Source of the DNA: a virus
Virus record (IMG/VR): IMGVR_UViG_3300020455_001391
Coordinates: 1 to 39,623 of that record
DNA length: 39,623 nt
Direction: 5' to 3' (one strand)
Of this stretch, positions 1 through 39,623 are shown one piece after another. The position numbers and the translations under genes were made by a program. How positions within the stretch are numbered: the first letter of the stretch is position 1; every line of letters starts with the position of its first letter. Below the pieces are notes generated by a model. The model was not told the origin of the DNA and did no database searches. It was given only the letters and a program-made list of their open reading frames with translations.

Positions 1-972
1 TTAAGATGGATTTAATTTTTGCTGCTCTAATAATGCCATTCTTGCCTCCAAGTTGTTCAAACGGCTGAATAAATCGCCTGGGCGCGGAATCTGGCGGCTT
101 ATCACTGCTTTAAATTCCCATGTCTCCAGAATCTGCTCACTTTCGAGAATGATTGGCGGATATTCTCCGTTTTTATTGTCGGAGTTACAAATCAGCTTAT
201 TATTCTCTCTGATCCGGTTGAGGCAACGCTTCACTATTATTCCCTCATCCCGGCTGATAACAACGTAAACCCGCCAATCTATTACCTCTAAGGGGCTTTC
301 AACATATTGGGCTATTACAATGTCGGACGGGTATAGACCTCGCCCCTCTTCTGCGAGCATAGAGTAACCTTGCACCTCAAAAGCCCTAAAAACCCCGTTT
401 TGAAGCGTTGGGACGCCAAAAGCCGGAAGACTTTCAATGTACTCAGGATCGTGAAGACCTACTAAATAGCCTGCGGCTGCCTTTACTGGTACAAAAATGA
501 TGTTCTCAGCTCCAGAATTATCTACTGTAACGAGCACGGGTTTGCTGATGACCTTAGTATATGCCTCTTGTGGCTCTCTGACAAGGGGTAAGGTAGAATG
601 TTGTGGATTTGAATTGATATTAGGCTCTACCTTACCCCTGACCTTACCCGTAACCTTACCCTCTTCTGTGTACACCTTTTTTGTAGTGGAATTGAATTGT
701 TTTTCAGATAATAGGTGTACATCATGAGGGTTAGATAGGTGTACATCTTTTTCAGGCTTAATCATATCACCTTTTCCGGTGATTAACCACTCTATATTGA
801 TATCAGGGTATTCATGGATAATTTTCGATATCCACTTACTCTGAATATCAGTATCATTCTTAAAAGCACGGCTAATAGCACCGCTAGAGACACCAATACT
901 TAATTCAAATTGGCGAATGCTGATATCTTTCGATACCACATAATCCCTTAAACGGCTTACTATTTGCGACAT
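1..972 (-). CDS. LexA/CI-type phage repressor (S24 peptidase)
   Basis: Likely immunity repressor of the prophage. Residues 1-70 form a helix-turn-helix domain (SIRQFELSIGVSSGAISRAF near 18-37). Residues 75-150 are a variable linker with repeats. The C-terminal half is an S24 peptidase: Ala-Gly cleavage site in AAAGYL (about 165-170), catalytic Ser204 in GYSM and Lys248 in IIVKRC. It faces left and diverges from the early operon, as Mu c does, but Mu c is not of this family. By family knowledge, RecA-stimulated self-cleavage would couple induction to DNA damage. The stop codon is the first three bases of the window, so the gene is complete; 323 aa. Confidence 0.93.
   Translation of the reverse strand: MSQIVSRLRDYVVSKDISIRQFELSIGVSSGAISRAFKNDTDIQSKWISKIIHEYPDINIEWLITGKGDMIKPEKDVHLSNPHDVHLLSEKQFNSTTKKVYTEEGKVTGKVRGKVEPNINSNPQHSTLPLVREPQEAYTKVISKPVLVTVDNSGAENIIFVPVKAAAGYLVGLHDPEYIESLPAFGVPTLQNGVFRAFEVQGYSMLAEEGRGLYPSDIVIAQYVESPLEVIDWRVYVVISRDEGIIVKRCLNRIRENNKLICNSDNKNGEYPPIILESEQILETWEFKAVISRQIPRPGDLFSRLNNLEARMALLEQQKLNPS
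586..747. repeat. Short repeats inside the repressor linker
   Basis: Three tandem copies of ACCTTACCC begin at 629, 641 and 653 (exact 12-bp period), with an inverted copy at 586-594. A 13-bp direct repeat (ATAGGTGTACATC) lies at 711-723 and 735-747, and its core recurs inverted near 669-677. They encode the GKV/TGKV/RGKV and DVHL repeats of the linker. They may be linker expansions or extra binding sites; the sequence does not decide. Confidence 0.7.
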
Positions 973-1059
973 TTTAAACTATATGATGAGAATTATCCAA
1001 ATTATTTTTTTCTGTTTGGAGAATTATCATTACAATTGTACTTAGAGACGAGTACAAAT
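973..1059. promoter_or_regulatory. Divergent operator/promoter region of the immunity switch
   Basis: An AT-rich 87-bp gap separates the repressor start (972) from the small HTH gene (1060). GAGAATTATC occurs at 988-997 and 1019-1028, 31 bp apart (about three helical turns). TACAATTGTA at 1031-1040 is a perfect palindrome. TTGTACT (1036-1042) and AGTACAA (1051-1057) form a perfect 7-bp inverted repeat around 8 bp. A 9/10 match to the inverted decamer lies at 817-826 inside the repressor gene. The elements suit two DNA-binding proteins. No convincing core promoter could be assigned. Confidence 0.65.
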
Positions 1060-1302
1060 ATGAAGACTTTAGCTGAAATAAAAAATCAGGCCACTGGCGA
1101 GGACTATAGAACAATAGCCAACGCAGTGGGAAAGAGCGTGGAGCTTATCAAGAAGATAGTGGCAGAGAAGAGAACAGATACCTGCAATGTTCAACTGGCC
1201 TTCAACATACACTTTAAACACAAGGAAGACCTAGAGGAAATAGCCTTGGAAAAAGCCAAAAAACTTAAGGAAGAATTAGAGGCCATAAATGAAGAGGCCT
1301 AA
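1060..1302 (+). CDS. Small HTH DNA-binding protein (Ner/Cro-like by position)
   Basis: An 80-residue protein with an N-terminal helix-turn-helix-like segment (DYRTIANAVGKSVELIKKIV, about 15-34) and a charged C-terminal helix rich in Lys and Glu. It is the first rightward gene, immediately before the transposase, where Mu carries ner, the negative regulator of early transcription. Homology to Ner is not claimed. The start at 1060 follows an A-rich leader; the upstream ATG at 964 would overlap the repressor start and translate the whole operator, so it is rejected. Confidence 0.7.
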   Translation: MKTLAEIKNQATGEDYRTIANAVGKSVELIKKIVAEKRTDTCNVQLAFNIHFKHKEDLEEIALEKAKKLKEELEAINEEA

Positions 1303-1318
1303 AGACTCTCTCTATCTA

Positions 1319-1358
1319 AGCGGGGGCGAAGTGCCGTGTCGTGTACAGACCCCCCGCT
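1319..1358 (+). promoter_or_regulatory. GC-rich hairpin enclosing the transposase start codon
   Basis: AGCGGGGG (1319-1326) pairs perfectly with CCCCCGCT (1351-1358) around a 24-nt loop. The loop contains the GTG start of the transposase at 1336. Such a stem in the mRNA would hinder initiation and could limit transposase synthesis. Confidence 0.55.
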
Positions 1359-3729
1359 ATTTAAAACACTAAATGCAGTAAGCTTGATAATTGAAGGTAA
1401 CGATATATGGCTGTTCTCTCAAGACCTGATAGGCTCGTTTGGATTTGATTCAAACACGGTCAAAACAGGGATGAAGAGAAACCGTCAAGGCTCTAAGAGT
1501 TGGGTTCACCGCATAGCTGAACACGATGCAAGGGAGAGGTTGATCAGTTACAACAGTCTTCCTGATTCGGCCAAACAGAAACTTCCACCTAAAGAGGAGC
1601 TATTGCAAGAGGCCCAGGTGAACAGTGTGCAGCGTGCCGCTTATGACAGAGAGGAAGTTGTTGCCAATATTCAGTATTTCATTGAACAAAAATATTACTC
1701 TCCTGCTGATCTGTTTGTATTTCAAAAGCAGGGTTTAAGCAAGAATAAAGCTTTTGACCTTAGCCGGGCGGCTGCCTGTCTAAGATTCTTGAACGAATAC
1801 AAAACCAAGACTGCAACCCGCGAGATTGGTTTTGAGACTAAGAAAGATTTACGCGAGGCAGTGCTGAAGTACTACCTCGATAAAGTCCACAACCCCCATA
1901 CCCATAAGTATAAGTTTTGGTACGGCTTTAAAGTGAGCAATTACGCCACTTTACAGCAGCGCGAATTGGATTGGAGCAATGCCATTAAAACGGTTATTGA
2001 AGCCCATTCGAACGAACCAAAATTTAAACAGGATCAACTGGCCTATGATGCCGCATTGGCCAGCCTGATTCCTTCTCACTTCGATAACCAAAATAGACGG
2101 GTGATCGGGAAAGTGACCGACCCGGATAGCCCAGGTATTCTGAAGGGTGGACGAATAGACATCAAAGAATATCACGCGGCCATATTAACCAATATAGCCA
2201 TGAACCCCGGCAAGGGGAATATTTTCGATCATGAGGTAATTCACATGATGTACGCTCTTCGCTGCAAAAAGGACGGAGTTAGACCTTGCAGCCTGAGCGC
2301 AGTGAAGTACTTTCTGAGCGAGCCTGAGGTTGAGGAAGTGATAACCCGGGAGCGTCATGGCTTTGCAGAAATTGACAAGAGTATATTACCTCATACTCAT
2401 GGCCTGAAGCCTCTGGCCGCATTGGCGAAAGGTGGATATGATGGTTTGAGTATTGACTTCTACACTGAAACGGTAATTACTGACAAGCAAGGCAAGCAAA
2501 AGACCGGACAGGTGATGCTGAATGTTGTTGCGGTTTGGGATTACTACTCCGAAGCAATTACAGGCTTTGATATTGGCATAGTGGAGAGTGGTGAAATGGT
2601 TAGAACCATGTACCGAAACCACTTGAACACTGTTGGCCGCAGCTACATAGAAATTGAGAGTGACCGATTTAGTGGAAACAAGATGGATGACACTCAACGA
2701 GTGTTTGAGCATTGCTGTCAATACGTGACCATGCCTGCCCCTAATGATCCAAATGGAAAGGCCGCCAACCCTAAAGCGAGATTTGTGGAGCGATTGGTTC
2801 AGGAGCTTAACCGCCTGACTCAACATGTGGAAGGTTGGAAAGGTAGCAACATAAGAAGCCAGCGCGATAAGAACAGGATTCAAAACCAAGATTACAGAGG
2901 TGAGGCAATTGGCAGCTTTGCAGAGGCTGTTGATCAGATAGTGAAGCTTGTGAACATCTACAACTTCAAGGCTCTAAAGAAACTTGATGGCGGCTGCCGT
3001 TGGGACAAACTGATGTCTAACATTCACCCGGATGCGAAGGTGATTGACCCGACCGCCATGCCGATGCTCTTTAACCGATGGACTAAGAAGCAAATTCAGA
3101 ACGAGGTTCTGAAAGTTACGATCAACCGTAAGACCTACGAATATGATTTTAACGGCTATGAGAGGCACCTGCCCAAGATTGGCCGCAGCCGCACCGTGAG
3201 GCTTTACTACGATGAAACCGATATGAGTTCGGTTGATGTGTACGCAATGGCCGACCCTAAAAACCCGAACATTCTTGAGGGTGACGTTTACCTCGATACT
3301 ATTCCGGCCTTGAAGAGAGGCTATAAAGATAAGGCAAGCCAAAGCCGCTTAGATATGGCTGTTCACATGAAACAGACCATGAGAAGAAAAGAGAAAACGG
3401 ACTACTTGGAGCGTAAGGAGCTGGAAGTTGAAGCCTCTCTATATGGGATTGACATTGGAGGCCTTGACATAAAGACCGCCAAGCAAAGAATTGAGGGAGC
3501 GAGAGCTACAAGAAGCGAGGAGTTCATTCCTGCAATGGAGGAGCTATATGCTGAGGCTTTGGCGCGACCTGAGGCACAATCTGCCGCTAACTATTACACC
3601 GATAGAATTGTGACTGCCAGAGGCATGAAGCCAGCGACCAAAAAGACACAGGCCGAGGTGAAAAGCGAAGAGCAAAGGAAACGGGATTTTGTGGCTAAGA
3701 GAGCAGAGCGTAAGCGGGGAAGGAAATAG
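1336..3729 (+). CDS. MuA-type DDE transposase
   Basis: Catalyses strand transfer for lysogenic integration and replicative transposition. The 797-residue protein has an N-terminal DNA-binding region (1-90), further helical DNA-binding segments (about 100-290), an RNase H-fold catalytic core and a C-terminal beta-barrel plus basic tail. Likely catalytic residues are D374 (SIDF), D443 (IESDRFSGNK) and E485 (ARFVERLVQ), matching the MuA order, with a conserved-looking Trp-Asp strand (VAVWDYY, near 400) between the two Asp. The only plausible start is GTG 1336, because the first in-frame ATG comes 45 residues later, inside the N-terminal domain. The HTH gene's TAA at 1300 is in the same frame, 36 bases upstream. 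Confidence 0.95.
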   Translation: MSCTDPPLFKTLNAVSLIIEGNDIWLFSQDLIGSFGFDSNTVKTGMKRNRQGSKSWVHRIAEHDARERLISYNSLPDSAKQKLPPKEELLQEAQVNSVQRAAYDREEVVANIQYFIEQKYYSPADLFVFQKQGLSKNKAFDLSRAAACLRFLNEYKTKTATREIGFETKKDLREAVLKYYLDKVHNPHTHKYKFWYGFKVSNYATLQQRELDWSNAIKTVIEAHSNEPKFKQDQLAYDAALASLIPSHFDNQNRRVIGKVTDPDSPGILKGGRIDIKEYHAAILTNIAMNPGKGNIFDHEVIHMMYALRCKKDGVRPCSLSAVKYFLSEPEVEEVITRERHGFAEIDKSILPHTHGLKPLAALAKGGYDGLSIDFYTETVITDKQGKQKTGQVMLNVVAVWDYYSEAITGFDIGIVESGEMVRTMYRNHLNTVGRSYIEIESDRFSGNKMDDTQRVFEHCCQYVTMPAPNDPNGKAANPKARFVERLVQELNRLTQHVEGWKGSNIRSQRDKNRIQNQDYRGEAIGSFAEAVDQIVKLVNIYNFKALKKLDGGCRWDKLMSNIHPDAKVIDPTAMPMLFNRWTKKQIQNEVLKVTINRKTYEYDFNGYERHLPKIGRSRTVRLYYDETDMSSVDVYAMADPKNPNILEGDVYLDTIPALKRGYKDKASQSRLDMAVHMKQTMRRKEKTDYLERKELEVEASLYGIDIGGLDIKTAKQRIEGARATRSEEFIPAMEELYAEALARPEAQSAANYYTDRIVTARGMKPATKKTQAEVKSEEQRKRDFVAKRAERKRGRK

Positions 3730-3759
3730 TACTGAGTATTGAGATAATAGATCACAGCT

Positions 3760-3987
3760 ATGAATAAAGAACGAAGACAACGAATTAACTACGCAATTGA
3801 AGCCTTGGAGAACCTTACAGTTCATGTTGAGGAAGTTGCTGTAGATGAAGAAGAGGCCTTTTTCAATATGCCTGAATCACTTCAGGAGTCAGAAAAAGGA
3901 GAAAGAATGCAAGAAGTTATCGATGAGCTAAACGAGGTTTCTACCGAGTTGGCTGATATGATCGATAGGTTAAAAAATTGCCTCTAA
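3760..3987 (+). CDS. Small acidic phage protein, unknown function
   Basis: A 75-residue, strongly acidic, probably all-helical protein. It contains the pattern NMPESLQESEKGERM (about 36-50), which I recognise from a widespread family of small mobile-element proteins without known function. It sits between the transposase and its partner ATPase and is followed by a strong hairpin at 3992-4015. ATG 3760 is the only sensible start. Confidence 0.75.
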   Translation: MNKERRQRINYAIEALENLTVHVEEVAVDEEEAFFNMPESLQESEKGERMQEVIDELNEVSTELADMIDRLKNCL

Positions 3988-3991
3988 AAGA

Positions 3992-4015
3992 TGGCCGGGG
4001 ATGCCGCCCCGGCCA
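3992..4015 (+). terminator. Strong hairpin between the acidic protein and MuB-like genes
   Basis: TGGCCGGGG (3992-4000) pairs perfectly with CCCCGGCCA (4007-4015) around a 6-nt loop. No T run follows, so it is more likely an attenuator, pause or mRNA-processing structure than an intrinsic terminator. It could set the ratio of A to B transcripts. Confidence 0.5.
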
Positions 4016-4067
4016 CTGAATAGGCTCCTGGATATAAAGTCCACAATAACAATTAAAACAAACATTT

Positions 4068-5036
4068 ATGATCACAGAAACCCAAAAACTTGACGAAGCC
4101 CAAAAGGAGGCTATCGTTGAAGCTGCTGAGACTTACATGAGAAGTAAGGCCACAGTAAACAACCCTAAGGGGTTGAGCCAAGCAAAACTAGCGAAACTCG
4201 CTGACATTCATCCTGCTTACCTGAGTGCGATGGTTAACCGTAACTGGAACAACATGAAGGCTGGAGGTAAACTGGTCGAAATATCGGATCAGTACTTTCA
4301 CAAGCTTGCTATTGCTATTGCCTTTGAGATTGAGGAAGTAGTTTGGAAACACTTCAACCTGTACAATCAGGAGCTTTGCGAATTCGCTTTTATTGACGCA
4401 AGAGACACCAAGTTGCCTCACGCTATTGATGGAGCTACAGGACTTGGTAAGTCTCACAGCGTAACCCGGTATTTAACCGAGAACCCTGAGTTTACCTATG
4501 TAGTGACCTGTGCGGATGATATGACCGCGAAAGGCTTTATACGAGCACTCGCAAGAGCTGTTGGAGTAAATGATGAAGGCACTACGATGGACATTCGATT
4601 GGCCATTGTTAAGAAGCTACAGCACGAACAGAATGCTCTAATCATAATTGATGAAGCTGAGAACCTTAAAGATAGAAGTTGGGGATCGATCAAAGCTATG
4701 ATGGACTCTCTAAAGGGATTTTGTGGAATGGTTTTGATTGGTGCCAACGATTTCGAGAAGACTCTTGAAACAAAGGCAAAGAGGAATAAAACCCCATTTC
4801 CTCAAGTGCTTAGAAGAATTCGAGAAGGTGGATTTGTTCAACTTACTTCGATGGAGAAAGCTGAGGTAGAAGATATCTGTATGGCGGTTGGAATCTACCA
4901 AAAGGAGATTATAGACATGCTTTACCAGCACTCTTCTAATGTTGGAGAATTGGAGGGTAATGTTAAAAAGCTCTTCCGAATGAGTGAGGAGATGGATGAG
5001 GTTGTTTCGTTGGACTTAGCTCAAAAAGTGCTATGA
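4068..5036 (+). CDS. MuB-type AAA+ ATPase, transposition target selector
   Basis: Partner of the transposase: by family, it binds target DNA cooperatively with ATP and delivers it to MuA. In 322 residues there is an N-terminal helix-turn-helix (LSQAKLAKLADIHPAYLSAM, 36-55), as in MuB, then a P-loop ATPase with Walker A GATGLGKS (122-129) and Walker B LIIIDEAE (191-198), and a C-terminal helical lid. Start ATG 4068 follows an A-rich leader. Its stop overlaps the next start in an ATGA arrangement, so the two genes are probably translationally coupled. Confidence 0.92.
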   Translation: MITETQKLDEAQKEAIVEAAETYMRSKATVNNPKGLSQAKLAKLADIHPAYLSAMVNRNWNNMKAGGKLVEISDQYFHKLAIAIAFEIEEVVWKHFNLYNQELCEFAFIDARDTKLPHAIDGATGLGKSHSVTRYLTENPEFTYVVTCADDMTAKGFIRALARAVGVNDEGTTMDIRLAIVKKLQHEQNALIIIDEAENLKDRSWGSIKAMMDSLKGFCGMVLIGANDFEKTLETKAKRNKTPFPQVLRRIREGGFVQLTSMEKAEVEDICMAVGIYQKEIIDMLYQHSSNVGELEGNVKKLFRMSEEMDEVVSLDLAQKVL

Positions 5037-5662
5037 GACGCATTGAACTAGCCCAGGAGATAGCCATTCTTAAGAAGAAACAGGCAATCAAAAACGCTCA
5101 CCTCCTACATATTGAAAATACTACCAATTGGCAGGGCGAGCTATATAATAGCAATCGGGATGCTCTCTTTGAGATTACTGAGGAGCTGGATAAGAAAATG
5201 GACGAATACTACTTCGTCTGTAAAACAGAAATCATTGAGATTGACTTGGAGCTAAGAAAGATTCAAGATGCTCTTCTCGCTGATCCTTTTGATTACAATG
5301 CGCTAATAGTTCAGGAGAAAGAAGCTAAGAGCAAGAGGCTGGAAATATGGGAAGAAATGAAATCAGTGCTTTGGGTTGAAGACTGCACACCTACCGAACA
5401 AATAGCTAAAAATTGTAGGAATTATGATCTGGCGGTATTGGGTCAGATTGTAGGCGTTGATCCGGCCACTCTTGGAGATGGTTGGGAAGTGAAAAAGACC
5501 TATGATGGTGAGAGGCTTGTGGATTGGGAGATTGTGATGAAAGATCGAATTAGAAGGGAATGCGAGGAGAAATGCAAGAACCCTGAGTGCCTACAAACGG
5601 CTTGTGTGGAGCATCAGAAGAAACTGACTGAAGAGGTAAGAAAGGAGGTTCATAATGGGTAA
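5033..5662 (+). CDS. Phage protein, unknown function
   Basis: A 209-residue, mostly helical, charged protein not recognised as a known family. The first 110 residues look like coiled coil. The C-terminus contains a cysteine cluster (CEEKCKNPECLQTACVEHQ) with C-x3-C-x4-C-x4-C-x2-H spacing that might bind zinc. It overlaps the MuB-like gene by ATGA and the next gene by 8 bases. It occupies the start of the region that in Mu carries semi-essential early genes. Confidence 0.8.
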   Translation: MRRIELAQEIAILKKKQAIKNAHLLHIENTTNWQGELYNSNRDALFEITEELDKKMDEYYFVCKTEIIEIDLELRKIQDALLADPFDYNALIVQEKEAKSKRLEIWEEMKSVLWVEDCTPTEQIAKNCRNYDLAVLGQIVGVDPATLGDGWEVKKTYDGERLVDWEIVMKDRIRRECEEKCKNPECLQTACVEHQKKLTEEVRKEVHNG

Positions 5663-6413
5663 GGTTAAGAAGTCAGAAGTTAGAAGTCAGAAGTCGGAAG
5701 AAACTGATTGGATTGTAGTGAAGTATTTTGATGATCACCTTGATGGTATAATTCAGTCAGGATTAACAGAAAATGAGGCTAGGGAAAAAGCTACGGAGTT
5801 GAATTCCTTCAACCATAAGCCATTTACATCCTATCAAGCAAGAAGAAAGGAGTCGGATAACAAATGGTCTACTGATATGGGGCGCGGAGTGGTTGGCACT
5901 TTTCATAAGAGCCTGATCAACATATTAGACCCTGACCCGGAGACAATATTCTTAGAAGATATTGTTCAGGGTTTGATTCATACTTGCCGATGGAATGGTC
6001 AGATAAAGCACTTCTATTCTGTGGCTCAGCACTCTCTGCATGTGGCTGGCTTGGTTTCAATTCAAAACCCTGAATTTGCTTTGCAAGCGTTGTTTCATGA
6101 TGCCTCGGAGGCCTTTATGAATGACCTTTCAAGCCCTGTTAAAGAACTACTGCCGGAGTATAAGAACCTTGAGGAAAGGCTAATGATTGCCATTGCAATT
6201 CGCTTTGGTTTCGATTGGCCGATTCATCCTGAGGTGAAGGAGCTTGATATGACTGTTCTTCAGATTGAACATCAAAACCTGAGAATGGGCGAAAACTATG
6301 CCTGCCACTATGAAGCTCCTGAAATGGTGTATTCAAAGTTTATGATCAGAGCGAAGCAATGGCTCGATTTCAGGGTTTGGAACAAAGTGAGAAAGGAGGC
6401 GAATCATGGCTAA
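5655..6413 (+). CDS. HD-domain phosphohydrolase (YfbR-like) with N-terminal extension
   Basis: Probable metal-dependent nucleotide phosphohydrolase. Residues 75-240 contain the HD signature: H126 in AQHS, H148-D149 in LFHDASEAF and D198 in KELDM. YfbR-type members dephosphorylate deoxynucleotides, so a role in the nucleotide pool during phage replication is plausible. Residues 1-20 are encoded by a heptanucleotide repeat, and residues 18-65 form a small extra domain. GGAGG lies directly before the start; the 8-base start/stop overlap with the upstream gene recurs throughout this cassette. 252 aa. Confidence 0.85.
   Translation: MGKVKKSEVRSQKSEETDWIVVKYFDDHLDGIIQSGLTENEAREKATELNSFNHKPFTSYQARRKESDNKWSTDMGRGVVGTFHKSLINILDPDPETIFLEDIVQGLIHTCRWNGQIKHFYSVAQHSLHVAGLVSIQNPEFALQALFHDASEAFMNDLSSPVKELLPEYKNLEERLMIAIAIRFGFDWPIHPEVKELDMTVLQIEHQNLRMGENYACHYEAPEMVYSKFMIRAKQWLDFRVWNKVRKEANHG
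5669..5700. repeat. Heptanucleotide repeat GAAGNNN, copy 1
   Basis: Four consecutive 7-bp units starting with GAAG (GAAGTCA, GAAGTTA, GAAGTCA, GAAGTCG) followed by a further GAAG. The unit is not a multiple of three, yet the array is translated in the HD protein N-terminus (KKSEVRSQKSEE). Similar four-unit arrays lie at 11341-11368 and 26371-26398. Confidence 0.8.
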
Positions 6414-6675
6414 CGCAATCGACAGAGGGGCTGTAAATGTGGCTAAAATATTAATACCTGCTAGTATTATTGATCACAGCTACAAGGTTCTTTCATTAAG
6501 ACATGAGTATGCAAAAGGTGAGATTAACAGACAGTCTTTCACCTACTCAGTAGATATATCGAATGGAGGCTTAATCATTGATTTTGTAGAAATGGGACGT
6601 GTTGAAATTGCTCCGGCTGAATTAGTAAAAGCCTGTTTTATAGCTCTTGAAGGGAAGGAGGTAAATCATGGCTAG
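6406..6675 (+). CDS. Phage protein, unknown function
   Basis: An 89-residue protein with no recognised domain. The pattern of short hydrophobic strands (FTYSVDISNGGLIIDFVEMG) suggests a small alpha/beta fold. Start ATG 6406 is preceded by GGAGG and overlaps the HD gene stop by 8 bases; its own stop overlaps the next start by 8 bases. It belongs to the tightly coupled early cassette. Confidence 0.75.
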   Translation: MANAIDRGAVNVAKILIPASIIDHSYKVLSLRHEYAKGEINRQSFTYSVDISNGGLIIDFVEMGRVEIAPAELVKACFIALEGKEVNHG

Positions 6676-7315
6676 GAGGAGTAATGGGGTTCGTGATGTT
6701 TTGAACTGGAAGTTCAAATATTGGGATATGCCTTCAGAATGGGCTGCTCATTTTGGTGAATTGCCGGATCAGTTCAATATCTACATTGATGGAGATGCGG
6801 GGCATGGAAAAACCGAGTATGAAATGCAGATGTCTAAAATGATGGCTCAGTATTTCGGCAAGGTGCATCTTTTCAACTTTGAGCAAGGTAAGCACAATCA
6901 AATAACTAAAAGTGCCCAACGTAACAAATTTGAAGACCTTTTGAGTACGGGAAAATGGATGTATGCTCGTGATATAGTTACGCTTGATCAGGTGTATGAT
7001 AAACTCAAAAGGCCAAATTCTGGCAAGCTGATTCTGCTTGATTCTATCAGTTTCCTTGAGTTGAATTATGGAGAGGTAAGAGATTTGATAAAGGATTTTC
7101 CGAGAAAAAACTTTGCCTGTATTGCCTACAAGGCAGACTTTACCAAGTACAAGCCAATCCGGCATTTGTTTGATATCAAAATCAGAGTAGAGAATTTCAA
7201 AGCTGTTGTTCAGTCTTCCAGACATGGAGGCGGCAAGGAATGGATTATTTGGGATAAAAGTGCCGATTGGAAGAAAGGAACGCTATTCGAAGAGAAAGGA
7301 GGTTCCAATGGCTGA
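6668..7315 (+). CDS. P-loop ATPase, RecA-like core
   Basis: A 215-residue NTPase with Walker A GDAGHGKT (about 38-45) and Walker B KLILLDSIS (about 117-125). The LLDS ending of motif B resembles RecA/Sak4-type recombinases more than AAA+ proteins; the compact length fits single-domain phage ATPases. A role in recombination or replication is inferred from fold and from position among early genes with Gam. No DNA-binding domain can be named. It overlaps both neighbours by 8 bases with GGAGG before each start. Confidence 0.75.
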   Translation: MARRSNGVRDVLNWKFKYWDMPSEWAAHFGELPDQFNIYIDGDAGHGKTEYEMQMSKMMAQYFGKVHLFNFEQGKHNQITKSAQRNKFEDLLSTGKWMYARDIVTLDQVYDKLKRPNSGKLILLDSISFLELNYGEVRDLIKDFPRKNFACIAYKADFTKYKPIRHLFDIKIRVENFKAVVQSSRHGGGKEWIIWDKSADWKKGTLFEEKGGSNG

Positions 7316-7754
7316 TGCAAGGACTGACTTGTTTGAGTTTCGCAACCTTGTGAAATCTATGAGGGACGCGCAGAATGATTACTTCTCGGCAGTCAAGCTG
7401 AAAACTAACACTTACGAAAAGCTGAAGATTGCCCGAAAGCTAGAGAAGCAAGTTGATGGTGTCTGCACCTCTATTCTTCTCGATAAAAAGGAGCTCGAAC
7501 AGTCTACACTGTTTGAGCCAGTTAACTACTCCCTGATTGTGAAGAAAGGCCTCGTTGATCCGAGGGACTTGGTTAAGCTATACGGCAAGGAGGTTGAGCT
7601 TGAATACCTCACTAAAGACGGTTTACAATGGCTGCCTACCAAGGGCAGAGTGAACGCTGTTACTGTGAGACATGCGGAGCTTGAGAGGCTGCGAAACCTG
7701 AAGGTATCTGAGGAACTGGCGGAACTGATTGAGGAAGGAGGTTCTCATGCCTAA
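7308..7754 (+). CDS. Phage protein, unknown function
   Basis: A 148-residue protein. The first 60 residues look like a helical hairpin and the rest is mixed. No known family is recognised. ATG 7308 is chosen because GGAGG lies just upstream and gives the 8-base overlap seen at other junctions; upstream in-frame starts would run deep into the ATPase gene. It is part of the coupled early cassette. Confidence 0.75.
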   Translation: MADARTDLFEFRNLVKSMRDAQNDYFSAVKLKTNTYEKLKIARKLEKQVDGVCTSILLDKKELEQSTLFEPVNYSLIVKKGLVDPRDLVKLYGKEVELEYLTKDGLQWLPTKGRVNAVTVRHAELERLRNLKVSEELAELIEEGGSHA

Positions 7755-8133
7755 ATCTTTAATGGCGGTTCAAGGTCTTTTGAACAGGGTTCGAATGTCG
7801 GTTTTGGGAATACCAATGAGGGTAGAATTGAGAGAAGATAAACGCTATGAGAATGGCCGCCCATACCTTCAGGTTTGCTATAACGCTCCTTGCACTAAAA
7901 CAGGAATGGTTGAGACTTGGAAAGGCCGCAAATGGTATCTGTCTGAATTTATGACTGATGATGAAGTGATTAAGACCGCTTTTGCGGCCTTTAAAGCGGC
8001 TGTTGAGCATGAGGTTTTTGAGGGCTTTAAGGTAGACGGAAAGGTTCTATTCAACCCACATGTAAGCTTTGAGGCCTTGCTTTCGGTAACAGATCAGGAA
8101 GTTAAAAGAGAGGAGGTTCATCATGGTAATTGA
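7747..8133 (+). CDS. Conserved phage protein of Bacteroidota mobile elements
   Basis: A 128-residue protein. The stretch YLQVCYNAPCTKTG, then KGRKWYLSEFMTDDEV and HEVFEGFKVDGKVLFNPH, matches a pattern I recognise from Bacteroidota phages and mobile elements, with no known function. Start ATG 7747 is set by GGAGG and the 8-base overlap with the previous gene; an earlier in-frame start at 7729 ignores both. It overlaps the next gene by 11 bases. Confidence 0.8.
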   Translation: MPKSLMAVQGLLNRVRMSVLGIPMRVELREDKRYENGRPYLQVCYNAPCTKTGMVETWKGRKWYLSEFMTDDEVIKTAFAAFKAAVEHEVFEGFKVDGKVLFNPHVSFEALLSVTDQEVKREEVHHGN

Positions 8134-8581
8134 TAGTAAAAAGGCTCAGGAGCTGACCTCTATTGTGGCGCGAATAATTGGCAGCACTGAGGAGACTGTG
8201 ACTAATACTATGCTCGACATGAGCAAGGACTTTCTCGCTCAATTCTTAGGGGCAGAAAACGAGTCTGAGATCAGTCGGTTTGAAGCAATTCCGCAGTATT
8301 GGGCTTGGTTTAGAATGCTTTGGGCAGGGTCTGATTTCAGGTTCATCATGTTTATGGATAGCAAGCCTTGGCTGATTGGTAAGCTCAAAAATGATGGGAT
8401 TAATCTTCTTGAGGTATATGCTGAGCATCATTGGTCTGATCTGAAAGGTAAGCGACCTGTTAGCAGTGCAATGGCTCTGTTTTTAGAGACCCCTCCGCCT
8501 GCGGCACCCTGCCTGCCGGACAGTCGGGCTCCCCTCGTGAAAGGGAGGAATAATACCGATGAGGTAAAAAAGGAAAGGTAG
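8123..8581 (+). CDS. Phage protein with repeat-derived C-terminal tail
   Basis: A 152-residue protein of unknown function. Residues 1-120 look like a normal helical domain rich in Trp and Phe. The last 30 residues are low complexity (TPPPAAPCLPDSRAPLVKG) and are encoded by a dispersed GC-rich repeat (8487-8550), also present at 26575-26637 outside any gene. The native stop was probably near 8487 and was displaced by the repeat. The gene ends directly before a cloverleaf-like repeat. Confidence 0.75.
   Translation: MVIDSKKAQELTSIVARIIGSTEETVTNTMLDMSKDFLAQFLGAENESEISRFEAIPQYWAWFRMLWAGSDFRFIMFMDSKPWLIGKLKNDGINLLEVYAEHHWSDLKGKRPVSSAMALFLETPPPAAPCLPDSRAPLVKGRNNTDEVKKER
8487..8550. repeat. Dispersed GC-rich repeat, copy A
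   Basis: This segment matches 26575-26637 along most of its length: an AGACCCC start, CCTCCGCCT, CCTGCCTGCCGGACAG, CGGGCTCCCCT. It holds several inverted motifs and looks like a REP-type palindromic element of Bacteroidota genomes. Here it encodes the tail of the 8123-8581 product; the other copy is intergenic. Confidence 0.8.
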
Positions 8582-8625
8582 CCACTGCACGAGCAGTCGT
8601 GATCCGGGTCGCTCCCGGCAGTGGC
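8581..8625. ncRNA. Three-way-junction repeat, copy 1
   Basis: The 45 bases fold perfectly: closing stem 8581-8587 with 8619-8625 (7 bp), arm two 8588-8592 with 8597-8601 (5 bp, GCAG loop), arm three 8604-8608 with 8614-8618 (5 bp, TCGCT loop). A second copy at 10152-10196 keeps the fold with two compensatory pair changes. Expression as RNA is not shown; it may be a REP-like DNA element. A further 7-bp hairpin follows at 8632-8650, before gam. Confidence 0.6.
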
Positions 8626-8674
8626 GCGAATGCGAATGATGCCCATTCGCTATAACACAAAAACAATTGAACAA

Positions 8675-9190
8675 ATGGCGAGAAAAAAGACAAGGGTCGT
8701 GCCAGTCCCTTTAGAATCGGAATTACCAGGTATTGCAAAGCTTTGCGCGGAAGCTCAGGCCAAACTGAAAAAGATTGAATCAGAGGCTGAGGAGAAAATT
8801 GCAGCAATCAGAGAGAAGGCTAAACAAGATGCCTGCAAATGGGAAGATCAATTCAGTGAATGCTCTGAGCAATTAGAGGCTTATGCACTGAAGCATCAGA
8901 AAGCCAAATTCTCGAAAGTGAGAAGCATGAAACTAGGCTCTGTAACCTTTGGCTTTAGGTTGGGAACTCCTAAAGTGGTGAAGACTACCAGAGATACCTG
9001 GGCGGTTGTGACCGGAAAGCTAAAAGAGCATTTCCCTGACTTTGTGAGAACCAAAGAGGAGCCGAACAAGGATGCAATTATTGAGGCTCGTGAGGATGCT
9101 GAACTGATGGCTAAGCTTTCGATGCTTGGTGTTCAGGTGGACCAGGAGGACTCTGTTTTCATTGACGTAGCTGAGGAAGTTTTAAGGTAA
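8675..9190 (+). CDS. gam: Gam-like host-nuclease inhibitor
   Basis: Mu Gam-type protein that by family binds double-stranded DNA ends and shields them from exonucleases, like bacterial Ku. The 172 residues have the usual layout: a long charged coiled coil (about 28-65, AEAQAKLKKIESEAEEKIAA) then the beta-rich half with KVRSMKLGSVTFGFRLGTPKV, a characteristic Gam segment. ATG 8675 follows an A-rich leader; the longer reading from GTG 8621 would start inside the cloverleaf repeat and is rejected. Confidence 0.9.
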   Translation: MARKKTRVVPVPLESELPGIAKLCAEAQAKLKKIESEAEEKIAAIREKAKQDACKWEDQFSECSEQLEAYALKHQKAKFSKVRSMKLGSVTFGFRLGTPKVVKTTRDTWAVVTGKLKEHFPDFVRTKEEPNKDAIIEAREDAELMAKLSMLGVQVDQEDSVFIDVAEEVLR

Positions 9191-9195
9191 CAGAT

Positions 9196-9660
9196 ATGAA
9201 AAAGAGAAGAATCTATGTCGCTTCCTCTTGGAGAAATGAGTTTCAGCCTCAAGTGGTTTCATTGCTCAGGTATTTAGGTCATGAGGTATATGATTTTAGA
9301 AAGCCTAATGAAGAGGATAATGGTTTCTCATGGTCTGATGTTGATCCAAATTGGCAGCAATGGTCTACTGAGGAGTATGTTGCTGCTTTAGATCATCCTG
9401 TGGCTAGAAAGGGCTTCTTTAATGATAAGTGTGCAATGGATTGGGCTGATACCTGTGTGTTGGTTTTACCTTCCGGTAGGTCTGCTCATACTGAGGCGGG
9501 TGTAATGAAAGGCGAAGGTAAAGAGGTGATTGTTTTCACTCCTTTAAAGCAAGAGCCTGAACTCATGTACAAGCTTTTTGATGGCATTATTTCCAATGCA
9601 AAGGACTTGAGGTCTTACTTCCATATTTCAGATAAACAGGAAGGAGGTTCAGGTGATTGA
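9196..9660 (+). CDS. Nucleoside 2-deoxyribosyltransferase-like protein
   Basis: A 154-residue protein with a Rossmann-like start (KRRIYVASSWRNEFQPQVVSLLRYLGHEVYDF), a middle CAMDWADTCVLVLPSGRSAHTEAGVMKG and a final strand (EVIVFTP). The pattern of an N-terminal strand-Ser turn plus S/H-x-E-x-G after a hydrophobic strand is typical of the nucleoside deoxyribosyltransferase superfamily; E102 or so in HTEAG would be the nucleophile. It may act in nucleotide salvage or unusual nucleotide supply. The exact substrate cannot be read from sequence. Confidence 0.75.
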   Translation: MKKRRIYVASSWRNEFQPQVVSLLRYLGHEVYDFRKPNEEDNGFSWSDVDPNWQQWSTEEYVAALDHPVARKGFFNDKCAMDWADTCVLVLPSGRSAHTEAGVMKGEGKEVIVFTPLKQEPELMYKLFDGIISNAKDLRSYFHISDKQEGGSGD

Positions 9661-9937
9661 CCCAAAAGAAGCAAGGGAAGCCCTGAATAAGTTGTCTGGC
9701 TCTGATGAAAAGGAGCCGGGCAATAGCCCTCTAAATATGGAGCCAGAAGGTAGTGCTCTTGATCAACTAATTGAGCGTTGGGAGAGTATTGTGCAGGCCA
9801 CTGAGAGGGATTGTGCTATTTCCGCCAGTGCCATTGCTAAGAAAGGAAACCTGCGCAGGCTGGCTTTCTTTAAAGCTACCCTTGGGCAGCTTAGGGAATT
9901 GAAGGCTCTTAAAGAGGGAGGTGAGTATGTCGGCTAG
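9653..9937 (+). CDS. Phage protein, unknown function
   Basis: A 94-residue, probably helical protein with a disordered acidic N-terminal third and a basic helical middle. No family recognised. It starts with GTG 9653, set by GGAGG at the end of the upstream gene and the recurring 8-base overlap. It overlaps the next gene by 11 bases. Confidence 0.7.
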   Translation: MIDPKEAREALNKLSGSDEKEPGNSPLNMEPEGSALDQLIERWESIVQATERDCAISASAIAKKGNLRRLAFFKATLGQLRELKALKEGGEYVG

Positions 9938-10124
9938 AGTTTATACCCCTGAAATGATTCAAGAGCTTCATCAGGATAATCTTGATGAGGCTGAATTCCA
10001 ACTCAAGACAGCTAAGTCTCCAAAGCGGAAGAAAGACCTGAAAGGCCACATTGAATATCATAAGGCAATGGTTGGCATGATGAAGGAGCTTATAGAGTTG
10101 AGGAAAAGTAATCCCTCGGTCTAA
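9927..10124 (+). CDS. Small helical phage protein, unknown function
   Basis: A 65-residue charged helical protein (RVYTPEMIQELHQDNLDEAE). ATG 9927 is preferred over GTG 9921 because GGAGG ends at the right distance before it. This is the last gene of the coupled cassette; a 251-base non-coding region with repeats and RNA-like structures follows. Confidence 0.7.
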   Translation: MSARVYTPEMIQELHQDNLDEAEFQLKTAKSPKRKKDLKGHIEYHKAMVGMMKELIELRKSNPSV

Positions 10125-10130
10125 AGGCCA

Positions 10131-10148
10131 CTCCCTTTGAAAAGGGAG
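10131..10148. repeat. CTCCCTTT/AAAGGGAG palindrome
   Basis: A perfect 8-bp inverted repeat around a 2-bp centre directly after the small helical gene. A near copy (TCTCCCTTTGAAAGGGGAGA) lies at about 28392-28411. It matches the palindromic part of GC-rich dispersed repeats elsewhere in the window and has no T run. Confidence 0.6.
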
Positions 10149-10151
10149 AAT

Positions 10152-10196
10152 GTCACTGCAAGCGTAGGCTTGATCCGGGTCGCTCCCGGCAGTGGC
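10152..10196. ncRNA. Three-way-junction repeat, copy 2
   Basis: Same fold as 8581-8625: closing stem 10152-10158 with 10190-10196 (one G-U), arm two 10159-10163 with 10168-10172, arm three 10175-10179 with 10185-10189. Arm two has changed from CACGA/TCGTG to CAAGC/GCTTG, two compensatory pair swaps. Arm three and its TCGCT loop are identical in both copies. GATCCGGG (10172-10179) could alternatively pair with CCCGGATC at 10330-10337 in the tRNA-like element. Confidence 0.6.
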
Positions 10197-10236
10197 GCAA
10201 ATTTCAGGGATCAGTCAGACGGGCTGGTGTTAGGTT

Positions 10237-10263
10237 GTGGGGCTGCACCTAGAGCAGCTCCAC
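10237..10263 (+). ncRNA. Long hairpin in non-coding region
   Basis: Bases 10237-10246 pair with 10254-10263 (10 bp, one G-U) around a 7-base loop ACCTAGA. It lies between the second three-way-junction repeat and the tRNA-like element, only 2 bases before the latter. No T run follows. Confidence 0.45.
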
Positions 10264-10265
10264 TT

Positions 10266-10338
10266 GATCCGGCTTGGTTAGTTATCGGTTAACAGTGATC
10301 AGTTAATCGGTAAGCAGGTTCGAATCCTGCCCGGATCG
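10266..10338 (+). pseudogene. tRNA-like element with aberrant D and anticodon arms
   Basis: Bases 10266-10272 (GATCCGG) pair perfectly with 10331-10337 (CCGGATC) as a 7-bp acceptor stem. A perfect T arm, GCAGG-TTCGAAT-CCTGC, lies at 10314-10330 directly against it, followed by base G10338. The total length (73) and the 41 bases between acceptor and T arm match a tRNA. The 41 bases do not fold into normal D and anticodon arms: only a 5-bp stem with an 8-base loop is possible (10288-10305 region). It resembles a tRNA whose middle was replaced by a GTTATCGGTTAACAGTGATC-type host repeat. No amino acid can be assigned. Confidence 0.5.
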
Positions 10339-10375
10339 CAAGAATGTTAGATGTCAGATTTTTGATTTACGAATT

Positions 10376-10630
10376 ATGAGAGATGAAGAACTATACCGAA
10401 GAGCCTGTAATCTCGTGACTGAACTGCGAGAAATGGGAATGACCTGGGGTGATATATTGGAGTTCTGGAACGAATGCATTATTGAAGCCAAGTGGCTAGA
10501 TAAGATCGTAAGGGAAGGGAGAAAGCCAAGAGGATATGATGTATGGAAGCTTTGCATAGACAACAAGTGGGGCAAAGAGAAGCTACGTGAATTGGCTTAC
10601 AGGTATGAACTTATAGTTCCAAAATCATGA
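10376..10630 (+). CDS. Phage protein, unknown function
   Basis: An 84-residue basic helical protein with several Trp (GMTWGDILEFWNECI). No family recognised; the first half could be a winged or simple helical DNA-binding unit, but nothing specific supports that. The start follows an AT-rich leader that resembles a degenerate heptad repeat. Its stop overlaps the next start (ATGA). Confidence 0.7.
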   Translation: MRDEELYRRACNLVTELREMGMTWGDILEFWNECIIEAKWLDKIVREGRKPRGYDVWKLCIDNKWGKEKLRELAYRYELIVPKS

Positions 10631-10872
10631 ATGATTACCCAAATATGGAAGTACACGAACTGGAGGAAGACAGAAGATACCTTTCGACCCGTGTTGATGA
10701 GGGCATGGATTTAGTCATTTTCACAACGCAAATCTCGGAGAAATCGGTTGAGGAGCATGAGGCGATACTTGATCAGAAAGTGAGCGATTATATGGCTGAG
10801 ATGCTGAAACAAGTTCAGCATGACGAAAACGAGAGGGATGATTTCGTTCCTCGCAATGACTGTGAGGAATGA
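10627..10872 (+). CDS. Phage protein with repeat-derived C-terminus
   Basis: An 81-residue acidic protein. The N-terminal 55 residues look native. The C-terminal segment AEMLKQVQHDENERDDFV is the translation of a dispersed repeat (10798-10825) that recurs outside genes at 16505-16531. The last bases form a hairpin (TTCCTC with GAGGAA near 10846-10868) overlapping the stop. ATGA overlaps link it to both neighbours. Function unknown. Confidence 0.65.
   Translation: MNDYPNMEVHELEEDRRYLSTRVDEGMDLVIFTTQISEKSVEEHEAILDQKVSDYMAEMLKQVQHDENERDDFVPRNDCEE
10798..10825. repeat. GCTGAA-centred repeat (MLKQVQHD element), copy 1
   Basis: A 28-bp element with inverted halves GCTGAA and TTCAGC. Copy 2 at 16505-16531 differs at one central position within the shared part. 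I recognise its translation as a fragment scattered widely in bacterial proteomes, which marks a REP-like dispersed element rather than phage coding sequence. Confidence 0.75.
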
Positions 10873-11108
10873 CTAAGAGGGAGGTTAACAGATTGATTAG
10901 TGACCTTACTGATGAGATCAGGATGGTAACCGTAAACAAACGGCAGTTTGACAAAAAGCTGAAGGATTTTGATAAGACACACTTTACCGGAAGGATTGAG
11001 ACGAATGAAATTAAGATAGCCAGAAAGGAAAGCCAAAGGCTTGAAGGTGTGCTATCTGAACTAAAAAAAGAGAGGAGCCAATATGAGCGCATCAAGAAGA
11101 AACTTTGA
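10869..11108 (+). CDS. Small coiled-coil phage protein
   Basis: A 79-residue, highly charged protein predicted to be almost entirely coiled coil, with alternating Lys/Glu and heptad-spaced Leu/Ile (KESQRLEGVLSELKKERSQ). Function unknown. It overlaps the upstream gene by ATGA and the next gene by 26 bases. Confidence 0.7.
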   Translation: MTKREVNRLISDLTDEIRMVTVNKRQFDKKLKDFDKTHFTGRIETNEIKIARKESQRLEGVLSELKKERSQYERIKKKL

Positions 11109-11355
11109 CCCGGAGAATGCCAAGCGCAAGAAAATGCGTGGCAAGATCATTCACTATTACTGCCTGATGGGCTACGTGGATGAAAACGGTGAGCCTGACT
11201 TTGAACGGATAAACAAGTCTGTTCAGGGTTTGGGAACGAATAAGCGTGGGGTAATTCTCAATTTTCTCTACGTGCATGAGCTGCCTGATGTGGTTACGCA
11301 GGTGGGGCAAATGTGGAAGAAAGAGAGCCGTAAGATGATGGAAGTCGGAAGATAG
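11083..11355 (+). CDS. Gp16/GemA-like (DUF1018-like) phage protein
   Basis: A 90-residue basic protein. The pattern IIHYYCLMGYVDENGEPDFERIN, then LNF..VHELPDVVTQVGQMW, resembles small Mu-phage Gp16/GemA-type proteins of Bacteroidota phages, which carry a Cys-x2-x-Gly turn and an ELP-x-(L/V)-V-x-Q ending. In Mu, GemA influences host gene expression and DNA supercoiling. The assignment rests on motif memory and position in the early region, so it is tentative. A heptad repeat follows at its end. Confidence 0.55.
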   Translation: MSASRRNFDPENAKRKKMRGKIIHYYCLMGYVDENGEPDFERINKSVQGLGTNKRGVILNFLYVHELPDVVTQVGQMWKKESRKMMEVGR

Positions 11356-11368
11356 AAGACCGAAGCGA
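11341..11368. repeat. Heptanucleotide repeat GAAGNNN, copy 2
   Basis: Four exact 7-bp units beginning GAAG (GAAGTCG, GAAGATA, GAAGACC, GAAGCGA). The array spans the stop codon of the Gp16-like gene and ends 4 bases before the next start. Confidence 0.75.
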
Positions 11369-11372
11369 CAAA

Positions 11373-11684
11373 GTGAGTGATAGCATTACATATTATTACC
11401 GATCAGTCGGAACTGCGAGAAACAAATGGTGTATTGCTGTGGTGTTTGGTTCATGGCCATACAGCAGTCTTTTGCACAAAGGGTATTTGTCTTCAAAAGA
11501 ATTCTTTAGTCGAAAAATGACTGCTGATGAATACCAGAGACATATAAGTAGGTGGAGAGAATATTCAGTTACCTACATGAGTTTCGAAGATTTGAAGAAG
11601 GATGAAGTTCAAATATTAGGCCTTGATTCGGTCGAATATCAAAGCCTTTTGAATGCTTATAACAAACTAAGAAATGAGCATTGA
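11373..11684 (+). CDS. Phage protein, unknown function
   Basis: A 103-residue protein starting with GTG 11373. It is rich in Tyr, Ser and Trp (SDSITYYYRSVGTARNKW) and looks like a small alpha/beta protein. No family recognised. The composition differs from the charged helical neighbours, so it may be a separately acquired cassette gene. Its end overlaps the next gene by 11 bases. Confidence 0.6.
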   Translation: MSDSITYYYRSVGTARNKWCIAVVFGSWPYSSLLHKGYLSSKEFFSRKMTADEYQRHISRWREYSVTYMSFEDLKKDEVQILGLDSVEYQSLLNAYNKLRNEH

Positions 11685-12180
11685 AGATCAAATAGAGTTC
11701 ATTGACGAAATGTTGGCTCATACCGGAAACCCGGAGGAGCTGGAGGCTTTGCAGGCTATTCGTGAGAGCTTGGTTGGCTTAAACCCTTCTGGTAAGAGAA
11801 GGACAAAATCTAAAGCTAAAATTACTCTTCAATATTATCAGGAGTTTGTTGGGGAATATGATCAGTTCTGCCGAAAGACATTGGGAGCTCCGGGTGTTAT
11901 CGATGCCCGGCAGGGATTGGCTCTAAAAGAGACGGTTGACTACCTAATGAAGCAAGAGAAGGTGAATGGCGATGAAACGCTCGCCTTGCAAGGTTGGAGA
12001 TACATTTTCGCTAATTGGTCGCTGTTGAGTGAGTTTGTTCAGAGACAAACCAAGCTGAGCGACATTAAGAAGAATATTCAAGAGATACTATTTCAGTTAA
12101 GAAATGCAAGTAAGGAAGCTAAACGAAGAAAGTCTGATAAAGACTGGGATCAATATCGTAAGCTGCGTCAGGGCGAATGA
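11674..12180 (+). CDS. Conserved phage protein, possibly replication-related
   Basis: A 168-residue helical protein. The C-terminal part (ALQGWRYIFANWSLLSEFVQRQTKLSDIKKNIQEILFQLRNA) matches a pattern I recall from Bacteroidota phage and plasmid proteins found next to replication genes; the function is not established. Residues 35-50 are a basic linker. It is followed by another protein that often accompanies this type, so the two may act together. Confidence 0.6.
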   Translation: MSIEDQIEFIDEMLAHTGNPEELEALQAIRESLVGLNPSGKRRTKSKAKITLQYYQEFVGEYDQFCRKTLGAPGVIDARQGLALKETVDYLMKQEKVNGDETLALQGWRYIFANWSLLSEFVQRQTKLSDIKKNIQEILFQLRNASKEAKRRKSDKDWDQYRKLRQGE

Positions 12181-12202
12181 TCAGCGTAGTATTACCCGGT
12201 TT

Positions 12203-12910
12203 GTGAGCAAGACCACTACTAAGAAAGTGGTTGAAACCCGCATGCTTCGAAGGGCTTTCGAAGAGCATTTGGACACCCTTCGGAGTCAGTGGAAATTCTG
12301 GAAGGAACAGGAGGAGTTATCGGTTGATCATGAATCAGGGATTAGTCCGATAATGATCTACAATGCTCTGGAAGTGATCAGAGAGAAGGGTGAAGAGCTG
12401 AAGGGTGAAATAGAAGGTTTGCAGCCCTTCCAGAGTATGAGCGAGATGATCCGAAGTGGTTATGACCTGGGCGAATTGGAGCTGCTTATTGTAGATATGA
12501 TTTTAGCCCTGAGAGACTCCCTCAGCATTACCAACAACATCACGCCAACACAGGCCAAAGAAGCGGCCATCATCATAACAGAGCAGTTTGCCGGGCTAAG
12601 TATTGAGGAGCTGGCCATGTGCTTTCATAGGGGCAAGATTGGCGAATATGGAGAGATTATGCACCGCCTAGATGTTAACGTGCTACTCAGCTGGTTGAAT
12701 AAGTTCAGCAAGGAAATGGAGCGGGTATCTATAGAGCTGAACAGCCAGCAGCATAGCCAATTCAAGCGCGTTGAAATGGATGGCAAAACCAGCGACTTAG
12801 ACCTATTGAAATGGTTTAAGGTATTGCCTAAAGCCAAGGACGCTAATAAGGAACTGTACGCTCAAAAGAGCTTAGATAAGAAGGCTGATAGTTATTTCGG
12901 AGGCTTCTAG
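12203..12910 (+). CDS. Conserved mobile-element protein of unknown function
   Basis: A 235-residue helical protein. The segment ITPTQAKEAAIIITEQFAGLSIEELAMCFHRGKIGEYGEI followed by RLDVNVLLSWLNKF resembles a family seen beside replication functions in Bacteroidota mobile elements. The start is uncertain: GTG 12203 gives MSKTTTKKVVETR, a natural N-terminus just after the upstream stop; ATG 12104 would overlap the upstream gene by 77 bases and ATG 12242 would trim a basic segment. Confidence 0.6.
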   Translation: MSKTTTKKVVETRMLRRAFEEHLDTLRSQWKFWKEQEELSVDHESGISPIMIYNALEVIREKGEELKGEIEGLQPFQSMSEMIRSGYDLGELELLIVDMILALRDSLSITNNITPTQAKEAAIIITEQFAGLSIEELAMCFHRGKIGEYGEIMHRLDVNVLLSWLNKFSKEMERVSIELNSQQHSQFKRVEMDGKTSDLDLLKWFKVLPKAKDANKELYAQKSLDKKADSYFGGF

Positions 12911-12961
12911 TTGGTGAATTAGGAAAACAATAATAATGTATTCAGTCAAAATTGAAGTAAC

Positions 12962-13834
12962 ATGATTAAGATTGACACATACTTTGTAGGTGGTGGCCTC
13001 TTTGATCTGGGGTTGGTTCGCTCCGGGCTGACTATTAACAAGTCTTATGAGATAGATAAGATTTGTTGCAAGGTGTACAAACGGAACTTTGATCATGAGG
13101 TAATACAGCAGGATATAACCAAGAAACTCGTTCTTTCTGACGAGAGGGCTGATGTAATGGCCTTTACATATCCATGCACCAAATACTCTACAATAGCCGA
13201 CATTCACGGTACTAGAACGGGCGATGAGTTGTTTCTACATGCTTTCCGTCACATGGCCATAGGCAGGCCGGAGATTTTTGTTGCTGAGAATGTTCCGGGA
13301 ATGCGAGCCTTTCCGATTGTAATGGAGGCCATGACAAAACTGCCCGATTATTACGTTGCGGTTTTTTGTCCTGTTAAGGCTGAGTATTGGCTACCTCAAA
13401 GGCGAGACAGGTTGATCATTATCGGCAGCCGCAGGCCTTTTAACTGGCGGCAGCCAGAACAAAAGCTTAGAACTCGTTTGGCTGATATAGTTGAAGAGAA
13501 TCCTCGTATTACATGGCCTGAGTCTATTAGAACAAGAATGACGGGAGGTTACAGGGATTTACCGATAATCAGCGACCCAAAGGCGGGAGATATAGCTCCT
13601 ACTTGCGTGGCTCACTATTCAAGAGATAAAAGTACTCGCCTTTTGAAGGATAAAAGGTTTCCAATGGGCGTTCGCCCTTACTCTGTCCGGGAGTATGCAA
13701 GGTTGCAAGGTGTTCCTGATGAATTTGAGTTCAATTGCAGCGACACAGCAGCATATAGAATTATCGGAAATGGTGTGCCTGTTCCTATGGGTGAATGGGT
13801 TGGTAATGAAATTCAAAGGTATTTTAGAAGATAA
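12962..13834 (+). CDS. DNA (cytosine-5) methyltransferase
   Basis: Methylates C5 of cytosine in a specific DNA site, probably for defence against host restriction; no partner endonuclease is visible, so it looks like an orphan phage enzyme. Motifs appear in order: I FVGGGLFDLGL (8-18), IV TYPCTKYS with nucleophile C72, VI AENVPGM (E109), VIII PQRRDRLIIIG, IX RPYSVREYARLQGVPDEF and X IGNGVPVPMGEWV. Motif IV reads YPCT instead of the usual PPCQ. The target-recognition region between VIII and IX is short. 290 aa. Confidence 0.92.
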   Translation: MIKIDTYFVGGGLFDLGLVRSGLTINKSYEIDKICCKVYKRNFDHEVIQQDITKKLVLSDERADVMAFTYPCTKYSTIADIHGTRTGDELFLHAFRHMAIGRPEIFVAENVPGMRAFPIVMEAMTKLPDYYVAVFCPVKAEYWLPQRRDRLIIIGSRRPFNWRQPEQKLRTRLADIVEENPRITWPESIRTRMTGGYRDLPIISDPKAGDIAPTCVAHYSRDKSTRLLKDKRFPMGVRPYSVREYARLQGVPDEFEFNCSDTAAYRIIGNGVPVPMGEWVGNEIQRYFRR

Positions 13835-13845
13835 TGCCATTGAGG

Positions 13846-13864
13846 CAGGCAAAAGGCCTGTTTT
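13846..13864 (+). terminator. Intrinsic terminator after the cytosine methylase gene
   Basis: CAGGC (13846-13850) pairs with GCCTG (13856-13860) around AAAAG, followed by TTTT. It lies 11 bases after the methylase stop. The short stem makes it weak to moderate. Confidence 0.55.
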
Positions 13865-13896
13865 GAAATTTGAAAAATATAATGGTACTTTGCTCT

Positions 13897-14030
13897 TGAC
13901 AACACGATGCAAGAGTAATCTTGAATCATTTTATTGACAATATAGGAAGCCCCTATACGGTGTCCCGGAGGAAACAATGGGAAATCCGACTCTTGTAGTC
14001 GTGTTGTCACACCTAAGTAGCGGGCTTTCC
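13897..14030 (+). promoter_or_regulatory. Putative C4-type antisense/leader RNA region of the antirepressor
   Basis: Two upstream segments are complementary to two downstream ones in the order a, b, a', b'. Segment 13897-13907 pairs with 13999-14009 (11 bp) and continues as 13910-13916 with 13989-13995 (7 bp); 13945-13952 pairs with 14022-14030 (8 bp, one bulge). The downstream segments lie in the first codons of a leader ORF (start 13977) that overlaps the antirepressor start. TATAGG/CCTATA (13941-13957) forms a local hairpin. This is the layout of the c4-icd-ant control of phage P1/P7. Confidence 0.5.
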
Positions 14031-14084
14031 TTGCTTTTAAAACTTTTCGATAATGACAACAGGAAAGGAATTGAAAGCGTTTAG
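13977..14084 (+). CDS. Leader ORF overlapping the antirepressor start
   Basis: A 35-residue hydrophobic reading frame (MGNPTLVVVLSHLSSGLSLL then a polar tail). It has a strong GGAGG (13967-13971) five bases before ATG, while the antirepressor start at 14053 has none. It overlaps the antirepressor start in a different frame and ends 30 bases inside that gene. That suggests translational coupling, like icd of P1. A functional peptide is not required by this model. Confidence 0.45.
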   Translation: MGNPTLVVVLSHLSSGLSLLLKLFDNDNRKGIESV

Positions 14085-14715
14085 GTTCAACGCAGAGAAT
14101 CAGGAGATCAGAACTCTCATGATCGACAATGAACCTTGGTTTATTGCAAAGGATATTTGCAATGTGCTAGGCCATACTAATAGCAGAGTCGCAATTCAAA
14201 TGCTGGATGATGACGAACGGGGTAAGGAAAGTTTACCCCGTCAAGGTCAAACTTGGATTGTGAACGAATCAGGTTTGTACAACCTGATATTCCGCAGCAA
14301 CAAGCCAGAGGCTAAGGCTTTTCGTAAATGGGTAACGGGTGAGGTTTTGCCTCAAATTCGCAGAAATGGCAGTTACACGCCTAAACAGGTAGCCAAAGAA
14401 GTGATTGATGCCCGCTGCCAAGCCTACGAAACCACGGAGATCAATGGCCGGGAAGTTCGGGTTATTGATATTGATGGCACAGACTACTACCATTTAAAAG
14501 ATGTGATCAATGTGGTTGGCTCTGCCACAGAAACACAGCAAACGGCCAAAAAGCTGAATGCTGTTAAGCCTCTTGCCCGAAAAATCTGGATTTACGGAGT
14601 TAACTATCCGAGCTGGTTTACCAATAGGCTTGGGGTTGATTTGGTGCTTTCTGCCAGCCGTAAGCTGCGCAGCGAAAGACAGGTGTTATTGCTGGAAGGA
14701 GGTAGTTATGAGTAA
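14053..14715 (+). CDS. BRO-N family antirepressor
   Basis: A 220-residue protein with an N-terminal BRO domain (about 5-115): FRFNAENQEIRTLMIDNEPW, FIAKDICNVLGHTNSRVAIQ, DDDERG, WIVNESGLYNLIFRSNKPEAK and FRKWVTGEVLPQIRRNGSY are all classic. The C-terminal half probably supplies partner specificity. BRO-N proteins of temperate phages bind and inactivate repressors, so it may act on the S24 repressor at 1-972. Its expression is likely controlled by the structured leader upstream. The stop overlaps the next start by 8 bases. Confidence 0.88.
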   Translation: MTTGKELKAFRFNAENQEIRTLMIDNEPWFIAKDICNVLGHTNSRVAIQMLDDDERGKESLPRQGQTWIVNESGLYNLIFRSNKPEAKAFRKWVTGEVLPQIRRNGSYTPKQVAKEVIDARCQAYETTEINGREVRVIDIDGTDYYHLKDVINVVGSATETQQTAKKLNAVKPLARKIWIYGVNYPSWFTNRLGVDLVLSASRKLRSERQVLLLEGGSYE

Positions 14716-14962
14716 GAGAGTTGTTGTGGCCGATGCTCCTCAGAAGCTGGATTTGTACACTTTTATGCATTGTATGAGGGTGTTTAGCGGTTGGTATTTT
14801 AACAACGATGTAGAACTGTTTGCCAGCCGCTGCATTAGCAGTCAGGTTTTTGGGCAAACCCAGTTTAAAACGGTTGAAGAAATGCAGCATGTTTTGAGAC
14901 TCAGGACGAAATGTTTGGTACATCCAGACATTACTCCTGAGGTTGTGTTTGAAAATCAGTAA
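14708..14962 (+). CDS. Small phage protein, unknown function
   Basis: An 84-residue protein (MSKRVVVADAPQKLDLYTFM) not recognised as a known family. ATG 14708 is set by GGAGG at 14699-14702 and the 8-base overlap with the BRO gene, so it is probably co-expressed with the antirepressor. Longer readings would run far inside the BRO gene. Confidence 0.7.
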   Translation: MSKRVVVADAPQKLDLYTFMHCMRVFSGWYFNNDVELFASRCISSQVFGQTQFKTVEEMQHVLRLRTKCLVHPDITPEVVFENQ

Positions 14963-14970
14963 ATTGTAAG

Positions 14971-15013
14971 ACCTAGGTGTCGCTAGGTTGGCTTAGCCCC
15001 CGTGTCGGGGGCT
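14971..15013 (+). terminator. Twin hairpins after the antirepressor operon
   Basis: Hairpin one pairs ACCTAG (14971-14976) with CTAGGT (14983-14988); hairpin two pairs AGCCCCC (14995-15001) with GGGGGCT (15007-15013). Both loops read GTGTC(G). No long T run follows, so termination would be Rho-assisted or partial. They separate the antirepressor operon from the lipoprotein-like gene. Confidence 0.5.
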
Positions 15014-15041
15014 TCGCTTAAGAAATTAAATAAAACGCATT

Positions 15042-15521
15042 ATGAGAAAGTTATTAGTGATAGTATTAGTCGTATCAGTTTGCGCCTGTGCTGGTGAACA
15101 ATTAAAACAGGTTGAAATACAACTCCTCAAAACTCCAGAGGAGGCAGTTAAGTCAATTATTGGTAATAGGTTGAATAATAAGTATCCAAATCCGAGAGCG
15201 GAAGAATATTTTTTATACAAGAATAGGGATGAAATAATAAGTTCATTAAGTATTAATCGCTTTGAGCCGCTGAGAGACGATGTTGGTGTTGCTTTTTTGT
15301 CTACTTCAATAGGTAGTAAGGTTATTAGAAGCACAATGTGGTTAAGGAAAGTTGACGGTTATTGGTTTGAGTTTTTGGGTTACCCAACATATACTGGGGA
15401 TGATTATTACCCAGACCTCACATTGCAGGAAGAGGAAAAAGCAAAAGAACTTATTGAGGAAAGCAAAAAATGGAAAGAATCCAACCCATCAGAATGGTGG
15501 GGTTATAATTTTATGTTTTAA
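15042..15521 (+). CDS. Secreted or lipoprotein-like moron gene product
   Basis: A 159-residue protein with an N-terminal signal peptide (MRKLLVIVLVVSVCACAGEQ), basic start, hydrophobic core and Cys residues at 14 and 16 that could be a lipobox. The mature part is mixed, with acidic helices and a Trp-rich end (SEWWGYNFMF). No family recognised. It stands alone between hairpins (14971-15013) and a good terminator (15566-15592) and is AT-rich, the usual signs of a phage moron expressed from the prophage. A surface role such as superinfection exclusion is only inference. Confidence 0.7.
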   Translation: MRKLLVIVLVVSVCACAGEQLKQVEIQLLKTPEEAVKSIIGNRLNNKYPNPRAEEYFLYKNRDEIISSLSINRFEPLRDDVGVAFLSTSIGSKVIRSTMWLRKVDGYWFEFLGYPTYTGDDYYPDLTLQEEEKAKELIEESKKWKESNPSEWWGYNFMF

Positions 15522-15565
15522 TCGACTGTTACTAGGAATTATATTGTGTGTATTTTTAGAGAGTG

Positions 15566-15592
15566 AGCCTCGGAGAAATCCGGGGCTTTTTA
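15566..15592 (+). terminator. Intrinsic terminator after the moron gene
   Basis: AGCCTCGG (15566-15573) pairs with CCGGGGCT (15580-15587; one G-T wobble), loop AGAAAT, followed by TTTTA. It ends rightward transcription at the border with the minus-strand late operon, whose last stop codon lies at 15590. Confidence 0.75.
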
Positions 15593-15694
15593 TTTGCGGT
15601 TTCTTCGATTAGGATACCTCTTTCCATAAAGCCAGTAGCCTAGCAAAAGAAGAGGAATAGAAATGATTACTTCGAGCAATGAAGGGGCTTCCAT
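15590..15694 (-). CDS. 34-residue membrane miniprotein
   Basis: A very short gene with one clear transmembrane segment (EVIISIPLLLLGYWLYG) and a basic tail (KRYPNRRNRK). Its start overlaps the stop of the HTH gene upstream by one base (TAATG), which supports coupled translation, and it ends inside the terminator shared with the opposite strand. It could help lysis or be a membrane effector; nothing specific can be claimed. Confidence 0.5.
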   Translation of the reverse strand: MEAPSLLEVIISIPLLLLGYWLYGKRYPNRRNRK

Positions 15695-15897
15695 TATGCA
15701 GTAGCCTTAAGGATGTTACGGTGTATAGTTTCCGGGCTTAGGCCAAAGTGAGCTGCTACTTTTGCCAATACATCGTCATAGCGAATTCTTTTCTCCTCAT
15801 GAAGCTCGTTCACCATTTCGCGAACCATCTCGTTTCTGCGCTTTGTGTTGGCTTTTCGCTTTTCGTATTTGTTGCTATGTGTGGTAGTAAGAGACAA
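15694..15897 (-). CDS. Small HTH-type phage protein
   Basis: A 67-residue basic protein. The second half (EKRIRYDDVLAKVAAHFGLSPETIHRNIL) reads as a helix-turn-helix, and the first half is a basic helix (KRKANTKRRNEMVREM). Similar short proteins are frequent in Bacteroidota phages. In Mu the late activators Mor and C are small HTH proteins, so a regulatory role is possible, but its position at the 3' end of the minus-strand late operon argues for an accessory function. Confidence 0.65.
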   Translation of the reverse strand: MSLTTTHSNKYEKRKANTKRRNEMVREMVNELHEEKRIRYDDVLAKVAAHFGLSPETIHRNILKATA

Positions 15898-15932
15898 ACT
15901 TAAGACTGTGATTTACCATAAAAATAGTAAGA

Positions 15933-16475
15933 TCAAGTCTTTATATCCAAATCAGGTTCAGCAGTTTGCAGGGTTTTTACGGCTGTTTTGTCTTTTCCAG
16001 AGCCTGAAAAATCCATGATGGTTCGCATTAATCTGCGTATTCTTGAGTCGGTTCTGTAGTTGGTTCGTCTAAGGCTATTGCATAGCACATAATCTCCTTC
16101 GGTGTCCTTTAGAGCTGCAAAGTCCGGGTGATCAGAGAGCCAGGCACTAAAGCCTTTGAGTGCTATGAATACTTTGCGGCTAATAGCGAAGTGATTGAGC
16201 TGGCTGCTTTCTGTGATCCGCTTGTCATCATCATACAGGTTTGAGGTTAGTACTCTGGCCTGAAACTGTATCTCTGTTTCTTCCCAACCCCTGCCGAGCG
16301 ATCTGGTTCTTGTGTCTCGGAACTCAATCAACACAGCCGGGCAATTGACAACCGGGCGGCCTTTGCCGTTGTTGCTCTCTTCGTCTTGGTTTTGGTAGAA
16401 TGCAACCTCTTTCAGTTCGGCTATTTCGGCTAATAGATGGTTTTTAAGTATGATGTAGAGTAGGTCTGTTGTCAT
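15933..16475 (-). CDS. Head-tail joining / tail terminator-like protein
   Basis: A 180-residue protein. The start MTTDLLYIILKNHLLAEIAELKEV, the VVNCPAVLIEFRDTRTRSLG strand and the ETEIQFQARVL strand resemble neck or tail-completion proteins of Mu-like Bacteroidota phages. The C-terminal 50 residues are polar and unordered. It follows the G-like gene in the minus-strand operon, the expected place for a connector protein (Mu gp37-like). Assignment is by pattern and synteny. Confidence 0.6.
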   Translation of the reverse strand: MTTDLLYIILKNHLLAEIAELKEVAFYQNQDEESNNGKGRPVVNCPAVLIEFRDTRTRSLGRGWEETEIQFQARVLTSNLYDDDKRITESSQLNHFAISRKVFIALKGFSAWLSDHPDFAALKDTEGDYVLCNSLRRTNYRTDSRIRRLMRTIMDFSGSGKDKTAVKTLQTAEPDLDIKT

Positions 16476-16504
16476 AGTGGTTTGAGTATTTAGTAAGGGG
16501 GAAT

Positions 16505-16531
16505 AGATGCTGAAACAAGTTCAGTATGACG
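16505..16531. repeat. GCTGAA-centred repeat (MLKQVQHD element), copy 2
   Basis: AGATGCTGAAACAAGTTCAG followed by TATGACG; nearly identical to 10798-10825. It is intergenic here, between the connector and G-like genes, and shows that the other copy is a mobile or dispersed element inside a gene. Confidence 0.75.
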
Positions 16532-16534
16532 GTT

Positions 16535-17059
16535 CTATTTGAATATTTGATCAATACGCTTGTCGCTCTTCTTTTCAATTTTTCTGTTTAGTGCCTCGCT
16601 GAAGGCCATAAATGTTCGGGCAGGAATTTCAATCTCCTTCTTTTTAGTCATGGCCATGTTTTTATAGACTTCCTCGCCAGTCTCATAGAACATCGCCCAA
16701 AAGAATTTTCTCATCAATGGAGTTACCGGGATTTTGCCGCCTTCATTGTGTATTTGTGCATACTCCTTGTCGGAGAATATTATCACGCGTCCGGGTTCGG
16801 TTCTGTAGTCTAAAGAGTCTTCTAGATCACCATCGCCATGCATTATCTTCTTGCCCTTTTGTTTTTTTGTTTCAAAAGCTCTGGGCTTCCATTTCTTTTT
16901 TCTTTTATCGGTAAATCCTTCGTTATCGAATGATTCCTTGAAATGGTTTACGGCTTCCGTTCCTACAATGCGAGGCAGATCGGTCTGTATGAATTGCTTC
17001 AGTTCGTGCTGAATTTGCCTCAGGTCTGCGCCAAACTGTTGAATCTTACGCTTTGCCAT
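16535..17059 (-). CDS. Virion morphogenesis protein (Mu gpG / P2 gpS-like)
   Basis: A 174-residue protein of the phage virion morphogenesis family, needed for tail completion or head-tail joining. Diagnostic features are the N-terminal helix, KKWKPRAFETKKQKGKKIMHGDGDLEDSL and the EYAQIHNEGGKIP segment, followed by a basic FMAFSEALNRKIEKK tail. It lies directly downstream of the F-like gene on the minus strand, the same order as Mu F-G. Confidence 0.85.
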   Translation of the reverse strand: MAKRKIQQFGADLRQIQHELKQFIQTDLPRIVGTEAVNHFKESFDNEGFTDKRKKKWKPRAFETKKQKGKKIMHGDGDLEDSLDYRTEPGRVIIFSDKEYAQIHNEGGKIPVTPLMRKFFWAMFYETGEEVYKNMAMTKKKEIEIPARTFMAFSEALNRKIEKKSDKRIDQIFK

Positions 17060-17101
17060 TTAAACCATATTTAAAAGTATTCGTATATTTGAGAGCCACT
17101 T

Positions 17102-17115
17102 GGGTAGCAATACCC
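17102..17115 (+). other. GNRA-type mini-hairpin
   Basis: GGGTA (17102-17106) and TACCC (17111-17115) enclose GCAA, a GNRA tetraloop when read on the plus strand. It lies 12 bases before the plus-strand terminator at 17127-17157, in the gap between the F-like and G-like genes. Confidence 0.4.
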
Positions 17116-17126
17116 TCGGAGCTCCT

Positions 17127-17157
17127 AGCTCAAGGACTTAGTTCTTGAGCTTTTTTT
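17127..17157 (+). terminator. Plus-strand intrinsic terminator inside the minus-strand late operon
   Basis: AGCTCAAG (17127-17134) pairs with CTTGAGCT (17144-17151) around nine bases, followed by seven T (17151-17157). The T run works only for rightward RNA, antisense to the head operon. It overlaps the last codons of the F-like gene. In the other direction the stem has no T run. Confidence 0.7.
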
Positions 17158-18502
17158 GTACCCAATGCTCAATGCTGTTGTCTATATAGGCCTGTCGGTC
17201 TATGCTGACAACCTTCTCTTTATAAATGAATGTGATGGCGGTTATCTTGCCATCTTTATCATTATAAAAGGCTCTTCGAATGCCATTCGATAGGTTATCG
17301 AAGTCTATTTTTTCAGGTAGTGTAATAACTACCAACTCAGCTCCCTGGCCTCTTGCTTTAGCTACCCTTCTGTTGATTGTGTTAATCAATTTACTATTGG
17401 GTTCTACAGCTTTGAAGTCTGCGATTATTCCGCTTACTAGCGCATCGGGGTTTTTAACACCTTGCTCTATTACAATAGGCTGAAGTACTACAGCATCTGC
17501 ATTCTTGTCAGCCAATGCTTTAGCAGCTTTTAGGTTATCGCTCAGCTCGCTATCTCCATGATCTTTATGTCTAGCCACAAAGCCTCCGGTTTCTTTGTTC
17601 TTATGCTCTATTACATAATTATCTGACTTGGTGACTCGCTGCCATTCCTTAAAGATGTTCTTGATCTTGTCCGGGTTGGCGGGTAGGTCTAAGTTCCAGT
17701 TTTGTTTAGACCACTGTTCGAACTCTTTTTGAACTTCGAAGTAAGGGTGAAGCTCACTAAACACACGCCCATTCGTAGGGTCTTCAAGGAATTCGTCCTT
17801 AATGTCTGAGGTGTCGGGTGTCGCGTCTGTTAGCTCTTTGTCGGTAACCCTCCAGCTGCACTGGCACAAATAGCCGTTAGGCGGTAAAATAGATCTTCCC
17901 TCGGTTGTGGTAAGTGAGAATACTTTACCGTAGTACTTTTTATGATCTTCTCTTGGGTCTGCTGCTTTGGATTTGATGTACTCCCAGTTCGGATATAGAT
18001 CAGTGTTCTCCAATGCCTTTTGCAGGTTGTTACCAGTGCGAGCTCTGCGAACAGCAAGAAGGTATTCAGTGTTCAGCCAGCGTTTATTATAGTCTTTACT
18101 GATGGTTAAAGCTTCTTTCTGAAACTTACTGAAGGGCTTTATTTGGCCGTTATCATCGAACAATAGACTTGCAATGGCCTCTGTGTTGTGATGGTTTTTG
18201 AAAGCTGCAAACACGTGTACGTTGTACTTGTATTGAAGCAAAAGGCCGTGGTTTGGAGTGCCATATTCCACCGCTCCAAAACCTGTTTTAGTTCCTTTCC
18301 AGAGTGCGAGTGCTTGCTGTTCGAACAAAGGGAGGTCTATCTGGCCGCCTACGAGCTTACGGTCATAGATTCGTTTGGCAGCTCTGCGGATGAACCTTTC
18401 CCAAGGGAAAAGGTCTGCGGTTTCTGCGGACACAATCCCCCCGCCCCCCTTCATCAAGGGGGAGTGTTCGTGTGAATCGCAGAAATCCGAATAAAAGGCC
18501 AT
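17138..18502 (-). CDS. Mu F-like head morphogenesis protein with C-terminal nuclease-like domain
   Basis: A 454-residue protein. Residues 35-225 form the Phage_Mu_F minor head region, ending in the typical ILPPNGYLCQCSWRVT. Residues 280-450 are a separate domain: ARHKDHGD near 310, a helix, a strand ending in QPIVIEQ, then NPDALVSGIIADFK (351-364), helix and two strands. P352-D353 with D362-F-K364 fits a PD-(D/E)xK nuclease core and resembles contact-dependent-inhibition toxin C-termini. Residues 11-30 are encoded by a dispersed repeat (18437-18464). Capsid assembly is the main role; the nuclease could act on host nucleic acid or be injected. Confidence 0.82.
   Translation of the reverse strand: MAFYSDFCDSHEHSPLMKGGGGIVSAETADLFPWERFIRRAAKRIYDRKLVGGQIDLPLFEQQALALWKGTKTGFGAVEYGTPNHGLLLQYKYNVHVFAAFKNHHNTEAIASLLFDDNGQIKPFSKFQKEALTISKDYNKRWLNTEYLLAVRRARTGNNLQKALENTDLYPNWEYIKSKAADPREDHKKYYGKVFSLTTTEGRSILPPNGYLCQCSWRVTDKELTDATPDTSDIKDEFLEDPTNGRVFSELHPYFEVQKEFEQWSKQNWNLDLPANPDKIKNIFKEWQRVTKSDNYVIEHKNKETGGFVARHKDHGDSELSDNLKAAKALADKNADAVVLQPIVIEQGVKNPDALVSGIIADFKAVEPNSKLINTINRRVAKARGQGAELVVITLPEKIDFDNLSNGIRRAFYNDKDGKITAITFIYKEKVVSIDRQAYIDNSIEHWVQKKLKN
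18437..18464. repeat. GC-rich palindromic repeat inside the F-like gene
   Basis: A CCCCCCGCCCCCC run, then a TCATCA centre flanked by CCCCCT and AGGGGG. It is typical of dispersed palindromic repeats in Bacteroidota. It encodes the odd N-terminal SPLMKGGGGI stretch of the F-like protein, in frame. Confidence 0.65.
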
Positions 18503-18558
18503 TACGGCTCCCTCGAAACTTTCTTGATCAAACTCGAAATGATCCGAAGGAGCCGGGT

Positions 18559-19758
18559 CTACTTTCCCGGCTCTTTGTCTTTTTGTTTTGGATCGTTAGG
18601 GTCTTGATCTCCTTTGTTCTCCTCTTTCTTTTCGTTAATGAATGCCAAGAATTTAAATTTGTGGTTTGCCAGTTCTGCCGGATAGCCAAATTCTATGAGC
18701 TTAGGAATGAGGATCATGTTGATGTGGCGTTGTAATCTTCTCATTCTTGCTTCAACCCGTTCATTGAGCATTCTCTCTCCTGCTTCAGCAGATCCAACCC
18801 ATGCTTGTTCGTCACTTATACCTTTCTGGCCTGTTAAAAGCTTTGAGTTTGAAGTGTCTGAGTAAAGAATGTTCTCTAGGTAAATTTTATGAGGCTCGCC
18901 CCTTCCTGAGTCTGTTAGTAAGCTGGCTTCGTCTCCTTTGTCGCCTATCCAATAGCCATTCGCTCCGAGGTTCTTTGCGTTGTTTTCAATTATATTCAGC
19001 TCTTCTTTGTTTGTTGTTTCAGTGCCGATTTTCAGGATTGGTTTTCCGTAGCGTTCTGAGTGCTGGCTCCAGTCTGTTCTGCTAAAGTTCTTAATAATTA
19101 CCTCGGTGGCTGCTTTGAAGAGTTTGCCCAGGTTATTTGGTTTGCCTACTTCAATAATGAAATGATTCCAAGGCTCTTCTCTGTATGGAATGCCTTTGAT
19201 CCATCCGGTAGGGTTCAAAACAATCCAGCCTCTTTCCGGTACTACGTATTCACGAGGAAAAACATCAACGGATCCGACTTCCCAATCCACTAGTTTATTT
19301 ACAGCCTTTACGAATTCCTGAAACTCAATAAGAGTTGTTCCCCAAAGCTCTTCGCTCAAGAAAAGGCGCATATAATCCTCGAACCAATTTCGCTCAAATA
19401 GGTCTGTAAGGTCTTTTTCGATTTCATCGTTCTCGTTGACTATCGCATAAGGTGACCCGGTTACTTTATCATCCATGTTCTCTGCTTGGCTCCAAAGGTG
19501 ACAATCGTTCATTATTCTCTCATAGATATAGAGCAGATGGGTGCGACTTGGAAACTCAGGATCACGGGCATAGTCCTCAGCCATTCTGAGAGCATCGAGA
19601 CCGACCTCAAACCTGAACTTGTAGTTTTTCTCAAGCTGATGGCTTACTCGCTTGCGATCTGTGATGCTTTTGCTTGGTGCGCTGACTTGATTTAAGGCGA
19701 TTTGCGCCCTTATCTTTTTGGGGAGTAATTGGATAGCTATTTTTTGTATTCGATTCAT
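18559..19758 (-). CDS. Portal protein (DUF935, Mu gp29-like)
   Basis: A 399-residue DUF935 portal, forming the dodecameric DNA gate at one capsid vertex. Hallmarks: DYARDPEFPSRTHLLYIYER near the N-terminus, the WGTTLIEFQ strand, PYREEPWNHFI, RYGKPILKIG and the late KLLTGQKGISDEQAWVGSAE region, then a helical C-terminus with a disordered Lys/Glu/Asp tail. A GC hairpin (GAGCCGGG with CCCGGCTC, 18550-18573) overlaps its stop. It lies upstream of the F-like gene, as in Mu. Confidence 0.9.
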   Translation of the reverse strand: MNRIQKIAIQLLPKKIRAQIALNQVSAPSKSITDRKRVSHQLEKNYKFRFEVGLDALRMAEDYARDPEFPSRTHLLYIYERIMNDCHLWSQAENMDDKVTGSPYAIVNENDEIEKDLTDLFERNWFEDYMRLFLSEELWGTTLIEFQEFVKAVNKLVDWEVGSVDVFPREYVVPERGWIVLNPTGWIKGIPYREEPWNHFIIEVGKPNNLGKLFKAATEVIIKNFSRTDWSQHSERYGKPILKIGTETTNKEELNIIENNAKNLGANGYWIGDKGDEASLLTDSGRGEPHKIYLENILYSDTSNSKLLTGQKGISDEQAWVGSAEAGERMLNERVEARMRRLQRHINMILIPKLIEFGYPAELANHKFKFLAFINEKKEENKGDQDPNDPKQKDKEPGK

Positions 19759-19801
19759 GTGAGCGATTTTAAACGGGTTTCGAACGGGTTTACGGTCTAG
19801 G

Positions 19802-20242
19802 TTAGTAGTTTAAGCTTAGGTCGCGGGGTGTTTCGCTGCCTACACGGGTGCGAGCGATGGTATCTGGTACTCCGTCACCGTCTGCATCAACCTCTAAAAG
19901 TGGAAGCTTAATAGGTTTATCTCCTGAGCTTACTGCATCAATTTCATTCATGCAGTCGTCATAGTTTTTAACAATGCGTTCCGGGACTAGGTCGTCATCA
20001 ATTCTTTCATATATATAGTAAAGCACAAGGCAGATGAGCCAGCGCAAAACTACCCGACTCCGAGCATCATCGACCTGAGCGAAAACTTCATCCATATCGT
20101 ATCGCTGAAAGAGCTTGTTTTCAATAACCGCCATTGCAGTAGCCTCAGCATCTGTTAGGATGTCGGGTTCTTCCTCAATGATTTGAAGTAGATGACGCTC
20201 TTTGATTTTGTGATAATAATCGTCTTGAGTTATGAATGGCAT
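19802..20242 (-). CDS. DUF1320 protein (Mu gp36-like)
   Basis: A 146-residue DUF1320 member, a head-tail connector type protein. It begins MPFITQDDYYHKIKERHLLQI, has a helical core with the ARSRVVLRWLICLVLYYIYERI helix and an acidic loop DVDADGDGVPDTI that looks like a calcium-binding repeat. In Mu the equivalent gene follows the capsid gene; here it precedes the portal, so the module has been rearranged. Confidence 0.8.
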   Translation of the reverse strand: MPFITQDDYYHKIKERHLLQIIEEEPDILTDAEATAMAVIENKLFQRYDMDEVFAQVDDARSRVVLRWLICLVLYYIYERIDDDLVPERIVKNYDDCMNEIDAVSSGDKPIKLPLLEVDADGDGVPDTIARTRVGSETPRDLSLNY

Positions 20243-20262
20243 GGCTGTTCGGTTAATGGTTA

Positions 20263-20436
20263 TCAGTGATCAGTGCTCTCATCTTTTTTTTTCTGAGAGT
20301 TTAAGCCTTTGTCAATTCCGAATGCGTACGCGCATAATACTGATGAGACAAAGGATAATGCAGGATCATGTAAGTATCTGGCGAGAATGAACATGATTAT
20401 TGAAGCAGCAAATAGTAGGTTGATTCTTGTTTTCAT
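20263..20436 (-). CDS. Small membrane protein
   Basis: A 57-residue protein with one or two transmembrane segments (RINLLFAASIIMFILARYL and LSFVSSVLCAYAFGI) and a Lys-rich polar tail. Start at 20436 overlaps the preceding stop (ATGA). It could be a holin partner or another membrane effector encoded in the packaging operon; no family is recognised. Confidence 0.6.
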   Translation of the reverse strand: MKTRINLLFAASIIMFILARYLHDPALSFVSSVLCAYAFGIDKGLNSQKKKDESTDH

Positions 20437-20633
20437 GGGTTTAGGATTACATGTGAAAAATTGATTTGAAGGCATGAGCTTATGCCCATACTTTTGAGTT
20501 TGCCTTGGTTATGAACTGCCTCATCGAGTGTTCCGAAGCTTCGGGTTCTTGGCATACCGGCACGGCTTATGTAACTGATTGTGTAAGGCATGACACCCTC
20601 TTTTTCCTTAATGGTGAAATTGATCTCTTTCAT
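20433..20633 (-). CDS. Small protein downstream of terminase, unknown function
   Basis: A 66-residue protein (MKEINFTIKEKEGVMPYTIS) with no recognised family. The segment ISYISRAGMPRTRSFGTLDEA may be a small beta-hairpin plus helix. Overlaps of ATGA type link it to the terminase stop upstream and to the small membrane protein downstream, so it is co-translated. An internal ATG would give a 52-residue form. Confidence 0.6.
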   Translation of the reverse strand: MKEINFTIKEKEGVMPYTISYISRAGMPRTRSFGTLDEAVHNQGKLKSMGISSCLQINFSHVILNP

Positions 20634-22255
20634 AGTAATGATCGGTCTGAGTTTTTGGCAAAGCTTCCGGTTCTTGACCCGGTTGCGGAACGTCTTGTGA
20701 TTTTATCGGCCTTCTCTTTGGCTCCTACAACTGCATCAGGACCATCTATGAAACCGTTGGGAAAATCAATGAATTGATTTCTGAGTGTTTGCATGTCTTC
20801 AGACTTTCTGAATTCGGAGCTGAAGCGCAAATACTTATGTTCGGAAAGAGGTTCGAGGCTTTCAATTCTTCCTTTCTTATCTCCTTTTGGCTCCATGTCG
20901 TATCGAGGCCTCCAAGTGACTCCACGAACCAAGTCCTCTAACTTGTAGATGTCATCGAGGCGAGCCTTTTGAAGTGTTCCGGCTTCAGTCCACATTTGGA
21001 AGTTTGAGATTGTGAACCTTGCACCGTTTGTTTCTTTGACTATGGCGGCTTCCTTGAGGTTTTCAAGAACCATTTGATTGAGTCTGTATTGAGCGTCAAC
21101 CATATTGCCAGTGGTGCGGAGCCATGCCCAAAGCACATCGTAATAAAGCCCTTTCTTTCCGAGTAAAACTAAGGCGCGGTAACAGCCTTTACCAGAATCA
21201 CCATAAGCGGGATCGAGGTAGCCAACTAAAGCATCGTAAGCATTCCAAGGTAATGGATTGACCCAAGGGAGGTTTTCGTTTTTGAATCGCTTACCCTCTC
21301 TAATGTGCTTGTGATAGTACTGTCGCATAGTATTGCGATAGCCTACCTCGTCAAACCTTGCAAGAAGAGACTCTATTGTATGATAAGACCATGCGGGTAC
21401 ACCTCCGTTTTCGATCAATAGCATCTCGTGAGTTGCCGGGTCTTCAGTGGCGTAAACCTTGATGTGTTTTGCTCCTTTTCTTTTTGGGTCACCTTCTTTT
21501 ACATCACCGACCATGTGGGCGGTTAAGCCATTGTCGCAAACCCTGTTGTTATTGAAAGAGAAATGCTTTCCCTTGATAGCCAAACAGCCCATAAATTCTC
21601 CAAGAATCCAGTCGAGGTCTTCCTGTAAACGCTGTTCGTTTTTCTCATACTTCTTTTTTGAATCAGCATCGTCTACAACCCCTGAGTTTGGTCTTTTGGC
21701 TGCCTTTCTTACACCCGCGGGGTTTTGACCAATACCGAAAGCCCAAAACCCGACTCCTTTACCTGCTGTGAATCTGCCTTCTCGATGTGTTCCGGTTACA
21801 TGCTGATCTCCAAAATCAGCAAGTAGTTTTTTGTTTGTTCGCAGCTCGGCCTCAATGTCTCCAATTAGAACCTTTGCTTTGTCTTCTGTTTCTGAAGCCA
21901 GAATGAACCCTGTAAGTTTATTATTGAAGTAGAGCCATAGTTGACAAAATACATTGATGAAAACTGACTTGGCATGCTCTCTCGCCCATTCATTTATAGT
22001 AAATGAATTGTCTTTTGTTGTGTACTCCTGAGCTGCCTCAAGATGGAACCAGCCAAAATCGGCCTGTATATAATGACCGAAATAGTAATTACAGAATTCA
22101 ACAAAGTTCTCGGGCTTCAGCAGGTGTTCAATCCGCTTTCTCTTTTCAGATTCGGATTCGTTCAAGTCAGGCGCAGAATTATTGGCTATGTACTCGCAGA
22201 GTTCGAGCCACTCCTGATAAGCTTTCTGTTCCTTTTGTTCTTTGGTTTGAGCCAT
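20630..22255 (-). CDS. Terminase large subunit (Mu gp28-like)
   Basis: DNA-packaging motor ATPase and nuclease; by family it cuts Mu-type DNA headfuls and pumps DNA through the portal. 541 residues: a degenerate Walker A-like WAREHAKS (90-97), Walker B-like SGVVDDAD (191-198), and a nuclease-domain start GYLDPAYGDSGKG (345-357) with D348 as a metal ligand. The C-terminus has the FRKSEDMQTLRNQFIDFPNG segment typical of this group. It overlaps the small-subunit gene by one base (TAATG). Confidence 0.9.
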   Translation of the reverse strand: MAQTKEQKEQKAYQEWLELCEYIANNSAPDLNESESEKRKRIEHLLKPENFVEFCNYYFGHYIQADFGWFHLEAAQEYTTKDNSFTINEWAREHAKSVFINVFCQLWLYFNNKLTGFILASETEDKAKVLIGDIEAELRTNKKLLADFGDQHVTGTHREGRFTAGKGVGFWAFGIGQNPAGVRKAAKRPNSGVVDDADSKKKYEKNEQRLQEDLDWILGEFMGCLAIKGKHFSFNNNRVCDNGLTAHMVGDVKEGDPKRKGAKHIKVYATEDPATHEMLLIENGGVPAWSYHTIESLLARFDEVGYRNTMRQYYHKHIREGKRFKNENLPWVNPLPWNAYDALVGYLDPAYGDSGKGCYRALVLLGKKGLYYDVLWAWLRTTGNMVDAQYRLNQMVLENLKEAAIVKETNGARFTISNFQMWTEAGTLQKARLDDIYKLEDLVRGVTWRPRYDMEPKGDKKGRIESLEPLSEHKYLRFSSEFRKSEDMQTLRNQFIDFPNGFIDGPDAVVGAKEKADKITRRSATGSRTGSFAKNSDRSLL

Positions 22256-22731
22256 TACAATTCCTTTCTTTTTTGGCTCAAGAATTCATCGAGAATGGGT
22301 GCAAGCTCCTTGGCTTTGTCGAAATGGTTCTCTTGCATGTATTCAAGCAATTCCTTACTGAAATTGATGTAGTCTCCCCAAGCGTGTTGTTTGCCTTTTA
22401 TAGAAGCATGAAGTTTTTTGAGAGCATCAACATCACCGTTATCAGTAAGGGCTTTCTTCAAATCTTCAACCGTTGGGTTTTGATTGTTGTCTAGCTCTTT
22501 GATCTTAAGGGCTGCAATTCTTAAGTGAATAGCAACATTGTGGTTGATTAGTTTCCAGATTCCTTCCTCGGCATTTTCCTGACTTATTAGCTGCCTGTCT
22601 CTTTTGTTCTCCCAATCGTATTTTTTTGCCCAGGCGGAAATAGTTTGTTCAGTTCTGCCGACTATGGTTGCTATTTGTTTTTGAGTAAGCCCTTCGCAGT
22701 AGGCTTTAAATGCTTGTTCGTGCAGCTCCAT
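22255..22731 (-). CDS. Terminase small subunit-like (DUF1804 / Mu gp27-like)
   Basis: A 158-residue protein with an N-terminal helix-turn-helix (GLTQKQIATIVGRTEQTISAWAKKYDW, 14-40) and a helical oligomerisation part. Such proteins recognise phage DNA for packaging. It is the first gene of the leftward late operon, directly before the terminase large subunit. The start at 22731 faces the divergent control region. Confidence 0.85.
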   Translation of the reverse strand: MELHEQAFKAYCEGLTQKQIATIVGRTEQTISAWAKKYDWENKRDRQLISQENAEEGIWKLINHNVAIHLRIAALKIKELDNNQNPTVEDLKKALTDNGDVDALKKLHASIKGKQHAWGDYINFSKELLEYMQENHFDKAKELAPILDEFLSQKRKEL

Positions 22732-22892
22732 AAATCAAAGTTTGTGCTGCTAAAGTGAGGGCTTAAAAAGGCTGTTTTTGGGCTTGGTTGATCATTGATG
22801 CTGACTGTGGAGTAATTGATGCAAAAAGCCGCATCAATTATCAACAAGCTGTTTTTGACCACTTAAAAAGGGTTCAAGTTTGGGTCACTTTA
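22732..22892. promoter_or_regulatory. Divergent late control region with ATTGATGC repeats
   Basis: This 161-bp gap separates the leftward packaging operon from the rightward capsid/tail operon. ATTGATGC occurs at 22794-22801 and 22815-22822 (21 bp apart, two helical turns) and inverted at 22831-22838. The last two form a perfect 10-bp inverted repeat (22813-22822 with 22831-22840, 8-bp spacer). Flanking CTTAAAAAGG motifs lie at about 22762 and 22862. A late activator is expected to act here; the core promoters could not be assigned. Confidence 0.6.
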
Positions 22893-24029
22893 ATGAAGAC
22901 AAAGAGCCAGAGTATGCGCCAACCCTTTTTAAGTATTACCGCTAAATCTGCCGAGCAAGCTGAATTAACAATGTTCGGAAGTGTAAGCGAGTGGAGTGAT
23001 CTGAGTGCTAAGGAGGTAAAGAGAAAGCTCGCTCAAATTAAGTCTGATGGTTACAAGTCTGTTTACTGCCCAATGCATTGCTATGGAGGCTCTGTTTATG
23101 AAGGAATCGCTATCCGTGATGTCTTAAAAAATAGTGGTCTTTTTATTCACATCCACGTGAGCGGTGTGGCCGCTTCAATGGGTAGTGCTATTCTTCAAGG
23201 GGCAGACAAACGAACTGCTCACAAGTTTGCCAGAATCATGATTCATGAGCCGAGCACGTGGAGTAGTGGAAACTCCAAAACGCTTCGACAAGATGCTGAC
23301 CTACTCGATACTATTAAGGAGGATATGGCTGAGTTGTATGCAGATGCTTGCGGCAAGGACAAACAATGGATTCTTGACAACTGGATGAAGCCGGATGAAG
23401 ATACTTGGTTCAATGCTACCAAGGCAAAGCAGTACGGCCTATTAGATGAGGTAACCTCAAGCAATGTTGAGGCTCCTAAATCTTCAATGGACTTTGGAAA
23501 GATTGCTGCCTTCTATGACGAACAGCTCAATCGAGACGAAAATCAAAATCAAATGACACAAGCTGAACTAGCGAAGAAAGTTGGTTTGCCTGAGGATTCT
23601 TCAATGGAGGACATCGAGGCGAAGATCGAACAACTTGAAGCTGCCTCGCAAGGCGATGGCGGTGAAGGCGGAAAAGACGACCCTGCCGCTAAAATTAAAA
23701 CGACTCTTGTAAATGCCGCAATGGCTCTTGCAAAGTCTAAGGGTATGGTGAATGACACGAACGAGGCCGATATAAAGGCTAAGATCGAAAAAGACCCGGA
23801 GGCCGCAATTGAGTGGATTGATATGGTGACTCCATCTAAGGAGGAAAAAAAGGAAGCTCCTAAAGGTGGAGAGTTGAGCAAACTTTTAGCTGAGCTGAAA
23901 AAGAGCAGATCAGGAGAGCCAAAGGATAAGGCTTGGGACGATATGTCTCCAAAGGAGCGTGCAGAGCTTGAGGATAAAGACCCAGCGGCTTTCAAAAAGG
24001 TTTTTGACGAAAAATTTAAAAAGCAATAA
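22893..24029 (+). CDS. ClpP-like prohead protease fused to scaffold
   Basis: A 378-residue head maturation protease (S14/ClpP fold) with a C-terminal scaffold-like part. The catalytic Ser is S95 in GVAASMGS and the His is H118 in MIHEPSTW; the acidic partner is in the KPDEDTWF area near 167-170. From 205 on the chain is charged and helical (EDIEAKIEQLEAASQGDGGE), as in Mu gpI, which is cut during capsid maturation. ATG 22893 is chosen because the ORF reading from 22788 would translate the repeat-rich control region; ATG 22914 is possible. Confidence 0.87.
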   Translation: MKTKSQSMRQPFLSITAKSAEQAELTMFGSVSEWSDLSAKEVKRKLAQIKSDGYKSVYCPMHCYGGSVYEGIAIRDVLKNSGLFIHIHVSGVAASMGSAILQGADKRTAHKFARIMIHEPSTWSSGNSKTLRQDADLLDTIKEDMAELYADACGKDKQWILDNWMKPDEDTWFNATKAKQYGLLDEVTSSNVEAPKSSMDFGKIAAFYDEQLNRDENQNQMTQAELAKKVGLPEDSSMEDIEAKIEQLEAASQGDGGEGGKDDPAAKIKTTLVNAAMALAKSKGMVNDTNEADIKAKIEKDPEAAIEWIDMVTPSKEEKKEAPKGGELSKLLAELKKSRSGEPKDKAWDDMSPKERAELEDKDPAAFKKVFDEKFKKQ

Positions 24030-24953
24030 ATGGCAACTTTTGTTAATGGCGAGTATTTGAACGACAGGCTCGCACCGCAGATTTTAAGAGAGCTTAAGGA
24101 TGATAAGGATGATTTCCTTCAGGCGATTCCAGATGCTCCGGAAGAGGCAATTACCGAGGAAGGCCTGAGGTTATTGCTGATTAAAGAAACCGTGACCGGA
24201 GATATTAATCCGGGGGCTGATTACGATGATAATGATGTGAATGAGCTGGACTCTGACAAAGCTATTATCGGATGGGATTCATTATCTACCAAGCCTACAA
24301 AGGTGACGAAAGATGCAATTAGAGCATCAGTGTATGACAAGAGAAATGAGATCAGGGTTCAGCATACGCGAGTGTTGAGAAGACTCTACAGAGATTTGAT
24401 CATTCACTCTTTGGCTCCGGCTGATGATACTGATGCAAAACTCCCTGTTTTGAGAACTACTGGTGAGCTAGTTGGTGGCCGTAGAAGATTGACCATCGAG
24501 GATATTATAAACTATCAGGATGCGTTGCGCGCTCTCAATGTTGAAGAGGAAGGCTGGAACATCAGACTTTCAAGAGTTCACCTGACTGACCTTCTTTTGA
24601 AGACTAAGGACAATCAAGAATTCAGAGACTTATACCACGACAGAAAGACAGGTGAAATCATGAACCTGTACAACTTCAATTTCTGGTGGGGAAATCACCA
24701 ACTGTATTACTCTAATGCTGGGGTCAAAAAAGCTCGTGGAGCTGCTGTAGTTGCCGGGGATCAGATTGCCTCTCTGTTCTGGCAAGAAGAGTATGTGTGC
24801 AAGGCTATGGGAATGGTGATGGCTCACCTAGACCCAATGAGCCAAAACACTCGCTCTAACCCTCCAAAAGAGGAGTTCAGATTGACCGCTTACGCTAAGG
24901 CAATGCTTAAGCATGAGCAAGGAACGGGAGCTCTTGTTTCCAACTTTGAATAA
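24030..24953 (+). CDS. Major capsid protein
   Basis: A 307-residue protein directly after the protease/scaffold gene (stop and start adjacent), the place of Mu gpT. Size fits an HK97-fold capsid subunit. The N-terminus is MATFVNGEYLNDRLAPQIL; DALRALNVEEEGWNIRL and FWWGNHQLYYSNAGVKKARG look like the spine-helix and A-domain segments of Bacteroidota capsids, and the end FRLTAYAKAMLKHEQG is typical. No fold motif is strictly diagnostic, so the call leans on synteny. Confidence 0.82.
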   Translation: MATFVNGEYLNDRLAPQILRELKDDKDDFLQAIPDAPEEAITEEGLRLLLIKETVTGDINPGADYDDNDVNELDSDKAIIGWDSLSTKPTKVTKDAIRASVYDKRNEIRVQHTRVLRRLYRDLIIHSLAPADDTDAKLPVLRTTGELVGGRRRLTIEDIINYQDALRALNVEEEGWNIRLSRVHLTDLLLKTKDNQEFRDLYHDRKTGEIMNLYNFNFWWGNHQLYYSNAGVKKARGAAVVAGDQIASLFWQEEYVCKAMGMVMAHLDPMSQNTRSNPPKEEFRLTAYAKAMLKHEQGTGALVSNFE

Positions 24954-25021
24954 GACAAAAACCGAGGATAAACTGTGATCAAAATCGGGGGGCGGCAATG
25001 CCAAACCCTGATTTTTCTAAC

Positions 25022-25231
25022 ATGAACACATTTCAAAAACACATCGAGGAGATAACAGGTGGCCTGTTTGGTACAGGTGGAGGACTGACGGTGATCAGTA
25101 TATCGCAGCCGCAAGCTGAATTCGTAGTCGCTGTATTTACAGCTTTTATCTGTGGAATTGCAGGAGCAATTGGCGGCTATTTGGTGAAGCGAATAACTAC
25201 AAAGAAGAGGAAGTCAGATGGTAAAGATTAG
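25022..25231 (+). CDS. Small membrane protein of the lysis cluster
   Basis: A 69-residue protein with one strong transmembrane helix (FVVAVFTAFICGIAGAIGGYLV) and a basic cytoplasmic tail (KRITTKKRKSDGKD). It lies before the endolysin gene and overlaps it by 14 bases, so it may be a holin, antiholin or pore accessory. ATG 24998 would add eight residues (MPNPDFSN); 25022 is slightly preferred because it gives a more usual N-terminus. Confidence 0.65.
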   Translation: MNTFQKHIEEITGGLFGTGGGLTVISISQPQAEFVVAVFTAFICGIAGAIGGYLVKRITTKKRKSDGKD

Positions 25232-25700
25232 TCGGTATGTAACCTATAAGGAGGCGGTAAAAAGCCAGCAGGCTGAACGCTTAGGTATAGATAATACTCC
25301 AAATGAAGAGCAGCTAAAAAACATGCGATTCATTGGGGAAAATATTTTCGATAAGGTGAGGCTCTTTGTAGGCGGAATCCTTTTCGTGAGCTCCTTCTTT
25401 CGGTGCAGGCTTTTAAATATGGCGATTGGCGGAAGCAAATCGAGCCAGCATTGCGAGGGGTTGGCCATTGACATTGATGCCGATGTGTATCAGAGCAATG
25501 GTAAGACCAATAAAGACATTTTCTTTTTCATACTGAGAAACCTTGAGTTTGATCAGTTGATCTGGGAATTCGGTGATAATAATCAACCCGCCTGGGTACA
25601 TGTTAGCGCAAGGCCTGACGGCAGAAATCGGAAGCAAGTATTGAGGGCTAAGCGGGTTGGTATGAGAACGGTTTATGTACCATTTGAACAAGCTGCTTAG
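25218..25700 (+). CDS. Peptidase M15-type endolysin
   Basis: A 160-residue zinc peptidase of the M15 family (D-Ala-D-Ala carboxypeptidase/endopeptidase), here the probable cell-wall endolysin. Zinc ligands fit H78 and D85 in SSQHCEGLAIDID and H128 in WVHVSA; E117 in LIWEFG is the likely catalytic acid. There is no signal peptide, so it would need the nearby holin to cross the membrane. It sits between the small membrane protein and the holin, among capsid and tail genes. Confidence 0.87.
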   Translation: MVKISRYVTYKEAVKSQQAERLGIDNTPNEEQLKNMRFIGENIFDKVRLFVGGILFVSSFFRCRLLNMAIGGSKSSQHCEGLAIDIDADVYQSNGKTNKDIFFFILRNLEFDQLIWEFGDNNQPAWVHVSARPDGRNRKQVLRAKRVGMRTVYVPFEQAA

Positions 25701-25702
25701 TG

Positions 25703-26173
25703 ATGGATAAAGAACAAAAAGAAAAGAAAGGGATTGCAAAATTCCTGCAAGGCCTTGGAAATGTCGGAGGCAAACTCCTCGAAGCTGCTGGAGATATAAC
25801 AGGTTCGAAAGGCCTTCAAAAGCTTAGCGATCTGATTTCGAAGGACGATTCATTATCTCCTGAGGAGAAAGAAGAGGCCTTGAGATTGATTGAAATGGAG
25901 TTGGCGGATAGACAAAACGCCAGAGCCATGCAGATAGCTGCTCTTGATCAGGAAGACTTGTTCAGTAAGCGGTATTTGTACTACCTCAGCTCCTTCATTG
26001 TAGTAGCCGCGACCCTGTTTGGAGTGCTGCTCTTTTGGGTCGAGATACCTGATGAGAATAAAAGGCTTGTAGAGATGTTTAGCGACATCTATCTATTTGC
26101 CGGAGCTATGGCGGTGATCAACTTCTTTTTTGGGAGCTCACTAGGTAGCAAACAGAAAGACTTAAAACGATAA
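25703..26173 (+). CDS. Holin-like protein (3TM holin family)
   Basis: A 156-residue protein with a helical charged N-terminal half and two clear transmembrane helices (RYLYYLSSFIVVAATLFGVLLFW and IYLFAGAMAVINFFF) followed by GSSLGSKQKDLKR. The NFFFGSSLGSKQK ending is a feature I associate with the 3TM phage holin family. With the M15 endolysin it completes a lysis module. ATG 25703 lies two bases after the endolysin stop; GTG 25700 is the alternative. Confidence 0.75.
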   Translation: MDKEQKEKKGIAKFLQGLGNVGGKLLEAAGDITGSKGLQKLSDLISKDDSLSPEEKEEALRLIEMELADRQNARAMQIAALDQEDLFSKRYLYYLSSFIVVAATLFGVLLFWVEIPDENKRLVEMFSDIYLFAGAMAVINFFFGSSLGSKQKDLKR

Positions 26174-26183
26174 CGATAGAATC

Positions 26184-26576
26184 ATGTCAAAAAAACTGAA
26201 AACCCAAGCCGAGCTAACTGAGATGTCTGCGGCATATTTTAAGGCCTACCCGGAGGAAGATACTTTCCTCGCTACTCAGGACGGCCAGTTCTTCACAGAG
26301 AAGAATAAGAGCCAGGCCAACAGCCATGCTAAGGCTATTGATTGTAAGGTGATTACGATTAAAAGAGACGGAAGACAGGAGTCGGAAGCTGGAAGTCAAA
26401 ACAATGAAGACCCTATTGAATTGCCTGAAGGTAATCCAACTAAGCAGGGTTGGACTATTCCTCAAATTCAGGAGTGGCTCAAACAGCGTGAGGTGAAGTT
26501 TACCAAAAATGCTAAAGAGGATACTCTGCTTGCAAAGGTAGAAGAGTATTTGAAGGCTCAGGAGTCAGGAGAATAG
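26184..26576 (+). CDS. HeH/LEM-domain phage protein
   Basis: A 130-residue protein. The C-terminal 40 residues (GWTIPQIQEWLKQREVKFTKNAKEDTLLAKVEEYL) form a HeH/LEM-type helix-extended loop-helix domain, found in many phage proteins encoded near head-tail genes. The N-terminal 55 residues form a small domain ending in AKAIDCKVITIKR. The linker RQESEAGSQNNE is encoded by a heptad repeat. The stop is followed at once by a dispersed GC-rich repeat. Confidence 0.72.
   Translation: MSKKLKTQAELTEMSAAYFKAYPEEDTFLATQDGQFFTEKNKSQANSHAKAIDCKVITIKRDGRQESEAGSQNNEDPIELPEGNPTKQGWTIPQIQEWLKQREVKFTKNAKEDTLLAKVEEYLKAQESGE
26371..26398. repeat. Heptanucleotide repeat GAAGNNN, copy 3
   Basis: Four 7-bp units (GAAGACA, GGAGTCG, GAAGCTG, GAAGTCA), one with a G for A change. 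It encodes the linker of the HeH/LEM protein, joining its two domains. Confidence 0.7.
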
Positions 26577-26637
26577 ACCCCCTCCGCCTTCGGTACCTTG
26601 CCTGCCGGACAGGCGGGCTCCCCTTAGTATGGGGATG
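26575..26637. repeat. Dispersed GC-rich repeat, copy B
   Basis: Matches 8487-8550 in order and sequence (CCTCCGCCT, CCTTGCCTGCCGGACAG, CGGGCTCCCCT). It begins at the stop codon of the HeH/LEM gene and occupies the gap before the sheath gene. The following bases hold a small TTCG-loop hairpin (26655-26666). Confidence 0.8.
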
Positions 26638-26683
26638 GATAGATACCTAACGAAAGCCTTCGGGCTAATAAATAGAAGAAAGA

Positions 26684-26709
26684 GCCAGCTCCTGAAATAT
26701 GGAGCTGGC
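26684..26709 (+). other. Hairpin upstream of the tail sheath gene
   Basis: GCCAGCTCC (26684-26692) pairs perfectly with GGAGCTGGC (26701-26709) around 8 bases. No T run follows. It may be an mRNA-stabilising or processing structure in the leader of the highly expressed sheath and tube genes. The bases after it (about 26727-26750) contain another CCCCAACCCTAAAGGGG-type repeat. Confidence 0.5.
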
Positions 26710-26762
26710 CAATGGTAAAGAAAAGAACCCCAACCCTAAAGGGGAGGGAAAACGAAAGTAAA

Positions 26763-27950
26763 ATGGCATTTCCGAAAGTAGAAATTCAAGTCCAGAACGG
26801 ACAATTAGGCCAAACCGAAGGCACTGAGGATTCAGTTGCCGGACTGGTTTGCACGGGTGTCGCAATAGTGGATAAAATCGCTATTAACGAACCAAAGCAA
26901 ATTTTTGGGGTGAAGGACGCTGAGGCTCTTGGTTTCAGTGATGCTGTTAACCCTGAAATGTATGCTCAGATAGTAGACTTCTATTCTCAGGCCGGAGAAG
27001 GTGCTGAGTTGTGGATTCTAATTCAATCTGAAGCTACACTGATGGCGAGCATTCTGGACGTGAACAATGCCAATGCAACCGTCTTGTTAGACGCTGCTCA
27101 GGGACGAATCAGAATTTTGGGAATAACCCGAAAAGCTGATGGGGCTTATGCTCCTGTTTACGCTGATGGGATTGACCCTGATGTAATTACTTCCATTGAC
27201 AAAGCGCAGGAGCTTGCTGAAGCTTACGCTGCGGCCTACAAACCATTGAGGGTAGTAATTGGAGGCAGGGATTATCAAGGCGTGATTGCTGATCTGGCAG
27301 ACCTTACCGAAAGAGATGACAACCGTGTTGCTGTTCTCTTAGCCGGAAAAGGCGAAGGCAGCTTGGAGGCTTGCGTTGGTCTTGCCCTGGGCAGATTGGC
27401 AGCCATTCCTGTTCAGCGCAAGATTGCCAGAGTGAAAGACGGTGACCTTGGTTTAGTAAGTGCCTATCTCTCTGATGGCGTAACAACCATTGACGAGCTG
27501 AGCGAGGCACAGCTTGAGGCTATTCATAACAAGGGTTATATAGTCTTGAGAAAGTACTTCGGAAGAAACGGCTATTTCTTTACGGACGATCCTACGGCTA
27601 CCGGAGCTGATGATGACTATAATACCATCAGCCGAGGTCGCGTGATTGATAAGGCTATTTCATTGGCTTATACAACCTACGTGAACGAGCTTCAGGATGA
27701 TGTTGAACTCGACCCTGCAACCGGACGCTTAGAGGCGGGTGTAATTAAAAGCTACCAAGCCTTGATTAAAAGAGCAATCGAGCAGAATATGCTCGCTGAT
27801 GGAGAGATAAGCTCTGTTAGTGTGGTCATTGATCCCCTTCAGGATGTATTGACTTCGAACAAGGTAGAGGTTACGGTAAACATTCTGCCGAAAGGTTACA
27901 GCTCTGTAATTGTTGTCAAACTCGGATTTACAAATCCGGCAAATTCATAA
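26763..27950 (+). CDS. Contractile tail sheath protein (DUF2586)
   Basis: A 395-residue sheath subunit, the contractile outer tube of a myovirus tail. It starts MAFPKVEIQVQNGQLGQ, has the RVAVLLAGKGEGSLEACVGLALGRLAAIPVQRKIARVKDG region and YIVLRKYFGRNGYFFTDDPTAT that typify DUF2586 sheaths, and ends with a beta-rich KVEVTVNILPKGYSSVIVVKLGF. ATG 26763 is used; the reading from 26712 would translate repeat sequence. Confidence 0.9.
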   Translation: MAFPKVEIQVQNGQLGQTEGTEDSVAGLVCTGVAIVDKIAINEPKQIFGVKDAEALGFSDAVNPEMYAQIVDFYSQAGEGAELWILIQSEATLMASILDVNNANATVLLDAAQGRIRILGITRKADGAYAPVYADGIDPDVITSIDKAQELAEAYAAAYKPLRVVIGGRDYQGVIADLADLTERDDNRVAVLLAGKGEGSLEACVGLALGRLAAIPVQRKIARVKDGDLGLVSAYLSDGVTTIDELSEAQLEAIHNKGYIVLRKYFGRNGYFFTDDPTATGADDDYNTISRGRVIDKAISLAYTTYVNELQDDVELDPATGRLEAGVIKSYQALIKRAIEQNMLADGEISSVSVVIDPLQDVLTSNKVEVTVNILPKGYSSVIVVKLGFTNPANS

Positions 27951-27953
27951 CAC

Positions 27954-28370
27954 ATGGTAAACGGAAACGAATACGCTTGGGAAGATATTGAGGTCGTAAT
28001 GCTCGGCAGGCCTGTAGTTGGGATCAGAGGAATTGAATACAAAGAAGAGCAGACCAAAACGAACATTTATGGCCGGGGCAATAAGCCAGTAGCCAGAACG
28101 AAAGGTAATAAGACCTATTCAGGTTCAATCACCTTGCTTCAGAGTGAGGTTGAGGCATTGCAAGCGGCAGCCGGAGAAGGCAAAAGTTTGAATGACTTGC
28201 CGAGGTTTGATATTACTGTCGCTTACGCGCCTAAGTCTGGCGGAGCGATTACCACTGATATTCTGAGGGATTGCGAGTTTATGGACTTGACTAAGGCTAT
28301 GAACCAGAACGATCCGAACATGGAGGTTAACCTGATGCTGGTTATTGGCAGCATAGACTACAACGTCTAG
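27954..28370 (+). CDS. Tail tube protein
   Basis: A 138-residue protein directly after the sheath gene, the place of the tube. It is beta-rich: IEVVMLGRPVVGIRGIEYKE, a GRGNKPVARTKGNKTYSGSI loop typical of tail tubes, and ILRDCEFMDLTKAMNQNDPN followed by a final strand. A terminator lies about 60 bases downstream, so sheath and tube could be made in excess over the rest of the tail. Confidence 0.82.
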   Translation: MVNGNEYAWEDIEVVMLGRPVVGIRGIEYKEEQTKTNIYGRGNKPVARTKGNKTYSGSITLLQSEVEALQAAAGEGKSLNDLPRFDITVAYAPKSGGAITTDILRDCEFMDLTKAMNQNDPNMEVNLMLVIGSIDYNV

Positions 28371-28429
28371 ACCCCTCTGTCCTAACGGGCATCTCCCTTT
28401 GAAAGGGGAGAAAACAAAATGAATTAACC

Positions 28430-28452
28430 CCTCCCTTCGGGGAGGTTTTTTT
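28430..28452 (+). terminator. Intrinsic terminator after sheath-tube genes
   Basis: CCTCCC (28430-28435) and GGGAGG (28440-28445) enclose TTCG, followed by seven T. A classical strong terminator, likely leaky or overcome by antitermination because tail genes follow. An upstream palindrome (TCTCCC...GGGAGA, about 28392-28411) is a copy of a dispersed repeat. Confidence 0.8.
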
Positions 28453-28474
28453 AAACCTATAAAGATTAGATCAC

Positions 28475-28789
28475 ATGGAAACTGAAGAATTGATTGGCAA
28501 GCTCTCAGAGAAAGAGATTGAGGCCTTTAAAGCCAAGCATGGAGAAGTGTTTGAATTTGAGGTGGATGGAAAAGTCTGCTACCTGAAAAAGCCTGACCGA
28601 AAACTTTTGGGTGCCGCTATGAAAATGAGCAAAGATGACCCGATGAAATTCAATGAGACCATTATGAATAACTGCTTTCTTGGCGGTTATGATGGTTTCA
28701 AAGATGTGAACGGGGATTTGTTCCTGGACATAGAGTCAGAGTTTGCCAAGCTACTGGAGCGTAGAGCTGTTACGGTAAAAAAGCTCTAG
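28475..28789 (+). CDS. Tail assembly chaperone, short form (gpG-like)
   Basis: A 104-residue protein between tube and tape measure genes, the usual place of the tail assembly chaperone that coats the tape measure during tail growth. The sequence EELIGKLSEKEIEAFKAKHG, VCYLKKPDRKLLGAAMKMSK and IMNNCFLGGYD fits this class in Bacteroidota myophages. The gene ends in A-AAA-AAG-CTC-TAG, a slippery sequence for a longer -1 product. Confidence 0.8.
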   Translation: METEELIGKLSEKEIEAFKAKHGEVFEFEVDGKVCYLKKPDRKLLGAAMKMSKDDPMKFNETIMNNCFLGGYDGFKDVNGDLFLDIESEFAKLLERRAVTVKKL

Positions 28790-28947
28790 AGGAAGCCAGG
28801 GCATCGTTGACCTGGATTGAACACTACGATGCTCAGCTTCAATATTACTTACACATACCCAACCCGCAAGAACTTACAGATGAAGAGTGGAGCGTGAACG
28901 TAGCGAAACTCGAATGGATAAGAGCTGAGGAAGCAAAAAAGAGCTAA
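28475..28947 (+). CDS. Tail assembly chaperone, -1 frameshift product (gpGT-like)
   Basis: After the slippery A AAA AAG (28777-28783) the -1 frame is open from 28783 to the TAA at 28945-28947. It adds 54 codons to 103 codons of the short form, giving about 157 residues. The added part (WIEHYDAQLQYYLHIPNPQ, then WSVNVAKLEWIRAEEAKK) looks like the T half of G/GT chaperone pairs. It has no start codon of its own and ends one base before the tape measure start, so the frameshift is the natural explanation. Confidence 0.78.
28777..28783 (+). promoter_or_regulatory. -1 ribosomal frameshift slippery site A AAA AAG
   Basis: Canonical X XXY YYZ heptamer in the zero frame of the chaperone gene, six bases before its... 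TAG region (stop 28787-28789). A possible 6-bp stem (GCATCG 28801-28806 with CGATGC 28827-28832) lies 17 bases downstream, farther than usual for stimulators. Confidence 0.75.
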
Positions 28948-28948
28948 A

Positions 28949-30865
28949 GTGAGACTATACGAATACGTATTTGAACTTCAGGACAGAGTGACGAAAACGA
29001 TGGAGAAAATTTCCAGCGGTCAAACGTCTATGATGCGTAAGTTCCAACAGTCTCAACGAGCAGGTATTGACGCTTACGACAGGGTGAACCGATCGGCCAG
29101 AGGTTATGAGGCTACCCTGGGCAGGTTGAAACGTGCAGTAATAGCTGCTTTTGCAACCGGGGCTATTCTGGCTGCGGCCAAAGATGTAACGGCAATTACT
29201 GCCAAATATCAGGCCTATGAAAATGCTATAAACTTTGCTTCTGGCTCTGCTGAAGAGGCTGCTAAGAATCAGGAATTCTTGGCTGATACCATTCAGCGAT
29301 ACAGGCTACCAATGGAGGCTGCAACTAGTGGGTTTAAGCAACTCACAGCTTCGATGATGGGTACTAAGCTTCAGGGTGAGCAGTCAAGGAGAATATTTGA
29401 TGCTGTAGGCGTAGCGGCTACTGCTATGAATCTTTCAGGTGAGCAGGTAAACGGGACATTTCTAGCACTTGGACAAATCATGTCCAAGGGTAAAGTTCAA
29501 GCTGAGGAATTGAGAGGTCAATTGGGTGAGCGATTGCCCGGAGCTTTCAATATAGCTGCTAGAGCAATGGGTGTAACTCAAGCCGAGTTGAATAAAATGT
29601 TAGAGACTGGTCAGGTTGTCTCTGAGGACTTTCTGCCCAAGTTTGCTGCGGAACTTAGAAGAACCTATGAAGGAGCTTTGCCAGATGCGATTAACTCATT
29701 GCAGGCAAATACTAATATGTTTCAGAATCAGGTTACAACTCTGAAACGGCAGTTAGGAAGTGAGCTTCAACCTGCAATGCTTACATTTTTTCAAACCATG
29801 ACTCAGGGATTGCAAGAGCTCTCGCCTGTGCTTATTCAAGGAGCTCAACAATTGAATATTTATTTAGGGGCTAATAAGGATAACATGATCGATATCATGA
29901 AGTCTGGTTTGGGTTATCTCAAATTCCTGTTCGATCACCGAAATGAAATCCTATTCCTTGCCAAGGCTTACCTTACCTATAAGGCGGGGCTTGTGGCTTA
30001 TACCCTTGCCGTAAAAGCCATGACTATAGTTCAGACCGCTTGGAATGTAGCTATGGGACTCAGTGGAACCGTTGCGGTAATTGCTGCAACTGGTATTAAA
30101 ACCGCTGCCGATGCCTGGGCGGCTTTCAACTTGATTATTGCGGCCAGTCCTATTGGAGCTGTGGCGGCTCTTGTGGGAGCGGCTGCCGGGGCATTCCTTT
30201 TGTTTGGCGGTAACCTAAAGAAATCTAACGATGAGTTTGAACGATTTAATAAACTACAAGAAGACTTTGAGAAGGGGCAAGTAAGTAGAGATGATTTAGA
30301 GAAGCGTTTTCAAAACATTGATCTCCTTAGTCAGAATGAGAGGCAGGATTTAGCGTCACAATATCAGCAAGAAATTGATAAAGTTCAGAGACAATTATCG
30401 GCTAATAGAATTGCTATAAGAGATGTAGATATAGATAAGGCGAGGTCTGAATATAACGCTATGTTAAATGGAGGTAATGCGAGTGCCTCGCAAATTGCGG
30501 CTGCGCAAAACAGAATTAACAATTATGAATCAGCACAATCTCAGATTAAATCTCTTACCAAGTCTTTCGACCAACTTTCGAACCGACTACATATTGTCAA
30601 TGGAATAGTCAAGGCCGGACAAACCACTCCGGGCGGAACTGATCCGATGCTAACTACACCGGACGCGCAAACGCAGCAAAGCCTTGATGGCATCATTGCC
30701 GGAGGCAAGAAGGTTACTCATGTGACCTTGAATATTGACACGATCAATGGTATTGGCGAAGTGATTTCAACAACTGTCGGGGAAAATCTGGATGACATTG
30801 GAGATAAAATTCTCGAAGTAGTGACAAGGGCTTTGAATGGTGCAACTCAAACGATTGGCAACTGA
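28949..30865 (+). CDS. Tail tape measure protein
   Basis: A 638-residue protein that sets tail length and takes part in DNA passage. The N-terminus (MRLYEYVFELQDRVTKTMEK) leads into a helical region; 100-250 holds the tape-measure domain with SKGKVQAEELRGQLGERLPG and MGVTQAELNKMLETGQVVSE, a well-known signature. Hydrophobic helices lie near 60-80 and 345-420 (AVAALVGAAAGAFLLFGG), followed by a coiled coil and a Gly/Thr-rich tail. Starts with GTG 28949, one base after the chaperone -1 frame stop. The length predicts a fairly short tail. Confidence 0.92.
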   Translation: MRLYEYVFELQDRVTKTMEKISSGQTSMMRKFQQSQRAGIDAYDRVNRSARGYEATLGRLKRAVIAAFATGAILAAAKDVTAITAKYQAYENAINFASGSAEEAAKNQEFLADTIQRYRLPMEAATSGFKQLTASMMGTKLQGEQSRRIFDAVGVAATAMNLSGEQVNGTFLALGQIMSKGKVQAEELRGQLGERLPGAFNIAARAMGVTQAELNKMLETGQVVSEDFLPKFAAELRRTYEGALPDAINSLQANTNMFQNQVTTLKRQLGSELQPAMLTFFQTMTQGLQELSPVLIQGAQQLNIYLGANKDNMIDIMKSGLGYLKFLFDHRNEILFLAKAYLTYKAGLVAYTLAVKAMTIVQTAWNVAMGLSGTVAVIAATGIKTAADAWAAFNLIIAASPIGAVAALVGAAAGAFLLFGGNLKKSNDEFERFNKLQEDFEKGQVSRDDLEKRFQNIDLLSQNERQDLASQYQQEIDKVQRQLSANRIAIRDVDIDKARSEYNAMLNGGNASASQIAAAQNRINNYESAQSQIKSLTKSFDQLSNRLHIVNGIVKAGQTTPGGTDPMLTTPDAQTQQSLDGIIAGGKKVTHVTLNIDTINGIGEVISTTVGENLDDIGDKILEVVTRALNGATQTIGN

Positions 30866-31524
30866 TGGCAGAGCAATTTGTAAAGGGTAAGCAGTTCAAT
30901 ATCATAGACCTCTATCAGAGGGTTTTTGGCTATAAGGGAATCCCATATCCTGCCGGAGATTTATCTCCCAACCTAGACCCAAGAGGCAAGGTAAACGCCC
31001 TGATTAGCGGGACTAAATTCAGTGATCAGAGCGGGGCTATCGAGCCTTTCCAATTACAAGGAGACTTCAATCCTAATTCTGATAATGGTGTAAGATTGTT
31101 CATGCCAATTAAGCTCGATGGAATTCAGCTTCAGAATGAGCCTTTGGTTGAGTTGAGAGGAAAGAATATGATCAAGCGAACCGAATTAACCGGAGAACAT
31201 AGAGAAGGCGTGACAAATAAGCGCGGAACGGTTAAGGAGCTGATCAATATTGACGACTACAAAATCACTATCAGAGGGATAGTGATAAACGATGAAAGCG
31301 AAGAGTACCCTGAGGCGGCCATGAGACAGATAAGAAAGATTGTTGAAGCCAGACGAAGCGTGTCTATTGAGTGTCAGCTTACCAATATTTTCAATATAAC
31401 CCTCATGGCTATCGAAGATCATAGCTACCCGGCTGTTCCGGGTCTTCAGCATGCCCAGGGCTATGAGATTGTCGGGTATAGCGATGAGGATTTTGAGAGT
31501 GAATTAATCAGTCAGTTAAGCTAG
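30865..31524 (+). CDS. DUF6046-like tail/baseplate protein
   Basis: A 219-residue protein right after the tape measure (TGATG overlap). The second half (NKRGTVKELINIDDYKITIRGIVI then YPEAAMRQIRKI and VPGLQHAQGYEIVGYSDEDF) matches what I know as DUF6046 of Bacteroidota phages. Its position corresponds to the DNA-circularisation or tail-initiator gene of Mu-like phages. It is probably a structural link between tube and baseplate hub. Confidence 0.7.
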   Translation: MAEQFVKGKQFNIIDLYQRVFGYKGIPYPAGDLSPNLDPRGKVNALISGTKFSDQSGAIEPFQLQGDFNPNSDNGVRLFMPIKLDGIQLQNEPLVELRGKNMIKRTELTGEHREGVTNKRGTVKELINIDDYKITIRGIVINDESEEYPEAAMRQIRKIVEARRSVSIECQLTNIFNITLMAIEDHSYPAVPGLQHAQGYEIVGYSDEDFESELISQLS

Positions 31525-31535
31525 CAGTATTGAGA

Positions 31536-31781
31536 ATGAAGATCGAAACGAAATTTAACAAAGGTGACAAGGTTTGGACCATTGAAAATAATCAGATAGT
31601 TCAGTTTCCAATTCAAGACGTCCAGTATAAATATGGAGCTGTGTCTTATGAGTTGCAAACTCATAAATCCCAAACGATTGGGCTGGATAAAGACAGATCA
31701 ATCATAAGAAATGAAAAGGAATGCTTTGGTTCAATTCAAGATTTAGCAGACTACTTTATTAGTAAAAATGAGACTAAGTGA
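31536..31781 (+). CDS. Small conserved protein, possible SH3-like fold
   Basis: An 81-residue protein. The start MKIETKFNKGDKVWTIENNQ, with a GDKVW turn and short strands, suggests a small beta-barrel (SH3-like), followed by a helix SIQDLADYFISK. It has an AT-rich sequence unlike its tail neighbours and sits between two baseplate genes, so it may be cargo rather than structural. ATG 31536 is preferred to TTG 31530. Confidence 0.6.
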   Translation: MKIETKFNKGDKVWTIENNQIVQFPIQDVQYKYGAVSYELQTHKSQTIGLDKDRSIIRNEKECFGSIQDLADYFISKNETK

Positions 31782-31811
31782 AATTCAATTTTAACCATAT
31801 AACAAAAGCAA

Positions 31812-32804
31812 ATGAAGCGAACATTTTTAACAGTGATGCTCATGTTTGTATTAGCATGTAAAATCACCATCGGGGCGACTGAATATCGCCAAGTCCATGA
31901 AGTAAAGATTGAGCAGGATTTTTCTCAGCTCACTCATGAGGCAATTATTGAACTTCCGAGAATTAGCCAAGTGCTGGCAGATCAGATAAAGCCGGGCGAT
32001 TCAGTCACGGTAAATCTGGCTTATGAAGGCGTTTACGAAGGTACAGAGTTTACCGGGTACGTGAGGCAAGTATCTCCTAAAATTCCTGTAGTTGTGGAGT
32101 GCGAGAACGCTACCTATCTAATGAAGCGGGTAAACATCGTGAAGGCATGGAAGGAGACTACACTTAAAGAGGTGCTTAACTACCTCGTAGATGCTACTAA
32201 CAGCCAGAATTTAGGTAAGGCAATAACGCTGAATACTAGCCATGTACCGGATATCAATTTCGAGACTTTCAGAATTAGCAATGTAAGCGCAGCAAGAGCC
32301 ATTCAAGACATCAAGGACAGGTACGGGTTAAAGGCTTATTTCAGAGATCACGAGCTATACGTTGGCTTTGCCTATTTGGACAAACCGGGAGAGGTTGGTT
32401 ATAATCTTGGTCTCAATGTGATTGAAGACAAACTAACCTTTAGGACGGCTGATCAGGTGAGGCTCCGGGTAAAGGCTACATCAATACAAAAGGACAATAA
32501 ACATATTGACGTTGAGGTAGGTGATCCTGAGGGTGAGCTGAGGAGTCTGGTCTTTTACAATATCTCCGATAAGGTAACACTTCAGGCACTCGCTAAGGAG
32601 GAAATTCAGAAGTACAAATATGATGGGTTCGAAGGCAGTTTGAAGAGCTTTTTAATACCCTTCGCAACCTTTGGAATGACAGCGAAGATATTCTCACCAA
32701 ACTACCCGGAAAAAGACGGCAGTTACCACATTGATAAGGTTAAAACTTCTTTTGGTGTGGACGGTGCAAGGCGTGATGTTACCATAGGAATCAAGCTAGT
32801 TTAA
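31812..32804 (+). CDS. Baseplate hub protein (Mu gp44 / P2 gpD-like)
   Basis: A 330-residue hub protein of the contractile baseplate. Typical segments: ITIGATEYRQVHEVKIEQDFSQ, VVVECENATYLMKR, KETTLKEVLNYLVDATN, FRISNVSAARAIQDIKDRYGLKAYFRDHELYVGF and the closing SYHIDKVKTSFGVDGARR. The first 20 residues (MKRTFLTVMLMFVLACKITI) mimic a lipoprotein signal (VLAC). The family normally begins near the KITIG strand, so the apparent signal is likely part of the first strand or a start-site artefact (ATG 31836 or 31842 are alternatives). Confidence 0.83.
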   Translation: MKRTFLTVMLMFVLACKITIGATEYRQVHEVKIEQDFSQLTHEAIIELPRISQVLADQIKPGDSVTVNLAYEGVYEGTEFTGYVRQVSPKIPVVVECENATYLMKRVNIVKAWKETTLKEVLNYLVDATNSQNLGKAITLNTSHVPDINFETFRISNVSAARAIQDIKDRYGLKAYFRDHELYVGFAYLDKPGEVGYNLGLNVIEDKLTFRTADQVRLRVKATSIQKDNKHIDVEVGDPEGELRSLVFYNISDKVTLQALAKEEIQKYKYDGFEGSLKSFLIPFATFGMTAKIFSPNYPEKDGSYHIDKVKTSFGVDGARRDVTIGIKLV

Positions 32805-32815
32805 CACCTTAGAAA

Positions 32816-33325
32816 GTGACTAAAGAGGAGAAATTTCAGCAAGCAATGAAGGAGTTTGGTAAAACTCCGTCCGTGTGCTTTCCGGCAGAGGTGCAGGAAG
32901 TAGACAAGGAAGCTTTGACCTGTGTGGTTTCTCCTATTAATGGAGCCGAGATGTTTGATGTTCGGCTCAAGGCTTCTGTCAATTCTGTAACTGATGGTAT
33001 TGTTCAGTTTCCGGTTGAAGGCACAACTGTTTTAGTCTGTTTAATCGGTAATGATCCTGAGTTGGGGTTTGTGGCCGCTGTGGATGAGGTGGATGAAGTG
33101 TTGATGTTCGGGGGCGAAAACGGAGGGTTAACTATCACTCCTAAGCTGGTTGAAGAGCTAAACAAGACCAATGCCCGGATAGATGCCATAGTGGAGTCAT
33201 TGACCGGGTTTATGCCTGTGCCGAATGATGGCGGAGCTGCGCTGAAGACTTACGCAAACGCTCAATTGGCAGGGAAGGCAAATGGAGACTTCTCTGAGAT
33301 TGAAAATGAAAAGATTAGGCATTGA
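32816..33325 (+). CDS. Baseplate spike protein (gpV/Mu gp45-like, compact)
   Basis: A 169-residue protein starting with GTG 32816. An OB-like N-terminal part (VCFPAEVQEVDKEALTCVVS, TVLVCLIGNDPELGFVAAVDEVDEV) is followed by a short helix and the FSEIENEKIRH ending, a feature of compact Bacteroidota spikes. It follows the hub gene and would sit at the tail tip. It lacks a long beta-helix, so the spike is short or completed by another protein. Its stop overlaps the next start (TGATG). Confidence 0.75.
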   Translation: MTKEEKFQQAMKEFGKTPSVCFPAEVQEVDKEALTCVVSPINGAEMFDVRLKASVNSVTDGIVQFPVEGTTVLVCLIGNDPELGFVAAVDEVDEVLMFGGENGGLTITPKLVEELNKTNARIDAIVESLTGFMPVPNDGGAALKTYANAQLAGKANGDFSEIENEKIRH

Positions 33326-33612
33326 TGACTGACATTCTTTTAGACGATGATCTCGATTTACAAATAGTCAATAATGACTTTGTGATCGGTGATGCTACTG
33401 AACAAAATCAGAAGCTTATCATATCTGCTAATAAGGGAGAGGTTCGGCCTTATGCTTTTGTTGGGGTTGGCATTGCTCAGGCTGTTCATGATGATAACGT
33501 GGGCAGCTTGAAGCAAGAAATCATTAAGCAGTTTGAATTAGATGGTATGACCTTGAACAGGCTGAATATAAAGTCTAGTGGTACTATGGAAATTGACGCA
33601 ACCTATGGCTAA
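33325..33612 (+). CDS. Baseplate wedge-like protein (Mu gp46 / gpW-like)
   Basis: A 95-residue protein: MTDILLDDDLDLQIVNNDFVIGDATEQNQKLII, then an ANKGEVRPYAFVGVGIAQAV segment. This ILL-DDDLDL-x5-DF-x-I-GD-x3-Q pattern is typical of the small GP46/gp25-like baseplate proteins of Mu-like Bacteroidota phages. It sits between spike and LysM-like protein. ATG 33325 is used; TTG 33322 is the alternative. Confidence 0.7.
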   Translation: MTDILLDDDLDLQIVNNDFVIGDATEQNQKLIISANKGEVRPYAFVGVGIAQAVHDDNVGSLKQEIIKQFELDGMTLNRLNIKSSGTMEIDATYG

Positions 33613-33946
33613 GAGCAAGTACACAGTAACCTCCGGTCAGAAGTTGATGGACGTAGCCCTTGAGGTGTACGGAGACATAACAGGAATTTTCAAGCTCTTG
33701 GAAGATAACCCGGAGCTGATCACCGTTCAGGATGATCTTGAGGGCGGTCAGGTACTGCGGATTGATTCTGACAAGGTGGTAAACAAAGAGATTGCCAGCT
33801 ACTTCAGCCGAACACGCCAAAATGTGAATACTTGGAGTTGGGAGGAGCAAGGTGATGAACCGGACGAAAATGGACTTACTAGTAGTGATGAAATACTGCT
33901 GATTAGCAGTGATGAGATAGTGCTTAAATCAAGTGATCAAGTATGA
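33605..33946 (+). CDS. LysM-like tail protein (gpX-like)
   Basis: A 113-residue protein with an N-terminal LysM-like unit (YTVTSGQKLMDVALEVYGDITGIFKLLEDNP, then LEGGQVLRI), as in phage gpX tail proteins that connect tube and baseplate. The C-terminus ends in repeats: SSDEILLISSDEIVLKSSDQ, encoded by near-identical 24-base blocks. It starts within the previous gene (8-base ATGGCTAA overlap) and overlaps the next by ATGA. Confidence 0.72.
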   Translation: MAKSKYTVTSGQKLMDVALEVYGDITGIFKLLEDNPELITVQDDLEGGQVLRIDSDKVVNKEIASYFSRTRQNVNTWSWEEQGDEPDENGLTSSDEILLISSDEIVLKSSDQV

Positions 33947-34329
33947 ATTTAGATAGGACTTTTGCGCAGATAAACACGATTCTAAACAACGTCTGGAATG
34001 GTGTATATGCTACTCAGACTCAATTGAACAATGTAACCGGGGAAGACATTGTGTTCACCAATGTTGTGACACTTGATAAAAATTACACCTCGTCAAAGGT
34101 AATAGATGCACCGTTGGCTTATGCTGATGTTGCCAACCCTGAACTAGTTAATAAGAAGAGACGTAGTCGAGTTGATTACTTGACGGCTGATGGTGTAAAT
34201 ATTCCAACCTTTCCGGCAGGCTGGATAGTACGGTTGAATAACTACAACAATACCAATGGAGCAAAGAACCGGGTGTTCATGGAGTGGAATGGTGAGACTG
34301 TGATCCTTCAGGTGATAAATCTTGGATAA
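33943..34329 (+). CDS. Tail-region protein, unknown function
   Basis: A 128-residue protein with an N-terminal helix (NLDRTFAQINTILNNVWNGV) and a beta-rich, Asn/Thr-rich rest ending in a GAKNRVFMEWNGETVILQVI hairpin. It resembles small fibre or decoration proteins by composition, but no family is recognised. It lies in the baseplate operon, overlapping the LysM-like gene by ATGA. Confidence 0.65.
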   Translation: MNLDRTFAQINTILNNVWNGVYATQTQLNNVTGEDIVFTNVVTLDKNYTSSKVIDAPLAYADVANPELVNKKRRSRVDYLTADGVNIPTFPAGWIVRLNNYNNTNGAKNRVFMEWNGETVILQVINLG

Positions 34330-34330
34330 C

Positions 34331-34555
34331 ATGGATGAGGAAATAAGACAAGAGATTAAAGAACTTGACCCTGTTACAATTGAACAGGAGTTGATTCAGG
34401 ATGGGTTGAACTCAAACTATCGACCAATAATCCAGGTGTATGATACCGGAACACATTTGATCACAGAGACTATCTATTACAGATTTAAAGTCAATCACCG
34501 CGAATGGGCTGCTGAATTGGGTAGAGGTTATTTGAAGGAGGTTAAAAATGGCTAA
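34331..34555 (+). CDS. Small acidic tail-region protein
   Basis: A 74-residue protein (MDEEIRQEIKELDPVTIEQE) with an acidic helix and a strand-rich middle. No family recognised. ATG 34331 is one base after the previous stop. A strong GGAGG near its end serves the next gene, which it overlaps by 8 bases; the two are probably co-translated. Confidence 0.6.
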   Translation: MDEEIRQEIKELDPVTIEQELIQDGLNSNYRPIIQVYDTGTHLITETIYYRFKVNHREWAAELGRGYLKEVKNG

Positions 34556-36173
34556 TAATTTCAAAGAGGTATTTGGCACTGGAGTTGTGCCGGGGATAGT
34601 GTTTGATAGGTCTGGTCACCAGAGTGGTGTTGGTACTTATGACGACCCAAAAATAACGCCTACAACCGCCCTGCTTAATACTAATATCAAAGCTGTGATA
34701 GGTGGAGGATATTACAGCTCATTGAACTTTACCATAAGTGGTGAAATGAAAGCTGATGGAAAGGTAATAATCAAAAATAGCACCATAATTATTGGACAGA
34801 ATTCAGGCACAAAGCTTCAAGGAATCAAGTTTATTAACACCTCGTTCAACGCTAGAGGTTATACATCGATCACTAGAAACTATATTGATAATATCTACAA
34901 AAACTGCACTGGCCTGATGTGTTACAAGGCCGCTGATGTATATGTCAGATGTGTGTTTGTTGATTGTTCTGCACAGGTGTTAGACTTAGCTAGGGCTAAC
35001 TTTTCTATTTTTGACGGCACCTGTAACTTTAGTGGTGATGGATTTGAACGATTTGAAAACTGTTATGTTTCAAGGAATTCTATCATAAGAATGCAGTCTC
35101 CAACTTACTTCACCAGAAACAATGTTGAAGGGCTTATACAAGTAGCAATTACCGGAGGCTATGGCTTATTTGCAATTCAAGACGGTAGAGCCGGAACGCC
35201 ACAAGATCACGGGTATCCTGCCGGGGTTAGCTGGCTGAATTCTGCAAATGTAGCAGCCGTAGGAGGAACAGGAAACTGGGACGCAGCGGTTGCAACGTGT
35301 ATCAATGACGATCCTCTCTTTAATAATACAAGTGTTGGAGATTATAGAGTACAGGCAGGCTCTCCAATGATAGGAGCGGCTACCGGGGGCGCAAATATTG
35401 GTAATGCAAAAGTTGGGGTTTCAATTTATAATAACACTGTTTCGAACACTGTGTTTGTTGCTCCTGATGGAAATATTGATGTTTCAGCGAGTCCTGTATA
35501 TAGATTGTTGGGAGGTTCTGCGGATGGGGAGATAAACTATGTTTTCAGAATTGGATCACAACCATTGACCATCAATGAGAAGGTTCTTTTAGTTGCTGAT
35601 TTGTTTTTTGACTCATCTTTTCCGGGTGGCACTTCTGAAAACAATAATGTTCCTGACTCTCAGCCGGTGTCTACTAATTACCCTCAAGAGTTGGTTACAA
35701 CAGGAGCTGCTCCTGATAATGTTACTTTGATTTGTGCTAATCATGGTGTTCCTGTAGGGCAAACCGTAAGGGTAAACGGTGAAGATAGATTAGTGGATAG
35801 TGTGCCTGATGTTAACACGATCATTCTTGATTCAGCTTTGAGAGCTATCGTTGGCAGTGGAGTTTCCTTCACTTATGGATCAGCTTCTCAACAAGCCTCT
35901 CTTAGACCCAATAGACTCTCATATAAAATGAGATTTAGCACACAGCAGTTAAAACCAGCAAACGATGCTGAATGGGATAACGGTTTGAATCCATCCTATG
36001 GGCTGGCGGGGGCATTCTTTACAATGGAATGGGACACAGTACCGGAACTGATTATTGACGGTGCGAATGTTTATGGTAACGCTGATCCTGATCGACCTTT
36101 CGGGGTATTGGGCACACCTATAAGTGCTACATGGATCGAGTTAGTAGTGGTTTTAACAAACAATTTTAAATAA
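34548..36173 (+). CDS. Beta-helix-like receptor-binding or tailspike protein
   Basis: A 541-residue protein. Residues 40-240 show repeating short strands with N, T and G turns (IIKNSTIIIG, GIKFINTSFN, NIYKNCTGLM, VRCVFVDCSAQ, FENCYVSRN), the pattern of a right-handed parallel beta-helix. Residues 245-285 carry PLFNNTSVGDYRVQAGSPMIGAA, a repeat seen at the end of secreted beta-helix proteins. The C-terminal 230 residues look like beta-sandwich modules. It is a likely host-surface binding or degrading component; no catalytic residues can be named. Confidence 0.72.
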   Translation: MANNFKEVFGTGVVPGIVFDRSGHQSGVGTYDDPKITPTTALLNTNIKAVIGGGYYSSLNFTISGEMKADGKVIIKNSTIIIGQNSGTKLQGIKFINTSFNARGYTSITRNYIDNIYKNCTGLMCYKAADVYVRCVFVDCSAQVLDLARANFSIFDGTCNFSGDGFERFENCYVSRNSIIRMQSPTYFTRNNVEGLIQVAITGGYGLFAIQDGRAGTPQDHGYPAGVSWLNSANVAAVGGTGNWDAAVATCINDDPLFNNTSVGDYRVQAGSPMIGAATGGANIGNAKVGVSIYNNTVSNTVFVAPDGNIDVSASPVYRLLGGSADGEINYVFRIGSQPLTINEKVLLVADLFFDSSFPGGTSENNNVPDSQPVSTNYPQELVTTGAAPDNVTLICANHGVPVGQTVRVNGEDRLVDSVPDVNTIILDSALRAIVGSGVSFTYGSASQQASLRPNRLSYKMRFSTQQLKPANDAEWDNGLNPSYGLAGAFFTMEWDTVPELIIDGANVYGNADPDRPFGVLGTPISATWIELVVVLTNNFK

Positions 36174-36493
36174 TGGCTGGAGGAGTATTAGGCTTTAATC
36201 TGGATACTACCCCTGTGGTTGGGTTTTTAGGCTTCTCAGTAGGGCTGGATGGCCTGACTCCTGTACAGGTTAAAGATCGCAAAGGTAAGGTTCTTTCAAA
36301 CGTGACCCTTGAGGCTGAGAATGCTACTTCAGGAGTCCCCTTTGAGAACACTACTGACGCAACCGGAACAGCCTTAATGCAGCTCGATAACCCAACCACG
36401 ATAACAGCAAAAAAGGACTTGGTTGAAGTAGATACAGCTTTTGCTGGTGAAAACACATTGGTAATTGAGTTAGATGACGATTTGATGATTTAG
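36173..36493 (+). CDS. Small Ig/CnaB-like tail-region protein
   Basis: A 106-residue beta-rich protein: LTPVQVKDRKGKVLSNVTLEAENATSG, TDATGTALMQL, NPTTITAKKDL and a final ENTLVIELDDD strand. The order of strands resembles a carboxypeptidase-regulatory/CnaB-type fold. It overlaps the beta-helix gene by TAATG and probably decorates the fibre or baseplate. Confidence 0.6.
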   Translation: MAGGVLGFNLDTTPVVGFLGFSVGLDGLTPVQVKDRKGKVLSNVTLEAENATSGVPFENTTDATGTALMQLDNPTTITAKKDLVEVDTAFAGENTLVIELDDDLMI

Positions 36494-36496
36494 ACT

Positions 36497-37354
36497 ATGG
36501 CTAGAACAGCAAAAGAGTGGTATGATATTCTCATAGCTGAGAAAGAGACTCAGGCCAGCTTAACCGATTTAGGTTATGAAGGCGATGACGCTGAGACTCT
36601 TTTGAACGACCTAAACAGTAATTCAAAGGTTGCTGTGTGGCGTTTGATGTGCTGGCTGTTTGCCTATGTTGCTGCATTCTTCGATCAGTTCTTTGACATC
36701 TTTAAAGCTGAGGTAGATGAGAAGTTGAAGGCCATTCCCGGAAACGCTGAGAGTCTAAATAAAGAGGTGCGAAAATTTCAATATGATGACCCTCTGTTGT
36801 TCTACTCAGATGGCTCTTATGGTTATGCTGAGATCGATGCCGCTAAACAGATCATAAAAAGGGTGTCCATTAACACCACTAGCGCAGGAACTCAAGTCAA
36901 AGTAGCGAAGGAGGTTAACGGTGATCCTTCCCCTCTTTCGAACGATGAATTAACAGCGTTTCAAGGCTATTTGAACGAAATTCAATATGCTCAAAAGAAG
37001 CTTGTTGCTACCAGCACGGCAAGCGATAAATTGAAGCTTCCTCTTACTATTTATTATAGTGCAATAGTTCCGCTCGCTACTATTAAGGCACGTGTAGAGC
37101 TGGCAATTACTGAGCATCTGAAAGTCTTGAATTCAGACACCAATTTCGATGGCTCATTTTATCCGCTCGACTTATTGGTGGCCATCAGGGATGTAGATGG
37201 TGTTATTAGCGTTGATGGTGATGATGAAATTGAAGCACGTAATGACCTGGGCGAATTCTCAATTGTAGATAGAGTCTATTACCCTGCATCCGGTTATTAC
37301 ACAATTGACGATGCTTTTCCTTTAGCAGCTACATTAAACTACTCAGTTGAATGA
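36497..37354 (+). CDS. Baseplate J-like protein (Mu gp47-like)
   Basis: A 285-residue wedge protein in a short Bacteroidota form. It starts ARTAKEWYDILIAEKETQAS and has VAVWRLMCWLFAYVAAFFDQFFDIFKAEVDE, the helical motif common to J-like proteins of this phylum, then YSDGSYGYAEIDAAKQIIKRVSI and a domain with IYYSAIVPLATIKARVELAI and FYPLDLLVAIRDVDGV. It is one of the wedge ring proteins. It overlaps the next gene by ATGA. Confidence 0.8.
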   Translation: MARTAKEWYDILIAEKETQASLTDLGYEGDDAETLLNDLNSNSKVAVWRLMCWLFAYVAAFFDQFFDIFKAEVDEKLKAIPGNAESLNKEVRKFQYDDPLLFYSDGSYGYAEIDAAKQIIKRVSINTTSAGTQVKVAKEVNGDPSPLSNDELTAFQGYLNEIQYAQKKLVATSTASDKLKLPLTIYYSAIVPLATIKARVELAITEHLKVLNSDTNFDGSFYPLDLLVAIRDVDGVISVDGDDEIEARNDLGEFSIVDRVYYPASGYYTIDDAFPLAATLNYSVE

Positions 37355-37827
37355 TGAACTTTAATTTCAATACGGATAAGTTCTCTAAAGATTGGTGGCT
37401 TATAGCACTCAGAAAACCGAAGATTCTAGCTTGGTCGAAAGTGCTATTGAGACCATTGGAAATAATAGTCTCCGAATTTAATGCATTCGTTACACTCAAA
37501 CGAGATGAATACAAGTACACGGGTCGCGTAATCTCATTGAGAAACCTATTGATCAGCAAGTTCGGAGTTGGCATAGTGGTTGAGCCGCAGTCTAGTAATG
37601 GAAACCCGTTCATCTTGACTGATTCAGGTGACGGACTGAACTGGCAGCTCGGTAATTCTGGAAACCTTTTGAACCCTGTTGTAGGAGACAGCGGATCAGC
37701 TGTTTTAGATGATGTAGATTTTATAGTCAAAGTTCCAGCAGCTCTCGGAGTTGATTTGAACGAGGTTAGAGGTCTTGTAAATAAGTATAAAGTAGCAGGA
37801 ATAACATTCAAGATAGTTGAGATATGA
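37351..37827 (+). CDS. Baseplate/tail protein next to J (gp48-like by position)
   Basis: A 158-residue protein (MMNFNFNTDKFSKDWWLIAL) with a helical start, YTGRVISLRNLLISKFGVG and a strand-rich end FKIVEI. Its position directly after the J-like gene is that of gpI/gp48 wedge proteins, but similarity cannot be shown by eye. The start may be 37351 or 37354 (ATGATG). It overlaps the fibre gene by ATGA. Confidence 0.65.
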   Translation: MMNFNFNTDKFSKDWWLIALRKPKILAWSKVLLRPLEIIVSEFNAFVTLKRDEYKYTGRVISLRNLLISKFGVGIVVEPQSSNGNPFILTDSGDGLNWQLGNSGNLLNPVVGDSGSAVLDDVDFIVKVPAALGVDLNEVRGLVNKYKVAGITFKIVEI

Positions 37828-38750
37828 AAAAGATACTTTTTCCTGTTCCGGGAATTAGACAAGAGGTGAGTTTAACAACGCATCAACAGCATCAAAATGC
37901 ATTGATTGAAGTCTCCTCTTCGATTATAAAGAGCCTTGGAATTTTAGACTCCGAATGGACTGTACTGTATGGCTTGGAAGCTGTAGAAGGAGCTCCCAAT
38001 TGGCAGATCAGTGCAGGAGCTGTATATCATGATGGAGAGGTCTATTTATGTGATGGAATTCAAGGTAATGATGGCGGAAATGTTCCGGTGCTTACAATCA
38101 CTGAAACCAATATTGGTCAAGCAGCCAAGTTCTCAGATTTCATAGACCGTCATGTTCATAAAGACTTCAAATTAGTCCTAAGCTTTGCAGCCAGTGACAG
38201 TGCAGATGTCAACTACTCTGACTTGGTAAGGGTGGATGAAAAGATTGTCAATTTGCTTCAGCTAGAGAGCCGATTAACTGATTTAAAAAATGAGATTCTT
38301 GGTGGAGCTGATGCTGCGTTTGATACTCTTATAGAGCTTCAAGCTGCTCTTGGTAATGATGAAGACTTTGCCGCCACCGTAACGGCTGCACTGGCCACAA
38401 AAATGGCACTTGGAGTAACTACACTAGATGAGACAGCTTTTACAGAAGGTACTAATTGGAACATAAATAATAGCAGCTACATCAAGAAGAATGGTAATGG
38501 ATGGATAGACGTTTTATTGGATGTTATTCCTGATGGAGCTAGTTATCCTTCGAATATTACAGTAGCTACGCTACCAATAGGTTCACGACCTGCCAATTCT
38601 CTTAGCGGCATTATTGGTCGTGCTGTTGATGTTGATACTCATACTGTATTTTATTTCAATGTTAATTCAAATGGAACTATTCAGATAGTCCCTCCAACGG
38701 GGTCAGTTCCAGAGAGAATGATCATTAAGGTATCATACTTTAATAGCTAA
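37824..38750 (+). CDS. Tail fibre protein
   Basis: A 308-residue fibre. Residues 1-130 form an attachment part with YGLEAVEGAPNWQISAGAVYHDGEVYL. Residues 150-195 hold LKNEILGGADAAFDTLIELQAALGNDEDF, a classic tail-fibre repeat. The C-terminal 110 residues are a beta-rich receptor-binding part (GRAVDVDTHTVFYFNVNSNG). No chaperone gene follows, unlike Mu S/U. It is the last structural gene of the window. Confidence 0.8.
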   Translation: MKKILFPVPGIRQEVSLTTHQQHQNALIEVSSSIIKSLGILDSEWTVLYGLEAVEGAPNWQISAGAVYHDGEVYLCDGIQGNDGGNVPVLTITETNIGQAAKFSDFIDRHVHKDFKLVLSFAASDSADVNYSDLVRVDEKIVNLLQLESRLTDLKNEILGGADAAFDTLIELQAALGNDEDFAATVTAALATKMALGVTTLDETAFTEGTNWNINNSSYIKKNGNGWIDVLLDVIPDGASYPSNITVATLPIGSRPANSLSGIIGRAVDVDTHTVFYFNVNSNGTIQIVPPTGSVPERMIIKVSYFNS

Positions 38751-38764
38751 AACAGAAAATAATC

Positions 38765-38782
38765 AAGGCAGTGTCGCGCCTT
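38765..38782 (+). terminator. Weak hairpin after the tail fibre gene
   Basis: AAGGC (38765-38769) pairs with GCCTT (38778-38782) around AGTGTCGC, followed by TAT. It is short and probably partial. The loop holds GTGTCG, as in the hairpins at 14971-15013. Confidence 0.4.
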
Positions 38783-38816
38783 TATAAGTACATTTTAAAC
38801 CAAATAAAGAACAATA

Positions 38817-39623
38817 ATGGTGCGACAAAAACCGCGTCTTAAGACGCCAATTACTTATTATGGAGGCAAGCAGCAAATGCTGCAACATATCCTTCCGCTC
38901 ATTCCTGAGCATAACACTTACACCGAAGCTTTTGCAGGTGGATTAGCTGTTTTCTGGGCTAAAGAGCCTGTTAAGTGTGAAGTGATTAATGATGTAGATC
39001 AGGAGATTGTAAACTTCTACGAGATTATAAGATCGAACCCTGAAGGCTTTCAGAATGAAGTCAATAAGACCCTTCATAGTCGTAGTCAATACGAGGATGC
39101 TTTAACTATTTATCACAACCCACACATGTTCTCTAAGGTAAAAAGAGCATGGGCGTTTTGGATACTCACTTCCCAAGGTTTTGTGAGTAAGATTGGCACA
39201 TGGGGATATGATAAAGAGGGCAAGCAGCCTCTTAGAGTAAACGGTAAAAAGCATCTTGATTTAACACCTTATACCGAGCGATTAGAGCGTGTGACAATCG
39301 ATAATAATGATGCCTTGAGGATCATTTCAGCACATGACTCCAAAGAGTGTTTTCACTACATCGACCCACCGTATATTTTTTCTAATCAAGGCCATTATAA
39401 TGGGTATAACGAGAGTGATTTTGAACGACTTTTAAGCCTACTCAGTAAGATAGAGGGTAAATTTATGCTGTCTAGCTACCCTAGTGAAATCTTAGAAAAG
39501 TACACGAAACAAAACGGATGGGTTACCTTTAAATTTACGAAACAACTGGCTGCAAGCAAGTCTGGTAAGGGTAAAAAGGTAGAGGTTTTAACCTTGAATT
39601 ATGATTGTGGAATAGGTGGGTAA
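38817..39623 (+). CDS. D12-class adenine-N6 DNA methyltransferase (Dam-like)
   Basis: Methylates adenine N6 in DNA. The 268 residues have the D12 layout: YYGGK (14-18), motif I EAFAGG (37-42) for S-adenosylmethionine binding, a middle specificity region and motif IV DPPY (183-186). No partner nuclease is seen. It lies at the right end of the phage, after the fibre gene, where Mu has com-mom, so it is likely the late-expressed anti-restriction gene. The start follows an A-rich leader. The stop codon is the last three bases of the window. Confidence 0.92.
   Translation: MVRQKPRLKTPITYYGGKQQMLQHILPLIPEHNTYTEAFAGGLAVFWAKEPVKCEVINDVDQEIVNFYEIIRSNPEGFQNEVNKTLHSRSQYEDALTIYHNPHMFSKVKRAWAFWILTSQGFVSKIGTWGYDKEGKQPLRVNGKKHLDLTPYTERLERVTIDNNDALRIISAHDSKECFHYIDPPYIFSNQGHYNGYNESDFERLLSLLSKIEGKFMLSSYPSEILEKYTKQNGWVTFKFTKQLAASKSGKGKKVEVLTLNYDCGIGG

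Follow-up and report, generated by a model that had tools for sequence, protein, structure and literature searches.

The closest described systems to the one considered here come from P4, P1, and Gifsy-1. In P4, the CI RNA pairs with seqA and seqC, leading to transcription termination (PMC4825925), and in P1, Ant is blocked by the c4 RNA (PMC8198154, PMC8546580). In the isrK-orf45-anrP locus of Gifsy-1, activation by a 5' RNA has been demonstrated with mutants (PMC4825925).

The window analyzed here is the whole of a 39,623-nucleotide stretch of viral DNA (IMGVR_UViG_3300020455_001391, positions 1 to 39,623), and the region of interest spans 13,897-14,084. The phage carries Mu-like transposition genes and a Mu-type portal gene. 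A first-pass annotation of the sequence suggested that a C4-like antisense RNA controls a BRO antirepressor in this region. That suggestion finds good support in homology to the c4-2 RNA family, covarying targets, a BRO gene downstream, and a phage repressor gene, although the roles given to the individual segments had to be reassigned. It is likely that the BRO antirepressor is controlled by a c4-2-type antisense RNA switch. The relevant features are as follows.

1..972, minus strand: phage repressor gene (phrog_4 transcriptional repressor, E 2e-13)
13862..13892, plus strand: putative Bacteroidota-type promoter (TTTG at 13862-13865, a 20-nt spacer, and TACTTTG at 13886-13892)
13897..13916, plus strand: segment A, the predicted upstream target (formerly segment a), with 18 of its 20 nt complementary to B
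13944..14031, plus strand: c4-2-type RNA, assigned from the Rfam match, its fold, the folds of relatives, and two-sided changes
13977..14084, plus strand: 35-codon ATG leader ORF with GGAGG at 13967-13971, overlapping the BRO start at 14053
13989..14009, plus strand: segment B, the predicted antisense segment (formerly a'), comprising the second hairpin and the 8 nt before CACC within the c4-2 RNA
14053..14715, plus strand: BRO-N/Ant-type antirepressor of 220 aa (PF02498, E 2e-28; phrog_130 anti-repressor Ant, E 1.8e-48)
14054..14061, plus strand: segment C, the predicted downstream target TGACAACA, overlapping the BRO ATG and complementary to 14002-14009

The c4-2-type RNA and its predicted targets

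The first-pass annotation proposed a scan with the Rfam C4 model. An Rfam scan returned c4-2 (RF02944, clan CL00128) at 13947-14029, spanning model positions 1-79 of 79 with 36.0 bits (E 2.7e-6), which is below the 41-bit gathering cut-off; at the gathering threshold the window has no match. Where matches from one clan overlap, the Rfam scan lists only the best member, here c4-2, and this applies to C4 (RF01695). Minimum-energy folding of this stretch gives the c4-2 structure, with the consensus features of the family: a closing stem, a GGUG/CACC helix, a hairpin with a GAAA-type loop, and a second hairpin. The closing stem joins 13944-13956 to about 14017-14031 and includes GGAAGCCC at 13945-13952, complementary to GGGCTTTCC at 14022-14030 with one bulge. 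Inside it, GGUG at 13959-13962 pairs with CACC at 14010-14013. The b/b' pairing reported earlier is thus present, but it is this closing stem and not a second antisense and target pair. In the window no terminator is called after the closing stem and the T-tract there is poor; a T-tract follows the stem in many relatives.

Segments A and B are complementary well beyond chance expectation. TGACAACACGA at 13897-13907 matches TCGTGTTGTCA at 13999-14009 at 11 of 11 positions, and a 7-nt run (CAAGAGT with ACTCTTG) extends the pairing. Its score of 40.5 compares with 15.7 +/- 2.5 in dinucleotide shuffles and is reached by none of 2000, so the complementarity of 11 plus 7 bp reported for a and a' is confirmed. 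The exact A and B sequences of the window were sought in viral contigs and none were found. Segment a had been taken as the antisense element; it is reread here as the upstream target at what is probably the 5' end of the transcript, near 13897, because A begins 4 nt past a Bacteroidota-type -7 box. That box, TACTTTG, lacks one base of the TAnnTTTG consensus. In nearly all relatives A begins 3-5 nt 3' of a TTTG-type box, and at one locus (L099) the promoter-like box is complete, TTTG-20-TAGATTTG. A short RNA ending before 13977 had also been proposed, but the c4-2 match would place the antisense RNA at 13947-14029.

The third copy of the complementary sequence, TGACAACA at 14054-14061, was missing from the first-pass list. 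The targets had been assigned to the first codons of the leader ORF, but the downstream target lies at the BRO start codon. In the window, C alone is not significant in a shuffle test that leaves its position free (129 of 2000), and anchored comparative tests are therefore needed. The locus has an antisense segment complementary to both a 5' and a 3' target in one putative transcript, and an antirepressor as the regulated gene in what, from the sequence, appears to be the same operon. Both are expected of a C4/CI system.

The leader ORF has its GGAGG and its overlap with the BRO gene, which starts at 14053 without a Shine-Dalgarno sequence, as first described. However, the GGAGG (13967-13971) shares nucleotides with the conserved apical loop GGAAAC of c4-2 (13970-13975), and ORFs spanning the corresponding region in relatives vary in start, frame, and length, with several loci having none. 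The ORF is probably not a functional element. The proposed likeness to c4-icd-ant holds in that the leader of an antirepressor gene contains an antisense RNA, but not for an icd-like coupled ORF, since the 35-codon ORF is not conserved among relatives.

The repressor encoded at 1..972 is the presumed target of the BRO antirepressor. Directly 5' of the module, at 12962-13834, is a DNA methyltransferase gene of the C5 cytosine type, and a second one of the D12 adenine type lies at 38817-39620. A small ORF at 14709-14962 overlaps the end of the BRO gene and has GGAGG directly before its ATG; a longer ORF that reads through it (14558-14959) has no match in Pfam and PHROGs scans. On the minus strand at 17138-18502, a Mu F-like head protein carries a CdiA_C domain at its C terminus.

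Conservation among related loci

BRO relatives were drawn from viral contigs and genomes, and c4-2 matches from the records of these relatives and from 395 Bacteroidota genomes. The window and seven other loci (L099, L102, L103, L104, L105, L106, and L135) form a CACACC-type set of eight. The same three-way junction is predicted in all eight RNAs, and two-sided changes are found at 7 of 14 consensus pairs of the c4-2 structure. In this set the nucleotides preceding CACACC can pair with a stretch that begins at the TG of an ATG, over 8 nt in the window, 10 in L099 and L106, 8 in L104, 7 in L135, 6 in L102 and L103, and 4 in L105. In L099 the paired ATG precedes the BRO start by 10 nt and is in a different reading frame. 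In most loci examined a start codon is 19-28 nt 3' of c4-2.

The sequences of the eight loci differ while the complementarity of A, B, and C is kept. When B was permuted among them, the true partners were the unique best of 40,320 arrangements, for A and for C. Across 40 loci that include P4 and P1, a locus's own A ranked first in 14 cases and its own C in 9, where 1 is expected. The joint changes in A, B, and C suggest a separate pairing code for each phage.

A scan upstream of 73 BRO genes found an A-B-C triple (score at least 16) in 16, compared with 0.27% of 1095 shuffles; some of the triple-bearing loci are near-identical and so not all are independent. The first-pass annotation had staked its case on whether relatives keep the complementarity. 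It is kept in the nearest BRO relatives (L002/L056 and L057) and is shorter in L058, but many more distant BRO loci had no A-B-C triple in this upstream scan. The triple also occurs at BRO loci without an Rfam match (L003, L006/L062, L007, L008, L063, L065/L067, and L071). The closing stem and hairpins at these loci are unlike those of c4-2, which suggests further structural classes of C4-like RNA. Five c4-2 matches (L108, L115, L118, L132, and L134) show no clear A-B-C arrangement; these are weak matches or tandem copies.

Some genomes carry several copies. In the group L109-L136 (genomes G092, G237, G241, G273, G289, G312, G352, G383, and G391) a single genome can hold as many as six c4-2 copies, and most have a conserved 77-aa ORF (MSTNTLSKETELRL...) 19-25 nt downstream. 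The first 60 aa of one copy of this ORF gave no Pfam and no PHROGs match. The A/B/C octamer differs between most copies in this group, as if several antisense circuits ran in parallel in one genome.

The sister transposable phage L144 has a portal 78% identical to that of the window and lacks the BRO gene, and it likewise has no c4-2 match; in the sister records BRO and c4-2 are missing together. The window transposase was sought in the records with the nearest BRO genes, giving one weak match and otherwise none. The module therefore behaves as a cassette common to different elements. L144 also has no C5 methyltransferase match within the stretch examined.

A proposed lysogeny switch and its alternatives

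The case for a c4-2-type switch is made by the fold, identified by homology, by the complementarity and covariation of A, B, and C, by their placement at a promoter-like box and a start codon, and by the identity of the antirepressor. From these observations we infer transcription, processing, action in trans, termination, and action of BRO on the phage repressor. A single promoter just 5' of A would give a transcript that runs from A through c4-2 with B to C and BRO. The c4-2 domain would fold into its three-way junction and yield a short RNA, by processing or by termination at or after the closing stem. Acting in trans, B of this short RNA would pair with C, covering the BRO start codon, and with the A segment that opens each new transcript. 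BRO would be silenced by termination and/or by occlusion of its start codon, and the lysogen would stay immune, comparable to the P4 CI RNA with seqC and seqA. Pairing of A with B in cis would cross the c4-2 fold and disarm the antisense RNA, so that BRO is made. Pre-existing c4-2 RNA bound to A would block this cis pairing and favor the c4-2 fold in new transcripts, making dormancy self-sustaining.

Folding energies bear on several of these steps. A:B pairing and the closing stem cross and are therefore in competition, in agreement with the earlier remark that the order of the segments allows a pseudoknot in cis. For the leader of the window, A:B pairing reaches -48.0 kcal/mol and the c4-2 fold -38.0 kcal/mol, a preference of 10 kcal/mol. 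A:B is also the predicted leader fold in L103, L104, and L135, while in L099, L102, L105, and L106 the best fold is not A:B and differs from the c4-2 fold by no more than about 4 kcal/mol. With A:B not predicted in four of eight loci, a cis switch is not general by the folding criterion. For none of the eight CACACC-type loci does co-folding predict a net gain when C is paired. Together with the free-position result for C alone, this suggests that start-codon occlusion may be weak, and repression may instead depend on A, termination, or a host protein.

The preference for A:B in the window, and its crossing of the closing stem, would also suit a leader that works purely in cis, in which alternative A:B and c4-2 folds of the mRNA set BRO read-through or translation without a diffusible antisense RNA. 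We consider this quite improbable, since C at the start codon, which covaries in eight loci, is not needed for an A:B switch, and since the P4 and P1 relatives act in trans (PMC4825925; PMC8546580). A different use of the same strong A-B duplex would follow the IsrK pattern: a short 5' RNA containing A would activate in trans through B, opening the leader ORF and with it coupled BRO translation. Gifsy-1 isrK-orf45-anrP provides a precedent in which mutants support activation (PMC4825925), and in the window a short ORF preceded by GGAGG overlaps BRO. Because Gifsy-1 shows that such an ORF can matter, this explanation is kept in view. It is nonetheless unlikely: relatives do not conserve the leader ORF, the GGAGG lies partly within the conserved c4-2 loop, A is not followed by a terminator, and the copy at the start codon, C, is left without a role.

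It could also be argued that the repeat acts in DNA, as an invertible promoter or an operator pair, and that the RNA pairing is incidental. Bacteroidota commonly have invertible promoters, and here the arms of a perfect 11-bp inverted repeat lie 91 nt apart beside a promoter-like box. However, B sits within a conserved RNA fold and a third copy lies at the start codon; the sequence varies freely from locus to locus, whereas its placement with respect to ATG and CACACC does not change. These features make a DNA-level role extremely improbable.

Wider occurrence and known systems

With moderate confidence, we suggest that the BRO antirepressors of Bacteroidota phages are often under A-B-C antisense modules, where A is the start of the transcript and the RNA pairs onto the start codon. 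These modules would fall into several structural classes, of which Rfam knows c4-2 only, and some flavobacterial-type genomes would carry several, with their own pairing codes, before the 77-aa protein. Targets are here assigned to the Rfam family c4-2; the literature search found no paper describing any, the original c4-2 report being outside its reach. The own pairing codes may define RNA-based immunity groups, and the lysogeny switch of such phages becomes testable with short reporter constructs.

P4 and P1 served as controls. Both have Rfam C4 matches, and copies of A and C were recovered from each in the same way. In P1 (AF234172) the copy TTGACAGCCTGAATGTTAGTG lies just 5' of C4 (48337-48422) and is complementary to the P1 C4 RNA, indicating that an A element is present in P1 too. 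An upstream complementary copy in P1 has been named a1/b1.

Among described systems, the c4-2 family of Rfam is matched in both structure and sequence over its full length and, like the present locus, belongs to Bacteroidota genomes, with the window scoring below the gathering cut-off. The Gifsy-1 isrK-orf45-anrP locus shares a 5' RNA, a short ORF overlapping the antirepressor start, and mutual complementarity. There, however, the 5' RNA activates translation, whereas in the window A is not followed by a terminator and the short ORF lacks conservation among relatives. In c4-icd-ant of P1/P7, too, the leader of an antirepressor operon contains an antisense RNA with complementary copies on both sides. 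Their RNA belongs to Rfam C4 and not c4-2, and in P1 icd lies between c4 and ant, whereas the window RNA is predicted to act directly on the start codon of the antirepressor, and relatives showed no conserved leader ORF. P4 (seqA-cI-seqC) has the same order, with a target in the 5' part of the transcript, the antisense RNA in the middle, and a second target before the regulated gene. It differs in that its RNA matches the other Rfam family, C4 (RF01695), in that kil and replication genes are regulated instead of an antirepressor, and in that its A is farther upstream. The switch proposed here would extend the antisense immunity layout of P4 and P1 to a Mu-like Bacteroidota phage.
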